From Holophagaceae bacterium (GTDB lineage: Bacteria; Acidobacteriota; Holophagae; Holophagales; Holophagaceae), in NCBI GenBank assembly GCA_021286765.1, contig JAJTBS010000001.1:1054001-1118000 (forward strand): a stretch of 64,000 nucleotides of DNA. The letters run 5' to 3'. The notes beneath the pieces were generated by a model, which saw only the letters and a list, made by a program, of their open reading frames with translations, did no database searches and was not told the DNA's origin. Both the position numbers and the translations under genes were made by a program. Below, in pieces: positions 1 through 64,000 of this stretch. How positions within the stretch are numbered: the stretch's first letter is position 1; every line of letters starts with the position of its first letter.

Positions 1-1
1 G

Positions 2-412
2 GGGTTCATCAGCCAGTGGATCGCCAGCCGGAAGAAGACCGTCCTGCTGTTCCAGGCTCTCACGCTGGCCACCGTCCTGCTCACGCTCTTCAGCCGCGGC
101 ATCTCCGCCCAGGCCTACTACCTGTTGTGCGTGGCGCTTGGCTTCTCCGCCGGCTACTGGGCCGTGTTCGTCACCATCGCCAGCGAGCAGTTCGGCACCA
201 ACATGCGGGCCACCGTCACAGTCACCGTACCCAACTTCGTGCGGGGGGCGGTCGTCCCCATCACCACCAGCTTTCTGGCCTTGAAGGCGCACTGGGGCAT
301 CGTCCACTCCGCGCTGTTCATCGGCCTCTGCTGCCTGGCTTTCGCGGCCCTCAGCCTCTGGGGCATGGAGGAGACCCATGCGAAGGATCTGGATTTCCTC
401 GAAGTGGATTGA
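2..412 (+). CDS. MFS transporter, C-terminal part (truncated by window edge)
   Basis: The frame is open from base 2 and ends at a TGA, so only the last ~136 residues of a membrane transporter are present. Four hydrophobic helices can be seen, with a basic cytoplasmic loop (SRKKTV) between the first two and the tail ending METHAKDLDFLEVD, typical of major facilitator superfamily C-terminal halves of the sugar/organic acid type. The substrate cannot be told from this fragment. It is followed by a 184-base gap in which I see no gene or clear terminator, and then by osmC-like on the same strand. Confidence 0.8.
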   Translation, partial: GFISQWIASRKKTVLLFQALTLATVLLTLFSRGISAQAYYLLCVALGFSAGYWAVFVTIASEQFGTNMRATVTVTVPNFVRGAVVPITTSFLALKAHWGIVHSALFIGLCCLAFAALSLWGMEETHAKDLDFLEVD

Positions 413-596
413 CCCTGCCTTGGTTTGAATTTTGCGACCTTGATTCAGGTTCAAAACGCCCCATGTTGGGGATCTTCATCCGAAGCACCCTGCGCCATCC
501 GCGAGGGGCTTCGTGGATGCTGACCCAGCGCATTCCCTGCGGCGGCGCATCGCGGGTCGCCCCGCACTAGGAAGCGTGCTTCCCAAAGGAGGAACC

Positions 597-1154
597 ATGG
601 GCAACACCGCAACCATGCACAACGGCGTGAACGTCGAGGAACTCGGCGCCCTCGTGTCCCGGGTCAAATCGAACCCGGCCCTCGGCAAGTTCCAGTTCCG
701 TTCCAAGGCCAGATGGATCAACCGCGCCCACTCCCAGAGCACCTTTGATTCCCTCTATGGCGTGGGGATCAACCACAAGCGATCCACGCCACTCTTCCAG
801 GAGTGCGACGAACCCGCCGCGCTCCTCGGCACCGACCTGGCCCCCAACGCCGGGGAGGCGGTGTTGCATGCGCTCAGTTCCTGCATGAGCGTGACCTACG
901 CCTACACGGCCGCCGCCATGGGCATCGACATCTCCAGCCTCAGCTTCGAGCTCGAGACCGACACGGACCTGCGGGGCTTCATGGAGCTGGACAAGAGCGT
1001 CCGCCCCGGACTCTCCCAGATCCGCGTCAAGGTCAACCTCGCCTGCAACGGAACCCCCAAGCAGATCGAGGAGCTCCATGCCCAGGTGCTGAGGACCTCC
1101 CCCATCTACGACACCTTGCGCAACCCGGTGGACATCAAGGTCTCCACGGGCTGA
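597..1154 (+). CDS. OsmC family protein
   Basis: A 185-residue cytoplasmic protein of the OsmC/Ohr fold, a family of thiol-dependent peroxide or hydroperoxide reductases. The conserved helix with the reactive cysteine is visible as GEAVLHALSSCMSVTYAY (about residues 90-107), followed by the typical beta segment (LRGFMELD...RPGLSQIRVKV) and an ACNG segment holding a second cysteine. The start at 597 is chosen because AAAGGAGG lies five bases upstream (585-592); the frame is open further upstream but without a signal. It sits alone between an MFS gene and a convergent SDR. The physiological substrate is not deducible. Confidence 0.85.
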   Translation: MGNTATMHNGVNVEELGALVSRVKSNPALGKFQFRSKARWINRAHSQSTFDSLYGVGINHKRSTPLFQECDEPAALLGTDLAPNAGEAVLHALSSCMSVTYAYTAAAMGIDISSLSFELETDTDLRGFMELDKSVRPGLSQIRVKVNLACNGTPKQIEELHAQVLRTSPIYDTLRNPVDIKVSTG

Positions 1155-1198
1155 TCTTGCGCCTGCCTGGGTCAACGGGAAGGGCCGACGCCGCGGAC

Positions 1199-1927
1199 CT
1201 AGAAGACGGCGTCGGCACCGCCGTCGATCGGGATCACCGCCCCCGTGGTCCAGCCACTCTCATCGCTTAGCAGATGGGCGGCCAGGGCGGCGACCTCGAG
1301 GGTGGTTCCGAGCCGCTGGAGCGGATTCACGCCCGAGAGCTTTGCCAGGTCCCCCGCGGGATCGGCGCTGGTCGCCAGGCGGGCATCCACCATGGGCGTG
1401 TGGACGGGCCCTGGGGCGATGGCGTTGCAGCGAATCCTTCGCGGCGCCCACTCCAGGGCCAGAACCCTGGCCAGCATGTGGATGCCGGCCTTGGCCACGC
1501 TGTAGGCGGCGCTGCTCGGAATGGCCCGGAGGCCGATGTTGGAGCCCACCAGCACGACGCTGGCCCCCTCCCTGAGCCTCGGCCCCAGGTGATGGGCCAT
1601 CAGCCAGGTCCCCGTCAGGTTGGCGGCCAGCACCGCCTCGAAATCCGCGGTGGAGGTGCCTTCCACCGAGCCGATCTTCAGGGCGCCAGCCCCGAGAAAC
1701 ATGCCGTCCAGGGGCCCGCAGGTCCCGGCAAAGGCGGCCACGGAGGCATCCGCTGTGTGGTCCAGCACCACGTGCTCCGCATCCGGAAGGGACTCCTGGA
1801 GGGTCGCCAGCTGACGCCCGACCAGCACCAGATCCGCCCCCCGATCCCGGAACATCCGGACCGCGGCCCGCCCGATGCCGCTCCCCGCGCCCGTGACCAG
1901 GATCCGCTTGCCGGCCAGCGAGGTCAC
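1199..1927 (-). CDS. SDR family oxidoreductase
   Basis: A 242-residue classical short-chain dehydrogenase/reductase. It has the N-terminal cofactor loop TGAGSGIG (residues ~12-19), an NxG-type segment (AANLTGTW), the catalytic Ser region (VLVGSN), the YSVAK Tyr-Lys pair near residue 153, and the C-terminal GGADAVF end seen in this family. The arginine-bearing second strand (GRQ) suggests NADP(H). Its start overlaps the stop of the hemerythrin gene upstream by 4 bases (ATGA), so the two are probably cotranscribed. The substrate is unknown; SDRs cannot be assigned one from motifs alone. Confidence 0.85.
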   Translation of the reverse strand: MTSLAGKRILVTGAGSGIGRAAVRMFRDRGADLVLVGRQLATLQESLPDAEHVVLDHTADASVAAFAGTCGPLDGMFLGAGALKIGSVEGTSTADFEAVLAANLTGTWLMAHHLGPRLREGASVVLVGSNIGLRAIPSSAAYSVAKAGIHMLARVLALEWAPRRIRCNAIAPGPVHTPMVDARLATSADPAGDLAKLSGVNPLQRLGTTLEVAALAAHLLSDESGWTTGAVIPIDGGADAVF

Positions 1928-2361
1928 GGCACAACCCCGGGCTCATCCCTCATCCAGGCACCCTCCGCATGCTGGAGGTGCTGGGCCATGCGCCGGTCCT
2001 CCTCGTTGATGTGGCGGAGCAGCCAATCCGTGAGGAAGTCAATGACCTCCTCCGTCAGGGTGGCCGGATTGTCCTTCGCCGCCTCCAGGAGCTGCCCCAC
2101 GCGGGCGCGCATGCGGTCATGGATCGCCTGATGGCCGGCCAGGCCGGGGTAGCCCACGACCTGCATCAGCCCCTCCTCCATGGAGAAGTGCGTATCCACA
2201 TAGTCGGCCAGAAACTGGAGCAGGGGCTGGATCCGGTCCTCCGGATGGTTTTCGTGGATGGCGACCAGCAGCGCTTCGAACTGGGCCAGCAGCGCCTGGT
2301 GCTGCTGGTCGATGAGCGTGATGCCCGTCTCCCAGGCCGGATTCCAGATCACCATGTTCAT
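1924..2361 (-). CDS. bacteriohemerythrin
   Basis: A 145-residue four-helix O2-binding protein with a non-heme di-iron site. The iron ligands of the family line up: His21 (DQQHQ), His58 and Glu62 (THFSMEE), His77 and His81 (GHQAIH), His117 and Asp122 (RHINEED). The N-terminal W-x3-W-x-TG-I-x3-DxQH signature is intact. Single-domain bacteriohemerythrins store or deliver O2, or buffer it in microaerophiles and anaerobes. It precedes the SDR with a 4-base overlap. Downstream of the DUF502 gene there is an 85-base gap, so it may have its own promoter. Confidence 0.92.
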   Translation of the reverse strand: MNMVIWNPAWETGITLIDQQHQALLAQFEALLVAIHENHPEDRIQPLLQFLADYVDTHFSMEEGLMQVVGYPGLAGHQAIHDRMRARVGQLLEAAKDNPATLTEEVIDFLTDWLLRHINEEDRRMAQHLQHAEGAWMRDEPGVVP

Positions 2362-2446
2362 CGGACCATCCCTCGGGCGACGCCCACTGACCTCAGTCTA
2401 GGCCGTCCGCCCGCGATTCAGCGGAATTTCCCCCCAGCATCCAGAC

Positions 2447-3061
2447 TCACCGTCCGCGAGGAACCTCGGGAACCACCACCCCGCCGCTCACAGCCCAGGT
2501 CAGGGCCTGGTCCGCGGTGAGGTCCGCGGGCCGCACCTTGGCGGCCTCGAGCATAATCACGTACCCGGAGGTGGGGTTGGGTGAGGTCGGTACGTAGACT
2601 GCGATCATCTCCTCGCCGCCGGGGACAGCCCAGGAGCAATCGCGGCTGGCCACAAAGCCCAGGGTGAAGGCACCCGCATGGGGCCACTCCACCAGGACCA
2701 CATCCTTGAAGCTCCCACCCTGCCCCGACTGGATGGCGCCCATGAGCTGGCGGGTGGCGCCATAGATGGATTTCACCACCGGCACATGGAGCATCAGTTC
2801 GTCGAGCCAGGCCAGGGCCTGGCGCCCGATGAAGTTCCCCACCAGCGCGCCCACCAGGAGCAGCAGCAGGATCGTGGCCAGGGCCGAGAACAGGGCGAGG
2901 CCCCAGGTCGGTGGGTCTGGAACATGGATCTGATGGGCGATCCAGGTCAGGGGCCCCCGGAAGATGCCCACCAGGGCCGTGAAGATGGCCTTGAGGATCC
3001 ATAGCGTCACCACCAGGGGCAGCAAGGTGAACAGGCCGGCGAGAAGGTACTTGCGGAGCAT
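2447..3061 (-). CDS. DUF502 family membrane protein
   Basis: A 204-residue inner-membrane protein. It begins MLRKYLLAGLFTLLPLVVTL, the usual DUF502 opening, has a second helix near residues 55-75 (SALATILLLLLVGALVGNFIG), then the conserved P-V-V-K-S-I-Y motif (HVPVVKSIYGATRQL, ~100-115) and a soluble C-terminal domain. No function is established for the family. The start shares one base with the pgsA stop codon (TGATG), so translation is coupled to pgsA; an upstream in-frame extension is rejected because it lies inside pgsA. Ordinary phospholipid-linked neighbourhood. Confidence 0.88.
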   Translation of the reverse strand: MLRKYLLAGLFTLLPLVVTLWILKAIFTALVGIFRGPLTWIAHQIHVPDPPTWGLALFSALATILLLLLVGALVGNFIGRQALAWLDELMLHVPVVKSIYGATRQLMGAIQSGQGGSFKDVVLVEWPHAGAFTLGFVASRDCSWAVPGGEEMIAVYVPTSPNPTSGYVIMLEAAKVRPADLTADQALTWAVSGGVVVPEVPRGR

Positions 3062-3705
3062 CAGGAATCCTTTGGTCCGGTCAGGTGGCTGTTCTCGGCC
3101 ATGATGCGGGGCCCCACCACCTTCCAGAATCCGTGGAAGTAGGAGATCGCGCTCCAGATCGCCAGGATGACGGCGCCCCAGAGGAGCAGGACGCCCATGC
3201 CCCAGAAGAAGCTGTAGGGCCGGTTCAGCTGGATGAAGAAATGGAAGATCTCCCGCTGGGTCCAGTCGTAGAGCCAGTAGTCGAGGCGGGGACCAAGAAT
3301 CAGGCAGGAGATGGCCGCCACCTGGAAGCCCATCTTCCATTTGCCGATGGTGCCCGCGGGAATGGTCAGGCCCTCCTCGCTGGCGATGCCCCGCAGGCCC
3401 GTGATGGCGAACTCGCGGGAGAGGATGATGAAGGTCATCCAGGCCGGGGCGAGGTTCAGCTCCACCAGGGAGATCAGGGCCCCGGCCACCAGCAGCTTGT
3501 CCGCCAGCGGATCCAGCAGCTTGCCCAGGGTCGTCACCTGCTTCCAGCGGCGGGCCAGATACCCATCCAGCCAGTCGGTGATGGAGGCCACCCAGAACAC
3601 CACCACGCCGATGACCTCATGGTTGGTCACCTTGGTCATGAGCACCACGACCAGGACGGGAACCATCAGGATGCGGATGAGCGAAAGCAGGTTCGGCAGG
3701 TTCAT
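3061..3705 (-). CDS. pgsA: CDP-diacylglycerol--glycerol-3-phosphate 3-phosphatidyltransferase
   Basis: This enzyme makes phosphatidylglycerol phosphate, the committed step to phosphatidylglycerol and cardiolipin, in the inner membrane. The CDP-alcohol phosphotransferase signature is complete: D-G-x2-A-R-x8-G-x3-D-x3-D, read as DGYLARRWKQVTTLGKLLD followed by PLADK at about residues 45-70. The N-terminus (NLPNLLSLIRI) is the standard T/S-x-x-R-I start of PgsA. At 214 residues it is slightly longer than the E. coli enzyme, with an insert around residues 125-150. It is followed with a one-base overlap by DUF502 and preceded by the YedF-like gene. Confidence 0.93.
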   Translation of the reverse strand: MNLPNLLSLIRILMVPVLVVVLMTKVTNHEVIGVVVFWVASITDWLDGYLARRWKQVTTLGKLLDPLADKLLVAGALISLVELNLAPAWMTFIILSREFAITGLRGIASEEGLTIPAGTIGKWKMGFQVAAISCLILGPRLDYWLYDWTQREIFHFFIQLNRPYSFFWGMGVLLLWGAVILAIWSAISYFHGFWKVVGPRIMAENSHLTGPKDS

Positions 3706-3742
3706 GGGGTGGGGATCGACTCCAGTTCCAGCCTAACGCCTT

Positions 3743-4309
3743 TTACAGGACTGTCAGGCCACCGCGAGCCAGGAGCTTCTGCCAGCCGCCGTCCGGCACC
3801 TGGTCAAACCCGCCAGCCTCCTGGCCGCCATGGGCCAGACTCGCGGTGGAGACGTGGACAGGGATGCCCCGGGCCCGGAGGCCCTCCAGGATGCCCACGG
3901 CGCCGGGGTCCTCCAGCAGCTCCACCGCCTGGTGGGCCAGGCAGAGCCAGGGCGTGCCCGGTTCGAGCTGATCGAGGGTCTCCAGCAGGAGGCGGCGGCC
4001 CAGGGCCCGATCGCCGGGAGCGAAGGCCGAGCGTAGCAGCAGCACAGGGCGGGTTGTCGTAGCCACGGGCGTGACCAGGGGTACCGCCCGGGAAGCCTGG
4101 GCCACCTGCAGCTCCCACAGCGCCCCCTGGCGGACCACGCGGACCGCCCGCCCCTGTTTCTCAAGAAACCCGGTGACGTTCACCCGAAGCAGATCGTCCT
4201 CGCCCCGGATGCGCATGGCCTCGCCGGGATGGTCCGCCAACAGGCCCCGCAGCTCCAGGAGCGCCTGGAAGACCGTGACATCAAGCAGTTCGAGGGTGAG
4301 GATATCCAT
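3743..4309 (-). CDS. YedF-like protein (degenerate TusA-like + DsrE-like domains)
   Basis: A 188-residue two-domain protein. Residues ~1-65 fold like TusA/SirA (LLRVNVTGFLEKQGRAVRVV matches the family's second half), but the sulfur-carrier CPxP motif is absent: the expected position reads LLDVTVFQALLELRG, with no cysteine. Residues ~80-180 resemble DsrE (VLLLRSAFAPGDRALGRRLL, then ILEGLRARGIPVHV). This order is that of YedF, linked to selenium metabolism in some genomes. No cysteine is left for sulfur or selenium transfer. The start ATG shares the palindrome CCATGG with the queG start on the other strand. Confidence 0.7.
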   Translation of the reverse strand: MDILTLELLDVTVFQALLELRGLLADHPGEAMRIRGEDDLLRVNVTGFLEKQGRAVRVVRQGALWELQVAQASRAVPLVTPVATTTRPVLLLRSAFAPGDRALGRRLLLETLDQLEPGTPWLCLAHQAVELLEDPGAVGILEGLRARGIPVHVSTASLAHGGQEAGGFDQVPDGGWQKLLARGGLTVL

Positions 4310-5270
4310 GGGAGGTGGCCTTCTCGTGCCAGTTGAACACCTGGATCCGCTGGCGTTCAAGGCCTGGCTTCGCTCCGAGGCCCTGGCCGCAGGCTTTGCG
4401 CGGATCGGCTTCGCCGCCTGCCATGGCTTCCAGGCGGAGGCCGCGCACCTCCAGGCCTGGTTCCAGGAGGGCCGCGGCTCCCTCCTGCCTTACTTGGATC
4501 CGACAACCCTTTTGGACCCCCGGGCGCTCTGGCCTCCGGCCCGCACGGCCCTGGTGGGCTTCTTCCCCTATGCCCGGCCCGAGGCGGTTCCCGGCTCGGA
4601 GCCGGGCAGCCTCAAGCTGAGTCGCTACCTCTGGGGCCCCGACTACCACATGCTCCTGAAGCCCAGGCTGACCCGGCTGCTGGAGGCGGCCCAGACCCGC
4701 TGGCCCGGGCTCGAAGGCCGCGTCTGTGTGGACACGGCCCCCCTGCTTGAGCGGCAGTTGGCGGCCCGGGCAGGCCTGGGCTGGCAGGGCAAGCACACCC
4801 TGCTCATCGCCGGCAAGAATGGCTCCTGGGGCTTCCTCGGCGCGCTGCTGTTGTCCGTGGACCTGCCCGCGGATGAGCCGGTGACCACTGAATTCTGCGG
4901 CACCTGCACCGCCTGCCTGGAGGTCTGCCCCTCCGGCGCCCTGGAGCCTTTCCGCCTCGACCCGGCCCGCTGCCTCACCACCTACACCATCGAAACCGAG
5001 GCCGAGCCGCCACCAGCGGTGGTCGAGGCCCTGGCCTCCAGCCGCTGGGCCGCGGGCTGTGACCTCTGCCAGGAGGTGTGCCCCTGGAACCGGGCCCCGG
5101 TGTGGGGCGACCCGGCCCTTTGGGGGGGCCCGAGCCCGCTCCACACCCGTTCTGCGGAAGATCTTCCCCGGGGTGCCGCCCAGTGGCGGAAGCTCACCCG
5201 GAGGACCGCCTTGAGGCGCGTGCGGGACCGCCACTGGCGGGCCACCCTGACCCGGATCCTCGGCTCGTGA
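4308..5270 (+). CDS. queG: epoxyqueuosine reductase
   Basis: QueG removes the epoxide of epoxyqueuosine in the last step of queuosine modification of tRNA wobble position 34, using cobalamin and two 4Fe-4S clusters. Both clusters are visible: CGTCTACLEVCPSGAL and CDLCQEVCPWNRAP (C-terminal third), along with the family motifs YLD near residue 65 and GWQGKHTLLI. It is 320 residues from ATG 4308, which has GAGG six bases upstream; a GTG at 4326 preceded by GGGAGGTGG is an equally good alternative start. It is divergent from the YedF-like gene with overlapping start codons and is followed by the speA promoter region. Confidence 0.93.
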   Translation: MGGGLLVPVEHLDPLAFKAWLRSEALAAGFARIGFAACHGFQAEAAHLQAWFQEGRGSLLPYLDPTTLLDPRALWPPARTALVGFFPYARPEAVPGSEPGSLKLSRYLWGPDYHMLLKPRLTRLLEAAQTRWPGLEGRVCVDTAPLLERQLAARAGLGWQGKHTLLIAGKNGSWGFLGALLLSVDLPADEPVTTEFCGTCTACLEVCPSGALEPFRLDPARCLTTYTIETEAEPPPAVVEALASSRWAAGCDLCQEVCPWNRAPVWGDPALWGGPSPLHTRSAEDLPRGAAQWRKLTRRTALRRVRDRHWRATLTRILGS

Positions 5271-5277
5271 TTTTTCA

Positions 5278-5307
5278 TTGGAAGTGTTCGGCTTTTGCCC
5301 ATATAAA
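5278..5307 (+). promoter_or_regulatory. putative sigma-70 promoter for speA
   Basis: A -35-like TTGGAA (5278-5283) and a -10-like TATAAA (5302-5307) are separated by 18 bases, in an AT-rich island just after the queG stop and ~50 bases before the speA start. In this GC-rich genome such a pair stands out. Predicted only; expression data would be needed to confirm. Confidence 0.5.
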
Positions 5308-5355
5308 CGAACTTCCGGCCAAAGGTGGCCGCCCCGGTTTGAGGAGGCCCCTCGG

Positions 5356-7251
<1,896 letters not shown>

Positions 7252-7252
7252 G

Positions 7253-7735
7253 TTACAAGATCCAGCGCGCCTCGGGCTTCTGCTTCCAGAGCCAGATGAT
7301 GTAGTCCACATTCTTCGGTGCGGCGCCCAGGGCCTTCAGCCGGGCCATGTTCTGGCCGCGGTGGTGCTGGCTGTGCAGGCAGACCTGCAGAAGCGCATCG
7401 GACACCGAGATAACGCAGGGCGGATCCGGGAACCAGGGCACCCGGACGGTCCGGGCCAGGGCCTCCTCGTCCAGACCAAGCCCCAGGGCCCGGAAGATCT
7501 GGTGGCTGGCTTCGCAGCGATCCTTCAATGCCTGGAAGCTGGGCAAAGGCCGCTCGGGAAAGGGGGCTGGGTCCCCCTTCAGAACCATCAGGAATCCCTC
7601 CTGGACCGAGACCTGGTGATCGGTCCGGGTGCGCAATTCCTCATCCGCCAGCAGGCCTGACTTCTGCCAGGCGTGGAAGAACATGGCATCCGCCCAGGCG
7701 TGGTGGCTGAGCAGATCCTTTAATGGGCCGATCAT
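7253..7735 (-). CDS. DinB family protein
   Basis: A 160-residue four-helix-bundle protein of the DinB/YfiT type, which often binds a metal through three histidines. Candidate ligands are in the first helix (LLSHHAWADAMFFHAW) and in the C-terminal HSQHHRGQNMARLKALG motif, which is the most recognisable DinB feature. Members include damage-inducible proteins and mycothiol- or bacillithiol-dependent transferases, so the activity is open. It is a lone gene convergent with speA; the 107 bases upstream hold nothing I recognise. Confidence 0.85.
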   Translation of the reverse strand: MIGPLKDLLSHHAWADAMFFHAWQKSGLLADEELRTRTDHQVSVQEGFLMVLKGDPAPFPERPLPSFQALKDRCEASHQIFRALGLGLDEEALARTVRVPWFPDPPCVISVSDALLQVCLHSQHHRGQNMARLKALGAAPKNVDYIIWLWKQKPEARWIL

Positions 7736-7842
7736 GATCCCCCCATCGCTCGGCGGATTCTACCGGAGGTCATGACTCCAGGGCGCTGGGTTTTCCCGGA
7801 CAATGGGCCCAGGCCACCCTTTACATCATCCAGGAGGAGCGA

Positions 7843-8730
7843 ATGGACATCCAGTCTGTCGGCATCGTCGGCTGCGGGCTCATGGGTTCGGGCATCGCCC
7901 AGTGCGCGGCGGAAGCCGGGTACGAAGTCTGGGTGAAGGAAGCCGATGCGGCCTTGCTCACCCGGGGCTTGGCCCGCATCCAGGGCGCCTGGGACCGGGC
8001 CGTGGCCAAGGGCAAGGCGACAGAGGCGCAGCGGGCCGCCTGGGCCGGGAACCTGCGCGGAACCCTCGCCTTTTCCGATCTGGCCACCTGCGCCCTGGTG
8101 GTGGAGGCCATTCCCGAACGGCTCGACCTCAAGCTGCAGACCTTCACCGAGCTCGACCGCGTGCTGGGCGCCACGGCCCTTCTCTGCACCAACACCTCCA
8201 GCCTCTCCGTGGCCCAGCTCAGCCCGGTCCTGGCGCCCCACCGCCTGCCCCGGCTCGCCGGACTGCACTTCTTCAACCCCGTTCCGGCCATGCCCCTGGT
8301 GGAGGTCATCCGCACCCTTGCCACCGGGGAGGACACCCTCGCCTCCTTGCGGGAATTCGCGCAGAGGCTCGGCAAGACGGCCGTCATGGCCCCGGACGCG
8401 CCTGGGTTCATCGTCAACCGCCTCCTGGTGCCCTACCTGCTGGATGCCATGCGCTGCGCCGAGCAGCGGCTGGCCAGCGTGGAGGACATCGACACCGGCA
8501 TGAAGCTGGGCTGCGGCCACCCCATGGGGCCCCTCCACCTCAGCGACTTCATCGGCCTCGACACCATGCAGAGCGTGGCCGAGGTGCTGTTCGAGGCCTT
8601 TGGTGAGCCCCGGTTCAAGGCCCCTGCCCTGCTCCGGCAGTTGGTGGCCTCCGGCCGGCTGGGCCGCAAGACCGGCTCGGGGTTCTACCGCTGGGAAGGC
8701 GAGAAGCGCCAGGAGGCCATGCCCCTTTGA
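7843..8730 (+). CDS. 3-hydroxyacyl-CoA dehydrogenase (3-hydroxybutyryl-CoA dehydrogenase type)
   Basis: A 295-residue NAD-dependent enzyme oxidising (S)-3-hydroxyacyl-CoA, or reducing acetoacetyl-CoA. The Rossmann loop GIVGCGLMGSGIAQ is at residues ~8-21. The catalytic His follows the family motif as LHFFNPVPAMPLVEVI (~140-155), with the partner Glu just after it, and NRLLVPYLLDAM and the C-terminal GRKTGSGFYRW box complete the fold. Length matches the single-domain Hbd/PaaH form. It has an AGGAGCGA ribosome binding site. No thiolase or crotonase gene is adjacent, so the pathway (beta-oxidation, butyrate or PHB metabolism) is not shown here. Confidence 0.92.
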   Translation: MDIQSVGIVGCGLMGSGIAQCAAEAGYEVWVKEADAALLTRGLARIQGAWDRAVAKGKATEAQRAAWAGNLRGTLAFSDLATCALVVEAIPERLDLKLQTFTELDRVLGATALLCTNTSSLSVAQLSPVLAPHRLPRLAGLHFFNPVPAMPLVEVIRTLATGEDTLASLREFAQRLGKTAVMAPDAPGFIVNRLLVPYLLDAMRCAEQRLASVEDIDTGMKLGCGHPMGPLHLSDFIGLDTMQSVAEVLFEAFGEPRFKAPALLRQLVASGRLGRKTGSGFYRWEGEKRQEAMPL

Positions 8731-8753
8731 GCCACTCCGGGTAGGCTGGCGGG

Positions 8754-9104
8754 ATGCTCGACCTCCTGCTGCTCCCTGCCGCCCTGCTGCTGGCGCTCGC
8801 CCTGGGCGCAGTCCGCCGGGGCGACCACCGGCTGCATGGCCACCTGATGACGGCCGGATTCACCTTCATTGGCCTCCGCCTGGTGCTACATCCGAGAAGC
8901 CTCGCACGGCATCACGTCGCGACTTGGCTCCTCACCTTGGCCGCCGCCGGGACGACCGTCCTCCTGGGGCGGCGCGCCCTGGCCTGGCGTGAGTCCAGAG
9001 GCCTGGGGCAGCGCCTACCCAGGATGCACCGGGCCTTCGGAACCGCCACCCTGATCGGACTGGCCCTGACCACCTTGGTGTGGCTGCTGCGCAACCGGAC
9101 TTGA
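8754..9104 (+). CDS. small hypothetical membrane protein
   Basis: A 116-residue protein with about four hydrophobic helices (residues ~2-20, 30-47, 57-74, 92-111) separated by short basic/histidine-containing loops (RRGDHRLHGH, HPRSLARHH). The arrangement resembles small DUF420/CopD-like four-helix membrane proteins, but I do not recognise a specific family. It begins 23 bases after the hydroxyacyl-CoA dehydrogenase, so it could be cotranscribed, and its stop abuts the convergent LytTR regulator. The spaced histidines could bind metal or heme; this is speculative. Confidence 0.6.
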   Translation: MLDLLLLPAALLLALALGAVRRGDHRLHGHLMTAGFTFIGLRLVLHPRSLARHHVATWLLTLAAAGTTVLLGRRALAWRESRGLGQRLPRMHRAFGTATLIGLALTTLVWLLRNRT

Positions 9105-9788
9105 TCAGATCCCCAGGGAGCGCCGCACCTCGTCCATGCGCCGGCGGCTGATGGCGATCCGCCCCGTGGCCAGGACCAGCTCATCTTCCGCCGTGACTTC
9201 CCGGACGGCCTCCAGGCGCACCAGGGCATTCCGATGGACCCGCATGAAGCCAAGATCCGCCAGCCGTTCCTCCCAGTGGGTCAGGGTTCCGTCCACCGGC
9301 AGGCAGCCCTCCCGGGTCCACGCCACGCAGTCCCCCAGATCGGCCACCAGGGCTTCCACCTCCTCAGGCCGCAGGAGCCGCGTCGTGCCCTTTTTCCGGA
9401 CCGGCAGCCGCAGCCACTCCTTCTGCAGCGGCTCGTCTTTCGGCCGGATGCGCGAGATGGCCTGCGCGACGTTCACGCGGGATATGGGCTTCAGCAGGTA
9501 GTGCACCGCCCCGCCCGCGAAGGCCTCGATGGCATGCTGCGGATAGGCTGTCACGAAGACCAGCGAAGGCCGCGGCTCGGGCAGCATGTGCATCAGCTCG
9601 GTGCCCTTGATGCCGGGCATTTCGATGTCGAGGAACACCGCGTCCGGCTGGAGTTCGGCAATGGCCGCCAGCCCGTGGCGGCCGTTCTCCGCCGAGGCCA
9701 CCACCGACACGCCCGGCAGTTCGGAGAGCAGCTCCACGAGATGCTCCCTGGCCAGGGGCTCGTCCTCGACGACCACGATGCGGATCAT
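9105..9788 (-). CDS. LytTR-type response regulator
   Basis: A 227-residue DNA-binding regulator. Residues 1-120 are a receiver with the acidic pair Glu8-Asp9, phosphoacceptor Asp54 (AVFLDIEMPG), Thr in FVTAYPQ and Lys in HYLLKPIS. Residues ~130-227 form a LytTR DNA-binding domain (FMRVHRNALVRLEAVREV). It is the partner of the kinase immediately upstream, whose stop overlaps this start by 4 bases (ATGA). An in-frame ATG four codons upstream is less likely because it lies inside the kinase reading region. Targets are unknown; LytTR systems often control surface, pilus or membrane-stress genes. Confidence 0.92.
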   Translation of the reverse strand: MIRIVVVEDEPLAREHLVELLSELPGVSVVASAENGRHGLAAIAELQPDAVFLDIEMPGIKGTELMHMLPEPRPSLVFVTAYPQHAIEAFAGGAVHYLLKPISRVNVAQAISRIRPKDEPLQKEWLRLPVRKKGTTRLLRPEEVEALVADLGDCVAWTREGCLPVDGTLTHWEERLADLGFMRVHRNALVRLEAVREVTAEDELVLATGRIAISRRRMDEVRRSLGI

Positions 9789-10876
9789 GCCTGTCTCCAT
9801 CGGAAGCTGACGCGATGCCGCCCACCCTCCAGGCCCATGGCCAGGTCCTCGGGCTGCTCCAGCCGCTGCCGCAGGGTCTCCAGGGCCGTGCCGGTGCCTC
9901 TGGCGGTGCTGATCCCGGGACCTGGATCTTCGACCCACACATGGAGCCAGCCATCCCGCTGCGCTCCACCGATGCGCACCTCGCCGCCCTGTTCCAGGGG
10001 GGTCACCCCGTGCTTGATGGCATTCTCCACCAGCACCTGGAGGGACAGGGGAGGCACTTCGGCAAGGTCAAGTTCCTCCGGAATCTGGATGGTCACCTGC
10101 AGCCGCCGACCCAGGCGGTCCTGCTCGATGCCCAGGTAGGCTTCCACAAAGGCCAGCTCCTGTTTCAAAGACACCAGGGGGCGGGCCATCGCATCCATCA
10201 CCTGCCTGAAGATCTCCGCCAGGCGTTCGGTGGTGGCCTGGGCCGCCTTGGGGTCGGCCTCGATCTGGGCATGCAGGGTATTCAGCGCGTTGAAGATGAA
10301 ATGGGGCGCCAGCCTGGCCGCCAAGGCCTGGCCCTGGGCCGCCTTGGCGAGGGTGCGCTGCCGCTCGGCCTCGGCCCGGTGGCGTTCCAGGTGGTGGAGC
10401 AGCCTGGCCAGGATCAGCGTGAGCAGGAGCCAGGTGACCGCCTGCACGGCCTGGGGTATCTGGGGGAAAGGGTTGGCCCCGGCCGGGGCGCTGGTGGCCG
10501 TGGTCGCTTTGGCTCCCCGCCACCCTGCCAGGAAACCCTCATAGGCATCGTGCGCGGCAAAGGGGACCTGCAGCACCAGCCACACGAGCGATGCGGAGAA
10601 GGCCGTGAGGAAGAGGGCCCGGCGCCACCCCCGGCCCGCCACCTTGAGCCCCATGAACCACAGGGCGAAGGATAGCCCCAGCGTCACCCCTCCGAAGAAC
10701 CCATCGGTAACATCGCTGCCAGAGAGGGAGGACCGGGTGGGAAACAGGCCGCCGAAGGCGTTGTAGAGGCTCCCGGCAAGGACCAGGGCCGACAGGAGGG
10801 TGCGCTTGCCACTCGAGATGGGTTTGCCCAGTAAGGTCTCACGACCCCACCCCTGCCACATCGAGATTTCGCTCAT
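9785..10876 (-). CDS. LytS/YehU-type sensor histidine kinase
   Basis: A 363-residue membrane kinase. The N-terminal half holds about four membrane helices (~residues 28-48, 60-80, 92-112 and 145-165); after a coiled linker comes the His_kinase domain with the phosphorylated histidine in LAPHFIFNALNTLHAQ, and the ATPase domain with N-box LVENAIKHG and the short G-box VEDPGPGI. This is the class that pairs with LytTR regulators, as found directly downstream. Start 10876 is preferred because GGGGGA lies upstream; an ATG at 10900 has no ribosome binding site. No recognisable extracellular sensor domain, so the helices probably sense the signal. Confidence 0.9.
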   Translation of the reverse strand: MSEISMWQGWGRETLLGKPISSGKRTLLSALVLAGSLYNAFGGLFPTRSSLSGSDVTDGFFGGVTLGLSFALWFMGLKVAGRGWRRALFLTAFSASLVWLVLQVPFAAHDAYEGFLAGWRGAKATTATSAPAGANPFPQIPQAVQAVTWLLLTLILARLLHHLERHRAEAERQRTLAKAAQGQALAARLAPHFIFNALNTLHAQIEADPKAAQATTERLAEIFRQVMDAMARPLVSLKQELAFVEAYLGIEQDRLGRRLQVTIQIPEELDLAEVPPLSLQVLVENAIKHGVTPLEQGGEVRIGGAQRDGWLHVWVEDPGPGISTARGTGTALETLRQRLEQPEDLAMGLEGGRHRVSFRWRQA

Positions 10877-10966
10877 GGCCGCTTCCCCCTTCCCCGACAT
10901 TCTGAGGGTGCCGCCCCTCCTTCACGCGGGACCCTGCTGGACGGAGGCCGACTCATCTCGAACGGT

Positions 10967-12271
10967 TCACCAGGGATCCTGAACGGTACGGCCCGCCACT
11001 GCATGCTGGAGCGCCTTGAGCCCGATGTCGCGGCGGACCTGCATCCCGGGCCAGTGCACCTCCGGCAGGGAGGCCTCGATCACGGCGCGGGCCGCGGCCA
11101 GATCCGGGGCCGAGGTCGCCAGGTTCAGCACGCGGCCCCCGTTCGTCACCCACTGGCCACCCTGCTTCCGGGTACCAGCATGGATGAGCGTGGCCTGGGG
11201 CGCGCCGACGGTGATGGGCACGCCCTTCCGGGCGCCCTCCGGGTAGTCCTCTGCCGCCAGGACCACCGTGATGGCCGTGTGGGGCTTGAGCCTCAGGTCC
11301 CGGGACACCAGCCGCCCTTCGGCCACCTCCAGCAGCAGGGCCGCCAGATCCTCATCCAGCAGCTGCATGAGCACCTGGGTCTCGGGATCTCCGAAGCGCA
11401 CGTTGTACTCGAGCAGCTCAGGCCCCTTGGCCGTCCACATGACCCCCAGGAACAGGACGCCGCGCCCGATCAGCCCGTCCTTCTGCAGGCCGCGCACCGT
11501 CGGTTCCACCAGACCCGTGCGCATGCGCTCCACATCCTGGGGCCGCAGGAAGGGCAGCGGACCGAAGGCGCCCATGCCCCCGGTGTTCGGTCCCCGGTCC
11601 TGCTCGAAAATGCGCTTGTGGTCCTGGCAGGCGGGGAGCAGGGCGTAGGCCGCATGGCTGGCATCCACATCCACCAGCACATGCTGGGACAGTTCCATGC
11701 CCACCAGGGGCGCCTCGAAGACCACCGTCCGGCTGGCGTCCCCGAACTGGCCCGCCATGAAGGCCCGGAAGGTGTCCAGGGCCTCGGCCTCGCTCTGGGC
11801 CAGGACGACCCCCTTGCCCGCGGCCAGGCCGTCCGCCTTCAGCACGATGGGAAAGCCATGGGACCAGGACCGGATGAGGGCCTCGCCCCCGGCCAAGTCC
11901 GTCACGGTATGGCTGGCGGCACAAGGAATGCCGTGGCGCATCATGAAGTCCTTGGCGAAGGCCTTGCTGCCCTCCAGCCGCGCGGTGGCGGCGTCGTGAC
12001 CAAAACAGGGGATTCCCAAGAACCGCACCGCGTCCCCAACCCCGGCCACCAGGGGAACCTCGGGCCCTGCGACCACGAGGTCCGGGCGGTGGGCCGCGCA
12101 CCACTCCGCCACACTGGCGGGCTGTTCGAGGTCCAGCTTCACGCAGTCGCCCAGCTCCGCCAGCGCGTCGCTCCCGGGCGCCGAGGTGAGTTCCACGGGG
12201 GCGGCCGAGGCCCTGAGCTTCAGGGCCAGCGCGTATTCCCGGCCGCCGGAGCCGAGGAGCAGGATCTTCAT
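10967..12271 (-). CDS. purD: phosphoribosylamine--glycine ligase
   Basis: GAR synthetase, the second step of de novo purine synthesis (phosphoribosylamine + glycine + ATP). The 434-residue ATP-grasp protein starts MKILLLGSGGREYALALKL (normally GxGGREHA; here GREYA), and contains VVAGPEVPLVAGVGD, the ATP-binding LKADGLAAGKGVV (~residues 150-165), DRGPNTGGMGAFGP and LEYNVRFGDPETQVL. Start 12271 has GGGAGGT upstream; the longer frame is rejected. The His-to-Tyr change in GREHA is unusual but lies outside the catalytic residues I can name. No other pur gene is next to it; purT is 32 kb away in this window. Confidence 0.95.
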   Translation of the reverse strand: MKILLLGSGGREYALALKLRASAAPVELTSAPGSDALAELGDCVKLDLEQPASVAEWCAAHRPDLVVAGPEVPLVAGVGDAVRFLGIPCFGHDAATARLEGSKAFAKDFMMRHGIPCAASHTVTDLAGGEALIRSWSHGFPIVLKADGLAAGKGVVLAQSEAEALDTFRAFMAGQFGDASRTVVFEAPLVGMELSQHVLVDVDASHAAYALLPACQDHKRIFEQDRGPNTGGMGAFGPLPFLRPQDVERMRTGLVEPTVRGLQKDGLIGRGVLFLGVMWTAKGPELLEYNVRFGDPETQVLMQLLDEDLAALLLEVAEGRLVSRDLRLKPHTAITVVLAAEDYPEGARKGVPITVGAPQATLIHAGTRKQGGQWVTNGGRVLNLATSAPDLAAARAVIEASLPEVHWPGMQVRRDIGLKALQHAVAGRTVQDPW

Positions 12272-12459
12272 GGGACCTCCCGAGGACCACCAGTATCCCG
12301 CAGGCCGGCCCCGGTTCACCCCTCGGGATCTCCGATTCACGTTGCCTGGACCCGGTTCGCCCCACATTCCTGGCCAGGGATGCGAAGCATTCTCATGCTG
12401 GTGGGCGTCATTCCAACCACCTCGCCGGGCCAGGCCCGGTACCTGCCACAGGAGGCACC

Positions 12460-13032
12460 ATGAACCGCCTTTCGACTTCCCTCAGCGCGGCCGCCCTGGT
12501 CCTGGCCGGTCTCGCCCTCTCCGCAGAGGATTTCCAGCCGCTGATGAAGGCCACCCAGGCCACCTGGCCCGAGAAGCGCCACATCGGCGTGATCTGCAAC
12601 TACCGGGCGAACGAGTCCCAGGTGTGGGCGCTGGCCAAGGCGGCGGGGGAGGGCTCCCTGATTACCGTGGTGGATGCCCGCACCGCCGACCAATCCAGCG
12701 CCGCAGCCTACCTCCTGGCCAACCAGAAGGCGGACTATCTGGTGCTCATGCCCGGAGACCACCACTTCCGCGATGGCTCCTTCGCCGCGACTGTGGCGGT
12801 GAACCGGCTGGCCAGCCGGGGGGTCCCCGCCATCGGCACCATGCCCTCGGCCCTGAAGCAGGGGGCGGTCTTCTGCGTGGGCGATGGCACCGAGGGCCAG
12901 ATCCTGGTGACCGACCGGCTCATCGGCACGGTGGACGTGATCCTGCCGGACCCGGCCAAGGCCAGTGAGAAGGCAAGCCTGGTCCTGCGGCGGGAAGGCA
13001 TGGCCACGGTCTCGGTGCGCGTCGCTGAATAG
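12460..13032 (+). CDS. hypothetical secreted protein
   Basis: A 190-residue protein with a clear Sec signal peptide (basic NR start, hydrophobic stretch, ALSAED cleavage region near residue 22). The mature part alternates beta strands and helices (IGVICNYRA, LITVVDART, ADYLVLMPGD, PAIGTMPS, AVFCVGDG), suggesting a small periplasmic Rossmann-like or ABC-substrate-binding-like domain, but I do not recognise a family. An AGGAGG ribosome binding site is at 12450-12455, and a perfect 15-base palindrome (CCGGGCC-A-GGCCCGG, 12425-12439) lies just before it. It ends at a strong terminator shared with the convergent LytTR gene. Confidence 0.65.
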   Translation: MNRLSTSLSAAALVLAGLALSAEDFQPLMKATQATWPEKRHIGVICNYRANESQVWALAKAAGEGSLITVVDARTADQSSAAAYLLANQKADYLVLMPGDHHFRDGSFAATVAVNRLASRGVPAIGTMPSALKQGAVFCVGDGTEGQILVTDRLIGTVDVILPDPAKASEKASLVLRREGMATVSVRVAE

Positions 13033-13050
13033 TCCCTGCCGTTCCAGGTG

Positions 13051-13077
13051 GGGGAGCCCGGCGATGCCGGGCTCCCC
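13051..13077. terminator. bidirectional terminator hairpin
   Basis: A perfect 12-base-pair stem (GGGGAGCCCGGC / GCCGGGCTCCCC) with a 3-base loop sits between two convergent genes, 18 bases after one stop and 4 bases before the other. There is no long T tract, as is common in GC-rich genomes. Confidence 0.8.
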
Positions 13078-13081
13078 TCGT

Positions 13082-13834
13082 TCAGAGCCACTCCCCGAAC
13101 TGCTCCCGGAAGGTACGGCTCAGCGTCAGCTTGGTGCCGTCCCGCATGATCACCAGGTAGTCTCCCCCGGACCAGGGCTGGAACTCCTTGATGCAATCCA
13201 GGTTCACGATGGCGGAGCGGTGGATGCGCCGGAACTGCGCCGGGTCCAGCCGGCCCAGGACCCCCGTCATGGTCTGGCGGAGCAGGTGCGACGTGCCCTC
13301 CACATGCAAGCGCACATAGTTGTCCTCGGCTTCGATCCACTGAATGGCGGCGGTCCGCACCAGGAGATGGCGATCACCCTGCTTCACCAGCAGGCGGTCC
13401 ACCCAGGGCCGCTCCTGGCGCAGGCCGTCGATGAGGGCCTCCAGGTTGGGGCCGGTGCCGTCCTGATGGTGGACGCACCAGCGGCGGGCTCGCTCAAGGG
13501 CGTGGTGGAAGCGCTCCACCGAGAAGGGCTTCAGGAGGTAGTCGAGGGCATGGACCTCGAAGGCGCGCAGCGCGTGTTGGTCGTAGGCCGTGATGAAGAG
13601 AGTGGGCGGCATGGCCTCGGCCCCCACAGCTTCCACCACCCCGAAGCCATCCAGCTCGGGCATCTGGATGTCCAGGAACACCAGGTCTGGCTTCAGGTCC
13701 TCGATGGCCTTGACCGCCTCAAGGCCGTTATCGCACTCCCCCGCCACGGTGATGTCCGTGGCGCGGCGCAACAGGTGCCGGATCCGCTGCCGGGCCAGCG
13801 GTTCGTCATCCACCACCAGGGCGCGGAGGTTCAT
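13082..13834 (-). CDS. LytTR-type response regulator
   Basis: A 250-residue regulator like the one at 9.1 kb but distinct in sequence. The receiver has Asp9-Asp10, phosphoacceptor Asp55 (LVFLDIQMPELDG), Thr in FITAYDQHA and Lys in DYLLKPFS; the LytTR domain covers ~residues 145-250 (FRRIHRSAIVNLDCIKEFQ). The region between them (RWCVHHQDGTGPNLEALID) is a longer linker than usual. It overlaps the stop of its kinase partner by 4 bases. Two different LytTR pairs within 6 kb raises the possibility of cross-talk or an old duplication. Confidence 0.92.
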   Translation of the reverse strand: MNLRALVVDDEPLARQRIRHLLRRATDITVAGECDNGLEAVKAIEDLKPDLVFLDIQMPELDGFGVVEAVGAEAMPPTLFITAYDQHALRAFEVHALDYLLKPFSVERFHHALERARRWCVHHQDGTGPNLEALIDGLRQERPWVDRLLVKQGDRHLLVRTAAIQWIEAEDNYVRLHVEGTSHLLRQTMTGVLGRLDPAQFRRIHRSAIVNLDCIKEFQPWSGGDYLVIMRDGTKLTLSRTFREQFGEWL

Positions 13835-14913
13835 GCCTCACCTTCCGGGGGATCGAGGGGCAGCCGCAGGATGACCAGGGTCCCTCGGCCCGCGGCGCCA
13901 AGGAGGTCCAGCTGCCCCCGGCCCTTGTAGAGCAGACCCAGGCGGGACCGCACGTTGGCCAGGCCGACCCCTTCCCGCCCCGGCGCGAAGCCCTCGCCGT
14001 CATCTTGGATCTCCAGGACCAGGCTGCCAGGTTCCCGGCGGCCCCGGATCATCAGGGTCCCACCTTGGGGTCGATCTGCCAGTCCGTGCTTCAGGGCATT
14101 CTCCACCAGGGGCTGGAGGATGAAGCTGGGGACCCTTAGCTCCATCAGGTCCGCCGGGATCTGGACTTCGACCCGGAGCCGCTCCTGGAAGCGGATCTGC
14201 TCGATGGCCAGGTAGTCCTGGATGAAGGCCAGCTCCCGCCGGAGCGGCAGCAGCTGCTCGTGGGGGGCGTCCAAGGTGGTCCGGAGGAAGTCACCCAGGC
14301 GGCTGATCATCTCGTCCGCGCCATCTGGGTTCGAGTGGACCAGCGCCGAGATGGAGTTCAGCGTGTTGAACAGGAAGTGGGGCTGCAGCTGCATGCGGAG
14401 CGCCATGTTCTGCGCTTCCGCGAACCGGGTCTCCAGGCGGGCGGCCTCCACCTCCCGGGCCTTGTACTTCCGGTAGATCCTCAGCCCGTGGAAGGCTGCC
14501 ACCACAGCCCACATGAAGAGCAGGTTCGTGTGGAAGTAGGCCCGATAGAAGCGGGGCAGCCCCTTCAGCACCATGGCCAGGTCCAGCGGCTTATTCCATT
14601 CGTCGGACTGCACCCACAGCGAAATCAGGTAGGCGATCAGCAGGCCCAGGGCCGCCACGGCCACGCTGGCCAGCAGGTGGAGCGCCCAGACCCGCCAGTG
14701 GGACCAGGCGAAGGTCTCGATGGGTCGGCGGTTGGCCAGCCAGAGCAGGAACAGGCCCAGGAGCCCCCAGGTGGCGTTCTGGAGCAGGTTCAGCATCAAC
14801 ATGCGGACCAGGGAAGCCGAGGGGTACATCACCAGGTCCCAGCTGGTCATGTAGAGCCCCATCAGGGCCCAGATGCCCCAGTACCAACCCCACCTCGGTT
14901 GCACACGGTCCAT
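13831..14913 (-). CDS. LytS/YehU-type sensor histidine kinase
   Basis: A 360-residue membrane kinase with about four helices (residues ~10-28, 38-60, 72-98 and 125-145), a coiled linker rich in Arg/Glu (KAREVEAARLETRFAE), the phosphorylated histidine in LQPHFLFNTLNSISALVHS, N-box LQPLVENALKHGL, and G-boxes DDGEGF and GVGLANVRSRL. It is more canonical than the kinase at 9.8 kb (which lacks the GVGL form). It is coupled to the LytTR regulator downstream by ATGA. The 157 bases between its start and tpx on the other strand hold both promoters but no motif I can name. Confidence 0.92.
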   Translation of the reverse strand: MDRVQPRWGWYWGIWALMGLYMTSWDLVMYPSASLVRMLMLNLLQNATWGLLGLFLLWLANRRPIETFAWSHWRVWALHLLASVAVAALGLLIAYLISLWVQSDEWNKPLDLAMVLKGLPRFYRAYFHTNLLFMWAVVAAFHGLRIYRKYKAREVEAARLETRFAEAQNMALRMQLQPHFLFNTLNSISALVHSNPDGADEMISRLGDFLRTTLDAPHEQLLPLRRELAFIQDYLAIEQIRFQERLRVEVQIPADLMELRVPSFILQPLVENALKHGLADRPQGGTLMIRGRREPGSLVLEIQDDGEGFAPGREGVGLANVRSRLGLLYKGRGQLDLLGAAGRGTLVILRLPLDPPEGEA

Positions 14914-15070
14914 GCCCCAAGCCTAGATGAGTGAACCTGTTCCCACCAGCGATCCGGGGGCGAGGCGAGGGATTCGGGGGGTGACCCGGAGTTCGAATGG
15001 ATGCCTGGGTCAGGAATGCCTCCCATCACAGCTGCCATGGGAGTAGCATGACCCCGCCGGGAGGATCCAC

Positions 15071-15616
15071 ATGGCCACCATCACCTTGAACGGTCACCCC
15101 ACCCACACCTGCGGAGAGCTTCCGCTCGTCGGCCACGCCACCCCGCCCTTCACGCTCACCCGCAAGGACCTGAGCGAGGTCAGCAGCGTGGACCTGGCAG
15201 GCCAGCGGGTCATCCTCAGCATCTTCCCCAGCCTGGACACCTCCACCTGCGCGGAGAGCGTGCGGAAGTTCAACCACCTGACGGCGGACCTCCAGGACGC
15301 GGTGATGCTCTGTGTCTCCATGGACCTGCCCTTCGCGCAATCGCAGTTCTGCGGCGCCGAGCACCTGGAGCGGGTGGTGACCGCCTCCGCGTTCCGGCAC
15401 CTCGACTTCGGCACGGCCTTCGGCGTCACGATCACCGATGGCCCCATGCGGGGCCTGTTCGCCCGGGCCGTGGTGGCCCTGGACGAGAACGGGACCGTCG
15501 TGCACACAGAACTGGTGCCGGAGCTCACCCAGGAGCCGGACTACGACCTAGCCATCCACGCCATCCGGAATCGCCACCACCCCTGCCCCGAAGACGCCCT
15601 CGAGAGCTCCGAATAG
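15071..15616 (+). CDS. tpx: thiol peroxidase (Tpx type, atypical 2-Cys peroxiredoxin)
   Basis: A 181-residue peroxiredoxin reducing lipid and hydrogen peroxides with thioredoxin. The peroxidatic Cys60 is in FPSLDTSTCAESVRKFN, and the resolving Cys94 is in QSQFCGAEHLE, the spacing of the Tpx subfamily. Thr57 of the DTxTC motif and the catalytic Arg are present. The C-terminus extends about 15 residues beyond E. coli Tpx (RNRHHPCPEDALESSE) and carries an extra cysteine. The GGGAGGAT ribosome binding site supports the start. A strong hairpin follows the stop. Confidence 0.95.
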   Translation: MATITLNGHPTHTCGELPLVGHATPPFTLTRKDLSEVSSVDLAGQRVILSIFPSLDTSTCAESVRKFNHLTADLQDAVMLCVSMDLPFAQSQFCGAEHLERVVTASAFRHLDFGTAFGVTITDGPMRGLFARAVVALDENGTVVHTELVPELTQEPDYDLAIHAIRNRHHPCPEDALESSE

Positions 15617-15619
15617 GCG

Positions 15620-15646
15620 AAGAGGGCCGGCGATCCCGGCCCTCTT
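15620..15646. terminator. bidirectional terminator hairpin
   Basis: An 11-base-pair perfect stem (AAGAGGGCCGG / CCGGCCCTCTT) with a 5-base loop begins four bases after the tpx stop and lies 16 bases from the end of the convergent leuD-like gene. Read in either direction it ends in CTCTT, so it probably serves both. Confidence 0.8.
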
Positions 15647-15661
15647 CCTGGTCTGGGCCGT

Positions 15662-16153
15662 TCAGGCCTTCGCCATCAGCCGGGCGCGGGTGTAGGGAAT
15701 CAGTCCGCCCGCATCCATGATGCCCTTGCGGGCGGCAGGCAGCTTCACCTGGTCGAAGCTCTTCCCCGTGGTCTTGTTCAGCACCTGGTCCGCGGTGAAC
15801 TCCAGGTCGTCCCCTTCGTTGGCCTCAAGGGAAGGACAGATCACGACCTGCAGGCCGAGGTTGATGCTGTTCTGCAGGAAGATGCGCGAGATGCTCTTGG
15901 CCACCACGGCCACCTCATGGCCCTTCAGCGTGGAGCAGGCCTGCTCGCGGCTGGAACCGCAGCCGAAATTCTCCCCGCCCACGATGATCGAACCGGCCGG
16001 AAAGGCCTTGGCCTTGAGCTGGGCGTTGAACTCCGTGCGGTCGAAGAAGGCGAACTGGGGCGTCTCCGTGGGCAGCACCGTGGCCATGAAGCGGCCAGGA
16101 TAGATGTCGTCGGTGCTGATGTCATTCTCGAGCTTGATGATGACCTTGGACAT
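15662..16153 (-). CDS. aconitase-family hydro-lyase, small subunit (LeuD/DmdB-like)
   Basis: A 163-residue swivel-domain subunit of a heterodimeric dehydratase in the isopropylmalate isomerase/homoaconitase/dimethylmalate dehydratase group. It has ISTDDIYPGRF near the N-terminus and the substrate-binding GGENFGCGSSREQA (~residues 58-72). It is short like the archaeal-type LeuD. It lies 3 bases downstream of the large subunit. The operon contains a CoA-transferase and an HMG-CoA-lyase-family enzyme but no leuA, so I read it as acting on a branched C5-C6 dicarboxylate rather than in leucine synthesis; leucine synthesis cannot be excluded. Confidence 0.85.
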   Translation of the reverse strand: MSKVIIKLENDISTDDIYPGRFMATVLPTETPQFAFFDRTEFNAQLKAKAFPAGSIIVGGENFGCGSSREQACSTLKGHEVAVVAKSISRIFLQNSINLGLQVVICPSLEANEGDDLEFTADQVLNKTTGKSFDQVKLPAARKGIMDAGGLIPYTRARLMAKA

Positions 16154-16156
16154 GGT

Positions 16157-17443
16157 TCAGCCCTTTCGCGGATCGGTGATGACGCCGGTGATGGCGGAGG
16201 CGGCGGCCACCACGGGACTGCAGAGGTAGACCTCGCCCGTGGGATTGCCCATGCGGCCCTTGAAGTTGCGGTTGGTGGTGCTGAGGGCCACCTCGTGGTC
16301 GCCCAGGGCGCCCTCGTGCACGCCGAGGCAGGGCCCGCAGCCGGAGTTCATGACCACGGCGCCGGCCTTCATGAAGTCGTGGATGTAGCCCATGTCCAGG
16401 GCCTTCGCGAAGATCTTGCTCGAGGCGGGGAACACCAACATGCGGGTGCCCTCGGCCACCTTCTTGCCGCGCAGGATGGCCGCGGCCTCCGCCAGGTCAT
16501 CCAGCCGGCCGTTGGTGCAGCTGCCGATGACGATCTGCTGGACCTTGGTGCCGACCACGTGGTCGATGGCCTTCACGTTGTCCACCATGTGCGGGCAGGC
16601 GATCTGCGGAGCCAGGGTGGAGACATCGATCTCCACCGTCTGCACGTAGGCCGCATCGGCATCCGGCGTGACGCAGGGGATCGCTTCGGTCACGCCCGCT
16701 TCCTCGCGGAGGTAGCGGACGGTCTCCTCATCCCCGGGGACGATGCCGGAGGTGGCGCCGGCCTCGACGCTCATGTTGCAGATGGCGATGCGGCCGCTGG
16801 TGCTCATCTTGCGGATGGTCTCGCCATGGAACTCCAGCACCTTGAAGTTGGCGCCCTGGGCCGTGAGCTTGCCGATGAGGTGCAGGATCAGGTCCTTGGG
16901 CCCCACCATCGGCGGGAACTCGCCCTTGACCACCACCTTGATGGTGGCGGGCACTTCGATGTTCACCGCGATGCCCAGGCTCCAGGCGGAGGCCATCTCG
17001 GTGGCGCCCACGCCGAAGCTGAAGGCACCCAGGGCGCCGTGGCTGGTGGTGTGGGAATCGGTGCCCAGCACCACGAAGCCCGGCCGCACGTAGCCGTATT
17101 CAGGGAGGATCTGGTGGCAGATGCCGCCCACGTCGCCGCGCACATCGTGGAACTTGGTGATGCTGTTGGCCGCCACGAAGCCGCGGATCTTCTTGTGGTT
17201 CGTGGCCGTCTTCGGAGACTCCGCGGGGACGCGGTGGTCGAAGATGATGGCGATGCGGGAGGGGTCCCACACCTTGGGCTCGAGGCCCGTCCCCTGGAAC
17301 ACCTCCTGGAACTGGTTGATCACCAGGGCCGCGTTCTCGTGGGACATGGCGAGGTCCACCGCCGGTTCCACCACGTCGCCCACCTTCACGGAGGGCAGGC
17401 CCGCCGCACGGGCCAGGATCTTTTCAACCACAGTCATTCCCAT
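16157..17443 (-). CDS. aconitase-family hydro-lyase, large subunit (LeuC/DmdA-like)
   Basis: A 428-residue 4Fe-4S hydro-lyase subunit of the archaeal-type LeuC/HacA/DmdA class (the bacterial LeuC is ~470). The cluster cysteines are in IGSCTNGR and NSGCGPCLG, with GTDSHTTSHGALGAFSFGVG near residue 125. AGGAGG sits five bases before the ATG at 17443, just after the CoA-transferase stop, so the gene is clearly part of the five-gene operon. Family members isomerise isopropylmalate, homocitrate, citramalate or dimethylmalate; the context (CoA-transferase plus acyl-CoA lyase) favours citramalate- or dimethylmalate-type chemistry, which is inference. Confidence 0.87.
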   Translation of the reverse strand: MGMTVVEKILARAAGLPSVKVGDVVEPAVDLAMSHENAALVINQFQEVFQGTGLEPKVWDPSRIAIIFDHRVPAESPKTATNHKKIRGFVAANSITKFHDVRGDVGGICHQILPEYGYVRPGFVVLGTDSHTTSHGALGAFSFGVGATEMASAWSLGIAVNIEVPATIKVVVKGEFPPMVGPKDLILHLIGKLTAQGANFKVLEFHGETIRKMSTSGRIAICNMSVEAGATSGIVPGDEETVRYLREEAGVTEAIPCVTPDADAAYVQTVEIDVSTLAPQIACPHMVDNVKAIDHVVGTKVQQIVIGSCTNGRLDDLAEAAAILRGKKVAEGTRMLVFPASSKIFAKALDMGYIHDFMKAGAVVMNSGCGPCLGVHEGALGDHEVALSTTNRNFKGRMGNPTGEVYLCSPVVAAASAITGVITDPRKG

Positions 17444-17452
17444 ACAACCTCC

Positions 17453-18652
17453 TCAGATCACGCCTTTGGTTTTCAGTTCAGAGAGTTCGGTTTCAGAGAG
17501 CCCCAGCGCCCCGTAGATGGTCCGGTTGTGCTCGCCCAGGGTGGGGGGCGGCGTGTCCACGGAGCCAGGCGTCTTGTCGAACAGCGCCGTGAGGCCGAAG
17601 ACCTCCACCTCGCCGATGCCCGCCACCGGCACCTTCTGGAGCACCTTCCGGTGCTGCACCTGGGGCTGCCGCAGGGCTGCCTCCAGGGTGAGGATGTCCC
17701 CGCTGGGCACATCCTTGGCGTTCAGGGCCTCCACCCAGTGGGCAGTGGGCCGCTGGGCCAGCTTGGCCTCCAGGAGCGGGGTGAGCGCCTTCCGGTTCTT
17801 CTTGCGGGTGTCACGCTCCTGGAAGCGCGGGTCCGTCTTCAGCTCCGGAACCTCCAGCACCTCACAGACCGCCTCCCACTGCTCCTGCTTGTTGGCGGCG
17901 ATGTTGATGTGGCCATCCTGGGTGCGGAAGGTGCCGCTGGGCGCCGCGGTGAAGTTGTCATTGCCCATGAGCACCGGCTGTTCCCCGCCGATGAGCAGGT
18001 TGGCCGCCACCCAACCCATGAGGGGCATGATGCTGTCCAGCAGGGCCACATCGATGAACTGGCCCTCACCGGTGCGCTCGCGGTGGAACAGCGCAGCCAT
18101 CACGGCGAAGGCCGCGTTGAGGCCCCCCACGGTGTCGCACACCGGGAAGCCGGTGCGCAGCGGGTTCAGGCGCTCGTCGCCGTTGACCGCCATCTCGCCC
18201 GACAGGCCCTGGATGATCTGATCGTAGGCGGGCTTGAGGGCATCCGGGCCCGTCTGGCCGAAGCCGGAGATGGCGCAGTAGATGAGCCTGGGGTTGATCT
18301 CCGCCAAGCTCTTGTAGCCCAGCCCCAGACGCTCCATGACGCCCGGTCGGAAGTTCTCCACCAGCACATCCGCGTCCTTCACCAGCTTGCGGAAAAGTTC
18401 CTTGCCCTCGGGGGACTTGGTGTTCAGGGTGATCGACAGCTTGTTGCAGTTCTGCGCCAGGAAGCTGGTGCCCATGAGCTGCTTGTTCAGCCCCGGCACG
18501 ATGCCCAGCTTGCGGGCCAAGTCGCCATCCTTGGGATTCTCCACCTTGATGACCTCGGCGCCGAGAAGCGCCAGGTGCAGCGTGGTGAAGGGCCCGGACA
18601 GCACGTTTGTGAGGTCCAGGACCTTGATGCCATCGAGAATTTTCCTGCTCAT
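17453..18652 (-). CDS. CaiB/BaiF family CoA-transferase
   Basis: A 399-residue class III CoA-transferase, which moves CoA between carboxylic acids. The N-terminus GIKVLDLTNVLSGPFTTLHL, the GAEVIKVENPKDGD segment, VENFRPGVMERLGL and the catalytic-aspartate region VCDTVGGLNAAFAV are all typical, as is the late RTQDGHINIA segment. It overlaps the stop of the lyase gene upstream by 4 bases. Next to an HMG-CoA-lyase-family enzyme, the likely job is activating a hydroxy-dicarboxylate (for example citramalate with succinyl-CoA as donor) for cleavage. The acceptor is not deducible from sequence. Confidence 0.9.
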   Translation of the reverse strand: MSRKILDGIKVLDLTNVLSGPFTTLHLALLGAEVIKVENPKDGDLARKLGIVPGLNKQLMGTSFLAQNCNKLSITLNTKSPEGKELFRKLVKDADVLVENFRPGVMERLGLGYKSLAEINPRLIYCAISGFGQTGPDALKPAYDQIIQGLSGEMAVNGDERLNPLRTGFPVCDTVGGLNAAFAVMAALFHRERTGEGQFIDVALLDSIMPLMGWVAANLLIGGEQPVLMGNDNFTAAPSGTFRTQDGHINIAANKQEQWEAVCEVLEVPELKTDPRFQERDTRKKNRKALTPLLEAKLAQRPTAHWVEALNAKDVPSGDILTLEAALRQPQVQHRKVLQKVPVAGIGEVEVFGLTALFDKTPGSVDTPPPTLGEHNRTIYGALGLSETELSELKTKGVI

Positions 18653-19557
18653 GCCGGGACCTTCGTCTGAATGGGGCCGGTCTTGTAGACGCAGCCTGGG
18701 AGTTCACGGCCGAAGTGTCCGGCCACATCCTTCGTAACGCCGATGAGCGCCCCCAGGTCGATGTCGAGGCGCTGTCCAGTGCGCTGGAGGCCATGCACCA
18801 GGTCCTCGGTGGCCACATTTCCCGCCGCGACCTTGGTGAAGGGGCATCCGCCAAGCCCGCCGAAGCTGGTCTCGATGGCCTTGGCGCCCGCTTCCATGGC
18901 CGCATAGACGCTGGCCATGCCAAGCCCGTAGGTGTCGTGGATGTGGGCGGTGATCTCGGCAGCGGGATCCAGCGCCAGCACCATCTGAACGTAGCGCCGG
19001 ACCTGCTCCGGGTGGGCGTGGCCCGCGGTGTCCGCCAGGCTGATGGAGGTGAGTCCAGCCTCCAGATAGGCCGCAATGATGGTCCGTACGCGGGCCTCAT
19101 CGATGGCCCCCTCGAAGCCGCAGCCGAAGGCGCTCTGGACGCTGACCTGGACCTTGCGTCCCGCCTTCTTCGCATCGAGGGCCGTGGCGACGATGCGCCG
19201 GGTGGCGTCCTCCGTGCTCATGCCCGTGTTCTTGCGACTGTGAGTCTCCGAGGCCGAGACGCCCATGCAGATGAGCTGGACGCCCACCTCCAGAGCCCGC
19301 TCAAGCCCCTTCTCGTTCAGCACCAGTCCGGACAGCGTGGCACGGTGGGTCTCCTTCGAGAGGATGCGGAACAAGTCATCGGTGTCCGCCATCTGGGGCA
19401 TCTTGTCGCCCCGCACGAAAGAGCCCACCTGGACGATGTCCACACCGGAAGCAGCCGTGCGCCGGATCCAGTCGAGCTTGACCGCCGTCGGCACCACGGT
19501 GCTTTCGGCCTGCAGGCCATCGCGTGGACCGACTTCGTGGATGAGGATCGGGTTCAT
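18649..19557 (-). CDS. hydroxymethylglutaryl-CoA lyase family protein
   Basis: A 302-residue metal-dependent TIM-barrel lyase. It opens with the HMGL signature IHEVGPRDGLQ, and has the family's cysteine loop near residue 240 as FGGLGGCPFTKVAAGNVATE (usually GCPYAPGATGN). The metal-binding HxH is seen as AHIHDTYG. HMG-CoA lyases split HMG-CoA into acetyl-CoA and acetoacetate; relatives split citramalyl-CoA or similar. Start 19557 is chosen because a GAGG overlapping the previous stop precedes it; an upstream extension falls inside the dehydrogenase gene. The substitution within GCPFTKVAAGN hints at a non-HMG substrate. Confidence 0.88.
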   Translation of the reverse strand: MNPILIHEVGPRDGLQAESTVVPTAVKLDWIRRTAASGVDIVQVGSFVRGDKMPQMADTDDLFRILSKETHRATLSGLVLNEKGLERALEVGVQLICMGVSASETHSRKNTGMSTEDATRRIVATALDAKKAGRKVQVSVQSAFGCGFEGAIDEARVRTIIAAYLEAGLTSISLADTAGHAHPEQVRRYVQMVLALDPAAEITAHIHDTYGLGMASVYAAMEAGAKAIETSFGGLGGCPFTKVAAGNVATEDLVHGLQRTGQRLDIDLGALIGVTKDVAGHFGRELPGCVYKTGPIQTKVPA

Positions 19558-19564
19558 GGCTGCC

Positions 19565-20683
19565 TCAGAGCTTGCGCGCGATGGCCTCGCCCATCTCAAG
19601 GGTCGTGGCGCTGCCACCCATGTCGTAGGTTCGGACCTGGCCCTCGGCGATGACAGCGGCGGTGGCGGCCTCAAGTTTGGCGCCCTTCTCCGTCTCGCCC
19701 AGCCAGTCCAGCATCATTTTGGCGGCCAGGATGGTGGCGATGGGATTCACCTTGTACTGGCCCGCATACTTCGGCGCACTGCCATGGCTGGGCTCGAACA
19801 CGGCCAGCTTCTCGCCGATGTTGCCGCTGCAGCCGAAGCCCAGGCCGCCCACCATCTGGGCCGCCAGGTCGCTGATGATGTCACCGAAGAGGTTGGTGGC
19901 CACCATCACGCCGTAGCTCTTGGGGTTCTTCAGCATCCACATGGTGATGGCGTCGACGTTGGCGTCGTCCATCTCGATGCCGGGGTATTCCTTGGCGATG
20001 CGCTTGCCCGTCTCCAGGAACATGCCCTCGGTGGCGCGCACCACGTTGGCCTTGTGGATGACCGTGACCTTGGGATAGCCGAACTTCTTCGCGTATTCGA
20101 AGGCGGCGCGGATGATGCGGTCGCAGCCTTTCTGGGTGTTCACCTTGCAGGTGATGGCGAACTGGTCGCCGGGGATGTCCGCAAAGTGGCCGAAGGGCTT
20201 GCTGAGCTTCTTCAGGCTCTCCTTGAGTTCATCAGGCACGGGGCTGAACTCCACGCCGGCATAGAGATCCTCGGTGTTCTCGCGGAACACCACCATGTCG
20301 ATGCCTTCCTTGTAGTTCAGGGGATTGCCGGGGTAGGCCTTGCAGGGCCGAAGGCAGGTGTAGAGGTCGAACATCTGCCGCATGCGCACGATGGGGCTGC
20401 GGTAGATGAGGCCCTTACCCTTCAGCTCGGGAACCAGCTCGGCCTCGGCGTCCTTCACGGGCTTGGAGGTGATGGCGCCGAACATGGCGGCGTGGCTGTT
20501 CTTCAACAGGTCGATGGTGCGCTGGGGGAAGGACTCGCCTTCCTTGCACCAGAACTCCCAGCCGATGTCGCCGTGGGTGTACTTCGCATCGAACTTCAGG
20601 GCGTCGAGGCAGATCTTGGCCGCCTCCATGACTTCGACGCCGACGCCGTCACCGGGCAACCACGCGATGTTGAACTGGCTCAT
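19565..20683 (-). CDS. isocitrate/isopropylmalate dehydrogenase family protein
   Basis: A 372-residue decarboxylating beta-hydroxyacid dehydrogenase. The opening (AWLPGDGVGVEVM) is the family's GDGIG motif. Substrate-site segments are YRSPIVRMRQMFDLYTCLRP and VVFRENTEDLYAGVEF, nearer to isocitrate/homoisocitrate enzymes than to LeuB. The metal-binding aspartates are in TNLFGDIISDLAAQMVGG, and the cofactor loop is EPSHGSAPKYAGQ. It is the first gene of the operon, with AGGAG before its ATG. With LeuCD-like subunits downstream it could oxidise the isomerised hydroxy-dicarboxylate to a 2-oxoacid. Exact substrate unknown. Confidence 0.87.
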   Translation of the reverse strand: MSQFNIAWLPGDGVGVEVMEAAKICLDALKFDAKYTHGDIGWEFWCKEGESFPQRTIDLLKNSHAAMFGAITSKPVKDAEAELVPELKGKGLIYRSPIVRMRQMFDLYTCLRPCKAYPGNPLNYKEGIDMVVFRENTEDLYAGVEFSPVPDELKESLKKLSKPFGHFADIPGDQFAITCKVNTQKGCDRIIRAAFEYAKKFGYPKVTVIHKANVVRATEGMFLETGKRIAKEYPGIEMDDANVDAITMWMLKNPKSYGVMVATNLFGDIISDLAAQMVGGLGFGCSGNIGEKLAVFEPSHGSAPKYAGQYKVNPIATILAAKMMLDWLGETEKGAKLEAATAAVIAEGQVRTYDMGGSATTLEMGEAIARKL

Positions 20684-20755
20684 GTTGGGCTCCTGCAGAA
20701 GGGGACTGGGGCTGCGGTGCGCCGACGCACCGGACCCGCCAATGATGACCTCCCC

Positions 20756-20785
20756 GTTAAATGTGAGCCCGGGCAGCCATCACAA
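20756..20785 (-). promoter_or_regulatory. possible promoter of the five-gene dicarboxylate operon
   Basis: On the minus strand TTGTGA and TTTAAC are 18 bases apart, about 75 bases upstream of the dehydrogenase start. A 7-base-pair hairpin (CGGTGCG/CGCACCG, 20715-20732) lies in the leader. Both hexamers match the consensus only 4 of 6, so this is a weak call. Confidence 0.25.
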
Positions 20786-20835
20786 AACCCCCCGAAATCG
20801 CATGATCCAGGGAGCCTGACCGACAAAGTGTCAAA

Positions 20836-23634
20836 TCACTTGCAGGCCAGCCAGCTGTCCCCGGTCCGTACCTCGGCGGCCAGCTTCACGCCCAGGGCAC
20901 CCAGGTCATCGGCGCCCTCCATGGCCTCCTTCAGCAGGGCCGAAGCGCGCTCCACCTCCTCCGGCGGCGCCTCCATGAGCAGCTCGTCGTGAACCTGCAG
21001 CAGCAGCCGCGCCCTCAAGCCCTCGGCCAGCAGGCTGCGGTGCAGCCGCACCATGGCCCGGCGCATCAAGTCCGCCGCGGTGCCCTGGATGACGGTGTTC
21101 ACCGCCTCGCGCAGGCCGCCGGCCTGGAATCGCTTGTCGCTGCTCTGCAGTTCCGGGATGCGGCGGATGCGACCCCAGTGCGTGCGGACCAGTCCCTCGG
21201 CGATGGCCCGGGCCTTGGTGGTTTCGATCCACTCCGCCACCTTGGGCATGCGCTCGAAGTAGCGTTCGATGAAGGCTTTGGCCTCCTTCTGGCTGACACC
21301 GATGTTGGCCGCCAGGGCAAAAGCCCCCTGGCCGTAGAGCAGGCCGAAGTTGACGGCTTTGGAGGCGCTCCGCTGCTCGGAGCTGACCTGGTCCATGGGC
21401 ACATTGAAGACCTCCGAAGCCGTGCGGCGATGGATGTCCTCGCCGGCCTCGAAGGCACCCAACAGCACGGGATCCTCGGCCACGGCCGCCACCACCCGCA
21501 GCTCGATCTGGCTGTAGTCCGCGTCCAACAGCACCCAGCCGGGCTCGGGCACGAAGGCGCCCCGGATGGCGCGACCCTCCTCGGTGCGGATGGGGATGTT
21601 CTGCAGGTTCGGATCATTGGAGGCCAGCCGTCCCGAGGCCACCACCGCCTGGTGCAGCTTGGTGTGCACGCGTCCCGTGACGGGGTTCACCATCTGCGGC
21701 AGAGCCTCCACGTAGGTCCCCAGCAGCTTCACCATCTGACGGTGGCGCAACAGCTCCCGGGCGATCTCCGCGTCGTGCTTGGTGGCCAGCTCCTCCAGGG
21801 TTTCCTCGTCGGTGCTGGGCACCTTGGTCTTGCCGGTGTACTTCACGGGCTGGTAGCCCAGCTTGCCAAAGAGGATGGCGCCCAGCTGGGTGGGGCTGTT
21901 GAGGTTGAAGGGCTCTCCCGCGAGTTCAAGCACCCGGGCCTCGGCCCGCTTGCGCTCACCGTTCATCTGCACGCCGAGTCTGGCGAGGACTTCCAGGTCA
22001 AGCCGGACCCCGTGGCCCTCCAGGGCCGCGAGTACCTCCACCAGGGGCAGGTCCACTTCCTGGTACAGCCGCTTCAGCTGGTCATCGGGAAAGGTCGCCC
22101 GCAGCTTGTCACAGAGCTGCAGGGCCAGGTCGGCATCCTCGGCGGCGTACTGCACGGCATGGTCGAAGTCGGCCTCGTCGAAGCGCTTCTGGGCCTTGCC
22201 CTTGCCCAGGACCTCCTCAAAGGCGATGGGTTTCACATCCAGCAGGCGCACGGATAGGTCGTCCAGGTTGTGGCGGACGCCGCTCTCCAGCAGAAAGCTC
22301 AGGATCATGCTGTCGTCGGCCAGGCCGGTCACCGGCAGGCCATGGCGGGCCAGGACCTGGAGGTCGTACTTGAGGTTCTGGCCGCATTTCCCGACAGCGG
22401 GATCTGCCAGCAGCGGCGCGAGGATCTGCCGGGCCTCTGCGAAGGGCAGGTTGCGGGGGTCCAGGTGCGGGGCCAACTCCGCGAAGAAGGCCCCGGCATC
22501 GCCCCGCAGATCCAGCAGCGTCTCTGGCAACCCGCTGTCCGGCAGCAGACCCGGCAAAGCCCCTTCGGTGTCGGCCGTGGCCGGTTTGAGATGGGCCAGG
22601 GGCACGTAGAGGCCTTCATTGGGCGCCCAGGCCAGGCTCAGGCCCACGAGGTGGCCGCGCGTGGGATCGATGCTGGTGGTCTCGGTATCCAGGCCGAAGC
22701 GGCCGGCCGCGCGGCAGGCGGCGGCCGCCGCTTCGAGATCCGCCAGGGAGGCAGCCGACCGGTATTTCCGCGTGCTGCCCGCCTGCTCGGCACTCTGGGT
22801 GAACTCCTTGGTGAGGGACTGGAAGCCCAGCGCCTTGAAGGTCTCCCGGGCCTTGGCCTCGTCCACACCGGGATAGACGAGGTCTTTCGGGTGCAGGGCC
22901 AGCTCCAGGTCTGTGACGACGGTGACCAGGCGCTTCGTCAGGTCGAGCCATTCCGAGGCGGTCTCCAGGCCCTCCCGCTGCTTGGGCTTCAGCTCGGCCT
23001 TGGAGGCGATCACCCCATCGAGGCTGTGGAACTTCTCCAGCAGCTGGGCCGCCCCCTTCTCCCCGATGCCTGGAACACCCTTCACATTGTCCGAGGCGTC
23101 GCCCACCAAGCTGAGGAAGTCCACCACCTGCTCGGGCCACACGCCCATGCGCGCCTTCACGCCCTCACGGTCGTGCCACACCTCCCCGTCCTTGGTGTTC
23201 AGCACCTGGATGCGCAGATCATCGTTGACCAGCTGGAGCAGGTCTTTGTCCGGGCTGACGATGACGGCGGGAAGGCCCATGGACGCGGATTCCCGGGCCA
23301 GGGTGCCCATGACATCGTCGGCCTCGTAGCCATGCAGTTCCACGATGGGGATGTTCAGGGCCTCCACCAGCTGGCGGATCATGGGGATCTGCGGCCGCAG
23401 GTCCTCGGGCATGGCGTCACGGTTGGCCTTGTATTCCGGGTAGATCTCATGCCGGAAGGTGGGCTCCGGCGTGTCGAACACGCAGGCGATGTGGCTGGGC
23501 TTGTGCCTCTCCAGCAGCTGCAGCACCAGCCGCGTGAAGGTATAGGCCGCCCCGTTCTTCAGCCGCGGATTGGCAAAGTAGCTTCTGAAAATGAAGGCAA
23601 AGGTATCGATGAGGTAGAGGCGATCCTCAGCCAT
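20836..23634 (-). CDS. polA: DNA polymerase I
   Basis: A 932-residue replication/repair polymerase with all three activities. The 5'-3' exonuclease occupies ~residues 1-290. The 3'-5' proofreading domain is intact: Asp316 and Glu318 in FGLDTETTS, NLKYD, and YAAEDAD. Polymerase motifs are A (DADYSQIELR, Asp706), B (RSASKAVNFGLLYGQG) and C (LLQVHDELLME). Start 23634 has GGAGG six bases upstream and gives MAEDRLYLIDTFAFIF. That ribosome binding site and start codon lie within a 103-bp repeat that has copied the beginning of the gene upstream twice more (see repeat entry); a frame-consistent ATG at 23703 runs through the repeat and is less likely. Confidence 0.95.
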   Translation of the reverse strand: MAEDRLYLIDTFAFIFRSYFANPRLKNGAAYTFTRLVLQLLERHKPSHIACVFDTPEPTFRHEIYPEYKANRDAMPEDLRPQIPMIRQLVEALNIPIVELHGYEADDVMGTLARESASMGLPAVIVSPDKDLLQLVNDDLRIQVLNTKDGEVWHDREGVKARMGVWPEQVVDFLSLVGDASDNVKGVPGIGEKGAAQLLEKFHSLDGVIASKAELKPKQREGLETASEWLDLTKRLVTVVTDLELALHPKDLVYPGVDEAKARETFKALGFQSLTKEFTQSAEQAGSTRKYRSAASLADLEAAAAACRAAGRFGLDTETTSIDPTRGHLVGLSLAWAPNEGLYVPLAHLKPATADTEGALPGLLPDSGLPETLLDLRGDAGAFFAELAPHLDPRNLPFAEARQILAPLLADPAVGKCGQNLKYDLQVLARHGLPVTGLADDSMILSFLLESGVRHNLDDLSVRLLDVKPIAFEEVLGKGKAQKRFDEADFDHAVQYAAEDADLALQLCDKLRATFPDDQLKRLYQEVDLPLVEVLAALEGHGVRLDLEVLARLGVQMNGERKRAEARVLELAGEPFNLNSPTQLGAILFGKLGYQPVKYTGKTKVPSTDEETLEELATKHDAEIARELLRHRQMVKLLGTYVEALPQMVNPVTGRVHTKLHQAVVASGRLASNDPNLQNIPIRTEEGRAIRGAFVPEPGWVLLDADYSQIELRVVAAVAEDPVLLGAFEAGEDIHRRTASEVFNVPMDQVSSEQRSASKAVNFGLLYGQGAFALAANIGVSQKEAKAFIERYFERMPKVAEWIETTKARAIAEGLVRTHWGRIRRIPELQSSDKRFQAGGLREAVNTVIQGTAADLMRRAMVRLHRSLLAEGLRARLLLQVHDELLMEAPPEEVERASALLKEAMEGADDLGALGVKLAAEVRTGDSWLACK

Positions 23635-23828
23635 GAGCCACCTCCGCGCCCAACGGCGAGGCCTCGCGTATCGGCGCAGCCGATACCGAGAGAATGAAGG
23701 CAAAGGTATCGATGAGGTAGAGGCGATCCTCAGCCATGAGCCACCTCCGCGCCCAACGGCGAGGCCTCGCGTATCGGCGCAGCCGATACCGAGAGAATGA
23801 AGGCAAAGGTATCGATGAGGTAGAGGCG
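23590..23828. repeat. 103-bp tandem repeat covering the polA start (two full copies plus 33 bp)
   Basis: Copies lie at 23590-23692, 23693-23795 and (33 bp only) 23796-23828, and the shared parts are identical. Read on the polA strand the order is R33-E70-R33-E70-R33. R33 encodes polA codons 5-15 (RLYLIDTFAFI). E70 carries a hairpin (GTATCGGC-TGC-GCCGATAC), a 12-base perfect palindrome (GCGAGGCCTCGC), then a GGAGG ribosome binding site, ATG and three codons (Ala-Glu-Asp). Before the first R33 there is a different start, ATG plus Pro-Glu-Asn. Because 103 is not a multiple of 3, each upstream copy runs into a stop after 36 codons. Confidence 0.95.
23627..23737 (-). CDS. 36-codon leader ORF 2, overlapping the polA start
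   Basis: It starts in the second repeat copy with the same GGAGG and ATG as polA. The first 15 residues (MAEDRLYLIDTFAFI) equal those of PolA, then the frame enters the hairpin element and ends ...EVAHG with TGA. The stop falls eight bases inside polA (ATGGCTGA), so ribosomes finishing here could restart on polA. Whether a stable peptide is made is unknown; it may be only a by-product of the duplication. Confidence 0.4.
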   Translation of the reverse strand: MAEDRLYLIDTFAFILSVSAAPIREASPLGAEVAHG

Positions 23829-23840
23829 GTTTTCAGGCAT
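23730..23840 (-). CDS. 36-codon leader ORF 1 (possibly the ancestral polA start)
   Basis: It starts at an ATG with only a weak GGGGG upstream, reads MPENRLYLIDTFAFI, which is PolA-like with a different residue set at positions 2-4, then follows the hairpin element and stops 36 codons on, overlapping leader ORF 2 by 8 bases. The unique codons 2-4 suggest this was the original polA start before the 70-bp element entered. Inference from the repeat structure. Confidence 0.4.
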   Translation of the reverse strand: MPENRLYLIDTFAFILSVSAAPIREASPLGAEVAHG

Positions 23841-23930
23841 GCCCCCAGTCTGGCAGGGCAGTCCGGAAATCAAGCCATCCGCCCCACCCGACGATGCAGG
23901 GGAGACATCGATTTCCAACCGGAGCCCGCC

Positions 23931-24383
23931 ATGAGCCTGCGATCCATCCTGACCATCGCCACCATCTGCCTGGCCGGCACCCTCCAGGCCCAGGACCCGA
24001 AGCCGAAGGCCCAGGCCCTCGTCAAGGAGGCCGTGGCCTTCGCAAAGAAGAACGGCAAGGAAGCCCTCCTGAAAGAGATCAACCAGGGCCAGGGCCGCTT
24101 CCATGTGAAAAGCGGCGAGGACCTCTACGTCTTCGTCTACGACATGGCGGGCGTCTGCCAGGCCATCGGCTTCCAGAGCCAGATGGTGGGCGTGAACCGC
24201 TGGGGTGTGAAGGATCCCGACGGGAAGTTCTTCCTCCAGGAGATGATCAACCTCACCAAGACCAAAGGGAGTGGCTGGGTGGACTACAAGTACCCCAATC
24301 CCAAGAGCGGGAAGATCGAGGCCAAGACCTCGTATGTGGAGTCTCTGGACGGCTGGATGGTGGGCTGCGGCGTCTACAAGTAG
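23931..24383 (+). CDS. secreted single-Cache domain protein
   Basis: A 150-residue protein: a signal peptide (residues 1-~22, ending LQAQD), a short helix, then an sCache_2-type domain. The diagnostic segments are DLYVFVYDMAGVCQAIGFQS, KDPDGKFFLQEMINL, GSGWVDYKYPNPKSGKIEAK and the closing SYVESLDGWMVGCGVYK. Cache domains bind small ligands outside the membrane; they usually belong to chemoreceptors or kinases, but stand-alone secreted forms are common in this type of bacterium. The start has GGAG upstream. It is divergent from polA and convergent with the next SDR, so it is a single-gene unit. Confidence 0.85.
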   Translation: MSLRSILTIATICLAGTLQAQDPKPKAQALVKEAVAFAKKNGKEALLKEINQGQGRFHVKSGEDLYVFVYDMAGVCQAIGFQSQMVGVNRWGVKDPDGKFFLQEMINLTKTKGSGWVDYKYPNPKSGKIEAKTSYVESLDGWMVGCGVYK

Positions 24384-24384
24384 C

Positions 24385-25209
24385 TCAAGCCAGGCCATAA
24401 AAGCGGCGCATCACCTTCTCCCACCAGGTCGCCGGCAGGAGGGCCTTCAGCTTGCCCACCCAGAAGGCATCCCATCCCACCGTCACCCGGCGCGGCGGCC
24501 GCTCAGCCTCGAGGGCGAGAAGCAGCTTGCGGGCGCAGGCCTCCGCATCCATGCCGTAGCGCTCCGCCTGCTGCTTCCTGCCTTCCAGGTAGTGGGCGAA
24601 GACGGCCTCGTACCGCGTGCCCCGGGCACGCTCAGGCAGATCTCCCCAGGCTCTGGCCAGGGTGTCGCGGAACGCCGTCCGGACGGCCCCAGGCTCCACC
24701 AGCACCACCGCCACCTCGTGCCCCACCTCCAGCCGCAGGCTCTCCGCCAGGGCCACCACGGCATGTTTCGACGCATTGTAGGGACCGGCCAAGGGGATGG
24801 ACAGGCGCCCGAGCATGGATGACACCTGGAGGATCCGCGCACCGGGTTCGCGGCGAAGTTGGGGCAGAAAGGCGTTGGTGACAGCCTGCAGTCCGATGAC
24901 ATTGGTCTCGAACTGCGCCCGGAGTTCCTCCGGTCGAACGAGCTCCAGGGGGCCCACCTGGGCGTATCCCGCGTTGTTCACCAGGGCCTTAAGCGGCAAG
25001 TCCGCGCAGGCTGCGGCTGCGGCGGCGATGCTGGCGGCGTCCGTCACGTCCAGCGGCAGCAGGCGCAGGTCGTGTCCCGGCGGCAGTTCCGAAAGGGAAT
25101 CCAGGTTCCTGGCCGTGGCCACCACCCCCCAGCCGGCCTCCCGGCAGAGGGGCACCAGAGCCCGGCCAATGCCCGTGGAACAGCCGGTGATGAGAACCCA
25201 GCGACGCAT
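24385..25209 (-). CDS. SDR family oxidoreductase
   Basis: A 274-residue classical SDR: LITGCSTGIGRAL cofactor loop at residues ~6-18, LVNNAGYAQVGPLE (~90-103), catalytic serine in ILQVSSMLGR and the YNASK Tyr-Lys pair with the following HAVVALAESLRLEV helix. The C-terminal part (VGWDAFWVGKLKALLPATW) is membrane-prone and typical of the retinol-dehydrogenase-like group annotated as SDR family oxidoreductase. It is a monocistronic gene downstream of a terminator. No substrate can be inferred. Confidence 0.87.
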   Translation of the reverse strand: MRRWVLITGCSTGIGRALVPLCREAGWGVVATARNLDSLSELPPGHDLRLLPLDVTDAASIAAAAAACADLPLKALVNNAGYAQVGPLELVRPEELRAQFETNVIGLQAVTNAFLPQLRREPGARILQVSSMLGRLSIPLAGPYNASKHAVVALAESLRLEVGHEVAVVLVEPGAVRTAFRDTLARAWGDLPERARGTRYEAVFAHYLEGRKQQAERYGMDAEACARKLLLALEAERPPRRVTVGWDAFWVGKLKALLPATWWEKVMRRFYGLA

Positions 25210-25231
25210 CCATCCATCCTTTCACATCCTG

Positions 25232-25262
25232 CAGAACGGGGCGCCCAGGGCGCCCCGTTCTG
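25232..25262. terminator. terminator hairpin
   Basis: Two 15-base arms (CAGAACGGGGCGCCC / GGGCGCCCCGTTCTG) around a single central base form a long perfect inverted repeat, 24 bases after the stop of the small minus-strand gene and 23 bases before the SDR start. It probably ends transcription of the small gene. Confidence 0.75.
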
Positions 25263-25285
25263 GAGGCTCGGTCTTCGGCCCAGGC

Positions 25286-25573
25286 CTACTTCTTTTTGGC
25301 TGGGGCCTTGGCGGCCCCCTTGCTCTCGATCTTCGTGGCCACCTGCTTATAGGTCACGGTGACCTTGTCCCCGGCCTTGATGGCCTCTTTTCCGGCGGTA
25401 CCGCCATCCGTGTAGAAGCGCCATTCCTCCTTGCCCAGATCGAGGGTGAAACTGTCCGTGGAGACTTCCTTCACGACGCCGGTCTTCTGGTAGCTGGCGG
25501 CCGCGGCGGCCCAGCCAAGGGCGGCACCGAGGATGGCAGTGGCAGCGACGGCCGCGATCGACTTCAGGCGCAT
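25286..25573 (-). CDS. small secreted or membrane-anchored hypothetical protein
   Basis: A 95-residue protein with an N-terminal hydrophobic segment (residues ~5-27) and a compact beta-rich body (GVVKEVSTDSFTLDLGKEEW, then AGDKVTVTYKQVATKI), like the small OB-fold DUF5666-type domains, followed by a lysine/alanine tail (KAPAKKK). No recognised family. The start has GGAGAG upstream. It follows the ispH-ubiA gene at 40 bases and ends at a strong hairpin, so it may be the tail of that transcript. Confidence 0.65.
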   Translation of the reverse strand: MRLKSIAAVAATAILGAALGWAAAAASYQKTGVVKEVSTDSFTLDLGKEEWRFYTDGGTAGKEAIKAGDKVTVTYKQVATKIESKGAAKAPAKKK

Positions 25574-25613
25574 GGGGCTCTCCTTGGAAAAGGTGCCCCA
25601 AGGCTAGCAGAAG

Positions 25614-27332
25614 TCAAACGACGACCAACAGACCCAACAGATAGAAGCTGAACTCCGGCCGAAGCTCGAAGGCGGGCCGGCCCGCATTGAAGCGCTCGTG
25701 GTAATACCACTGGTAGAGCAGCGGATAGATCAGCGCGGAGGCCATGATGCCCGCCTCCCACAAGGCTCCGGGGGCACGGGCGGGGATGGTGAGCCCGATC
25801 AGCACGAGCAGGATGGCCGAGAGCAGCCCGATGAGAACCCGTTTGGCGGTCTGCTTGCCCATCAGGATCGGCAGGGTGTCACGGCCGAGCACCTGGTCGT
25901 TCTGCATGTCCCGGATGTCATAGATGACCGTGCGGGAGAAGCCCAGGGCGGCCACCAGGACAATCGCGGCAAAGGTGTGCAGGTCCCAGCGGCCCCCCTT
26001 TACCCAGTTGGGCATCACCACCGCGACCACACTGAGGGCGGCAGCCACCAGCACGTCCTTGGCCCCCGGCAGCGCGCTGAGGCTGATCAGCCGGTTCCCC
26101 AGGCGGAATCCCCGCTTGTAGGTGGACCCCAGAAGGCTGGCAAGGGTCACGATCAGAAGGGCCCGCCAGTCCATGAGGGCCGCCGTCCCGATGGAGACCA
26201 CGAGGGAAGCGCAGGCGATGCCCAGGAGGGCGACCCGGTTCCGGACGAGGAAGCGCTCGCGGCCCGGCCCCTTGGCGCCGAGCCCCAGAGGATCCAGGAA
26301 TGGGTTGAGCAGGTACATCGCCAGCACATAGGTGCCTGTGATCAGAGGCGAGCGATACCCGAGCGAGAGGCCCAGCCACTTCTGGACCCCCAGCGTGGCG
26401 AGGGCGGCACCCAGGGCCATCACCACCGGCGTCGCGAAGGCGCTCGACATGAAGTGGGCGAACTTGCCCGGAGCGTCGCCGACCTCTTCGAGCACTTCCA
26501 CCACCTCATCCACCAGCCAGGTGGGCGTGGAGGCGCCCGCGAGCACGCCAACGGTTTCTCTGCCGGTGAAACCGGCCAGATCCAGCTCCGAAGCTGTTTC
26601 CACATACTGGACGGGCTTGCCGTAGTGGTGCGCCAGCTCGGCCAGGTGCTTCGTATTGCTGGAGGCCTTGCCCCCCACCACGATCACCGCATCGACCGTG
26701 CGGGCCAGCTCCCGGGCCTCGTCCTGGCGCATCCAGGTGTCCTCGCAGATGGTGTTCTCCAGGACGGCATCCTCCGCGCGGTCCCGGATGTAGCCGCTGA
26801 TGGCGTGGTAGTCCTTGACGGTGAAGGTGGTCTGGGCCACCACCAGCACCTTCTTCAGTTGGTCGTCGGTCAGCGCTTCGGCTTCGGCCATGTTCGCCAC
26901 GATCACCGAGCCGCTCTCCGCGAAGCTCCGGTGGGCCACGCTCTCGGCATGGCCGTGGCTGCCCAGGATCACCGTGAAGTAGCCCTTGGGGCTCCACTTC
27001 TTGATCTTGTGGTGGACCTTGGCCACCTCGGGACAGGTGGCATTCACGATCTTGAGTTCACCCTTGGCCTGCCGCTCCTTGAGGCCCCGCAGGTCCTGGA
27101 TGGGGATGCCGTGGGCGCGGATCACCACCGTGCCGCTCTGCACCTGCTCCGGCGTCTCCGCCACCGCCACGCCCCGCTTGCCGATGAGATCCAGCGCCTG
27201 GGGATTGTGGATGAGGGGCCCCAGGGTCTGCACCGTGCGGCCGTCGTTCCGCACCGAGGCCTCCAGAACCGCGTCCATGGCGCGCTTCACGCCCCAGCAG
27301 AACCCCGCAGTCTTGGCGACGATCACCTTCAT
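25614..27332 (-). CDS. ispH: fusion: 4-hydroxy-3-methylbut-2-enyl diphosphate reductase (IspH) + UbiA-family prenyltransferase
   Basis: A 572-residue two-domain protein. Residues 1-~288 are a complete IspH, the last MEP-pathway enzyme (HMBPP to IPP/DMAPP): cluster cysteines Cys12 (GFCWGVKRA), Cys100 (NATCPEV) and Cys196 (NTICEDT), His42, His74 (RAHG), His128/Glu130 (GHAES), QTTFTVKDY, GKASSNTKHL and AGASTPTWLVDEV. Residues ~296-572 form a hydrophobic domain with about eight helices, a first Asp segment (LLNPFLDPLG) and the UbiA second motif DIRDMQNDQVLGRDTLP (472-488). UbiA enzymes prenylate acceptors in the membrane. No stop or frameshift separates the halves. An Rrf2/IscR-like palindrome precedes it. 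Confidence 0.92.
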   Translation of the reverse strand: MKVIVAKTAGFCWGVKRAMDAVLEASVRNDGRTVQTLGPLIHNPQALDLIGKRGVAVAETPEQVQSGTVVIRAHGIPIQDLRGLKERQAKGELKIVNATCPEVAKVHHKIKKWSPKGYFTVILGSHGHAESVAHRSFAESGSVIVANMAEAEALTDDQLKKVLVVAQTTFTVKDYHAISGYIRDRAEDAVLENTICEDTWMRQDEARELARTVDAVIVVGGKASSNTKHLAELAHHYGKPVQYVETASELDLAGFTGRETVGVLAGASTPTWLVDEVVEVLEEVGDAPGKFAHFMSSAFATPVVMALGAALATLGVQKWLGLSLGYRSPLITGTYVLAMYLLNPFLDPLGLGAKGPGRERFLVRNRVALLGIACASLVVSIGTAALMDWRALLIVTLASLLGSTYKRGFRLGNRLISLSALPGAKDVLVAAALSVVAVVMPNWVKGGRWDLHTFAAIVLVAALGFSRTVIYDIRDMQNDQVLGRDTLPILMGKQTAKRVLIGLLSAILLVLIGLTIPARAPGALWEAGIMASALIYPLLYQWYYHERFNAGRPAFELRPEFSFYLLGLLVVV

Positions 27333-27346
27333 CCCGGCCCCACAAT

Positions 27347-27365
27347 CCTGACCGAGTTGGTCAGG
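27347..27365 (-). promoter_or_regulatory. Rrf2/IscR-like operator upstream of ispH-ubiA
   Basis: A perfect palindrome CCTGACC-N5-GGTCAGG lies 15 bases before the ispH start. Its GACC-N5-GGTC core has the spacing of IscR type-1 sites (GACT-N5-AGTC). A -10-like TATGAT is at 27372-27377, which would place the transcription start inside or next to the palindrome, fitting repression. IspH is an Fe-S enzyme, so control by an Fe-S sensing Rrf2 regulator is plausible. No such regulator is encoded in the window. Confidence 0.4.
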
Positions 27366-27394
27366 TTATTCATCATAGCGCACCCTGCCAGACG

Positions 27395-27424
27395 AGAAAG
27401 GCCCCCGCGAACGGGGGCCTTTCT
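27395..27424 (-). terminator. terminator of the nitric oxide reductase gene
   Basis: A 13-base-pair stem (AGAAAGGCCCCCG / CGGGGGCCTTTCT) with a CGAA tetraloop begins 16 bases after the nor stop codon. It separates nor from the ispH-ubiA promoter region. Confidence 0.85.
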
Positions 27425-27440
27425 GCACCGGGTGACCGCC

Positions 27441-29672
27441 TCAGTCTTCGGCCACCGCAAAAGCCGGAGTCACAGACACCTTCTCCGCCACGGGTTCAGA
27501 TTCCTCCACGCTCCTCCAACCCCAGGCGCCGATGACGGCCTTGAAGGTGAAGAGGATGACGGCGAGGGCGCCGATGCCGAAGAGCACATCGCCGGGCATG
27601 CGCAGCCAGGTGAAGGTGCGCATGAGGGGGCTCTGCACCACCTCGGCGCTGCGGGCATACCAGGTGCCGTGCTCGAGGCTCTGGGCGATCTGGTAGAAGC
27701 CGCTGGGAATCAGCGAGAACACCAGCATGAGCACCAGGCCCAGGTTCAGGCCCCAGAAACCGACCTTCAGCCACTTCTCATCCCAGGCCTTGTCCGGGGT
27801 CATGCCGCGCAGGGCGAAGAGCATGAGCGAAATGGCGAGGAAGCCGTAGACGCCGAAGAGGGCCGCGTGGCTGTGGATGGGCGTGGTGTTCAGCCCCTGA
27901 CCGAAGTAGAGCACGGAGGGCGGGTTGATGAGCATGCCGAAGACGCCGGCACCGATGAGGTTCCAGAAGCAGACGGCGGCGAAGAACTTGAAGGGCCACT
28001 CATAGCCACTGCCGATGGCCTTGCCCGCCCGCAGGCTCTGGGCGATTTCGAAGCCCACGATGGTGAGAGGCACGATCTCCAGCGCGCTGAACACGGAACC
28101 CAGAGCGGAGATGGAAGCGGGCGAGCCCGTGTAGTAGAGGTGATGGAAGGTGCCGATGACGCCGCTGCCCAGGAAGAGGCCCATGGAGGTGCTCACGGCG
28201 CGCAGGGCGGTGCCTTCGCGCAGCAGGCCCATGCGGGTGGAGAGCAGCGCGATGGCCACCGTGGCGAAGACCTCGAAGAAGCCCTCCACCCAGAGGTGGA
28301 CCACCCACCAGCGCCAGTACTCGGCCAGGGCCACGTGGGTCTCGCGGGTGTACATGAAGCCCGCGGAGTAGAAGAGCGGAATGGCGATGGCCGACAGCAC
28401 GAAGAGCTTCAGCAGACCCAGGCGGCCTTTTTCGCCCTTCAGCGCGGGAATCAGCGAACGCAGCACCAGCACCAGCCAGATGAGCATGCCCGCCGTGAGG
28501 AGGATCTGCCAGACGCGGCCCAGCTCGACGTATTCGTAGCCCTGGTGGCCCAGCAGGAAGGAACCCGACAGCTTGCCCACGATGGCCTGGTGCGCGCCGG
28601 CGAGGGCGCCGACCACCACCACCACCAGCGCCGCGAGCAGACCCGCCACGCCCAGCCACTGGCCCTTAGGCTCCTTGGCGCTGAGCTTGGGGCCCAGGTA
28701 GAGGCCCGTGGCCAGCCAGCAGGTGGCGATCCAGAACACGGCCAGCTGCAGGTGCCAGGTGCGGGACGCGGCATAGGGCAGGATGTGGGACAGGTCCACG
28801 CCGTAGAGGCCATTGCCCTCCACCGCGTCATGGGCCGTCAGCACACCCATGCCGATCTGCACGAGGAAGAGCGCCATGGCCACACCGAAATAGATGGCCG
28901 ACCAGCGCTGGCTGGGGGTGGCGGGGGCAGCCGGGATGGCCTGGGGCGCAGGGAATTCCTCAGCGGGCTGGCTGGCGTGGTGCCAGACCATGAGACCCAC
29001 ACCGAGAATCAGCAGGATGATGGAGAGGATGCTCCAGAGGTGGCTGATCGGGGTGATGCTGTTGCCCACCAGCGGCTCCTGGGGCCAGTTCTGGGTGTAG
29101 CTGTGATCCGCGCCGGGCCGGCGGGCCGCGGCGGCCCAGGCGGTCCAGAGCCAGAAATCGGCGACGCGCTCGCCTTCCTGCAGGGTGGGGATCCAGCGGG
29201 CCGGGATGGCGGCGCCCTTGTCGCCTTCCACCGCGATCTTCGCCAGTTCTGCGCGGGTCTTCAGATATGCGGCGGCCTGGGCGGCACCCAGGGTCAGGGT
29301 GCCGGTAGATGATTCATACTTGTTATTCTGAAATATAGACACGGTGCTGGCCTTGGCGTCGGCGGCCGACCCACCCTGGGCCTTCACCCCATCCAGGGTG
29401 TGGGAGGCCCACTGGTGCAGCGCCTTGGCCGTCCAGTCTGGCGCCAGATAGGCGCCGTGGCCCCAGATGGAGCCGATGTGCTGGCCGCCATGGCCCAGGT
29501 AGCTGACCTGGCCTTCGAGAATCTGGCCAGATCCCACCAGCAGGGTGCCATCCTCGGCCACCACCCGCTGCGGAATCGGCGGCGCGTTCTGGGCGATCTG
29601 CCGCCCACCCAGTCCCAGCACGCCAAAGCCTGCCAGGAGCACCAGGAATACCAGCCACCACCGTGCCTTCAT
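27441..29672 (-). CDS. norB: quinol-dependent nitric oxide reductase (qNOR, single-subunit)
   Basis: A 743-residue inner-membrane enzyme reducing 2 NO to N2O with quinol. Residues ~1-250 are the N-terminal extension that replaces NorC (two helices around a periplasmic domain, GHGGQHIGSIWGHGAYLAPDW, NNKYESSTGTLTL), lacking a CxxCH heme site as in qNOR. The remainder is the NorB core of ~12 helices with heme/FeB histidines in WHLQ, EYWRWWVVHLWVEGFFEVF, GTFHHLYYTG and HSHAALFGVYG. Start 29672 has GGAGG five bases upstream; 16 more in-frame codons are rejected. There are no norD/norQ or norR genes nearby; the role is detoxification or partial denitrification. Confidence 0.93.
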   Translation of the reverse strand: MKARWWLVFLVLLAGFGVLGLGGRQIAQNAPPIPQRVVAEDGTLLVGSGQILEGQVSYLGHGGQHIGSIWGHGAYLAPDWTAKALHQWASHTLDGVKAQGGSAADAKASTVSIFQNNKYESSTGTLTLGAAQAAAYLKTRAELAKIAVEGDKGAAIPARWIPTLQEGERVADFWLWTAWAAAARRPGADHSYTQNWPQEPLVGNSITPISHLWSILSIILLILGVGLMVWHHASQPAEEFPAPQAIPAAPATPSQRWSAIYFGVAMALFLVQIGMGVLTAHDAVEGNGLYGVDLSHILPYAASRTWHLQLAVFWIATCWLATGLYLGPKLSAKEPKGQWLGVAGLLAALVVVVVGALAGAHQAIVGKLSGSFLLGHQGYEYVELGRVWQILLTAGMLIWLVLVLRSLIPALKGEKGRLGLLKLFVLSAIAIPLFYSAGFMYTRETHVALAEYWRWWVVHLWVEGFFEVFATVAIALLSTRMGLLREGTALRAVSTSMGLFLGSGVIGTFHHLYYTGSPASISALGSVFSALEIVPLTIVGFEIAQSLRAGKAIGSGYEWPFKFFAAVCFWNLIGAGVFGMLINPPSVLYFGQGLNTTPIHSHAALFGVYGFLAISLMLFALRGMTPDKAWDEKWLKVGFWGLNLGLVLMLVFSLIPSGFYQIAQSLEHGTWYARSAEVVQSPLMRTFTWLRMPGDVLFGIGALAVILFTFKAVIGAWGWRSVEESEPVAEKVSVTPAFAVAED

Positions 29673-29716
29673 TGGAACCTCCATCAGGGCGGATCTGCTC
29701 GCCGGAAAGCAGTGTT

Positions 29717-29760
29717 TCATGATTTTCCATATTTAGGACCAACTATTCTTAATTGTGACC
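29717..29760 (-). promoter_or_regulatory. AT-rich upstream region of norB
   Basis: About 44 bases here are strikingly AT-rich in a GC-rich genome, 45-90 bases before the norB start, and include a -10-like TAAATA on the minus strand. I could not find a convincing FNR, NsrR, HcpR or sigma-54/NorR site. The 206-base gap between norB and the divergent ATPase gene holds nothing else I recognise. Confidence 0.3.
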
Positions 29761-29878
29761 CAGGACACGCCCGTGCGAACCCCGGGGTGGATCCTTCTGG
29801 CAAAACCCCTGCCCAATTGCCGGGATTCCAAGTACCTTGGGCTTGGTTCTTCCGGTCTGTGAAAGGGAATCCGCGTCC

Positions 29879-30319
29879 ATGGCCCACCCTGCCCTTCTGC
29901 CCGTCGTCCTCACGTGCAACACGGACCTGCGCTTCATCGACCTGATCCAGGTGGTTGGCGCGGAGTTCCTCAAGCACCTCAGCTTCACCCAGGAGGACGG
30001 CGAGCGCCTCTGGCTGGCCATCCAGGAGGGCATCGCCAACGCCATGCGCCACGGGAACAAGCTGCAGAAGGACAAGCCCGTGAAGGTGACCTTCACGCCC
30101 CGGGTGGACCGCTTCGAGATCCGCATCGAGGACCGGGGTCCCGGAATCGACCTGGAGACCCTGCCCGATCCAAATCTGCCGGAGAACCTGCTCAAACCCG
30201 GAGGCCGGGGCGTCTTCTTCATGCGCCAGGTGATGGACGAGGTCCACATGGAGCGCGGCCCGGAAGGCTCCACCCTCGTGCTGGTGAAGGCGCGCAAGGT
30301 GCGGGAGCCTCACCCGTGA
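29879..30319 (+). CDS. RsbW-like ATP-binding protein (anti-sigma factor/serine kinase type)
   Basis: A 146-residue stand-alone HATPase_c domain. The N-box reads WLAIQEGIANAMRHGNKL, followed by IRIEDRGPGIDLETLPDP (G1) and PGGRGVFFMRQVMDEV (G2), the short-lid layout of RsbW/SpoIIAB-like anti-sigma factors. Such proteins phosphorylate an anti-anti-sigma factor or act in partner switching; no STAS or sigma gene is nearby, so the partner is unknown. The ATG at 29879 has GAAAGGGA upstream. The stop overlaps the GTG start of the next gene (GTGA). Confidence 0.85.
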   Translation: MAHPALLPVVLTCNTDLRFIDLIQVVGAEFLKHLSFTQEDGERLWLAIQEGIANAMRHGNKLQKDKPVKVTFTPRVDRFEIRIEDRGPGIDLETLPDPNLPENLLKPGGRGVFFMRQVMDEVHMERGPEGSTLVLVKARKVREPHP

Positions 30320-30939
30320 ACCAGGCCCAGTGGCGCCGACGGGCCCTCTGGCTCAGCGCCCTGACCATCGGCTACAACCTGGTGGAAGGACTCGTCTCCA
30401 TGGCCTTCGGCTGGGCGGACGACTCCATCGCCCTCTTCGGCTTCGGCGCCGACAGCTTCATCGAGGTGGCCTCGGCCCTGCTGGTGCTCTGGAAGCTCCT
30501 GGACCACGGCAACCTCGCCCGGGAACGGAAGGCCACCTTGGGCATCGGCGGGCTCTTCCTCGCCCTGGCTGCGGGCATCGCCGGGGGAGCCATCCTGCAG
30601 ATGTCGGTCCGGCGCCACCCGCCCACCACATTTCCAGGCGTGGTCATCTCGGCGCTATCCCTCGCCTGCATGGTCTTCCTGTGGCGGGCCAAACAGGCGG
30701 CCGCCCGATCCCTGGACAGCGCCACCCTGGAAGCCGACGCCGCTTGCAGCCTGGCCTGCATCCAGCTCTCGGCCGTGCTCTTCGCCGGCAGCCTGTTGTT
30801 CCTGCTCCTGCCTTCGCTCTGGTGGGTGGACGCCGCGGCGGCATTGGTCCTGGCCCTGCTCATCGCCAGGGAGGGCCTCGGCATGGTGCGTGCGGCCCGC
30901 AGTGATGCCTTCACGGGCGGCTGCGGCTGCGCTCACTAG
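30316..30939 (+). CDS. CDF-like cation transporter, membrane domain only
   Basis: A 207-residue protein with six hydrophobic helices resembling the membrane half of cation diffusion facilitators. Helix 2 carries FGFGADSFIEVASALLVLW and helix 5 LDSATLEADAACSLACIQL, matching the two metal-site aspartate pairs of the family (here D..E and E.D). The cytoplasmic domain that normally follows (~80-100 residues) is missing; the protein ends with a small Cys/His tail (GGCGCAH). It starts with GTG, overlapping the RsbW-like gene by 4 bases. Function as a metal transporter is plausible but the short form is unusual. Confidence 0.75.
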   Translation: MNQAQWRRRALWLSALTIGYNLVEGLVSMAFGWADDSIALFGFGADSFIEVASALLVLWKLLDHGNLARERKATLGIGGLFLALAAGIAGGAILQMSVRRHPPTTFPGVVISALSLACMVFLWRAKQAAARSLDSATLEADAACSLACIQLSAVLFAGSLLFLLLPSLWWVDAAAALVLALLIAREGLGMVRAARSDAFTGGCGCAH

Positions 30940-30944
30940 CTGGA

Positions 30945-31274
30945 CTACTGGTCTTTGGGCCCCTTCACCCAGCCAAACTCCGCCCCCGTCTTGGCATAGA
31001 AGAGCGTGACCTCCTCGGCTTGGACCCGGGTCAGGAGGCGGTCCGCCTCCGCCTCGGTCACGATGAATTCCACCACCACTGGCAGTTTCCCGGAGAGCTC
31101 GAAGAAATGGTCCTCATGCAGCAGGCCATGGCGCCCGAATCCCGCCATGGCCTTGAACGCCGAGCCGCCGTTCAACCCCAGCTGCCGCGCCTGTTCCAGC
31201 AGCCATTCGTAGACCAGCACATGGTGGTGCTTCCGGTCCTCCTGGACGTAGAACTTCAGGCAGATTCCCTGCAT
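30945..31274 (-). CDS. DUF190 domain-containing protein
   Basis: A 109-residue protein of the DUF190 family (GlnB-like fold). Typical segments are GICLKFYVQEDRKHHHVLVY, LNGGSAFKAMAGFGRHG and LPVVVEFIVTEAEADRLL. DUF190 genes are repeatedly found beside crcB, as here (11 bases downstream of crcB on the same strand), and are thought to be linked to fluoride export, perhaps as a regulator. The start 31274 has AGGAGG upstream. The longer open frame is an artefact of the crcB region. Confidence 0.88.
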   Translation of the reverse strand: MQGICLKFYVQEDRKHHHVLVYEWLLEQARQLGLNGGSAFKAMAGFGRHGLLHEDHFFELSGKLPVVVEFIVTEAEADRLLTRVQAEEVTLFYAKTGAEFGWVKGPKDQ

Positions 31275-31285
31275 AAGAACCTCCT

Positions 31286-31672
31286 TCAGCCTCTCAGAAC
31301 CATTCTGACGGTCGCCATGCCCAGAAAGGTCAACAGCAACGATCCCGCCAGATGGGACGCCACATGGGCCAGGGCCCAGCCGTATTCCCCCCTGCCCAAC
31401 AGGCTCACAGCCTCGGCAGAGAAGGTGGAGAAGGTGGTCAATCCGCCGAGAAAGCCGGTGATCACAAACAGGCGCAGATCCGGGGACAGCCCCGGATGCT
31501 GCGAGAAGAAGGCTACCGCCAGACCCACCAGATAGCCCCCGACCAGGTTTGCCGACAGGGTGCCCAGGGGCAGCATGGGGAAGTGGGCGTTCAGCCAGGC
31601 CCCAAAGCCCCAACGGAGCCAGGCGCCCAGCGCCGCGCCGATGCCCACGGCCAACGCCGCTGAGAGGTTCAT
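31286..31672 (-). CDS. crcB: fluoride exporter CrcB/Fluc
   Basis: A 128-residue, four-helix fluoride channel that works as an antiparallel dimer. Motifs seen: [26 protein letters not shown] (pore asparagine) and [15 protein letters not shown] with the TFS-TFS segment and phenylalanines lining the pore. It precedes DUF190. Only 40 bases separate it from the upstream YibQ gene, leaving no room for a fluoride riboswitch; a GGGGAGG ribosome binding site precedes the start. Confidence 0.93.
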
Positions 31673-31712
31673 CGCGGTGCCTCCCCAACGGACGGATCCA
31701 ACCAGAGGTGCC

Positions 31713-32606
31713 TCATTTCACCAACTCCCCGGCCCGCACGAAGCGCACCCGCCCCTTGCTGCGGGGCACGAGCTTCTCCAGGGCCTCCACCGTCTCAGGA
31801 TAGATGTGCCCGATGATCAGCGCGGCCCCCTCTTTTTCGGCCAGTTTGAGGGCTCGCTCCCACTGCTTCTCCATTTCCGGGAAGGCCTTGTCGTCATCGA
31901 GGAAAACGCGGCGCTGCACCGCAGGAACACCCAGTTCCTCGGCCAGGTCATAGGCCACGCTGTCCTTCTCCGTGCGGCTGTCCACAAAGAAATACTTTCG
32001 CGCCTTGACCTCCTGGAGGACCCAGCCCATCCGCATCCGATCGGGCGTGATGCGGCTGCCCATGTGGTTGTTGACACCGGTGCGGTGGGGGATGTCGTCC
32101 AGGGCCAGACGCACCCGGCGGCGGACCTCGGATTCGGGCAAGTTGTAGAGGATCGCATTGGGGCCTGGATCCCGGCCTGGCCCGGGATAACCGACGGGCT
32201 CCATGGGCAGGTGGAGCATCACCTCCTTGCCGAGGCGGTGGGCAATGTCGGCGCTCGCGCGGGTGTGTTCCTGGTAGGGCAGGACCGCCACGCTGAAGGG
32301 CACGGGCTGGCTGCACAGGCGGGTCACCAGCTCGGGCTGGATGTAGCCAAGATCATCGATGACCAGGGCCAGACGTGGCAGCGGGCGTTCCGGTTCCGGG
32401 CCCGGCAGTTTCGCCTTCGGCTCCACGGGCTTCTTTTCGGGCCGCTTGCCTTCGGGCCGGGGTGGTTCCTTTTTGGCAGGCGCTTCCCGGCGGTTGCAGC
32501 CCTGCTGACCCAGCATCAGGCCGGCCCCCAAACCCAGGGCAAGCATGAGCAGGGCCCAACCCGCCAGGACCAGGGTGGACGAGCGCCGACCCTTGGCTCG
32601 AGCCAA
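31713..32606 (-). CDS. divergent polysaccharide deacetylase family protein (YibQ-like)
   Basis: A 297-residue envelope protein: an N-terminal membrane anchor (residues ~11-33, followed by a Cys at ~36), a Pro/Lys/Glu-rich linker to ~75, then the YibQ domain. Domain motifs are [32 protein letters not shown] (metal-site His), YFFVDSRT and [17 protein letters not shown]. In many bacteria the order is envC-ctpA-yibQ, in cell-wall remodelling; here it follows the CtpA-like gene by 1 base. The substrate is not established for the family. Confidence 0.88.
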
Positions 32607-32607
32607 C

Positions 32608-33765
32608 CTAGGAGGCCTTCACGGTGGGGGCTGGTGGCGCCGCCTGGAGGGCCGTCATCACGCGCGCCAGCGCGTCCTCCGTGTCGGCCATGCGCAGCAC
32701 CTGGTCCGGGCTGATGCCCTGGCGATCCAGCTTCTCGCCGCCCAGGCCCACCCAGCGCCGCGAGACCAGTTCCACCGCCCCGCCCTGCTTGAGGGCGAAG
32801 CGGGTCCGCTCCACGCCCAGGCCGGGTGTGCGCTCGCCAAAGGTGCGGACGCCGTTCTTCTTCAGGCAGGCGGCGAAGACTTCTGAAGCCCCGAGGGTCG
32901 AGCGCCCAATGAGGAGGGCAAGGCGGGCGAAGGGCGTGCCGGTGCCCGTCACCGCGAGGCTCCTCTCAGGCTTGCCAGCCTCCTGCAGGGTGGCGAAGGT
33001 GCCCTTCAAGCCCAGAAGGCCAGCCATGGCGGCGGCTTCCTCCACTGAGCCTTTCTGGCACTGGCGGAGGTCGAGGACCAGGGTCTGTCCGTGGTCCGCG
33101 GCAGCCAGGGCCTTCCTGATTTCCTCGGCCCGTCCGGGCCCCAGGTCAGGCAGGGACAGCAGCAGCGACCCTTGCCCCTGCTTGAGGCCCAGGGCGCCAA
33201 GAACTGGGCGCTGCCGCGTGATGGTCGTCTTGGTGAGGTCCCCCGTGGCGTTGTAGCGGTAGAGGTCGAGGGAGGATCCTTCCGGGCCGCGCAGCTTGCG
33301 CTCCAGGGCCCAGGCGCTGAGCCGGCCCACGGAGTCGCCATCCACCTTCCGGATGACATCGCCAGCCTGGAGCCCCGCCTTGGCCGCGGGCCCTCCGGGG
33401 GTCACGGCGGCCACGGTTCCGTAGATCCCGCGCTTTACGACGATGAGACCGGCCTCGGCGGGTCCGGGATCCGGCAGACGGAGATCCTCCGCGGTCAGGT
33501 AGGCGTTCAGAGGATGGGAACGCTCGAGGACCGCCTGGACACCGCCGGAGACGACCTTCTCCATGTCGGGGGCATCCACGTAGTTCTGCTGCACCAGGGA
33601 CAGCACATCCTGGATGTCCGAGAGCCCCGCAAGGGGATCCTGAGGCGCCACCTTGACCCCCGCCTTCGGCTGGGGCTTGGCCGGATTGCCCTGCTGCACC
33701 ACCGGGAGGGTGAAGGCCGCCACCAGAGGAAGCGACAGGATCGAGAGCCAGGTGCGCGCGTGCAT
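32608..33765 (-). CDS. S41/CtpA-like protein lacking the catalytic dyad (probable pseudo-protease)
   Basis: A 385-residue exported protein: signal peptide (1-~20), an N-terminal helical domain (QNYVDAPDMEKVVSGGVQAV), a PDZ domain (~115-185, GTVAAVTPGGPAAKAGLQAG) and a tail-specific protease core. The active-site segment that normally reads S-A-S-E-I is GASEV, with Gly292 at the serine position, and the lysine of TFGKG is Leu316 (RTPGLG). Both members of the Ser-Lys dyad are therefore missing. The fold appears intact, and the gene precedes YibQ as true ctpA does, so it may be a scaffold. No frameshift or stop is seen. Confidence 0.85.
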   Translation of the reverse strand: MHARTWLSILSLPLVAAFTLPVVQQGNPAKPQPKAGVKVAPQDPLAGLSDIQDVLSLVQQNYVDAPDMEKVVSGGVQAVLERSHPLNAYLTAEDLRLPDPGPAEAGLIVVKRGIYGTVAAVTPGGPAAKAGLQAGDVIRKVDGDSVGRLSAWALERKLRGPEGSSLDLYRYNATGDLTKTTITRQRPVLGALGLKQGQGSLLLSLPDLGPGRAEEIRKALAAADHGQTLVLDLRQCQKGSVEEAAAMAGLLGLKGTFATLQEAGKPERSLAVTGTGTPFARLALLIGRSTLGASEVFAACLKKNGVRTFGERTPGLGVERTRFALKQGGAVELVSRRWVGLGGEKLDRQGISPDQVLRMADTEDALARVMTALQAAPPAPTVKAS

Positions 33766-33827
33766 GCGGACAGTGTACGAGGAAACGGCCTCGGGGCCGT
33801 CGGCTATCGGTCAGGAATGAATGCCGG

Positions 33828-34145
33828 CTAGGCCTTCAGGTCCAAGGTCGCCTGAGCCAGCTCGTCCGCCGTTTTGAGGACCTTGAGGTTGGCCTTGTAC
33901 ATTACCTCGAAGCCCATGCCCTGCACGGCTTCAGTGGCGAGATCCACATTCGATGGCGCGGGGCCGGCGGGCGAGGGGTCCGCTGAGACCCCCGACACCC
34001 GCACCCCCCCCGAGGCTTCAGCCACCAGGTCGACGCGCTTGGCCTTGTATCCGTCCGACAGCTGGTTGGCCACGTTGTTGGCCTGCACCGCCAGCCCGGC
34101 GCCGGAGGCGCGGAGGCCGGAAAGTGCGATGCCGACAACGTCCAT
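33828..34145 (-). CDS. flagellar basal-body rod/hook-type protein, short
   Basis: A 105-residue protein with both terminal motifs of rod/hook proteins: N-terminal LSGLRASGAGLAVQANNVAN and C-terminal NVDLATEAV...YKANLKVLKTADELAQATLDL. Everything between is very short, so it is smaller than FlgB or FlgC (~130-140). No other flagellar gene is in the window. A sigma-28-like promoter lies directly upstream. It may be a rod component, a FlgC-like remnant, or a short rod-type protein with another job. A 6-base-pair hairpin (33785-33800) follows the stop. Confidence 0.8.
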   Translation of the reverse strand: MDVVGIALSGLRASGAGLAVQANNVANQLSDGYKAKRVDLVAEASGGVRVSGVSADPSPAGPAPSNVDLATEAVQGMGFEVMYKANLKVLKTADELAQATLDLKA

Positions 34146-34152
34146 GGGGAAC

Positions 34153-34180
34153 TTATCGGCTGTCGCCGGGTCGGACTTGA
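34153..34180 (-). promoter_or_regulatory. sigma-28 (FliA)-like promoter before the flagellar gene
   Basis: On the minus strand TCAAGTCC, a 12-base spacer and GCCGATAA end 8 bases before the ATG. GCCGATAA is the exact -10 of the flagellar sigma-28 consensus; the -35 matches 5 of 8 and the spacer is one base longer than usual. The predicted transcript would start at or within a base or two of the ATG, so it would be leaderless. Confidence 0.5.
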
Positions 34181-34190
34181 CGGTTTTTCA

Positions 34191-35291
34191 TCAGGCCTGC
34201 TTAGGTCCCTGAAACCAGTTGCTACCGGACTGGAAGCCCTTCTGCTTCGCCGCCATCTGGGTGTGGCGATCCAGAGCCAGCTGGATGAGCCGGGTCAGCA
34301 GCTCCCCGTAGGGCACACCACTGGCCGCCATCATTTTGGGATACATGGAGATGCTGGTGAACCCGGGGATGAAGTTCAGCTCGTTGAGGAAGATCCGGCC
34401 CGTGAGCCGCTCCAGGAAGAAGTCCACCCGCGCCATGCCGTAGCCGTCCGAGGCCGCGAAGGCCCGGGCGGCCAGCTTGCGGACCAGATCGGCCAGTTCC
34501 TCCGGGATCTGGGCCGGGATCTCGGTGCGACTCTTGCCGTGGAGGTACTTGTCCTCGAAGGTGTAGAACTCGTCGGCCACGATGACTTCCCCGGGCTGGG
34601 ACACCAGGGGTTCATCGCCGCCCAGCACCGCCACCTCGATCTCTCGGATGTCCAGCCCCTGCTCCACCAGCACGCGGCGATCAAAGGTGAAGGCCCGATC
34701 GAGGGCCGCAGGCAGGTCCTCGGCCCGCTTCACCTTTTCAACACCGATGCTGCTCCCCAGGTTGGCAGGCTTGACGAACAGCGGCAGGCCCAGCTTCCCG
34801 CAGTCCGCAAGGCAGACAGGCCGTTCCCGGGTCCAGCGCTCCTCGGTGAGCCCCACGTAGGGCACCACCGGAAGCCCCTCGGATTCCCAGAGCCGCTTGG
34901 TGATCCACTTGTCCATGCCCGCGGCCATGGCCAGCAGGCCCGCGCCCGTGTAGGGGCGATGCAGCAGCTCCAGGTAGCCCTGAAGCTGGCCATCCTCGCC
35001 GCCAGCCCCGTGGAGGGCGTTGAAGAAGACATCCGGCAGGTGCGTGTTCTCGGCGCCCCGCTCCAAGGGCAGGAAGGGATGGGCGCCGCGCTCGGGCAGT
35101 TCCTTGGCGGCCAGCCGGGCAAAGGGATCCCCGGTCACCACCCACACGCCGTTCCGGGCGATCCCCATGGGGCGCACCGTGAAGCGGGCCGGGTCGAGAT
35201 GCTCCGCGATGGCGCGGGCCGTGACGATGGAGACTTCGTGTTCGGGGGATTCCCCGCCGAAGAGGAGGCCGACGCTCAGGGTCTTGTGCAT
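34191..35291 (-). CDS. ddl: D-alanine--D-alanine ligase
   Basis: An ATP-grasp enzyme making D-Ala-D-Ala for peptidoglycan, 366 residues, cytoplasmic. Motifs: LFGGESPEHEVSIVTARA (N-terminal), ALHGAGGEDGQLQGYLELL, the ATP-binding FVKPANLGSSIGVEKV, EIEVAVLGG, DFFLERLTGRIFLNELNFIPGFTSIS and a C-terminal basic tail of ~25 residues beyond the usual end. The serine/tyrosine pattern is that of DdlA/DdlB rather than VanA. It is monocistronic and divergent from coaD across 86 bases. Confidence 0.95.
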   Translation of the reverse strand: MHKTLSVGLLFGGESPEHEVSIVTARAIAEHLDPARFTVRPMGIARNGVWVVTGDPFARLAAKELPERGAHPFLPLERGAENTHLPDVFFNALHGAGGEDGQLQGYLELLHRPYTGAGLLAMAAGMDKWITKRLWESEGLPVVPYVGLTEERWTRERPVCLADCGKLGLPLFVKPANLGSSIGVEKVKRAEDLPAALDRAFTFDRRVLVEQGLDIREIEVAVLGGDEPLVSQPGEVIVADEFYTFEDKYLHGKSRTEIPAQIPEELADLVRKLAARAFAASDGYGMARVDFFLERLTGRIFLNELNFIPGFTSISMYPKMMAASGVPYGELLTRLIQLALDRHTQMAAKQKGFQSGSNWFQGPKQA

Positions 35292-35377
35292 GCGTCCACT
35301 GTACCCCGAAACCCGAGGTACTTTGGCACCGGCGCACGGCCGATGCGCTAGGCTAGGGCCCTACCTTCGGAGCAACC

Positions 35378-35857
35378 GTGCGGTCGGCCATCTATCCAGG
35401 CTCTTTTGATCCCGTGACCCTCGGACACTGGGACCTCATCCAGCGGGCAGCCAAGCTGGTGGACCGCCTGGTGGTGGCCGTGCTGCACAACCCGGCCAAG
35501 ACCCCCGCCTTCACGGTCGATGAGCGGGTGGCCATGCTCAAGGAACTGACCGCCCCTTTGCCGAACGTGGAGATCACCACCTTCCACGGCCTGCTCGTGG
35601 ACTTCGCCAAGGCCCAGAATGCCCAGTTCATCGTCCGCGGCGTCCGCGCCTTCAGCGATTTCGAGTACGAGTTCCAGATGGCCCTCATGAACCGCAAGCT
35701 GGCCCCGGAGCTGGAGACGGTCTTCCTCATGCCCAAGGAGAAGTACAGCGCCGTCAGCAGCCGCCTGGTCCGGGAGATCGGCACCATGGGGGGCAACCTC
35801 TCAGAGCTGGTGCCCGAGGCCCTGCGGGAGCGCGTGGCCCGGCGGCTGGCCAAGTAG
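35378..35857 (+). CDS. coaD: phosphopantetheine adenylyltransferase
   Basis: The penultimate step of coenzyme A synthesis (4'-phosphopantetheine + ATP to dephospho-CoA). The 159-residue protein has the nucleotidyltransferase TxGH motif in YPGSFDPVTLGHWDLI, FIVRGVRAFSDFEYEFQMAL, and the SSRLVREI motif that corresponds to the ISSTxVR of the family. The start codon is GTG at 35378, with CGGAG upstream; no in-frame ATG fits. Length matches CoaD exactly. Confidence 0.95.
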   Translation: MRSAIYPGSFDPVTLGHWDLIQRAAKLVDRLVVAVLHNPAKTPAFTVDERVAMLKELTAPLPNVEITTFHGLLVDFAKAQNAQFIVRGVRAFSDFEYEFQMALMNRKLAPELETVFLMPKEKYSAVSSRLVREIGTMGGNLSELVPEALRERVARRLAK

Positions 35858-35884
35858 GGGCCGCACCATTCCGGGCCTGGAAAT

Positions 35885-35912
35885 TGAAGCAGCCGGCCCG
35901 ATCCGCCGATAA
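35885..35912 (+). promoter_or_regulatory. sigma-28-like promoter before the propeller kinase
   Basis: TGAAGCAG, a 12-base spacer and an exact GCCGATAA end 10 bases before the kinase ATG. The arrangement (TnAAG, 15 bases, GCCGATAA) is the same as in the promoter before the flagellar gene 1.7 kb away. By chance about one exact GCCGATAA would be expected in a window this size on both strands, so a single hit would mean little; the shared spacing makes it more interesting. Confidence 0.4.
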
Positions 35913-35922
35913 CCCAGGCAAG

Positions 35923-38900
35923 ATGCTGCCCCACCTGTCCCGCACGCTTAGGCTGCTGTGCCTGCTCCTTGCCCTCCCCCTGCACGCCCAGGTGGAAGGC
36001 AATTTCCCCGTCCGCCGCTATGGCACCGACCAGGGGCTGGGCAGCGAGGTGGTCTCGGCCATGGTCCAGGACCAGGAAGGCCGCCTCTGGGTCGGCACGG
36101 AGGGGGGCCTCTGCTTCTTCGATGGAAGCCGCTTCACCACCTTTCGAGGCACCCTGCCCTCGGGCTTCGTCCAGAGCCTCTCCGTGGACCGGGACGGGTC
36201 TCTGTGGGTGGCCACGGATGGTGGCCTGGCCCGCATCCGCCATGGGAAGTCCCAGATATTCGGAGAAGCCCACGGCATCCCGCGGGGATCCATCCACGAA
36301 GTGGTGAGGGATGCCGAAGGTCGCAACTGGATCCTCGCGGCGGATGGCATCCGGATGGAGCAGGCGCCCGAGCGGTTCACCATCCCGGTCCCATGGCCGG
36401 GGCAGGAACCCCCGTCCCACGTGTTCGCCGACCCCTCCCTGCCTGGCGCCTGGGCCACCACCTCGCGCACCATCTGGCACTGGGAGGGACATGGCTGGAC
36501 CCAGATCGCCCCGCCCAGATTCTCGCCCGGGGAGACCCTCCGGGACGTCGCTGTGGACGGCACGAAGGACCTGTGGGTGCGCACCAGCAGCTCCCTCTGG
36601 CGGCTGCCCGCCGAGGGGGCCCGCACCTGGATCAGGATGCGGATGGCCGGAGGCTACAGCCACATTTCCAAGCTCAGCCGGGATTCGCAGGGTTGGGTCT
36701 GGGTGGACAACACCGAGGGGCTGTGGCGTGTCCGGGGCGACCGGCGCGTGCAGTTCGGCCACGCCCAGGATGATGCCCGTGGCGGCATGGTGGATCAGGA
36801 AGGCGGATTCTGGTTCCGCACCGACAAGGGGGTCCTCAGGGTCCTGGGACACACCCGCTGGCGGAATTACCACCCCCCCAACGGCCTGCCCCTCGACACC
36901 ACCTGGCAGATGGTCCGAGACCGCCAGGGCCGGCTCTGGGTGGGCATGGACAAGGGGCTCTGGGTCGAAGAGGGAAAGCGCTTCAAGCGGATTCTGACGG
37001 GCCGGTTCCTGAATCTCGCCCTCGGGAAAGGCAACGCCCTGTGGGCTTCCGGCAGCCCGGCCGGGACGCTCCACCTGGTCGACACCAAGACCATGGCCAC
37101 CTCGTCGTTCCGGATCGAGGCCCTTCCCGTGGCCCGAATTACCGCCGGATTGACCGTCGACCCGGAGGGCAGGCCCTGGCTGGCGAATGAGGACGGCACG
37201 GTGGTGCGGGGGAATCCGACCGGCAGGGGCTGGTCCTGGGAACTGGTGCCGCGGGAGGGTCCTCCCATCCGCGAGCTGCGAACCCTCCTGGCCCTGCCCG
37301 GCGGAGAGGTCCTGGCGCTCTTTGATCAGTCGGGCGCCCTCTACCGCCAGGGATCCTGGCATCCCGTCCCCGACCTGCTGCCCGAGCTTCCGTACGTCGC
37401 CGCCGTTGGTCCTGAGGGCCAGGTGGTCATTGGCTACAAGACCCGGCCCGCGCTGACCGTCCACCGGCTCCAGGACGGCACGCTGGCCCGCGTGGGGATT
37501 CTCGATTTCGCCGCCAGCCTGAAGACCCTGGTCGTCTACAGCCTCGGCATCGGCGCGGACGGGACGATCTGGGTCGGCACCGGGCTCGGCCTCGGGTGTG
37601 CGGACGGCAGGGATCCTCAAAAGCTGCGCCTGCTGGGGTCGGAGGATCGCATCATCCATCCCGAATGCAACCAGGGCGCCCTGCTGGTGGAGAAGGAGCG
37701 CGTCTGGATCGGCACGCCCTCCGGCCTCATGAGCCACGATCCGCAGCCGCTTCCGCCCCCCCAGGCCCTGCGGCCTCCGGTCATCCTCTCGGTCCGGGTG
37801 GCCGCCAGGGAACTCGACCTGCGCGACTCCGATCTGGAACTGCCCCGGGAGCGCAACGAACTCGAAGTGCTGTTCATGGTCCCCAACTACCAGATCCAGG
37901 ATGCCCTGGTGTACGAAGCCCGGTTGTCCGGCGTGGATGCGGACTGGACCCGACCGGAGACACCCTACCTCCGCTACATCGGCCTGCCCGCCGGTCCCCA
38001 TGTCCTTGAACTCCGCGGCCAGACCCGGGAAGGCGCCCTAGGCCCAGTCACCCGCTTCCACTTCCGGGTGCGCCCGGCCTGGTGGGAGCGGTGGTGGGTG
38101 CGGGTCCTGGGGGTCTTCGGACTGGCGGGCGTGGTCCTCATCCTCGTGAAGGTCCGGCAGGCTCAGCTGGAGCAGCGCAACCGGGAGCTCATCGACGAGG
38201 TGGCCCGGCAGACCTCGGCCCTGGTCGCCGCCTCCAAGGCGAAGAGCGCCTTCCTGGCCAACATGAGCCATGAGCTGCGCACGCCCCTCAACGCCATCCT
38301 GCTCTATTCAGAGATCCTGCAGGAGGACATGAAGGAACCCGCCCTCGGCGGGCTCCGGCAGGATGCGGGCAAGATCCAGAGCGCCGGCCAGCACCTGCTG
38401 GGCCTCATCGACGACATCCTGGACATGTCAAAGATCGAAGCGGGGCGCCTGCGCCTGGAGCTCCAGGAGGTCGAGCTCCGCTCCTTCCTGCACGACCTGG
38501 ATGCGACCATCCGCCCCCTGGTCGAAAAGAACGGCAACCGCTTCTCCCTGGAGATCCTGGAAGTGCCCGAGCGCATCCACACGGACCCCACCCGCCTCCG
38601 CCAGATCCTCGTGAACCTGCTGAGCAACTCCTCCAAGTTCACCAAGGAGGGACTGGTCCTCCTGAAGGCCTGGTCCGAAGGCGACCAGTTGCTGCTGATG
38701 GTCCAGGACAGCGGCATCGGGATGACACAGGCTCAGCAGGCCAAGGTCTTCGAGGAGTTCGTGCAGGCGGACGAGAGCACCACCCGGAAATACGGCGGCA
38801 CCGGCCTGGGGCTCACGCTCGTGAAGAAGTTCACGGACCTGCTGGGCGGAAGCCTGGCCCTGCACTCGGAACCGGGAAAGGGGACCACCTTCACGCTGAA

Positions 38901-38973
38901 GCTGCCCTGCGCCGGTCCGGAATCCAGCCAGGCCTCGGGATTCTACCCGGTCGAGCCGCCGCCCCGCCGGTGA
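35923..38973 (+). CDS. sensor histidine kinase with Reg_prop beta-propeller and Y_Y_Y domains
   Basis: A 1016-residue membrane kinase. A signal peptide (MLPHLSRTLRLLCLLLALPL) is followed by a periplasmic sensor made of nine or more blades with D-x-x-G-x-x-W-V-G-T motifs (GRLWVGT, GSLWVAT, GTIWVGT, ~residues 40-620), a Y_Y_Y domain (~630-715), one membrane helix (~720-742), HisKA with His783 (ANMSHELRTPLNAIL) and HATPase (NLLSNSSKFT, DSGIGM, GTGLGLTLVKKF). It ends there: no receiver or AraC domain, unlike Bacteroides hybrid systems. Such sensors often read carbohydrates. ATG 35923 is preferred over a TTG further upstream. Confidence 0.92.
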   Translation: MLPHLSRTLRLLCLLLALPLHAQVEGNFPVRRYGTDQGLGSEVVSAMVQDQEGRLWVGTEGGLCFFDGSRFTTFRGTLPSGFVQSLSVDRDGSLWVATDGGLARIRHGKSQIFGEAHGIPRGSIHEVVRDAEGRNWILAADGIRMEQAPERFTIPVPWPGQEPPSHVFADPSLPGAWATTSRTIWHWEGHGWTQIAPPRFSPGETLRDVAVDGTKDLWVRTSSSLWRLPAEGARTWIRMRMAGGYSHISKLSRDSQGWVWVDNTEGLWRVRGDRRVQFGHAQDDARGGMVDQEGGFWFRTDKGVLRVLGHTRWRNYHPPNGLPLDTTWQMVRDRQGRLWVGMDKGLWVEEGKRFKRILTGRFLNLALGKGNALWASGSPAGTLHLVDTKTMATSSFRIEALPVARITAGLTVDPEGRPWLANEDGTVVRGNPTGRGWSWELVPREGPPIRELRTLLALPGGEVLALFDQSGALYRQGSWHPVPDLLPELPYVAAVGPEGQVVIGYKTRPALTVHRLQDGTLARVGILDFAASLKTLVVYSLGIGADGTIWVGTGLGLGCADGRDPQKLRLLGSEDRIIHPECNQGALLVEKERVWIGTPSGLMSHDPQPLPPPQALRPPVILSVRVAARELDLRDSDLELPRERNELEVLFMVPNYQIQDALVYEARLSGVDADWTRPETPYLRYIGLPAGPHVLELRGQTREGALGPVTRFHFRVRPAWWERWWVRVLGVFGLAGVVLILVKVRQAQLEQRNRELIDEVARQTSALVAASKAKSAFLANMSHELRTPLNAILLYSEILQEDMKEPALGGLRQDAGKIQSAGQHLLGLIDDILDMSKIEAGRLRLELQEVELRSFLHDLDATIRPLVEKNGNRFSLEILEVPERIHTDPTRLRQILVNLLSNSSKFTKEGLVLLKAWSEGDQLLLMVQDSGIGMTQAQQAKVFEEFVQADESTTRKYGGTGLGLTLVKKFTDLLGGSLALHSEPGKGTTFTLKLPCAGPESSQASGFYPVEPPPRR

Positions 38974-38982
38974 GGCCCGGCC

Positions 38983-41067
38983 TCAGCTCACGTCCGCCAG
39001 CCTCAGCCGGACCTGCTCCCGCTTCAGCCAACCGGCCTGGGCCTCGGTCAGGCCGATGGCCAGGACGCGGCCCGCGGCTTCACGGCAGCGCAGGAGCAGG
39101 TCGCGGTCCCGGACGAGATCCGCCACCTGGAACTGCGGAAGCCCCGCCTGCCTCACCCCGAAAAACTCGCCGGGGCCCCGCAGCTCCAAGTCGCGCTGGG
39201 CGATGCGGAAGCCATCCTGGGACTCGACCAGGGTCTGCAGCCGCTCGTTCTCCGACCCGCTGATCATGAGGAAATGGCTGCGGTGAGCGCCGCGTCCCAC
39301 GCGGCCGCGCAGCTGGTGCAGCTGGCTCAACCCGAAGCGCTCGGCGTGATCCACCACCATGACCGTGGCGTTGGGCACATCGACACCCACCTCGATGACC
39401 GTGGTGGCCAGCAGGATGCGCGCCTCGCCCGACACGAAGCGCGCCATGCGGGCCGCCATGTCGTCGGCCTTCAGCCGGCCGTGCACCACCTCCAGCGCCT
39501 CCTCCGGAAAGATCCCCCGCAGGAGGGCCTCCATGGCCTGGATGTCGCGGAGTTGCACCTTGCCCTCGTCGGAAGGGTCGATGCTGGGGCTCACCACGAA
39601 GGCCTGCCGGCCCTCGGCCAGCTCCCTTCGCATCAACTCCCAGGCGCGTTCCGCAGAATCAGGCTTGAACAGCCGCGAGGCGATGGGCTGGCGGCCCGGA
39701 GGCAGTTCATCCAGCACGCTCTGGTCCAGATCCCCGAACACGGCCAGGGCCAGCGAGCGGGGGATGGGCGTGGCGCTCATGACCAGCCAGTGGGGATCCC
39801 CCCCTTTCTCCTTCAGCGCCTCGCGCTGCTTCACACCAAAGCGTTGCTGCTCGTCCACCACCACCAGCTGCAACCGATGGAAGGCCACGGCCTCCTGGAA
39901 CAGGGCGTGGGTGCCGATCACGTAGCGTGCTTCTCCACTGGCGATGCGGGCCAGAGCAGCGCGTTTCTCCGCCGCTTTCATGCCACCCAGCAACAGCTGC
40001 AGGGCCCCGGCCTCGCCGCCCAGGTAGCGGCGGAAGCTGGCGGCGTGCTGGCGGGCCAGGACCTCCGTGGGCACGAGCAGCGCCCCCTGCCCGCCTGTCT
40101 CGGCGACCATGGCCATCGAGAGCAGGGCCACCAAGGTCTTGCCGCTGCCCACATCGCCCTGCAGGAGGCGGTTCATCACCCGGCCCGAGGTGATGTCGCC
40201 CACGATCTCCTTGAATGCCTGCCGCTGGGCGCCGGTGAGGTGGAAGGGCAGGAAGGACCTGAGCCGCTCCCGCAATTCAGGGGAGGTGGGAACCTTCTGT
40301 CCCGGCCGGAGCAGGCGCCCGGCCCGCCGCAGGGCCACCCCCAAAGAGAAGGCGAAGAGCTCTTCCGAGGCCAGGCGGCGATGGGCCGGCGTGGTTCCCG
40401 CCTCCAGATCCCGCGCCTCGCTCTGATCTGGGGGATCGTGCAGGAGGCGCAGGGCCGTCAGGGTGTCCGGCAGGTCTTTGGACAGTTCCAGGGGCAGCCA
40501 GTCCTCGCCGGGGTGGACGCGGCCCAGGGCCTCGGCCACCAGCTTCTGTCGCGCCCGGCCCGGGAGAGGCCCCAGCTTCCGGTAGAGGGGCAGGTACCGC
40601 CGCACCCAGCCGATGTCCCCGCTGCGCTCCATCACCTCGAACTGGGGCCCGCGCATCTCGAGACCATGGCGGCCCATCGACAGGGAACCAAACACCAGCA
40701 GGCGGTCGCCCGCTTTGAGGGAGCGCCCCAGGTAGGGCTGATTGAACCAGACGAGGCGCAGGGTGCCAGTCTCATCCGCCAACAGGGCTTCCGTGAGGGC
40801 CATGCGCTGCACCCGGGTGGTGCTCTGGCGCACCTCCTGGATGGTGCCAAGCACGGTGACGATGCCCGAATCCGACGCCTCGAATCCCCGCATCTCCAGG
40901 CTGCCCAGAGGCCTCAGGCTGCCCCGGTCCACGTAGCGGTAGGGCAGGCTCCAGAGCAGATCCTGGAGCGTGTCGATGCCCGCCTCCTGCAGCGCGGCGG
41001 CGCGCGCCGGTCCCAGGCCCCGGAGGACCGTGACCTTTGAGGAGAAGGGGAGCGGGGCAAGCGACAT
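38983..41067 (-). CDS. recG: ATP-dependent DNA helicase RecG
   Basis: A 694-residue branched-DNA helicase for Holliday junctions and stalled forks. The N-terminal wedge/OB domain covers ~1-240 (VLRGLGPARAAALQEAGIDT, then the OB fold); helicase motif I is LLQGDVGSGKTLVALL, motif II VVDEQQRFGVKQR (usually DEQH, here DEQQ), motif III SATPIPRSLAL, then motifs V-VI (ATTVIEVGVDVPNAT, QLRGRVGRGA) and the TRG box near the end. Length matches the family. It lies 10 bases downstream of the DUF1835 gene and is likely the last gene of that operon. Confidence 0.95.
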   Translation of the reverse strand: MSLAPLPFSSKVTVLRGLGPARAAALQEAGIDTLQDLLWSLPYRYVDRGSLRPLGSLEMRGFEASDSGIVTVLGTIQEVRQSTTRVQRMALTEALLADETGTLRLVWFNQPYLGRSLKAGDRLLVFGSLSMGRHGLEMRGPQFEVMERSGDIGWVRRYLPLYRKLGPLPGRARQKLVAEALGRVHPGEDWLPLELSKDLPDTLTALRLLHDPPDQSEARDLEAGTTPAHRRLASEELFAFSLGVALRRAGRLLRPGQKVPTSPELRERLRSFLPFHLTGAQRQAFKEIVGDITSGRVMNRLLQGDVGSGKTLVALLSMAMVAETGGQGALLVPTEVLARQHAASFRRYLGGEAGALQLLLGGMKAAEKRAALARIASGEARYVIGTHALFQEAVAFHRLQLVVVDEQQRFGVKQREALKEKGGDPHWLVMSATPIPRSLALAVFGDLDQSVLDELPPGRQPIASRLFKPDSAERAWELMRRELAEGRQAFVVSPSIDPSDEGKVQLRDIQAMEALLRGIFPEEALEVVHGRLKADDMAARMARFVSGEARILLATTVIEVGVDVPNATVMVVDHAERFGLSQLHQLRGRVGRGAHRSHFLMISGSENERLQTLVESQDGFRIAQRDLELRGPGEFFGVRQAGLPQFQVADLVRDRDLLLRCREAAGRVLAIGLTEAQAGWLKREQVRLRLADVS

Positions 41068-41077
41068 GGCGGCTGAC

Positions 41078-41791
41078 TCAGCCTATCCGCACCCCCATGG
41101 CCTCCACCATCCGGGCGACGAAGAGGTCCCCGTACCAGGCCCCGTGGGCGGGATGCTCCAACGCCCCAAGGCCCTTCATGAATCCGGGCATGTCCCGCAC
41201 ACCCGCGTCCACCAGACTCTGGATCTGGAGGCGCGTCCGCCCGGGACCGGAAGGCGGGTGGTCTTCCGCGAGGCGGGCCAGGGCCGGCCCCAGCCAAGGC
41301 AGCGCCGCTAGGCTGGCACCCGCCAGGGCGCCCCAGCCACCCTGCAGAAAGGCCCGCCAAAGGTGCCTGGCCTCCAGGAGGGTTTCGGCTTCGAGGAAGA
41401 TCCGCTCGGCGAAGCAGCGCGGCAGAGCCCCCGGGGGCATCCGGCCCACCCCCAGCCCGAGGGGAACGAAGTCCGGCAGCGCACCTTCCGGCAGGGCCCC
41501 CAGCACCCAGAGCAGGCAGGCCTGTTCCCAAGGATCCGGGCCGAACCACAGCACCGGTTCCGTGGACCTCGCCAGATCCCGCAGGTGGGGCATGTCTCCC
41601 ATGTCGGCGGGGGCAAGGCCCCACCAGGTGGCCCGGAGCGGAATCAGGCCGTCCTCCGCCGCTGTCCAGGGGCCCACCGCCGGGGAGTCCCGCCACACAC
41701 GGAGTTCCCCGGGAAGTCCGGATTTCCGGTGGACCGCGGCAGCGGCATCGCCGCAGTGCAGGTGGATCAGCCCCGGGGAAGGATGGGTCAC
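41078..41791 (-). CDS. DUF1835 domain-containing protein
   Basis: A 237-residue protein with a DUF1835-type N-terminus: LIHLHCGDAAAAVHRKSGLP then GELRVWRDSPAVGP (family pattern: H-x-NGDs...GE-v-xW-x-D-x-x-x-GPv), followed by a helical half containing FGPDPWEQACLLWVLG. Some DUF1835 proteins are thought to be stress-related; no function is established. The GTG start overlaps the stop of the VOC gene (GTGA). The gene leads directly into recG. Confidence 0.7.
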   Translation of the reverse strand: MTHPSPGLIHLHCGDAAAAVHRKSGLPGELRVWRDSPAVGPWTAAEDGLIPLRATWWGLAPADMGDMPHLRDLARSTEPVLWFGPDPWEQACLLWVLGALPEGALPDFVPLGLGVGRMPPGALPRCFAERIFLEAETLLEARHLWRAFLQGGWGALAGASLAALPWLGPALARLAEDHPPSGPGRTRLQIQSLVDAGVRDMPGFMKGLGALEHPAHGAWYGDLFVARMVEAMGVRIG

Positions 41792-42576
41792 GGCAGGCCC
41801 TTGAACAGGGTGAAGGTTCCGCCGGTGGGATCCGTCACCACGGCGAAGCGGCCCACCTCGGGGATGTCCGTGGGCGGCACGCAGCCGGTTCCCCCCAGTC
41901 CAGGTACCGCGGCGAAGCGCTCGTCCACATCCGTCACGGCCACGTAGGGCATCCAGTGGTTGGGCACCCCCTCCCACTCGGGACCGGTCATGGGCATCAG
42001 GCCGGCCACGGCCTCCTCGCCCCGCATGAACAGCGTGTAGGTTCCGAAGTCCATGGGCCAGTCCTGGGTGGTCCACCCGAAGAGGGCCGTGTAGAAGGCG
42101 ATGGAAGGCGCCACCGCCCGGGTGGTGAGCTCGTACCAGCTGAAGGCGCCGTGGCCGACGGGCATGGGCCGGGGGGGATCGGTGTGCACGGCCTCCTCGA
42201 AGAGCCCGACCACCGCGCCCCCAGGATCGCCAATGACCGCGATGCGGCCCGCGCCGGGGACCGCCGTCGGCGGCACATGGGGCATGGCCCCCAGGTCCTT
42301 GGCCTTGGCAAAGGCGGCGTCCAGGTGCTCGACCCACACATAGCCCATCCAATGGCTCCGGGGCGTGCCGCCCTCTTGTGGGAGAATCTGCATGAGGGTG
42401 CCGATCTCGTCCCGGCCCCGGGTCATGAGGGTCATGGCCATGCCGCCCAGATCCTTGTGGGTGGGAGACCAGCCGAAGAGGCCGCAGTAGAAGGGTTCGC
42501 AGGCCGCTGCGTCGCTGGCGTTCAGCTGACTCCAGCAGAAGGCGCCGAAGCCGGTGGGCACGGGTTTGTCCGCCAT
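41788..42576 (-). CDS. VOC family protein with two glyoxalase-like domains
   Basis: A 262-residue protein with two beta-alpha-beta-beta-beta modules (~residues 8-125 and 135-258). Each has the CA/CB pattern: ACEPFYCGLFGWSP... and SIAFYTALFGWTTQD, followed by MLxV/MPYVAV, and a closing strand of the type GRIAVIGDPGGAVVGLFE / GRFAVVTDPTGGTFTLFKG. Such two-module proteins are annotated as hydroxylases, extradiol-type enzymes or fosfomycin-type relatives; the substrate cannot be told. Start 42576 has GAGGAG upstream. It precedes the DUF1835 and recG genes. Confidence 0.85.
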   Translation of the reverse strand: MADKPVPTGFGAFCWSQLNASDAAACEPFYCGLFGWSPTHKDLGGMAMTLMTRGRDEIGTLMQILPQEGGTPRSHWMGYVWVEHLDAAFAKAKDLGAMPHVPPTAVPGAGRIAVIGDPGGAVVGLFEEAVHTDPPRPMPVGHGAFSWYELTTRAVAPSIAFYTALFGWTTQDWPMDFGTYTLFMRGEEAVAGLMPMTGPEWEGVPNHWMPYVAVTDVDERFAAVPGLGGTGCVPPTDIPEVGRFAVVTDPTGGTFTLFKGLP

Positions 42577-42616
42577 GGGGTCTCCTCTTGTCCGGGATTG
42601 GGCCCCAGCATACGAC

Positions 42617-42646
42617 CGGGGCCACCCCGTGCCCAGGGTGGCCCCG
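42617..42646 (-). terminator. terminator of the gamma-lyase gene
   Basis: An 11-base-pair perfect stem (CGGGGCCACCC / GGGTGGCCCCG) with an 8-base loop, 24 bases after the stop of the minus-strand PLP lyase and 40 bases before the VOC start. Confidence 0.75.
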
Positions 42647-42670
42647 ACGAACGACATGGAAAGAACGGGA

Positions 42671-43879
42671 CTAGACGTGGGCGGTGGTGCGGGCCATGGC
42701 CTTGACCAGCGCCTGTTCCAGATCGGCCCAGAGGTCTTCGGGGCTCTCAAGGCCCACGGAGAGCCGCATGAGGGACTGGGACACGCCGGCATGTTCGCGG
42801 GCATCGGCGTTCACCACGCGGTGCGTGAGGGCGGCGGGGTGCTGGATCAGCGTGTCTACGCTGCCTAGCGATACGGCCGGCGTCATGAGCTTCACTTCGG
42901 CCATCACCACGGAAGCCGCCTCAAAGCCGCCCACCACCTCAAAGGCCATGAGGGAACCGGGGCCCTTCATCTGGCGACCCAGGAGGCCCTTGGGGTCCTG
43001 GCCGGCGAGTCCGGGGAAGTGTACAGCGGACACCGCGGGGTGCTTCGCCAGGCGCTCGGCGAGGATCTGGGCGCCCGCCTGCTGGGCGCGCACCCGCAGC
43101 GGCAGCGTGGGCAGACTGCGGTGCAGCAAGTAGGCCGCCAGCGGGTGCAGCACATTGCCGGTGATGACGCGTACCTTGCGGAGCTCGGTGGCCCAGTCCT
43201 GGTTGGTGGCCACCAGACCCGCCAGCACGTCGCCGTGGCCGCCCAGGAACTTCGTGGCGCTGTGGAGGACCAGGGTGGCCCCCTGCTGGATGGGGTTCTG
43301 CAGCACGGGCGTGGCGAAGGTGTTGTCCACCAGCACGGGTACCTTGCCCGCCTGACGGATCACATCATCGAGATCCAGCAGCGCCAGGGTCGGGTTGGCG
43401 GGCGTCTCGACCATGACCATGGCGGTATCGGGGCGGATCGCCGCGGTGATGCCATCGGCCTCGGCCCAGGTCACCTCCAGGCCCAGCATGCCCGAGGCCA
43501 GCAGGTGGTCTGTGCCGCCGTAGAGCGGGCGCACGGCCACGATGTGGTTGCCGCGCTGCTTGGCGGCCATGAGGGAGGCGGTCACGGCCGCCATGCCGGA
43601 GCCGAAGGCCACGCATTCATCGGCGCCTTCGAGCTGGGCCAGGGCCTGCTCGTAACGGGCCACCGTGGGGTTGTACAGGCGCGAGTAGACCGGACTGCCG
43701 ATGGGCAGGCCGCCCATGGCCATGGCCTCAAGGCTGCGGCCGCCCTCATCCAGATCCTGCACGGGATAGGTGCTGCTGAGGTCGATGGGCATGGCGTGGA
43801 TGCCCTGCTCGTGCAGCACCTCACGGCCGGCGTGGACGGCCTGGGTTTCCAGCGACTGGGGATGGGAGGGATGGGCCAT
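42671..43879 (-). CDS. trans-sulfuration family PLP enzyme (methionine gamma-lyase/cystathionine gamma-lyase type)
   Basis: A 402-residue PLP enzyme of the Cys/Met metabolism family. Motifs: SPVYSRLYNPTVARYEQAL (phosphate-binding Tyr/Arg), ECVAFGSGMAAVTAS, the Tyr of RPLYGGTDH, PLP aspartate in VLVDNTFATP, and the PLP lysine in LHSATKFLGGHGD. Candidates are methionine gamma-lyase, cystathionine gamma-lyase or gamma-synthase. The divergent Lrp/AsnC regulator with an operator between them resembles the mdeR-mdeA arrangement of methionine gamma-lyase in Pseudomonas, which makes a catabolic lyase the better guess (inference). Confidence 0.88.
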   Translation of the reverse strand: MAHPSHPQSLETQAVHAGREVLHEQGIHAMPIDLSSTYPVQDLDEGGRSLEAMAMGGLPIGSPVYSRLYNPTVARYEQALAQLEGADECVAFGSGMAAVTASLMAAKQRGNHIVAVRPLYGGTDHLLASGMLGLEVTWAEADGITAAIRPDTAMVMVETPANPTLALLDLDDVIRQAGKVPVLVDNTFATPVLQNPIQQGATLVLHSATKFLGGHGDVLAGLVATNQDWATELRKVRVITGNVLHPLAAYLLHRSLPTLPLRVRAQQAGAQILAERLAKHPAVSAVHFPGLAGQDPKGLLGRQMKGPGSLMAFEVVGGFEAASVVMAEVKLMTPAVSLGSVDTLIQHPAALTHRVVNADAREHAGVSQSLMRLSVGLESPEDLWADLEQALVKAMARTTAHV

Positions 43880-43912
43880 GACAGGACTCCTATGTCCCCA
43901 ATGTAGGTTCGA

Positions 43913-43937
43913 TCAATTCGGCATTCCGCCGAATTGA
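43913..43937. promoter_or_regulatory. operator palindrome for the Lrp-type regulator
   Basis: A perfect 10-base inverted repeat TCAATTCGGC-N5-GCCGAATTGA lies between the divergent lyase and Lrp genes. Further half-sites follow at 43969-43978 (CCGAATTGA) and 43982-43992 (GAATTAATTGA) inside the regulator's first codons, the first 41 bases on (four helical turns). This pattern fits cooperative Lrp/AsnC binding, autoregulation and control of the lyase. Confidence 0.65.
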
Positions 43938-43949
43938 TTTCGTGAAACA

Positions 43950-44432
43950 ATGCCAATTATGGAACTAGACCGAATTGACTGCGAATTAATTGAGCATTTA
44001 CAGAATAATGCTCGGCTCTCCAACAAGGAACTCGCCTCGGCCGTGGGTCTGGCGCCGTCCTCCTGCCTGGCCCGGGTGCAGCGCCTGCGGAGCGGGGGGG
44101 TGCTGAAGGGAGCCCACGCTGAAGTGGACCCGGACGCCCTCGGCGTGGGCCTCCAGGCCCTCATCGCCGTGCAGCTGCGCCAGCACAGCCGGGCCCAGGT
44201 GAAAGCCTTCTGGAAGCACGTGCTCGGCCTGCCGGAAGTCCTCACCGTCTTCCACGTGGCCGGCACCCACGACTTCCAGGTCCACGTGGCCGTGCGCGAC
44301 GCCAACCACCTGCGCGACCTGGCTCTGGATGCCTTCACCACCCGCCCCGAAGTGGCCCACATCCAGACCAGCCTCATCTTCGAGTGCGCCAAGGGCAAGG
44401 TGATGCCGAACTACCGTGCCGCTGCCCGCTGA
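43950..44432 (+). CDS. Lrp/AsnC family transcriptional regulator
   Basis: A 160-residue regulator: an N-terminal winged helix-turn-helix (LDRIDCELIEHLQNNARLSN, then KELASAVGLAPSSCLARVQRL, ~residues 6-45), and a C-terminal RAM domain (VKAFWKHVLGLPEVLTVFHV, GTHDFQVHVAVRDANHLRDL) that binds amino acids and multimerises. It is divergent from the lyase gene, so it probably senses methionine or a related amino acid and switches that gene. The start is 43950 or 43959; neither has a clear ribosome binding site. Its operator sites overlap its own start. Confidence 0.92.
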   Translation: MPIMELDRIDCELIEHLQNNARLSNKELASAVGLAPSSCLARVQRLRSGGVLKGAHAEVDPDALGVGLQALIAVQLRQHSRAQVKAFWKHVLGLPEVLTVFHVAGTHDFQVHVAVRDANHLRDLALDAFTTRPEVAHIQTSLIFECAKGKVMPNYRAAAR

Positions 44433-44498
44433 TCGCGGGCGAGGGCCGCAGCCTCAAGCCGCGGATTCCAGGGCAGAATGGGCTTTTCGGGACCTTCC

Positions 44499-45680
44499 AT
44501 GACCACGCTCGGCACGCCCTTGTCACCCTCCGCCACGCGCGTCCTGCTCCTCGGCTCGGGCGAGCTCGGCAAGGAAGTGGCCATTGAACTCCAGCGGCTG
44601 GGCTGCGAGGTGATCGCCTGCGATCGCTACGCGAATGCCCCCGCCATGCAGGTGGCCCACCGGAGCCATGTGTTCTCCATGCTGGATGCCGCAGAACTGC
44701 GCCGGGTCGTGACGCTGGAGCGACCACACCTCATCGTGCCGGAGATCGAGGCCATCGCCACCCAGGAGCTTCTGAGGCTGGAGGCCGAGGGCTGCACCGT
44801 CATTCCCTCCGCCAAAGCCGCGAACCTCACCATGAACCGCGAGGGCATCCGGCGGTTCGCGGCGGAGGAACTGGGCTTGCCCACCTCGCCCTACCGCTTC
44901 GTCTCCACGGAGGCCGAGCTGCGTGAGGCGGTGCAGGTTCTGGGCCTGCCCTGCGTGATCAAACCCATCATGTCCAGCTCCGGCAAAGGGCAGAGCGTCA
45001 TCAAGGCCAAGGAACAGATCGACCAGGCCTGGGCCTACGCGCAGGAGGGTGGCCGGACCGGGGCGGGACGTTGCATCGTGGAAGGGTTCATCGCCTTCGA
45101 CTACGAAATCACCGCTCTCACCGTGTCTGCGGTGAATGGCACCCAGTGCTGCCCTCCCATCGGGCACATCCAGATTGACGGCGATTACCGCGAAAGCTGG
45201 CAGCCCATGCCCATGAGCGCGGTCGCCTGGGAGAAGGCCCAGGCCATCGCGCAGACGGTCGTGAAGGGTCTTGGCGGGTACGGCATTTTCGGGGTGGAGC
45301 TCTTCATTCGTGGAGAGGAGGTCATCTTCAGCGAGGTGAGTCCCCGCCCGCACGACACAGGCCTGGTGACCCTGGGCAGCCAGAACATGAGCGAATTCGC
45401 CCTGCACGCCCGCGCCATCCTGGGCCTGCCGGTCCCCCCCATCCGGCTGGTGTCCCCCGCCGCCAGCGTGCCCCTGCTGGGTCATGGCGACGGGATCCCA
45501 AGCTTCCATGGCCTGGAGCAGGCCCTGGAAGTTCCGGACAGCCAGCTGCGGCTGTTCGGCAAGCCCGAGTGCCGGGGGCACCGACGTCTGGCTGTGGCCA
45601 TCGCCGCCGCGGCGAGCCTGGAGGAGGCCCGGTCCAGCGCCAAGGGCATGGCTTCCGCCATCAGCATTGGGCTGCAGTAG
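44499..45680 (+). CDS. purT: formate-dependent phosphoribosylglycinamide formyltransferase
   Basis: PurT makes formyl-GAR from GAR, formate and ATP in purine synthesis, an alternative to folate-dependent PurN. The 393-residue ATP-grasp protein matches the E. coli enzyme closely at the start ([20 protein letters not shown]) and has [50 protein letters not shown] and the [16 protein letters not shown] signature. Start 44499 aligns with E. coli; the ORF extends upstream without homology. It is 66 bases after the Lrp gene, with a weak ribosome binding site. Confidence 0.95.
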
Positions 45681-45710
45681 GCTGGGCGCCGGACTGGAAG
45701 GCGGCTCGGC

Positions 45711-46286
45711 CTATTCGGACATGACGCGTTCGATGCGCCGGTCCGGCACCAGCCAGATCAGGGCCACCACCCAGTAGAGGCCGAAGCCCAGCCAGCGGTT
45801 CGTGAAGGACAGCAGGATGGCCGTGGCGTAGATGGCAATGGATATCTTGCCCTTGAAGTCGCTGCCCACGGCGATGGCGAGGGAGGAACCCTCCCGGTGG
45901 TGGTGGATGAGGCACTGGCTCAGCAGGTAGTAGGCCAGGGCTGCCATGACCAGCACCCCACCGTAGAGGGCCACGGGGCGGGCCGCGAAGTGGTTCTCGC
46001 CCATCCAGGCCGTGGCGAAGGGCACGAGGGAGAGCCAGAACAGCAGGTGGGTGTTGGCCCAGAGGATGGGGCCGTTCACCTTTTTCGCGGCGTGGAGCAG
46101 GTGGTGGTGGTTGTTCCAGTAGATGGCGATGTAGATGAAGCTCAGCGCATAGCTCACGAAGGTGGGCAGCAGCGCGGCCAATGCCCCGAAGGAGTCGCCG
46201 CGGGGCACCTTCAGCTCCAGCACCATGATGGTGAGGATGATGGCCAGCACACCGTCGCTGAAGGCCTCAAGCCGGTTCTTGCCCAT
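45711..46286 (-). CDS. TMEM175-family (DUF1211) channel protein
   Basis: A 191-residue membrane protein with six hydrophobic helices and the TMEM175 signature R-x3-FSD-x-V-x-AI-x2-T near the start, here RLEAFSDGVLAIILTIMVLE. The FSD motif lines the pore of K+-selective TMEM175 channels, which tetramerise in bacteria. Helices follow at about 38-58, 74-92, 103-120 and in the C-terminal third. Start 46286; the upstream in-frame extension has no membrane-topology or ribosome binding support. Single gene, convergent with purT. Confidence 0.87.
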   Translation of the reverse strand: MGKNRLEAFSDGVLAIILTIMVLELKVPRGDSFGALAALLPTFVSYALSFIYIAIYWNNHHHLLHAAKKVNGPILWANTHLLFWLSLVPFATAWMGENHFAARPVALYGGVLVMAALAYYLLSQCLIHHHREGSSLAIAVGSDFKGKISIAIYATAILLSFTNRWLGFGLYWVVALIWLVPDRRIERVMSE

Positions 46287-46417
46287 GGATGACCTCGGTG
46301 CGCGATTGTTCACGGCCCCCGATGGCGGGTCAAGCCTGCAGGTCATTGGCCATCAGGCGCGGCCGTGAGGGGAACTCGCGGAGGCGGGACCGAAGGATGG
46401 CGGAGGAGGAGGTCAGG

Positions 46418-47719
46418 TCACGCCCTAGCATCCAGCGCGCGATCCGCCAGCCGCCCCAGGTCCCCACTGCCCTGGCTGTTGGCCAGGCTCTTAGCAAGGG
46501 CCACCAGCACGGCCTCGCTCGCCCCGGGCGGCAGGTGCGGCGCCAGATCCGCGGCAGCGGCCACGGCGATCAGCTGGTGGGCGTGGTTGAAGGTGGGATC
46601 GTTGCGAGTGGCAGCCTCGGCCAGGGTCTCCAGCACGGCTTCCGCCTGACGGCACCGGATGAGGCCCTGGGCGTGTCCCATGGCAAGAGCCGCCTCGCTG
46701 TCCAGAATCGCCTCCAGCAGGGACTCCGGAGCGGCCGCAGCCACCACCACGGGCTGCACCCGGCCCTCGGGCTCATCCGTGGGGAAGAGGTTCACCAGGG
46801 CCGCGGCCTGGCACCAGATGCGGGGATCCATGGGCCGGGTGCGGGCGAGGGTGGCCAGGTAGGCGAAGGTCCAGGCGGTCTTGCCCTCCAGGTCACGCCG
46901 CGCGTCCAGCTGCTTCTCGGCGGCAGCCAGGGCCAAGGCCGCCAGGGTGTCCCCGGCGCCCTGCCCCGCCTTCAACCGCTCCGTGAAGCGATCCAGCAGG
47001 GCCACCAGGCCCAGGTCGCAAAGATCGCGCACCTGGCCGGCAAGGGCGTCGGCGCTGAGGGCGGAAGCGCTCCATGGCACCGCCACGTCGCTCCCCTCCA
47101 GGCGCTTGGCGGCGCGCCGGGCCCAGAAGGTGTCCTCGGAGGTGGCCGCCAACCAGGCGGCAAGCCCGAACAGCCGCCGGCCTGTGGCCTTCGGGCGCTC
47201 CAGCCGCTCCTGCAGTTCCGCGAGATGATCACAGAGGACGGCCTTGTGCCCAACGTTCGCCATGTCCAGATCCACCAGTCTCTGCAGCCGATGGAAGTCA
47301 TCCTCGCCCGGCAGTTCGAATCCCTGGGCCTCGGCATAGGCCAGCCCAGGCCGGCGGGACTGGATGAAGCCTTCCAGGTTGCGCCAGCTGCCGCTGCCCT
47401 TGGCCGCCAGCACCTGGGTCGCCGCCGGGGTCGATCGCCTGCCCTCGGTGGCCGCCATGTGCAGCTGGATGGCCAGGGCGCGGAGGAAGCTGCGCTCCCC
47501 GAGTAGGGGCCAGAGCCGCAGCACCGCCCGCAGTCCCAGCAGTCCATGGGGCACATGGGGCTGATAGGACTCCCAATCAATGCGGGGGATGAGGGCCTTC
47601 AGGGCCTCCCGCAGGGCATCGCGCACGCCACCAGGCTCAGATACCCGCTCGACAAAGGCTGCGAAGAAGCCTTCGGAGGGTGTCTCAAGTTCGCGGCTCC
47701 ACCTCGATTCCGCGTTCAT
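46418..47719 (-). CDS. hypothetical helical protein (third gene of an unknown operon)
   Basis: A 433-residue all-helical protein without signal peptide or membrane helices. It contains spaced histidines in helical context (YQPHVPHGLLGLRAVLRLW, VGHKAVLCDHLAELQ, FNHAHQLIAVAAAADL), vaguely reminiscent of questin-oxidase-like proteins, but I do not recognise a family with confidence. It overlaps the previous gene's stop by 4 bases (ATGA), so it is the last of three coupled genes. No neighbour gives a functional clue. Confidence 0.6.
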   Translation of the reverse strand: MNAESRWSRELETPSEGFFAAFVERVSEPGGVRDALREALKALIPRIDWESYQPHVPHGLLGLRAVLRLWPLLGERSFLRALAIQLHMAATEGRRSTPAATQVLAAKGSGSWRNLEGFIQSRRPGLAYAEAQGFELPGEDDFHRLQRLVDLDMANVGHKAVLCDHLAELQERLERPKATGRRLFGLAAWLAATSEDTFWARRAAKRLEGSDVAVPWSASALSADALAGQVRDLCDLGLVALLDRFTERLKAGQGAGDTLAALALAAAEKQLDARRDLEGKTAWTFAYLATLARTRPMDPRIWCQAAALVNLFPTDEPEGRVQPVVVAAAAPESLLEAILDSEAALAMGHAQGLIRCRQAEAVLETLAEAATRNDPTFNHAHQLIAVAAAADLAPHLPPGASEAVLVALAKSLANSQGSGDLGRLADRALDARA

Positions 47720-48342
47720 GCGCCCCCCAGCGGCAGGTTCCAGGCCGAGGCCACAAGCCTGGCCCAGTGGTGGTTCCAGGCCCGCCTCCAGACGAGGCCG
47801 CCCTCCTTCATGTCCGAAGCCTCAAGCCTCTGGCGCAGCTCTTCCCGCATGGCTTCCGCTGCTGGACCCAGCGCGGCCTCGGCCAGGCCCAGAAGCGTGG
47901 CGCGGGCTTCACGCTCCTGATCGTGATGGGCCAGGTAGCCCGCAGCCTCCGGTGACGGCGCCGAGGCCTGGAGGCGCTGCCAGGCCAGAAAGGCCGCCTT
48001 GGCGGCGGGGTCCTCCCGCAGGGGCGCCTTGACCTGGGCCCACTCCTTGCCGGAATCCATGGCGGGTCCGGCGCGCAGCAGGGACTCGCGCAGCTTCATG
48101 GTTTTGGCCACGTCCCGGTCCAGGTGCTTGAGGGCCACGAAGGTGCGCGGCTTCGCGCGCGTCTCCCGGCGATCGAAGAAGGCGTTGAGCGCGGCCACCA
48201 CCACGTCCATGGGCACGGCGTCGGCCTCCCAGGCCAGCACCTGCCGGTAGTCGTCGGTGGACAGCAGCCCGGCACGACCCCAGGCCCGGAAGGCCCACTC
48301 GCGCTCCAGCCAGTCCTTCTCCTCGCGGGTATAGGCCGTCAC
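47716..48342 (-). CDS. hypothetical protein (second gene of an unknown operon)
   Basis: A 208-residue soluble, charged helical protein (WLEREWAFRAWGRAGLLSTD near the start; AEAMREELRQRLEA late). There are no transmembrane segments, signal peptide or recognised motif. The start is GTG at 48342, overlapping the lipoprotein stop (GTGA), and its own stop overlaps the next start (ATGA), so all three are translationally coupled. The conserved-looking W-rich N-terminus and FDRR...RTFVALKHLDRDV segment may be worth a profile search. Confidence 0.6.
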   Translation of the reverse strand: MTAYTREEKDWLEREWAFRAWGRAGLLSTDDYRQVLAWEADAVPMDVVVAALNAFFDRRETRAKPRTFVALKHLDRDVAKTMKLRESLLRAGPAMDSGKEWAQVKAPLREDPAAKAAFLAWQRLQASAPSPEAAGYLAHHDQEREARATLLGLAEAALGPAAEAMREELRQRLEASDMKEGGLVWRRAWNHHWARLVASAWNLPLGGA

Positions 48343-48680
48343 TTCGACGCCGGCGCTTCGGGCACAAGCCAGGTGCCGTCCTTCAGGTGCAGGGCCCCCT
48401 GTTCCCAACCCAGGATCTCCTCCGGGATGATCCGCGCCTTGGCGAAACCCCGCAGCCGGAAGGTGCCCGAGCCCAGCAGCTGGCCCTTCCGATCCCAGAC
48501 CTGCAGCTGCCAGAGGGTGCCCTGGTGCCCATCGACCTTCAGGAACAGGCCCTGCCGGCCCGCACCGCCCCATACAGCTTCTGCCGGCACCGAGGCGGGC
48601 CGCGCGGGCACCCCGCGGCATCCGGTCAGCAGCACCGCCAGAACCGCTGTCATCACTGGAATCGTCGAAGGTCGAACCAT
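48339..48680 (-). CDS. hypothetical lipoprotein (first gene of an unknown operon)
   Basis: A 113-residue protein with a type II signal: hydrophobic segment then the lipobox LLTGC (Cys21), so it is probably lipid-anchored in the envelope. The mature part has short beta-like stretches (LFLKVDGHQGTLWQLQVW, KGQLLGSGTFRLRG), perhaps a small beta-barrel. No family recognised. It heads the three-gene operon and is divergent from map, whose start region lies 44 bases away. Confidence 0.65.
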   Translation of the reverse strand: MVRPSTIPVMTAVLAVLLTGCRGVPARPASVPAEAVWGGAGRQGLFLKVDGHQGTLWQLQVWDRKGQLLGSGTFRLRGFAKARIIPEEILGWEQGALHLKDGTWLVPEAPASK

Positions 48681-48724
48681 GCCGACATTCTACCCGTTAG
48701 ACTGTTCGGGAGGAGGGCATCGCC

Positions 48725-49516
48725 CTGATCCGAGAACAGATCCGCTACAAGAGCAAGAAGGAGATCGACAAGCTCAGGGAATCCTGCCGGCTGGCAGCCA
48801 ATGCCCTGCGCGTCGCCGCCCGCGCCGCGCGGCCCGGCGTCAGCCTGCTGGAGCTGGACAGGATCGCCGAGACCTACATCCGCCAGCAGGGCGCCACACC
48901 CAGCTTCAAGGGCTACCACGGTTTCCCGGGCACCCTCTGCACCTCCGTGAACGACAAGGTCGTGCATGGCATCCCGTCCAAATACGTGCTGCAGGAGGGC
49001 GACATCATCGCCATCGACTGCGGGGCCAAGCTGGATGGCTTCCACGGCGACACCTGCCTCACGGTGGGCGTTGGGAAGATCACCGAGGAAGCCCGGATGC
49101 TGATCCAGACCGCCCAGCTCGCCATGTTCGTGGGCATCGAGCACTGCCGGCCGGGCTTGCGCCTGGGGGACATGGCCACTGCCGTGCAGTCCTTCGCCGA
49201 GGAGCGGGGCTATTCCGTGGTTCGCGAGTACATCGGCCACGGACTGGGTCGCGACCTGCATGAGGATCCCCAGGTGGTGTTCGCCGAGCAGAAGGCGGGC
49301 ACAGGCTTTCGCATGGAACCGGGCATGACCATCACCATCGAACCGATTCTCAACACCGGCAGCCACAAGTGCGTGGTGGAGGCCGACGGGTGGACCGTCC
49401 GCACCAAGGACGGCGGCCTGTCGGCCCAGTTCGAGCACGACATCGCCATCACCCGGAACGGCCCAGAGATCCTGAGCATTCCGGACCCCGAGTTCGAGCT
49501 GGAAGACGGGCTCTAG
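48725..49516 (+). CDS. map: methionine aminopeptidase, type I
   Basis: Removes the initiator methionine from nascent proteins. The 263-residue length from 48725 equals that of E. coli Map. Metal ligands are visible: Asp in IAIDCGAKLDG, Asp in FHGDTC, His in GHGLGRDLHE, Glu in TIEPIL and Glu in QFEHDIAI; the substrate-site histidine is in GYHGFPGTLC. Frame 48701-48946 contains no ATG, GTG or TTG although conserved Map sequence begins at about 48740, so CTG at 48725, eight bases after AGGAGG, is the likely start. Starting at the first GTG (48947) would delete the GYHGFPG segment. Confidence 0.93.
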   Translation: MIREQIRYKSKKEIDKLRESCRLAANALRVAARAARPGVSLLELDRIAETYIRQQGATPSFKGYHGFPGTLCTSVNDKVVHGIPSKYVLQEGDIIAIDCGAKLDGFHGDTCLTVGVGKITEEARMLIQTAQLAMFVGIEHCRPGLRLGDMATAVQSFAEERGYSVVREYIGHGLGRDLHEDPQVVFAEQKAGTGFRMEPGMTITIEPILNTGSHKCVVEADGWTVRTKDGGLSAQFEHDIAITRNGPEILSIPDPEFELEDGL

Positions 49517-49522
49517 GGCCGA

Positions 49523-50026
49523 TCAGCCCTCGGCCCAGCGGCGGATGGCCTCGGGGGCTTCAAGGTCCGGGCCGGCATGGCCCATCTGACGAAGCACTTC
49601 GGCCACAGGTACGTTGCCATCTCTGCCCCGGAACAGGGCCCGCACCACGCCCTCCGCGGCCAGGTCCCCGCCGCGCTTCACGAAGCGCTGCTCCAGGAAG
49701 AACCACTTGGCGTCCCACCCCAGGAGCCGCGTGTGCAGCTCGTAGGCTTCGAGAGGGTCGAGGCTGCGCCGGTAGCGGATGGTGACGCCGCCCACCAGGG
49801 GCTTCCAGCGGTTCCGGAGCATGGCCCTGCCCAGGCCCGTGCGGAAGGTGAGGTCGAACCGGCCCAGGTCCATCACGCTGAGGAACCGCCCATTGTTCAT
49901 GTGCACGTTCACGTCGAGGTCGTTGGGCCAAACGCGGAAGGGGAGGATCGAGGTCCCGAGGGCCTCCAGGGGCGGACGAAAGCGGAGGGTGAGGCCCTTC
50001 CAGAGGGTGCGGAACAGCAGAACCAT
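49523..50026 (-). CDS. acyl-CoA thioesterase family protein (hotdog fold)
   Basis: A 167-residue hotdog-fold protein. The characteristic opening is ILPFRVWPNDLDVNVHMNNG (YbgC/4HBT pattern: V-x-P-x-D-x-D-x-x-x-H-x-N-N), with a catalytic Asp in the PNDLD segment and RYLSVMDLGRFDL-like continuation. Members hydrolyse long-chain or aromatic acyl-CoAs. The first ~25 residues (FRTLWKGLTLRF) are a basic amphipathic segment, perhaps membrane-associated. It converges on map, 6 bases apart. Confidence 0.85.
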   Translation of the reverse strand: MVLLFRTLWKGLTLRFRPPLEALGTSILPFRVWPNDLDVNVHMNNGRFLSVMDLGRFDLTFRTGLGRAMLRNRWKPLVGGVTIRYRRSLDPLEAYELHTRLLGWDAKWFFLEQRFVKRGGDLAAEGVVRALFRGRDGNVPVAEVLRQMGHAGPDLEAPEAIRRWAEG

Positions 50027-50064
50027 CCGATCAGCCTACCGGCTCGTTGCGCTACCGTGGAGCC

Positions 50065-50901
50065 ATGGTTCTCACGATCCAGGCCCCTGCCAAGCTCAAC
50101 CGCTTCCTCGCCGTGCTCGGCCGCCGGGCCGACGGCTTTCACGAGCTGGAGCTGCTGACCACGGTCCTGGAGGGCGTGCCTGGGCTCACGGACCTGCTGT
50201 CCGGGGAACCCGCGGCCAGCCTCAGCCTGGAGCTCTCGGGCCCGGCCGGCCACGGCCTTTCTGCGGATGAATCCAATCTGGTCCTCCGGGCCTGGCGCCA
50301 GCTGGAGCGCGTGGCGGACCGTCCCCTGCCTGCCCGGCTGAAGCTGGAGAAGCACATTCCCCACGGCGCGGGACTCGGCGGGGGCAGCAGCGATGCCGCC
50401 TCCGCCCTGCGCCTGGGCAACCGCCTGTTCGACCTGGGGCTGGAAGACCAGGCCCTGCTGATCCTGGCCAGCGAGCTCGGCAGCGACGTCCCCCTCTTCC
50501 TCCTGGGCGGAACCGTCCTGGGCCTGGGCCGCGGCGAGCGCGTGTTCCCGCTCCGTCCCCTCCCCCTGGAGCCGATTCTCCTGGTGCATCCCGGGCTGCA
50601 CGTCAGCACGCCGGCCGTGTACCGGGCCCTGGCGGAAGTGGGGTATCCCGAGCCCGAGCCACTGCCCTCCCTGCCGGAGGGCGCCCCGCCGCCCTGGCGC
50701 AACGACCTGACCACCGCTGCCCTGCGGGTCTGCCCGTCCCTCGGCGCGGTGCGTGACGCGCTCCAAAGCAGCGGCGGCGAGCCCCTGCTCTGCGGCTCCG
50801 GCAGCTGCTGGGCGGCGCGGTACCAGTCGACGCACCGGCGGGATGCCGCCGCCGACGCTCTGCGCGCTTCCCACCGCAACTGGCGCGTCTGGGCCCTCTG
50901 A
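50065..50901 (+). CDS. ispE: 4-diphosphocytidyl-2-C-methyl-D-erythritol kinase
   Basis: The fourth enzyme of the MEP isoprenoid pathway, phosphorylating CDP-ME. The 278-residue GHMP kinase shows APAKLNRFLAVLGRRADGFH (N-terminal motif I), the ATP-binding IPHGAGLGGGSSDAASALR near residue 95, LGSDVPLFLLGG and the C-terminal LLCGSGSCWAARY glycine loop. The start is 50065. It belongs to the same pathway as the ispH fusion 23 kb away. It is followed at 50 bases by the ABC transporter genes. Confidence 0.95.
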   Translation: MVLTIQAPAKLNRFLAVLGRRADGFHELELLTTVLEGVPGLTDLLSGEPAASLSLELSGPAGHGLSADESNLVLRAWRQLERVADRPLPARLKLEKHIPHGAGLGGGSSDAASALRLGNRLFDLGLEDQALLILASELGSDVPLFLLGGTVLGLGRGERVFPLRPLPLEPILLVHPGLHVSTPAVYRALAEVGYPEPEPLPSLPEGAPPPWRNDLTTAALRVCPSLGAVRDALQSSGGEPLLCGSGSCWAARYQSTHRRDAAADALRASHRNWRVWAL

Positions 50902-50951
50902 CCCTGTCCGGACAGGCATTCTCCGTGGTATCTGTGACATCCGAGGTTCCC

Positions 50952-51872
50952 ATGTCCGGTCCGGCCCTTCGCATCCGCGGTCTCCGCAAGGCCTTCCCCA
51001 AGGTCGTCGCCGTGGACGGCGTGGACCTGGAGGTCGCCCGGGGCGAGGTCTTCGGTCTCCTTGGCCCCAACGGCGCCGGCAAGACCACGACCCTGGAGAT
51101 CATCGAGGGCCTCACGCCCGCCGACGCGGGAGACATCGAGATCCTTGGCCTGGCCTGGCGGGACCGGGGCCAGGAGATCCGCGCCCGCATCGGCGTCCAG
51201 CTGCAGAGCACCAGCCTCTTCAACAAGATCACGCCCCGGGAGGCCCTGGACCTCTACGGCCGCTACTACCCCAAGTGCCGGACGGCCGCGGACCTGCTCG
51301 CGCTGGTGCAGCTCGAGGACAAGGCCGACGCCTACCACATCACCCTCAGTGGCGGCCAGCAGCAGCGCCTGGCGCTGGCCCTGGCCCTGGTGAACGATCC
51401 CGAGACCGTCTTCCTCGACGAGCCGACCACGGGCCTGGACCCCCAGGCTCGGCGCAGCCTCTGGGATGTGGTGCGCCGCATGAAGGCGGAGGGCCGGACG
51501 GTGGTGCTGACCACCCACTACATGGACGAAGCCGAGGCGCTCTGCGACCGACTGTCCATCATGGACCACGGCAAGGTCATCGCCACGGGCACGCCCGCCT
51601 CCCTGATCGCGGATCTGGAATTGCCCAGCGTGGTGGAGCTCACGTTCGAGGAGGCTGCGCCAGATCCTGCGGCCTTTGCCGCCCGGCTGGGCCAGGCCGT
51701 GGAGCGCCGGGCCGACCTCTGGGAGATCCCCACGCCGGATCCCAAGGCCCTGCTGCCCCGGCTGCTGGAGTCGGCGGAGTCCGTCTCGGTCCCGTTCCAG
51801 CAGGTCCACATCCGCCGCGCCACCCTGGAGGACGTGTTCCTCCACCGCACGGGCCGCAGCCTGAGGGAGTAG
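50952..51872 (+). CDS. ABC transporter ATP-binding protein (DrrA type)
   Basis: A 306-residue ATPase for an ABC-2 exporter. Walker A is LLGPNGAGKTTTLEI, the signature LSGGQQQRLALALAL, Walker B TVFLDEPTTGLD, and the H-loop LTTHYMDEAE. The ~70-residue C-terminal extension (VELTFEEAAPDPAAF onward) is the type found in DrrA-like exporters. It has GAGG before the ATG at 50952. The permease gene begins 3 bases after the stop. Substrate unknown; multidrug or polysaccharide export are both possible. Confidence 0.92.
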   Translation: MSGPALRIRGLRKAFPKVVAVDGVDLEVARGEVFGLLGPNGAGKTTTLEIIEGLTPADAGDIEILGLAWRDRGQEIRARIGVQLQSTSLFNKITPREALDLYGRYYPKCRTAADLLALVQLEDKADAYHITLSGGQQQRLALALALVNDPETVFLDEPTTGLDPQARRSLWDVVRRMKAEGRTVVLTTHYMDEAEALCDRLSIMDHGKVIATGTPASLIADLELPSVVELTFEEAAPDPAAFAARLGQAVERRADLWEIPTPDPKALLPRLLESAESVSVPFQQVHIRRATLEDVFLHRTGRSLRE

Positions 51873-51874
51873 CC

Positions 51875-52933
51875 ATGTTGCTCTGGAGACAGTTCGTGAT
51901 GGAGTGGCGGCTCTACAGCCGGGACCGCGTGGCCATGTTCTGGACCTTCGCCTTCCCGGTGGTTCTGCTGCTGGGGTTCGGGACGATCTTCCGTGACGGC
52001 GGGGGACCCAAGCTCTCCATCGTCCGCGTGCAACCCGCCACCCCCTCCGACCGGGATGCCGCCCTGGACAAGGCCCTGGCCGACCTGCACCTGGTCGTCC
52101 AGTCCCTTCCCAAGGCTGAGGCCGAGGCGCGCTGGTCGAAGGGGGAGACCGCGGCGCAACTCGAACCCGATGGCGCCGGCTTCCGCCTCCGCCTGAACAG
52201 CTACCTCATGGCCCAGGCCGGCGCCACGGCGGGCTTGGCGAACCAGGCCTGGCTGGTGGCCCAGGCCCGGCTGAGCGGCGCGCCAGAGCCCCAGCGCATC
52301 CCTGTGCAGGTGGAGAGTCCCGGCCACAAGCGGTCCACCAACTACGCCTCCTTTCTGCTGCCCGGCCTGCTGGGCCTGAACCTCGTCAGCATGGGCCTCT
52401 TCAGCGTGGGCATGGTGAATGTGTCCTACCGGGAGAAGGGCAAGTTCCGGCGCCTGGCCGTCACCCCGCTGCCCAAGTGGATCTTCCTGCTGGGCCAGGT
52501 GCTGCACCGCCTGACGGTCACCGTGGTCCAGGCCGCCATCCTGCTGCTGGTGGGGCGCCTGGTCTTCGGCATCCAGAACCAAGGCTCCTTCCTCGACCTG
52601 CTGCTGATCATGACCCTGGGGACGGGCTGCTTCATGGCCTTCGGCTTCGCCCTGAGCGGCTTCGCCGAGACCTCGGAAGGGTATGCGGCCATCTCGAACC
52701 TGGTGTTCTTCCCCCTCATGATGCTGAGCGGCGTCTACTTCACCCTGGATTCCGCCCCCTCCTGGCTGCAGCACCTGGTGGCCGGGTTGCCCCTTGCCCC
52801 CTTCATCCGGGCCCTGCGGGCCGTGTTCAACGATGGCGCCGGACTGGCGGGCCACGGCCTGGGCCTGGCCATCGTCCTCGTCTGGGGGCTGGCCGCCTTC
52901 GTGCTGGCCGTCCGACGCTTCCGCTGGGCCTAG
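51875..52933 (+). CDS. ABC-2 type transporter permease
   Basis: A 352-residue permease: one N-terminal helix (~residues 20-38), a large extracytoplasmic domain (~45-155, with LRLNSYLMAQAGATAGLANQ), then five helices in the C-terminal half (GLLGLNLVSMGLFSVGMVNV, LLLIMTLGTGCFMAFGFALS, and LMMLSGVYFTLDSAPSWLQ). The pattern is that of ABC2_membrane permeases paired with DrrA-like ATPases. It is directly downstream of its ATPase and presumably forms a homodimer with it in the inner membrane. Confidence 0.92.
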   Translation: MLLWRQFVMEWRLYSRDRVAMFWTFAFPVVLLLGFGTIFRDGGGPKLSIVRVQPATPSDRDAALDKALADLHLVVQSLPKAEAEARWSKGETAAQLEPDGAGFRLRLNSYLMAQAGATAGLANQAWLVAQARLSGAPEPQRIPVQVESPGHKRSTNYASFLLPGLLGLNLVSMGLFSVGMVNVSYREKGKFRRLAVTPLPKWIFLLGQVLHRLTVTVVQAAILLLVGRLVFGIQNQGSFLDLLLIMTLGTGCFMAFGFALSGFAETSEGYAAISNLVFFPLMMLSGVYFTLDSAPSWLQHLVAGLPLAPFIRALRAVFNDGAGLAGHGLGLAIVLVWGLAAFVLAVRRFRWA

Positions 52934-53013
52934 GCCGCCAACCAAGCCTGTGACAAGGGCGCCGATCCCATCCAGGACTATGCTCCGGATGGGTCCGAGT
53001 CGATGATGGGGGC

Positions 53014-56937
<3,924 letters not shown>

Positions 56938-56952
56938 AGGCTGGAGAGCCTC

Positions 56953-58221
56953 ATGCAGTCCACCAAACGCGCCCGGATGGCCATCTTTCTCACGGTCTTC
57001 GTCGACCTTCTGGGCTTCGGCATCGTCATCCCCATCCTCCCGCTCTACGCCCAGGCCATCGCCGACCATCCCAGCCCCTGGATGGCCAGCATCAACCAAT
57101 TCCTGGGATTGGGCGGCACCGGCACCACCCCCGGGGCCTTCTGGGCCGGCGTGGGCTTCCTCAGCTTCAGCCTGATGCAGTTCATCGCCTCGCCGATCCT
57201 GGGCCGCACCTCGGACAAAGTGGGGCGCAAGCCGGTGCTGTGGATCAGCCTCGTCGGCTCGGCCCTGGGCTACCTCATGCTCGCCCTCACCAGCCGCTTC
57301 GAGTGGATGCTGGCCGCGCGGATCCTCGATGGCATCACCGGGGGCAACATCTCCGTGGCCCAGGCGGCCATGGCCGACAGTTCCGAACCCGAGGAACGCT
57401 CCAAGGTCATGGGCATGATCGGCGCCGCCTTCGGCCTGGGCTTCGTGCTCGGCCCCGCCCTGGCGGGCGTCCTGAGCGGCAGCCATGTCGGCGTGCAGCT
57501 CCTGCAGGCCCGCGGCTGGCACCTGCCCTTCTTCGTGGCAGCGGGACTCTCGCTCACCGCCTCCCTGATGGTGCTGTTCTGGCTGCCCGAGACCCTCACG
57601 CCCGAGGTCCGGGCCCGGGCCCGCTCCCACGAGAGCCGCGGCCACGCCCTCGTCAAAGCCATGAAGATCCCCGGCATGGCGCAGCTGCTCATGGTCTCCC
57701 TGCTGGCCATGGCGGGCTTCGCCATGATGGAGGGCACCTTCGCGCTGCTGGTCCACCAGCGCTTCGACTTCCACCAGCGGGAAGTCGGATTCCTCTTCGC
57801 AGGCATCGGGATCCTGATGGTGATCTACCAGGGGGGCCTGGTGCGCCTGGTGGCCAAGCGCATTCCCGAGCGTCTGGCCCTCATCATCGGCCTGCTGCTC
57901 ATGGGCCTCGCCCTGCCCCTGATGCCCCTGGCCCCCTGGATGTGGCCCTTCGTGCTGCTCTTCATCCCCCTTTCCTGGGGCAGCGGCATGGGCAACACGG
58001 CGGGCTCGGCCCTGGCCAGCCAACTGACCCCCCCCGAGGACCAGGGGGCGCTCTTCGGCGTGCTGAACGCCATGAGCGGCGTCGGCCGCATCGTTGGCCC
58101 CGCCGTGGGCACCTTCGTCTTCGCCCGTTGGGGCGGGCGGTCCACCTACGCCGTGGCGGGTCTCACCCTGGGTGCGGCCCTGCTGCTGGCCCTCACACTC
58201 AAGCCCAAGGAAGTCCGATGA
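56953..58221 (+). CDS. MFS drug-efflux-type transporter
   Basis: A 422-residue major facilitator with about 12 helices, beginning FLTVFVDLLGFGIVIPILPL, the TetA/DHA1 signature. The loop 2-3 motif is SDKVGRKPVLWISLVG (motif A), and GAAFGLGFVLGPALAGVLSG contains motif C (antiporter). It has an unusual ~30-residue loop after helix 1 (ADHPSPWMASINQFLG). Its stop overlaps the hutH start by 4 bases, so although it looks like a drug exporter it may serve the histidine operon. Confidence 0.9.
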   Translation: MQSTKRARMAIFLTVFVDLLGFGIVIPILPLYAQAIADHPSPWMASINQFLGLGGTGTTPGAFWAGVGFLSFSLMQFIASPILGRTSDKVGRKPVLWISLVGSALGYLMLALTSRFEWMLAARILDGITGGNISVAQAAMADSSEPEERSKVMGMIGAAFGLGFVLGPALAGVLSGSHVGVQLLQARGWHLPFFVAAGLSLTASLMVLFWLPETLTPEVRARARSHESRGHALVKAMKIPGMAQLLMVSLLAMAGFAMMEGTFALLVHQRFDFHQREVGFLFAGIGILMVIYQGGLVRLVAKRIPERLALIIGLLLMGLALPLMPLAPWMWPFVLLFIPLSWGSGMGNTAGSALASQLTPPEDQGALFGVLNAMSGVGRIVGPAVGTFVFARWGGRSTYAVAGLTLGAALLLALTLKPKEVR

Positions 58222-59708
58222 TCCACCTCGATGGCCATTCTCTGACCGCGCCCCTGCTGGCGCGCATCGCTGCCGGCGAGGGCGTCACCCTCGACGAGGG
58301 TGCCCTCGCCCTCGTGGCCGAGAACCGCGCGGTGGTGGACCGCATCGTGGCCGAGGGCCGCACGGTCTACGGCATCAACACGGGCTTCGGCCAGTTCGCC
58401 ACCGTGGTCATCGCGCCCGACCAGCTGCAGCAGCTCCAGCTCAACCTCATCCGGAGCCACGCCGCCGGCGTGGGCGAGCCGCTGCCCAAGGACCAGACCC
58501 GGGCCCTCATGGCCGCCCGCATCAACTGCCTGCTGAAGGCCCACAGCGGCATCCGCCCTGAGCCCATCCGCCTCCTGGCCGACTGCCTCAACCGCGACAT
58601 CGTGCCCGTGGTGCCCAGCCAGGGCAGCGTGGGCGCCAGCGGCGACCTGGCCCCCCTGGCCCACATGGCCCTCATGCTCGTGGGCGAGGGCCTGGCCTGG
58701 TCCGGCGGCGAGCACATCCCCGGCGGCGAGGCCCTGTCAAAGGCCGGACTCCGTCCCGTGACGCTGCAGGCCAAGGAGGGCCTGGCCCTCATCAACGGCA
58801 CGCAGCTCATCACCTCGCTGGGCAACCTGGCCGTGGAGAAGTTCACGCGCCTGGCTGGACTGGCGGATGAGATAGCGGCCCTCAGCCTGGAGGCCCTGCG
58901 CGGCACCCGGGCCGCCTTCGACCCCCGCATCCATGCCGCGCGTCCCCATCCCGGGCAGATCGCCGTGGCCAAGAACATGCGCGACATCCTGGGCGCCACC
59001 AGCGCCATCGCCGACAGCCACCAGGATTGCCACCGCGTCCAGGATGCCTACAGCCTGCGCTGCATTCCCCAGGTGCATGGCGTCACCCGGGACGCCCTCC
59101 AGTTCGCGGGCTCCATCCTCGAGCGGGAGCTGAACAGCGCCACCGACAACCCCATGATCTTCACGGACACCCAGGAATCCCGGTCCGGCGGCAACTTCCA
59201 TGGCCAGTACCCGGCCTTCGCCTGCGATGTGCTCGCCATCGCCGCCGCGGATCTGGCCAGCATCTCCGAACGCCGCCAGGAGCGCCTGGTGAACCCGGCC
59301 TATTCGGACCTTCCGGCATTCCTCACCCAGAACGGCGGGCTCGAATCCGGCTTCATGATGGCCCATGTGACCTCCGCCGCCCTGGTCAGCGAGATGAAAG
59401 GCCTGGCCCATCCTGCCTGCGTGGACACCATCCCCACCAGCGCCGGAAAGGAGGATCACGTGAGCATGGGCCCCATCGCCGCCCGAAAACTGCTGCGGGC
59501 TGTGGACGCCCTGGAGCAGGTGCTGGCCATCGAGGCCCGCATGGCCCTGGAAGGCCTCCGCATCCTGGACCTGGCTCCCGCCAAGGGCCTGCAACCCCTG
59601 ATGGATCGCCTATCGAAGGCTTGCGCCCCCTGGGCTGACCGCGTCATGTTTGAGGAGATACGACGCACCCTGGATGCCCTGCACGCCTACGAGGTAGTCC
59701 AACCATGA
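58218..59708 (+). CDS. hutH: histidine ammonia-lyase
   Basis: Deaminates histidine to urocanate in the first step of histidine degradation. The 496-residue protein carries the MIO-forming Ala-Ser-Gly in GSVGASGDLAPLAHMALML (residues ~140-142), YGINTGFGQFA near residue 51, QDAYSLRCIPQVHG and the active-site segment SATDNPMIF. It overlaps the MFS stop and the HD-protein start by 4 bases each. No hutU, hutI or hutG is present in the window, so either they lie elsewhere or urocanate is used differently; aromatic amino acid lyase activity cannot be excluded. Confidence 0.93.
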   Translation: MIHLDGHSLTAPLLARIAAGEGVTLDEGALALVAENRAVVDRIVAEGRTVYGINTGFGQFATVVIAPDQLQQLQLNLIRSHAAGVGEPLPKDQTRALMAARINCLLKAHSGIRPEPIRLLADCLNRDIVPVVPSQGSVGASGDLAPLAHMALMLVGEGLAWSGGEHIPGGEALSKAGLRPVTLQAKEGLALINGTQLITSLGNLAVEKFTRLAGLADEIAALSLEALRGTRAAFDPRIHAARPHPGQIAVAKNMRDILGATSAIADSHQDCHRVQDAYSLRCIPQVHGVTRDALQFAGSILERELNSATDNPMIFTDTQESRSGGNFHGQYPAFACDVLAIAAADLASISERRQERLVNPAYSDLPAFLTQNGGLESGFMMAHVTSAALVSEMKGLAHPACVDTIPTSAGKEDHVSMGPIAARKLLRAVDALEQVLAIEARMALEGLRILDLAPAKGLQPLMDRLSKACAPWADRVMFEEIRRTLDALHAYEVVQP

Positions 59709-60385
59709 CCCCAGCCACCCCCTGGCGGACCGCCTGTGAACAAGCGCTGCGGCGCGTCTCGGATGCTGACGCGATCCGGTTCTGGGGCATCGGCCATGAG
59801 GTGGACGGCACCTACCAGCCCATCTTCAACTACCGTTTCGAGCACACCTACGCGGCCGTGCTGCTGGCGCGCTGGCTGGCCCCCGCCACCGGGGCCGACG
59901 CCGAGGTGGTCGAATGCGCGGCCTGGCTGCACGACGTGGCCAAGCGCCTGAAGGACCCGCACGCGAAGGACTCGCACGCCCAGGATGCCTCGGCGAAGGT
60001 GGAGGAGATCCTGGCAGGAACCGACTTTCCCGCAGGGAAGATCCCGGCGGTGCGCCACGCCATCGAGCACCACGTCGGCCTCAAGCTCACGAAGCGGCTG
60101 GAACCCCTTGAGACCGCCTGCCTCTGGGACTGCGACAAGCTGAGCAAGATCGGCGCGGCCAGCCTCATTCACTTCGGCTGCATCAGCGGCGCCTTCCAGC
60201 CCATCACCACGGCAGAGATCCTCCGGCGCGGCACCGCCTGGCTGGACCTGGCCCGGGGCATCACCGCCAGCTTCAACACGGAACCGGCCCGCGAGGAGGG
60301 CCGGCGACGCCTCGCCTTCCTTGAAGCCCACTACGCCCAGCTCCGGCGCGAGTGGTCCGACCCAGCGGAGATGACGCCCCCATGA
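59705..60385 (+). CDS. HD domain-containing protein (metal-dependent phosphohydrolase)
   Basis: A 226-residue cytoplasmic protein. HD motifs: His in FEHTYAAVLLARWLA, the HD pair in CAAWLHDVAKRL, and further metal/lid residues in AVRHAIEHHVG and LWDCDKLSKIGA. The C-terminal helix is charged. HD proteins hydrolyse nucleotides or phosphates; the substrate is not deducible. It is coupled to hutH upstream and the HEAT protein downstream by 4-base overlaps. Confidence 0.88.
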   Translation: MTPATPWRTACEQALRRVSDADAIRFWGIGHEVDGTYQPIFNYRFEHTYAAVLLARWLAPATGADAEVVECAAWLHDVAKRLKDPHAKDSHAQDASAKVEEILAGTDFPAGKIPAVRHAIEHHVGLKLTKRLEPLETACLWDCDKLSKIGAASLIHFGCISGAFQPITTAEILRRGTAWLDLARGITASFNTEPAREEGRRRLAFLEAHYAQLRREWSDPAEMTPP

Positions 60386-62748
60386 GCGACTTCCTGCAGC
60401 TCGCCCAGAGTCTGGCCGTGGCCCTCAAGGCGCTGCAGATGTATACGGCTGCCCATCCCCGCGCCCAGGAAGGGCTTGCGGCCGCCCACGCGGTCCTGGA
60501 CCGGTGGCTGCTCCACCAGGACCGGCTGCAGTTCGTGGTCACGGGCACCAAGGCCTTCGTGGATGGCCAGGTGCAGGACACCCGCAGCCCCCATGTCGCC
60601 GCCCTCGTGCGACTGGTCTCGGAGCGGGGCATCAGCGGCTTCGTCCTCGAACGGGGCGTCCGGCCCGACGAGCTCCTCGTCTTCCTGGAGGGCCTGGGCA
60701 CCAAGCCCGCCAAGCTGGAGGAACAGGGCGGTTTCGAGGCCCTGCTCCGATCCTCGGGCGTCGTCAACATCAAGCTCTCCCAGACCCGGTATCAGGAGAT
60801 CTCGGAAGGAGAAGCCTTCGGCGCGGAGAAGGCGCCTGCCCTCTCGCCTGCGCCGCCTGCCCAGCCATCCCCCTCGCCGGAAAACCTGGTGAAGTTCATC
60901 CGGGAGGCGCTGCTGGCTTCCATCGCCAAGGGGGCCACCTCCACCAGCGGCTCGACCCAGCGGGCGGCTGGGGGCGCACCTCTCGGCACGGCCATGGGCG
61001 GAACCAGCAGCGGCACCCTCGGCGGGGACGCCGGGTCCACGGGAGGCCTTTTCGAGGATGGCGGCTCCGATGCCCTGTCCGGGTTCGGCCCCTCGGACCT
61101 GAGCGGCCTCGGTCCTCTGGGGCGGGAACTCGGCCTCGGCGAGGGCATGCCGACCCCCAGCCAGCTCGGCACCCTGCGCCAGGTGCTGATGGGGCTCAGC
61201 CCGGAGGCCCAGCTGAACCTCCTCGCCGGGCTGGGCAGCCTTCCCGAACATCCCGCGGGCCTAGCCCTGGGCGTGAAGGCCCTGGCAGGCGAGGTCCTCG
61301 CCGTGGCCACCAGCACCGTCCTGGCCCAGGGAGCCACCTGGGCCCAGCTGCGGGGTCCCCTCCAGGACATCCTCCGACCCATCGCCGACCGGGATCGGCT
61401 GGTCCGCACCCTGTCCTCGCACCTGCGCATGGCCGGGCAGGAGGCCTCCCAGGCCGAAGCCATCCTCCGCCACCTGGAGTGGGAGGCCCTCAGCCTGGAG
61501 GCCAAGCTGCTCAAGGTGCTCGAGCAGGGCCACCTGTTCGAGCTGAGCCTGGAGGAGCGCCTGGCTCTCCTGCGGGAGCTGCTGGACCTGCGTCGCTTCG
61601 ACGACTTCATCCACATCCAGGAAGTGCTCCTGGAAACGCTCCGCAGCGACCGGCCGGAGCTGCGCCTCAAGGCCATCCAGACCCTCAATGGCGTGGCCCG
61701 CTGGGCTCATGATCCGGGGCTGCCGCCGGAGGGCGAAGGGCCGCTCGCAGAAGGCCTGAGGGCCCACTTCGCCTGGGAGCCTGAGCCGCCGATCCACCGC
61801 TGGGCCACCGAGGCCCTGGAATCCCTGCTCGCGGCCCTGGTCCTGCGCGGGGAGCTCGGTCCGGTGCTGTCTGACATTCATGAGCTCGAAGGGCTCTGCG
61901 CCTTCCTCGAGGAGCAGCATCCCTGGCGCAACGATGCCCTCGCCCGCCTCCAGGCCTCCCTCCAGCGCCCCCTTCTGCTCGATGCAGCCATCGCCCGCGC
62001 CTTCGCCCTGGAACGGGATCAGATGCTCCTGGAAGTGCATCCCTACTTTGAATTCATCGGCGACCCCATGGCCCGGCACCTGGTGGCCCGCCTCGGCGAA
62101 GAGAATGACCGCACCCGGCGGGGCCGCCTGGTCGAGTCGGTGCGGAGCCTGGGCCCCACGGCCTTGCCGGCCCTGATGCACGCCCTGACGGCACCGGCCT
62201 GGTTCCTGGTGCGGAACGCGCTCATGCTCCTCTCAGATCTCGGGGATGCCGGGTGCGTCCCCGCCATCCTCCCGCTGCTCCGCCACCCGGAGCCCAGGGT
62301 TCGCCGCACCGCGGTGCGCGCCCTGTGGAAGCTGGGCGGCCCCGTGGCCGAGCCACACCTGATCGCCCAGATGAAAGACACCGACCTGGAGACCATGCAG
62401 GAGATCCTCTTTGCCCTGGGACAGCTGAGGTCGGAGAGCAGCCTGCCGCAGGTCACGGAGCTGGCCCAGGACAAACGCGTCGTGGAGAAGCTGCGCATCC
62501 AGGCCCTGGACACCCTCGGCCACATCGCTTCCGCGAAATCCCTCCCGGTGCTCCTGGAGTGTCTGCGCCGCAAGGGCTTCTTCGGCGGAGGGGAAGCCCA
62601 GCCCATCCGGCTCGCAGCGGCGAAGGCCCTGGCCGCCCTGGGCACGCCGGAGGCCCTGGCCGCGCTGCGGAAGGCCGTAGAAGGTGAGCCGAAGGGCGAG
62701 GAGCGCGAGGTGATGCGCCGCGTGCTGGACCGCCCGGTGCAGCCATGA
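60382..62748 (+). CDS. HEAT-repeat protein with an N-terminal sensor-like domain
   Basis: A 788-residue protein. Residues ~1-145 form an alpha/beta domain (LALKALQMYTAAHPRAQEGL, VTGTKAFVDGQVQD, ISGFVLERGVRPDELLVFLEG) similar to the N-termini of HD-GYP and related proteins in Deltaproteobacteria. A low-complexity Gly/Ser/Thr-rich linker follows (~150-245). Residues ~245-560 are helical, and ~560-785 hold HEAT repeats (VPAILPLLRHPEPRVRRTAV, AEPHLIAQMKDTDLETMQEI). It probably acts as a scaffold, since no catalytic motif is visible. It is coupled by 4-base overlaps to the HD gene before it and the kinase after it. Confidence 0.82.
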   Translation: MSDFLQLAQSLAVALKALQMYTAAHPRAQEGLAAAHAVLDRWLLHQDRLQFVVTGTKAFVDGQVQDTRSPHVAALVRLVSERGISGFVLERGVRPDELLVFLEGLGTKPAKLEEQGGFEALLRSSGVVNIKLSQTRYQEISEGEAFGAEKAPALSPAPPAQPSPSPENLVKFIREALLASIAKGATSTSGSTQRAAGGAPLGTAMGGTSSGTLGGDAGSTGGLFEDGGSDALSGFGPSDLSGLGPLGRELGLGEGMPTPSQLGTLRQVLMGLSPEAQLNLLAGLGSLPEHPAGLALGVKALAGEVLAVATSTVLAQGATWAQLRGPLQDILRPIADRDRLVRTLSSHLRMAGQEASQAEAILRHLEWEALSLEAKLLKVLEQGHLFELSLEERLALLRELLDLRRFDDFIHIQEVLLETLRSDRPELRLKAIQTLNGVARWAHDPGLPPEGEGPLAEGLRAHFAWEPEPPIHRWATEALESLLAALVLRGELGPVLSDIHELEGLCAFLEEQHPWRNDALARLQASLQRPLLLDAAIARAFALERDQMLLEVHPYFEFIGDPMARHLVARLGEENDRTRRGRLVESVRSLGPTALPALMHALTAPAWFLVRNALMLLSDLGDAGCVPAILPLLRHPEPRVRRTAVRALWKLGGPVAEPHLIAQMKDTDLETMQEILFALGQLRSESSLPQVTELAQDKRVVEKLRIQALDTLGHIASAKSLPVLLECLRRKGFFGGGEAQPIRLAAAKALAALGTPEALAALRKAVEGEPKGEEREVMRRVLDRPVQP

Positions 62749-63830
62749 CGGAGGCGCAGGCCCATCCCGATCCGCGCCAGCTGCTGGAGGCCTTCGAGGC
62801 CTTCACGGCGGCCTCCGAACACCTCCAGACCCGGTACGAAGCCCTCCAGTCCCAGCTGGGACAGCTCCAGGGCGAGCTGCAGACCGTCATCGAGGCGGTC
62901 CCCTTCGCCATCTGGGTGCTGGCGGAGGACGGTTCTCTGCGGTTCACCAACCGGCCCCAGGGCCTGGAGGGCCGCTTCCTGCAGGGACCGGCTCCCTGGG
63001 AGCCTGGCAGCCCGGGTGGCCAGCGCCGGGTCCAGACCGCGGAAGGCCGCGAGCTGATCTTCGAGGAGGAGCGGCGCTCCGCCCCCCATGGCGGCACCAT
63101 CGTCACGCTGCGGGACGTCACCGAGGCCGTGCTGCGCGCCCAGCAGGCCACCCGTGAGGATCGCCTGGCCGCCATGGGCCGCATGGCCGCGGAACTGGCG
63201 CACGAGATCCGGAACCCCCTGGGCAGCCTGGCCCTGTTCTCCGGGATGCTCGTGGAGGACCTCGCCGAGCAGTCCGGCCCCCTCGAACTCGCCAAGAAGA
63301 TGCAGGAGGGCGTGGGCCGCCTGAACAGCGTGGTCGGCAACACCCTGGCCTTCACCCGGGACCTGCACCCCAAGCAGGGCGCCCTGTCCCTGCGGAGCTT
63401 CTGGGAAGAGACCCTGCGCAGCTCGACACTGGCCGAGGCCGTGCCCTGGGAGAACCAGATCCCCGAGCAGGCCACCTGGGCCGGCGATCCCGGCCTCCTG
63501 CGCCAGGTCGCCCAGAACCTGCTGCAGAACGCCATCCGCGCGCTCGAAGATGCGGAAGCCCCGCGCATCATCCTGGCGGCCGTCGAGGAGCGGCTGGAGG
63601 GCCGGGCCTGCTGGCACCTCACGCTCACGGACAATGGCTGCGGCATCCCGGAAGAGGCCCTGGCGAAGGTGTTCGATCCCTTCTTCAGCACCTTCGGGGG
63701 CGGCACTGGACTGGGCCTCGCCGTATGCCATCGCATCATCGTGGCCCACGGCGGCCTCCTCTTCATCGAGAGCCAGAGGGGTCGCGGAACCACGGTGCAC
63801 CTGCGGCTGGCAGCAGCCTCCCCCGCGTGA
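62745..63830 (+). CDS. PAS-type sensor histidine kinase (NtrB/FlrB-like)
   Basis: A 361-residue soluble kinase: an N-terminal coiled coil (LQTRYEALQSQLGQLQGELQ, ~30-50), a small PAS domain (~50-130, AVPFAIWVLAEDGSLRFTN), HisKA with His153 (ELAHEIRNPLGSLALFSGML) and HATPase (NLLQNAIRAL, DNGCGIPEEALAKVFDPFFS, GTGLGLAVCHRIIVAHGGL). There are no membrane segments, so it senses a cytoplasmic signal. No response regulator is next to it; NtrC-type partners are usual. It is the fifth gene in the overlap chain from the MFS gene. Confidence 0.9.
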   Translation: MTEAQAHPDPRQLLEAFEAFTAASEHLQTRYEALQSQLGQLQGELQTVIEAVPFAIWVLAEDGSLRFTNRPQGLEGRFLQGPAPWEPGSPGGQRRVQTAEGRELIFEEERRSAPHGGTIVTLRDVTEAVLRAQQATREDRLAAMGRMAAELAHEIRNPLGSLALFSGMLVEDLAEQSGPLELAKKMQEGVGRLNSVVGNTLAFTRDLHPKQGALSLRSFWEETLRSSTLAEAVPWENQIPEQATWAGDPGLLRQVAQNLLQNAIRALEDAEAPRIILAAVEERLEGRACWHLTLTDNGCGIPEEALAKVFDPFFSTFGGGTGLGLAVCHRIIVAHGGLLFIESQRGRGTTVHLRLAAASPA

Positions 63831-63875
63831 CGCCGACCGGTGACCATGCGACCATCGAGCCCTCGCGGAGCCTCC

Positions 63876-64000
63876 ATGTCCTTCATCCATCTCCACCCCG
63901 GCAACCAGGCGCCCGAGATCGTCAACGCGATCATCGAGATTCCCACGGGCTCGCGCATCAAATACGAAATCGACCACCACACGGGCCTGGTGCACGTGGA
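63876..64000 (+). CDS. ppa: inorganic pyrophosphatase, N-terminal part (truncated by window edge)
   Basis: The first 41 codons are present: [20 protein letters not shown] then [17 protein letters not shown], which is the start of family I soluble inorganic pyrophosphatase (EIPxGSxxKYE holds the conserved Glu and Lys). GGAG lies five bases before the ATG. It follows the kinase at 45 bases. The remaining metal-binding DxDPxD region lies beyond the window. Confidence 0.9.

Follow-up and report, generated by a model that had tools for sequence, protein, structure and literature searches.

The gene for DNA polymerase I begins in triplicate in the window, by which we mean the whole 64,000-nucleotide stretch of Holophagaceae DNA that was analyzed. 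Intact polA lies on the minus strand (20836 to 23634; 932 amino acids, with Pfam DNA_pol_A and 5′-3′ and 3′-5′ exonuclease domains) and opens at the innermost of three ATG codons, at 23840, 23737, and 23634, whose spacing is exactly 103 bp. TRF finds a 103-bp unit in 2.3 copies with 100% matches (23590 to 23828), and a repeat search of the window returned a 103-nt pair at 99% together with a 49-nt repeat in three copies. The start at 23840 reads ATGCCTGAAAAC, those at 23737 and 23634 read ATGGCTGAGGAT, and the 33-nt segment that holds codons 5 to 15 is identical across all three start copies. The repeated start region, its 8+8 palindrome, and the 36-residue upstream ORFs are as described in the original prediction, and the array, with three starts as assembled, is not an assembly artifact, because it is also present in single-contig relatives.

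Read along the minus strand, the array opens with the outermost start copy (codons 1 to 15, 23796 to 23840), which bears the ancestral ATG. It is followed by the first copy of a hairpin element (23764 to 23794), 31 bp long with a 13-bp stem, a bulged G, and a 3-nt loop, which is recognized by its sequence and by stem covariation. A tail (23738 to 23763) then runs to the next start and holds a Shine-Dalgarno sequence, GGAGG (23748 to 23744), that is conserved in relatives. Repeat comparison identifies the second start copy (23693 to 23737), behind which lie a second hairpin copy (23661 to 23691) and a second tail (23635 to 23660), again with GGAGG (23645 to 23641); each 103-bp interval contains a hairpin, a tail, and a Shine-Dalgarno sequence. 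From each of the two upstream starts runs a 36-codon ORF: leader ORF 1 (23730 to 23840) ends in a TGA that overlaps the next ATG inside ATGGCTGA, and leader ORF 2 (23627 to 23737) ends in a TGA that overlaps the ATG of intact polA.

Elsewhere in the window, a gene ending in KKK-stop (25286 to 25573, minus strand) is without the element and represents an empty site, the same 3′ end carrying the hairpin in genomes G001, G002, and G005. The window also encodes, on the minus strand from 25614 to 27332, a 572-amino-acid protein in which an IspH/LytB domain is fused to a UbiA prenyltransferase domain.

A dispersed 31-bp hairpin in Holophagaceae

The array had been attributed to a REP-like palindromic element, drawn as a 70-bp unit that brings its own ribosome-binding site and start codon. 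A palindromic element is indeed involved and recurs, but the recurring part is a dispersed 31-bp hairpin alone, TCTCGGTAT-NNNC-NNN-GNNN-ATAC-G-CGAGAC, which takes in an outer stem, TCTCG/CGAGA, and one bulged G. The second palindrome of the 70-bp unit, GCGAGGCCTCGC, is limited to this species and a small number of others; the majority of relatives have GCGAGACCTCGC instead. In the host genome, a search for the 70-bp unit found only the two polA copies, and the hairpin occurs there twice, both times at polA. Across 158 hairpin copies, conservation covers the hairpin and a few bases only, with a CCTCC extension at some loci and a weak motif, C-N-T-C-Y preceding a T, on the left flank. This cross-locus conservation ends at the hairpin, and the ribosome-binding site and start codon lie in duplicated or adjoining sequence, contrary to the idea that the element carries them. 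The inner stem covaries over the 158 copies, one pair being G-C in 99, C-G in 49, and A-T in 5; in the polA hairpins, 97.9% of stem cells are paired, with three doubly changed pairs.

All 47 Geothrix genomes searched with the pattern TCTCGGTATNNNCNNNGNNNATACGCGAG contain the hairpin, in 2 to 29 copies each, and the reversed pattern, which served as the control, gave 0 matches. At the family level, the hairpin is found in 67 of 77 genomes and in 8 of the 11 genera of Holophagaceae, and among the matches listed from a GTDB-wide scan, all but two were labeled Holophagaceae, Geothrix, or Acidobacteria. A phage or plasmid origin was rejected, since matches were at chance level only and a pattern scan found the hairpin in no viral contig of IMG/VR. 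No curated Rfam family came near its gathering score for the hairpin.

REPs are dispersed palindromes of 20 to 40 bp that are sometimes found in replication and repair genes, including that for DNA polymerase I (PMC3733652). The element described here, an imperfect palindrome of 31 bp dispersed at the copy numbers given above, resembles them, and its size, bulged stem, and dispersal would fit a REP mobilized by a RAYT or an IS200-type Y1 transposase (PMC3733652). However, the consensus of the 158 copies has neither a GTAG nor a CGTC tag, and the REP paper mentions neither duplications nor target sites. The Y1 transposase family (PF01797) is present in 5 of the 47 genomes and absent from the host genome, whereas the hairpin is in all 47, which rules out a RAYT or Y1 enzyme as the general mobilizer and leaves such an origin with only the slightest chance of being right. 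The hairpin further differs from GTAG/CGTC REPs in its long flanking gene-end duplications. No transposase was identified for it.

polA starts and leader frames in relatives

A multi-start polA, with 2 to 4 starts and always a 103-bp period, is present in 23 Holophagaceae species from three genera. The polA genes of 37 sampled species have a single start and represent empty sites, with no hairpin upstream. The upstream sequence CCTGCCAGACTGG..ATG and a start of the form ATG-NCN-GAA-GAC are found at the outermost copy and in most single-start species of the genus, and the inner copies have an altered start, mostly RTG GCT GAG; the relatives do not all share an upstream sequence unrelated to the element. 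As predicted, the outermost copy is the ancestral one, because single-start relatives share its upstream sequence and start type. The prediction that the PolA start in use lies downstream likewise agrees with the pattern of constraint: pN/pS is 0.04 in the innermost copy, which indicates strong constraint, versus 0.25 in the outermost, indicating that the inner start is the functional one.

Similarity of outer and inner copies is slightly higher within a species (0.874) than across species (0.835), which hints weakly at concerted evolution. In a polA tree that covers 59 species, presence of the element changes at least 15 times and is placed nearly at random. This scatter would fit easy loss through recombination between the direct repeats, together with recombination between species. 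In three relatives (G016:C32, G030:C1, and G006:C7), about 5 kb separates polA from its upstream gene, which adjoins polA in the window; the spacer suggests that genes were inserted there.

Each of the ten 5′ locus types of the genus has a leader frame that stays open across hairpin and tail and stops on the intact start or at most about 10 nt from it. Stop and start overlap as ATGA at six of these types and in an 8-nt overlap of the RTGGCTGA type at polA and one more, and the rest are a few bases apart; the exception is one of four ThiF copies (L199), which does not read cleanly in the frame used. This leader-stop rule holds at polA in 23 of 23 species, including one (G057) with a decayed hairpin, and in other genera at eight of the nine loci that have a separate start. 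The locus that breaks it (L329) has a hairpin that gained a stop, and a further one (L315) is an in-frame insertion.

Outside the polA-like part, leader residues have pN/pS values of 1.05 to 1.24, which rule out a selected leader peptide. Given values near 1 there, we infer that the frame and its stop matter and that the peptide does not. PolA would be translationally coupled to the leader by termination and reinitiation, as far as the arrangement of starts and stops indicates. Attenuation or coupling had both been proposed: the layout of starts and stops matches translational coupling, but there is no sign of attenuation, the leader beyond its polA-like part being free of amino acid selection.

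Constant geometry could also mark a selected regulatory leader of polA, that is, an attenuator or ribosome-controlled switch whose hairpin, together with a second helix that sequesters the Shine-Dalgarno sequence, would control translation. The covariation of the hairpin would fit such a device, as would a CCTC-GAGG helix formed in 95.5% of cells and the ORF length, stop overlap, and 103-bp period, all invariant among array-bearing species. It is nevertheless hard to reconcile with the repeated flips of presence on the polA tree, with the near-neutral pN/pS outside the polA part, and with the occurrence of the hairpin at many unrelated genes and, in antisense, at gene 3′ ends, and we consider it quite improbable.

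Duplicated gene ends and their length classes

About half of the 124 hairpin clusters in our first set lie at a gene start or stop and abut a direct repeat of that gene end; in the duplication-bearing clusters, the partner copy is on the far side of the hairpin. We measured the distance between the hairpin end and the point where the second repeat copy ends; the values did not fill the tested range of 12 to 260 but fell into classes. In the first set, this distance was 71 to 77 at most loci, 38 at one, 123 to 128 at several, and 139 or 147 at a few, with 193 for a composite array. Grouped by the gene at the site, 32 clusters came to ∼29 loci once split clusters had been merged by eye, and ∼23 of these loci fell at 71 to 77. 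Forty regions from six other genera yielded 24 significant cases, and all 24 followed the rule, with distances of 37 (1 case), 72 to 77 (21 cases), and 124 to 126 (2 cases). No duplication was detectable in about half of the first-set clusters and in 16 of the 40 regions of the second set, which counts against an insertion model.

The target genes include uppS, rpsT (S20), nuoJ, cydB, and those for a protein of the mannose-1-phosphate guanylyltransferase type, an NFACT domain protein, biotin/lipoyl proteins, ThiF, a protein of the carbamate kinase type, and DUF502. Near-full-length duplications are seen at L212 (73/74), L208, and L152 (over 116 bp). At other loci the outer part is unmatched, and likeness is left in the coding part alone. 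The left edge of the hairpin faces the orphan copy and its right edge the intact gene, at start and stop targets alike. Because this orientation is constant at both kinds of gene end, we infer that the length rule reflects DNA insertion and not an RNA function.

Ordinary tandem duplication, in which polA had a nonmobile hairpin upstream and slippage or unequal crossing over copied the segment, would also give the perfect tandem structure and the variation in copy number. An older or truncated hairpin does lie at the outer edge of 3 among 75 tested arrays, and these three fit duplication from a hairpin outside the gene. However, the other 72 arrays have no outer hairpin, single-copy polA relatives have none upstream, and the same hairpin and distance rule recur at ∼29 unrelated genes. 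Outer-edge remnants were ruled out as a general origin on the count of 3 in 75, and we regard tandem duplication from a resident hairpin as unlikely.

Other candidates were also dropped. L342, considered as a recent insertion whose 72-bp duplication is perfect, retains a piece of an older hairpin at its edge. The insertion phase shared by 20 locus types was considered as coding selection, but the target motif alone gives this phase at ∼90% (sense) and ∼60% (antisense), of sites, as estimated in this GC-rich coding DNA; the sites had also served to train the motif. A mirror ORF rule at gene 3′ ends failed, start and overlap being inconsistent.

Some loci depart from the usual arrangement. At one gene 3′ end (L061/L073; G001:C7:98249-98620), six hairpins stand in a row with a period of 68 to 71 bp, the short duplication class being amplified. 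Hairpin pairs 42 bp apart (G055:C236:278-348 and G069:C49:13633-13703) fall outside the length classes seen elsewhere. At L198 (G011:C2:140514), the copies of a gene 3′ end are only ∼65% alike, yet each has the look of intact coding sequence, as though one of them derived from another lineage.

Proposed origin and relation to known repeats

Small palindromic repeats are common in bacteria; to our knowledge, little has been established on how they spread while leaving genes unbroken. The product described here shows a rule: a hairpin is accompanied by a duplication whose length is nearly fixed, and the gene is intact. The polA array is one readily seen instance of this hairpin repeat of the family and of its length rule. 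The rule points to a definite, identifiable enzyme or replication step; a step that relies on a fork or a nuclease and has an inherent length would account for the length classes.

The explanation that we favor, and hold to be probable, joins entry of the hairpin between copies of a target duplication of 70-odd bp, later expansion and contraction of the array, and leader-coupled translation of PolA. On arrival, the hairpin would come to lie between the two copies, the inner gene copy would stay whole, and hairpin copies that spare genes in this way would survive at gene ends. At polA, the insertion would be old, and the repeats would then have grown and shrunk by recombination between copies, giving the one to four starts of relatives and the three seen here. 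Ribosomes that begin at the old outer start would read the 36-codon leader, stop on the TGA inside ATGGCTGA, and reinitiate at the inner start with its own Shine-Dalgarno sequence, coupling PolA synthesis to the leader and preserving expression. A full 72-bp duplication at polA is extrapolated from other loci, and the polA tail is unlike the native upstream sequence, which counts against insertion. The one to four polA starts of relatives form a natural series in which to test whether a repair polymerase is translationally coupled. At hairpin loci, annotated gene starts in Geothrix are unreliable.

More tentatively, and with somewhat less than even confidence, we propose that an undescribed family of 31-bp hairpins inserts in Holophagaceae genomes, copying a measured length of target (∼72 bp, less often ∼36, 124, or 139), rebuilding the genes that it hits near their ends, and yielding coupled minicistrons at gene starts. 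Within this reading, and just as tentatively, the duplication may greatly exceed in length the target duplications described for those small bacterial repeats that are compared here; there is a moderate chance that the insertion mechanism itself is new. Searches of the open-access literature yielded no report of such an element in Geothrix or Holophaga, nor of gene-end duplications; such an absence is weak evidence.

Among known repeats, the hairpin element would work most like MIRUs, which insert at start codons and place an ORF coupled to the gene with −4 nt spacing (PMC12548453). The likeness lies in the overlap geometry at 5′ loci, where six locus types have the ATGA overlap. Unlike MIRUs, the hairpin lies inside the gene, with the gene start duplicated, and not at the start codon itself; moreover, polA has an 8-nt overlap, and the targets include gene 3′ ends. 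YPAL/RU-2 of Yersinia is, in the excerpt of PMC2229807, a palindromic small mobile repeat with variable target duplications of 3 to 26 bp. It differs in being 168 bp long and in its much shorter duplications, and fixed-length clustering is not mentioned in that excerpt (PMC2229807). RPEs are also palindromic repeats in coding sequence, and the hairpin, too, is open in the frames seen. RPEs, however, stand in frame inside proteins, whereas here an intact gene is restored next to the element, with L315 as the exception. MITEs have terminal inverted repeats, which match an IS in the genome, and a short target duplication. The whole element here is one hairpin, and its duplications are long. Some duplication-free hairpins (L063-L070, L080, L081, and L087) are embedded in larger inverted-repeat elements, whose ends resemble CACCACGA...TCGTGGTG and behind which comes the common sequence RAACTGAAAT; in these cases, a MITE may have taken up the hairpin and later spread.
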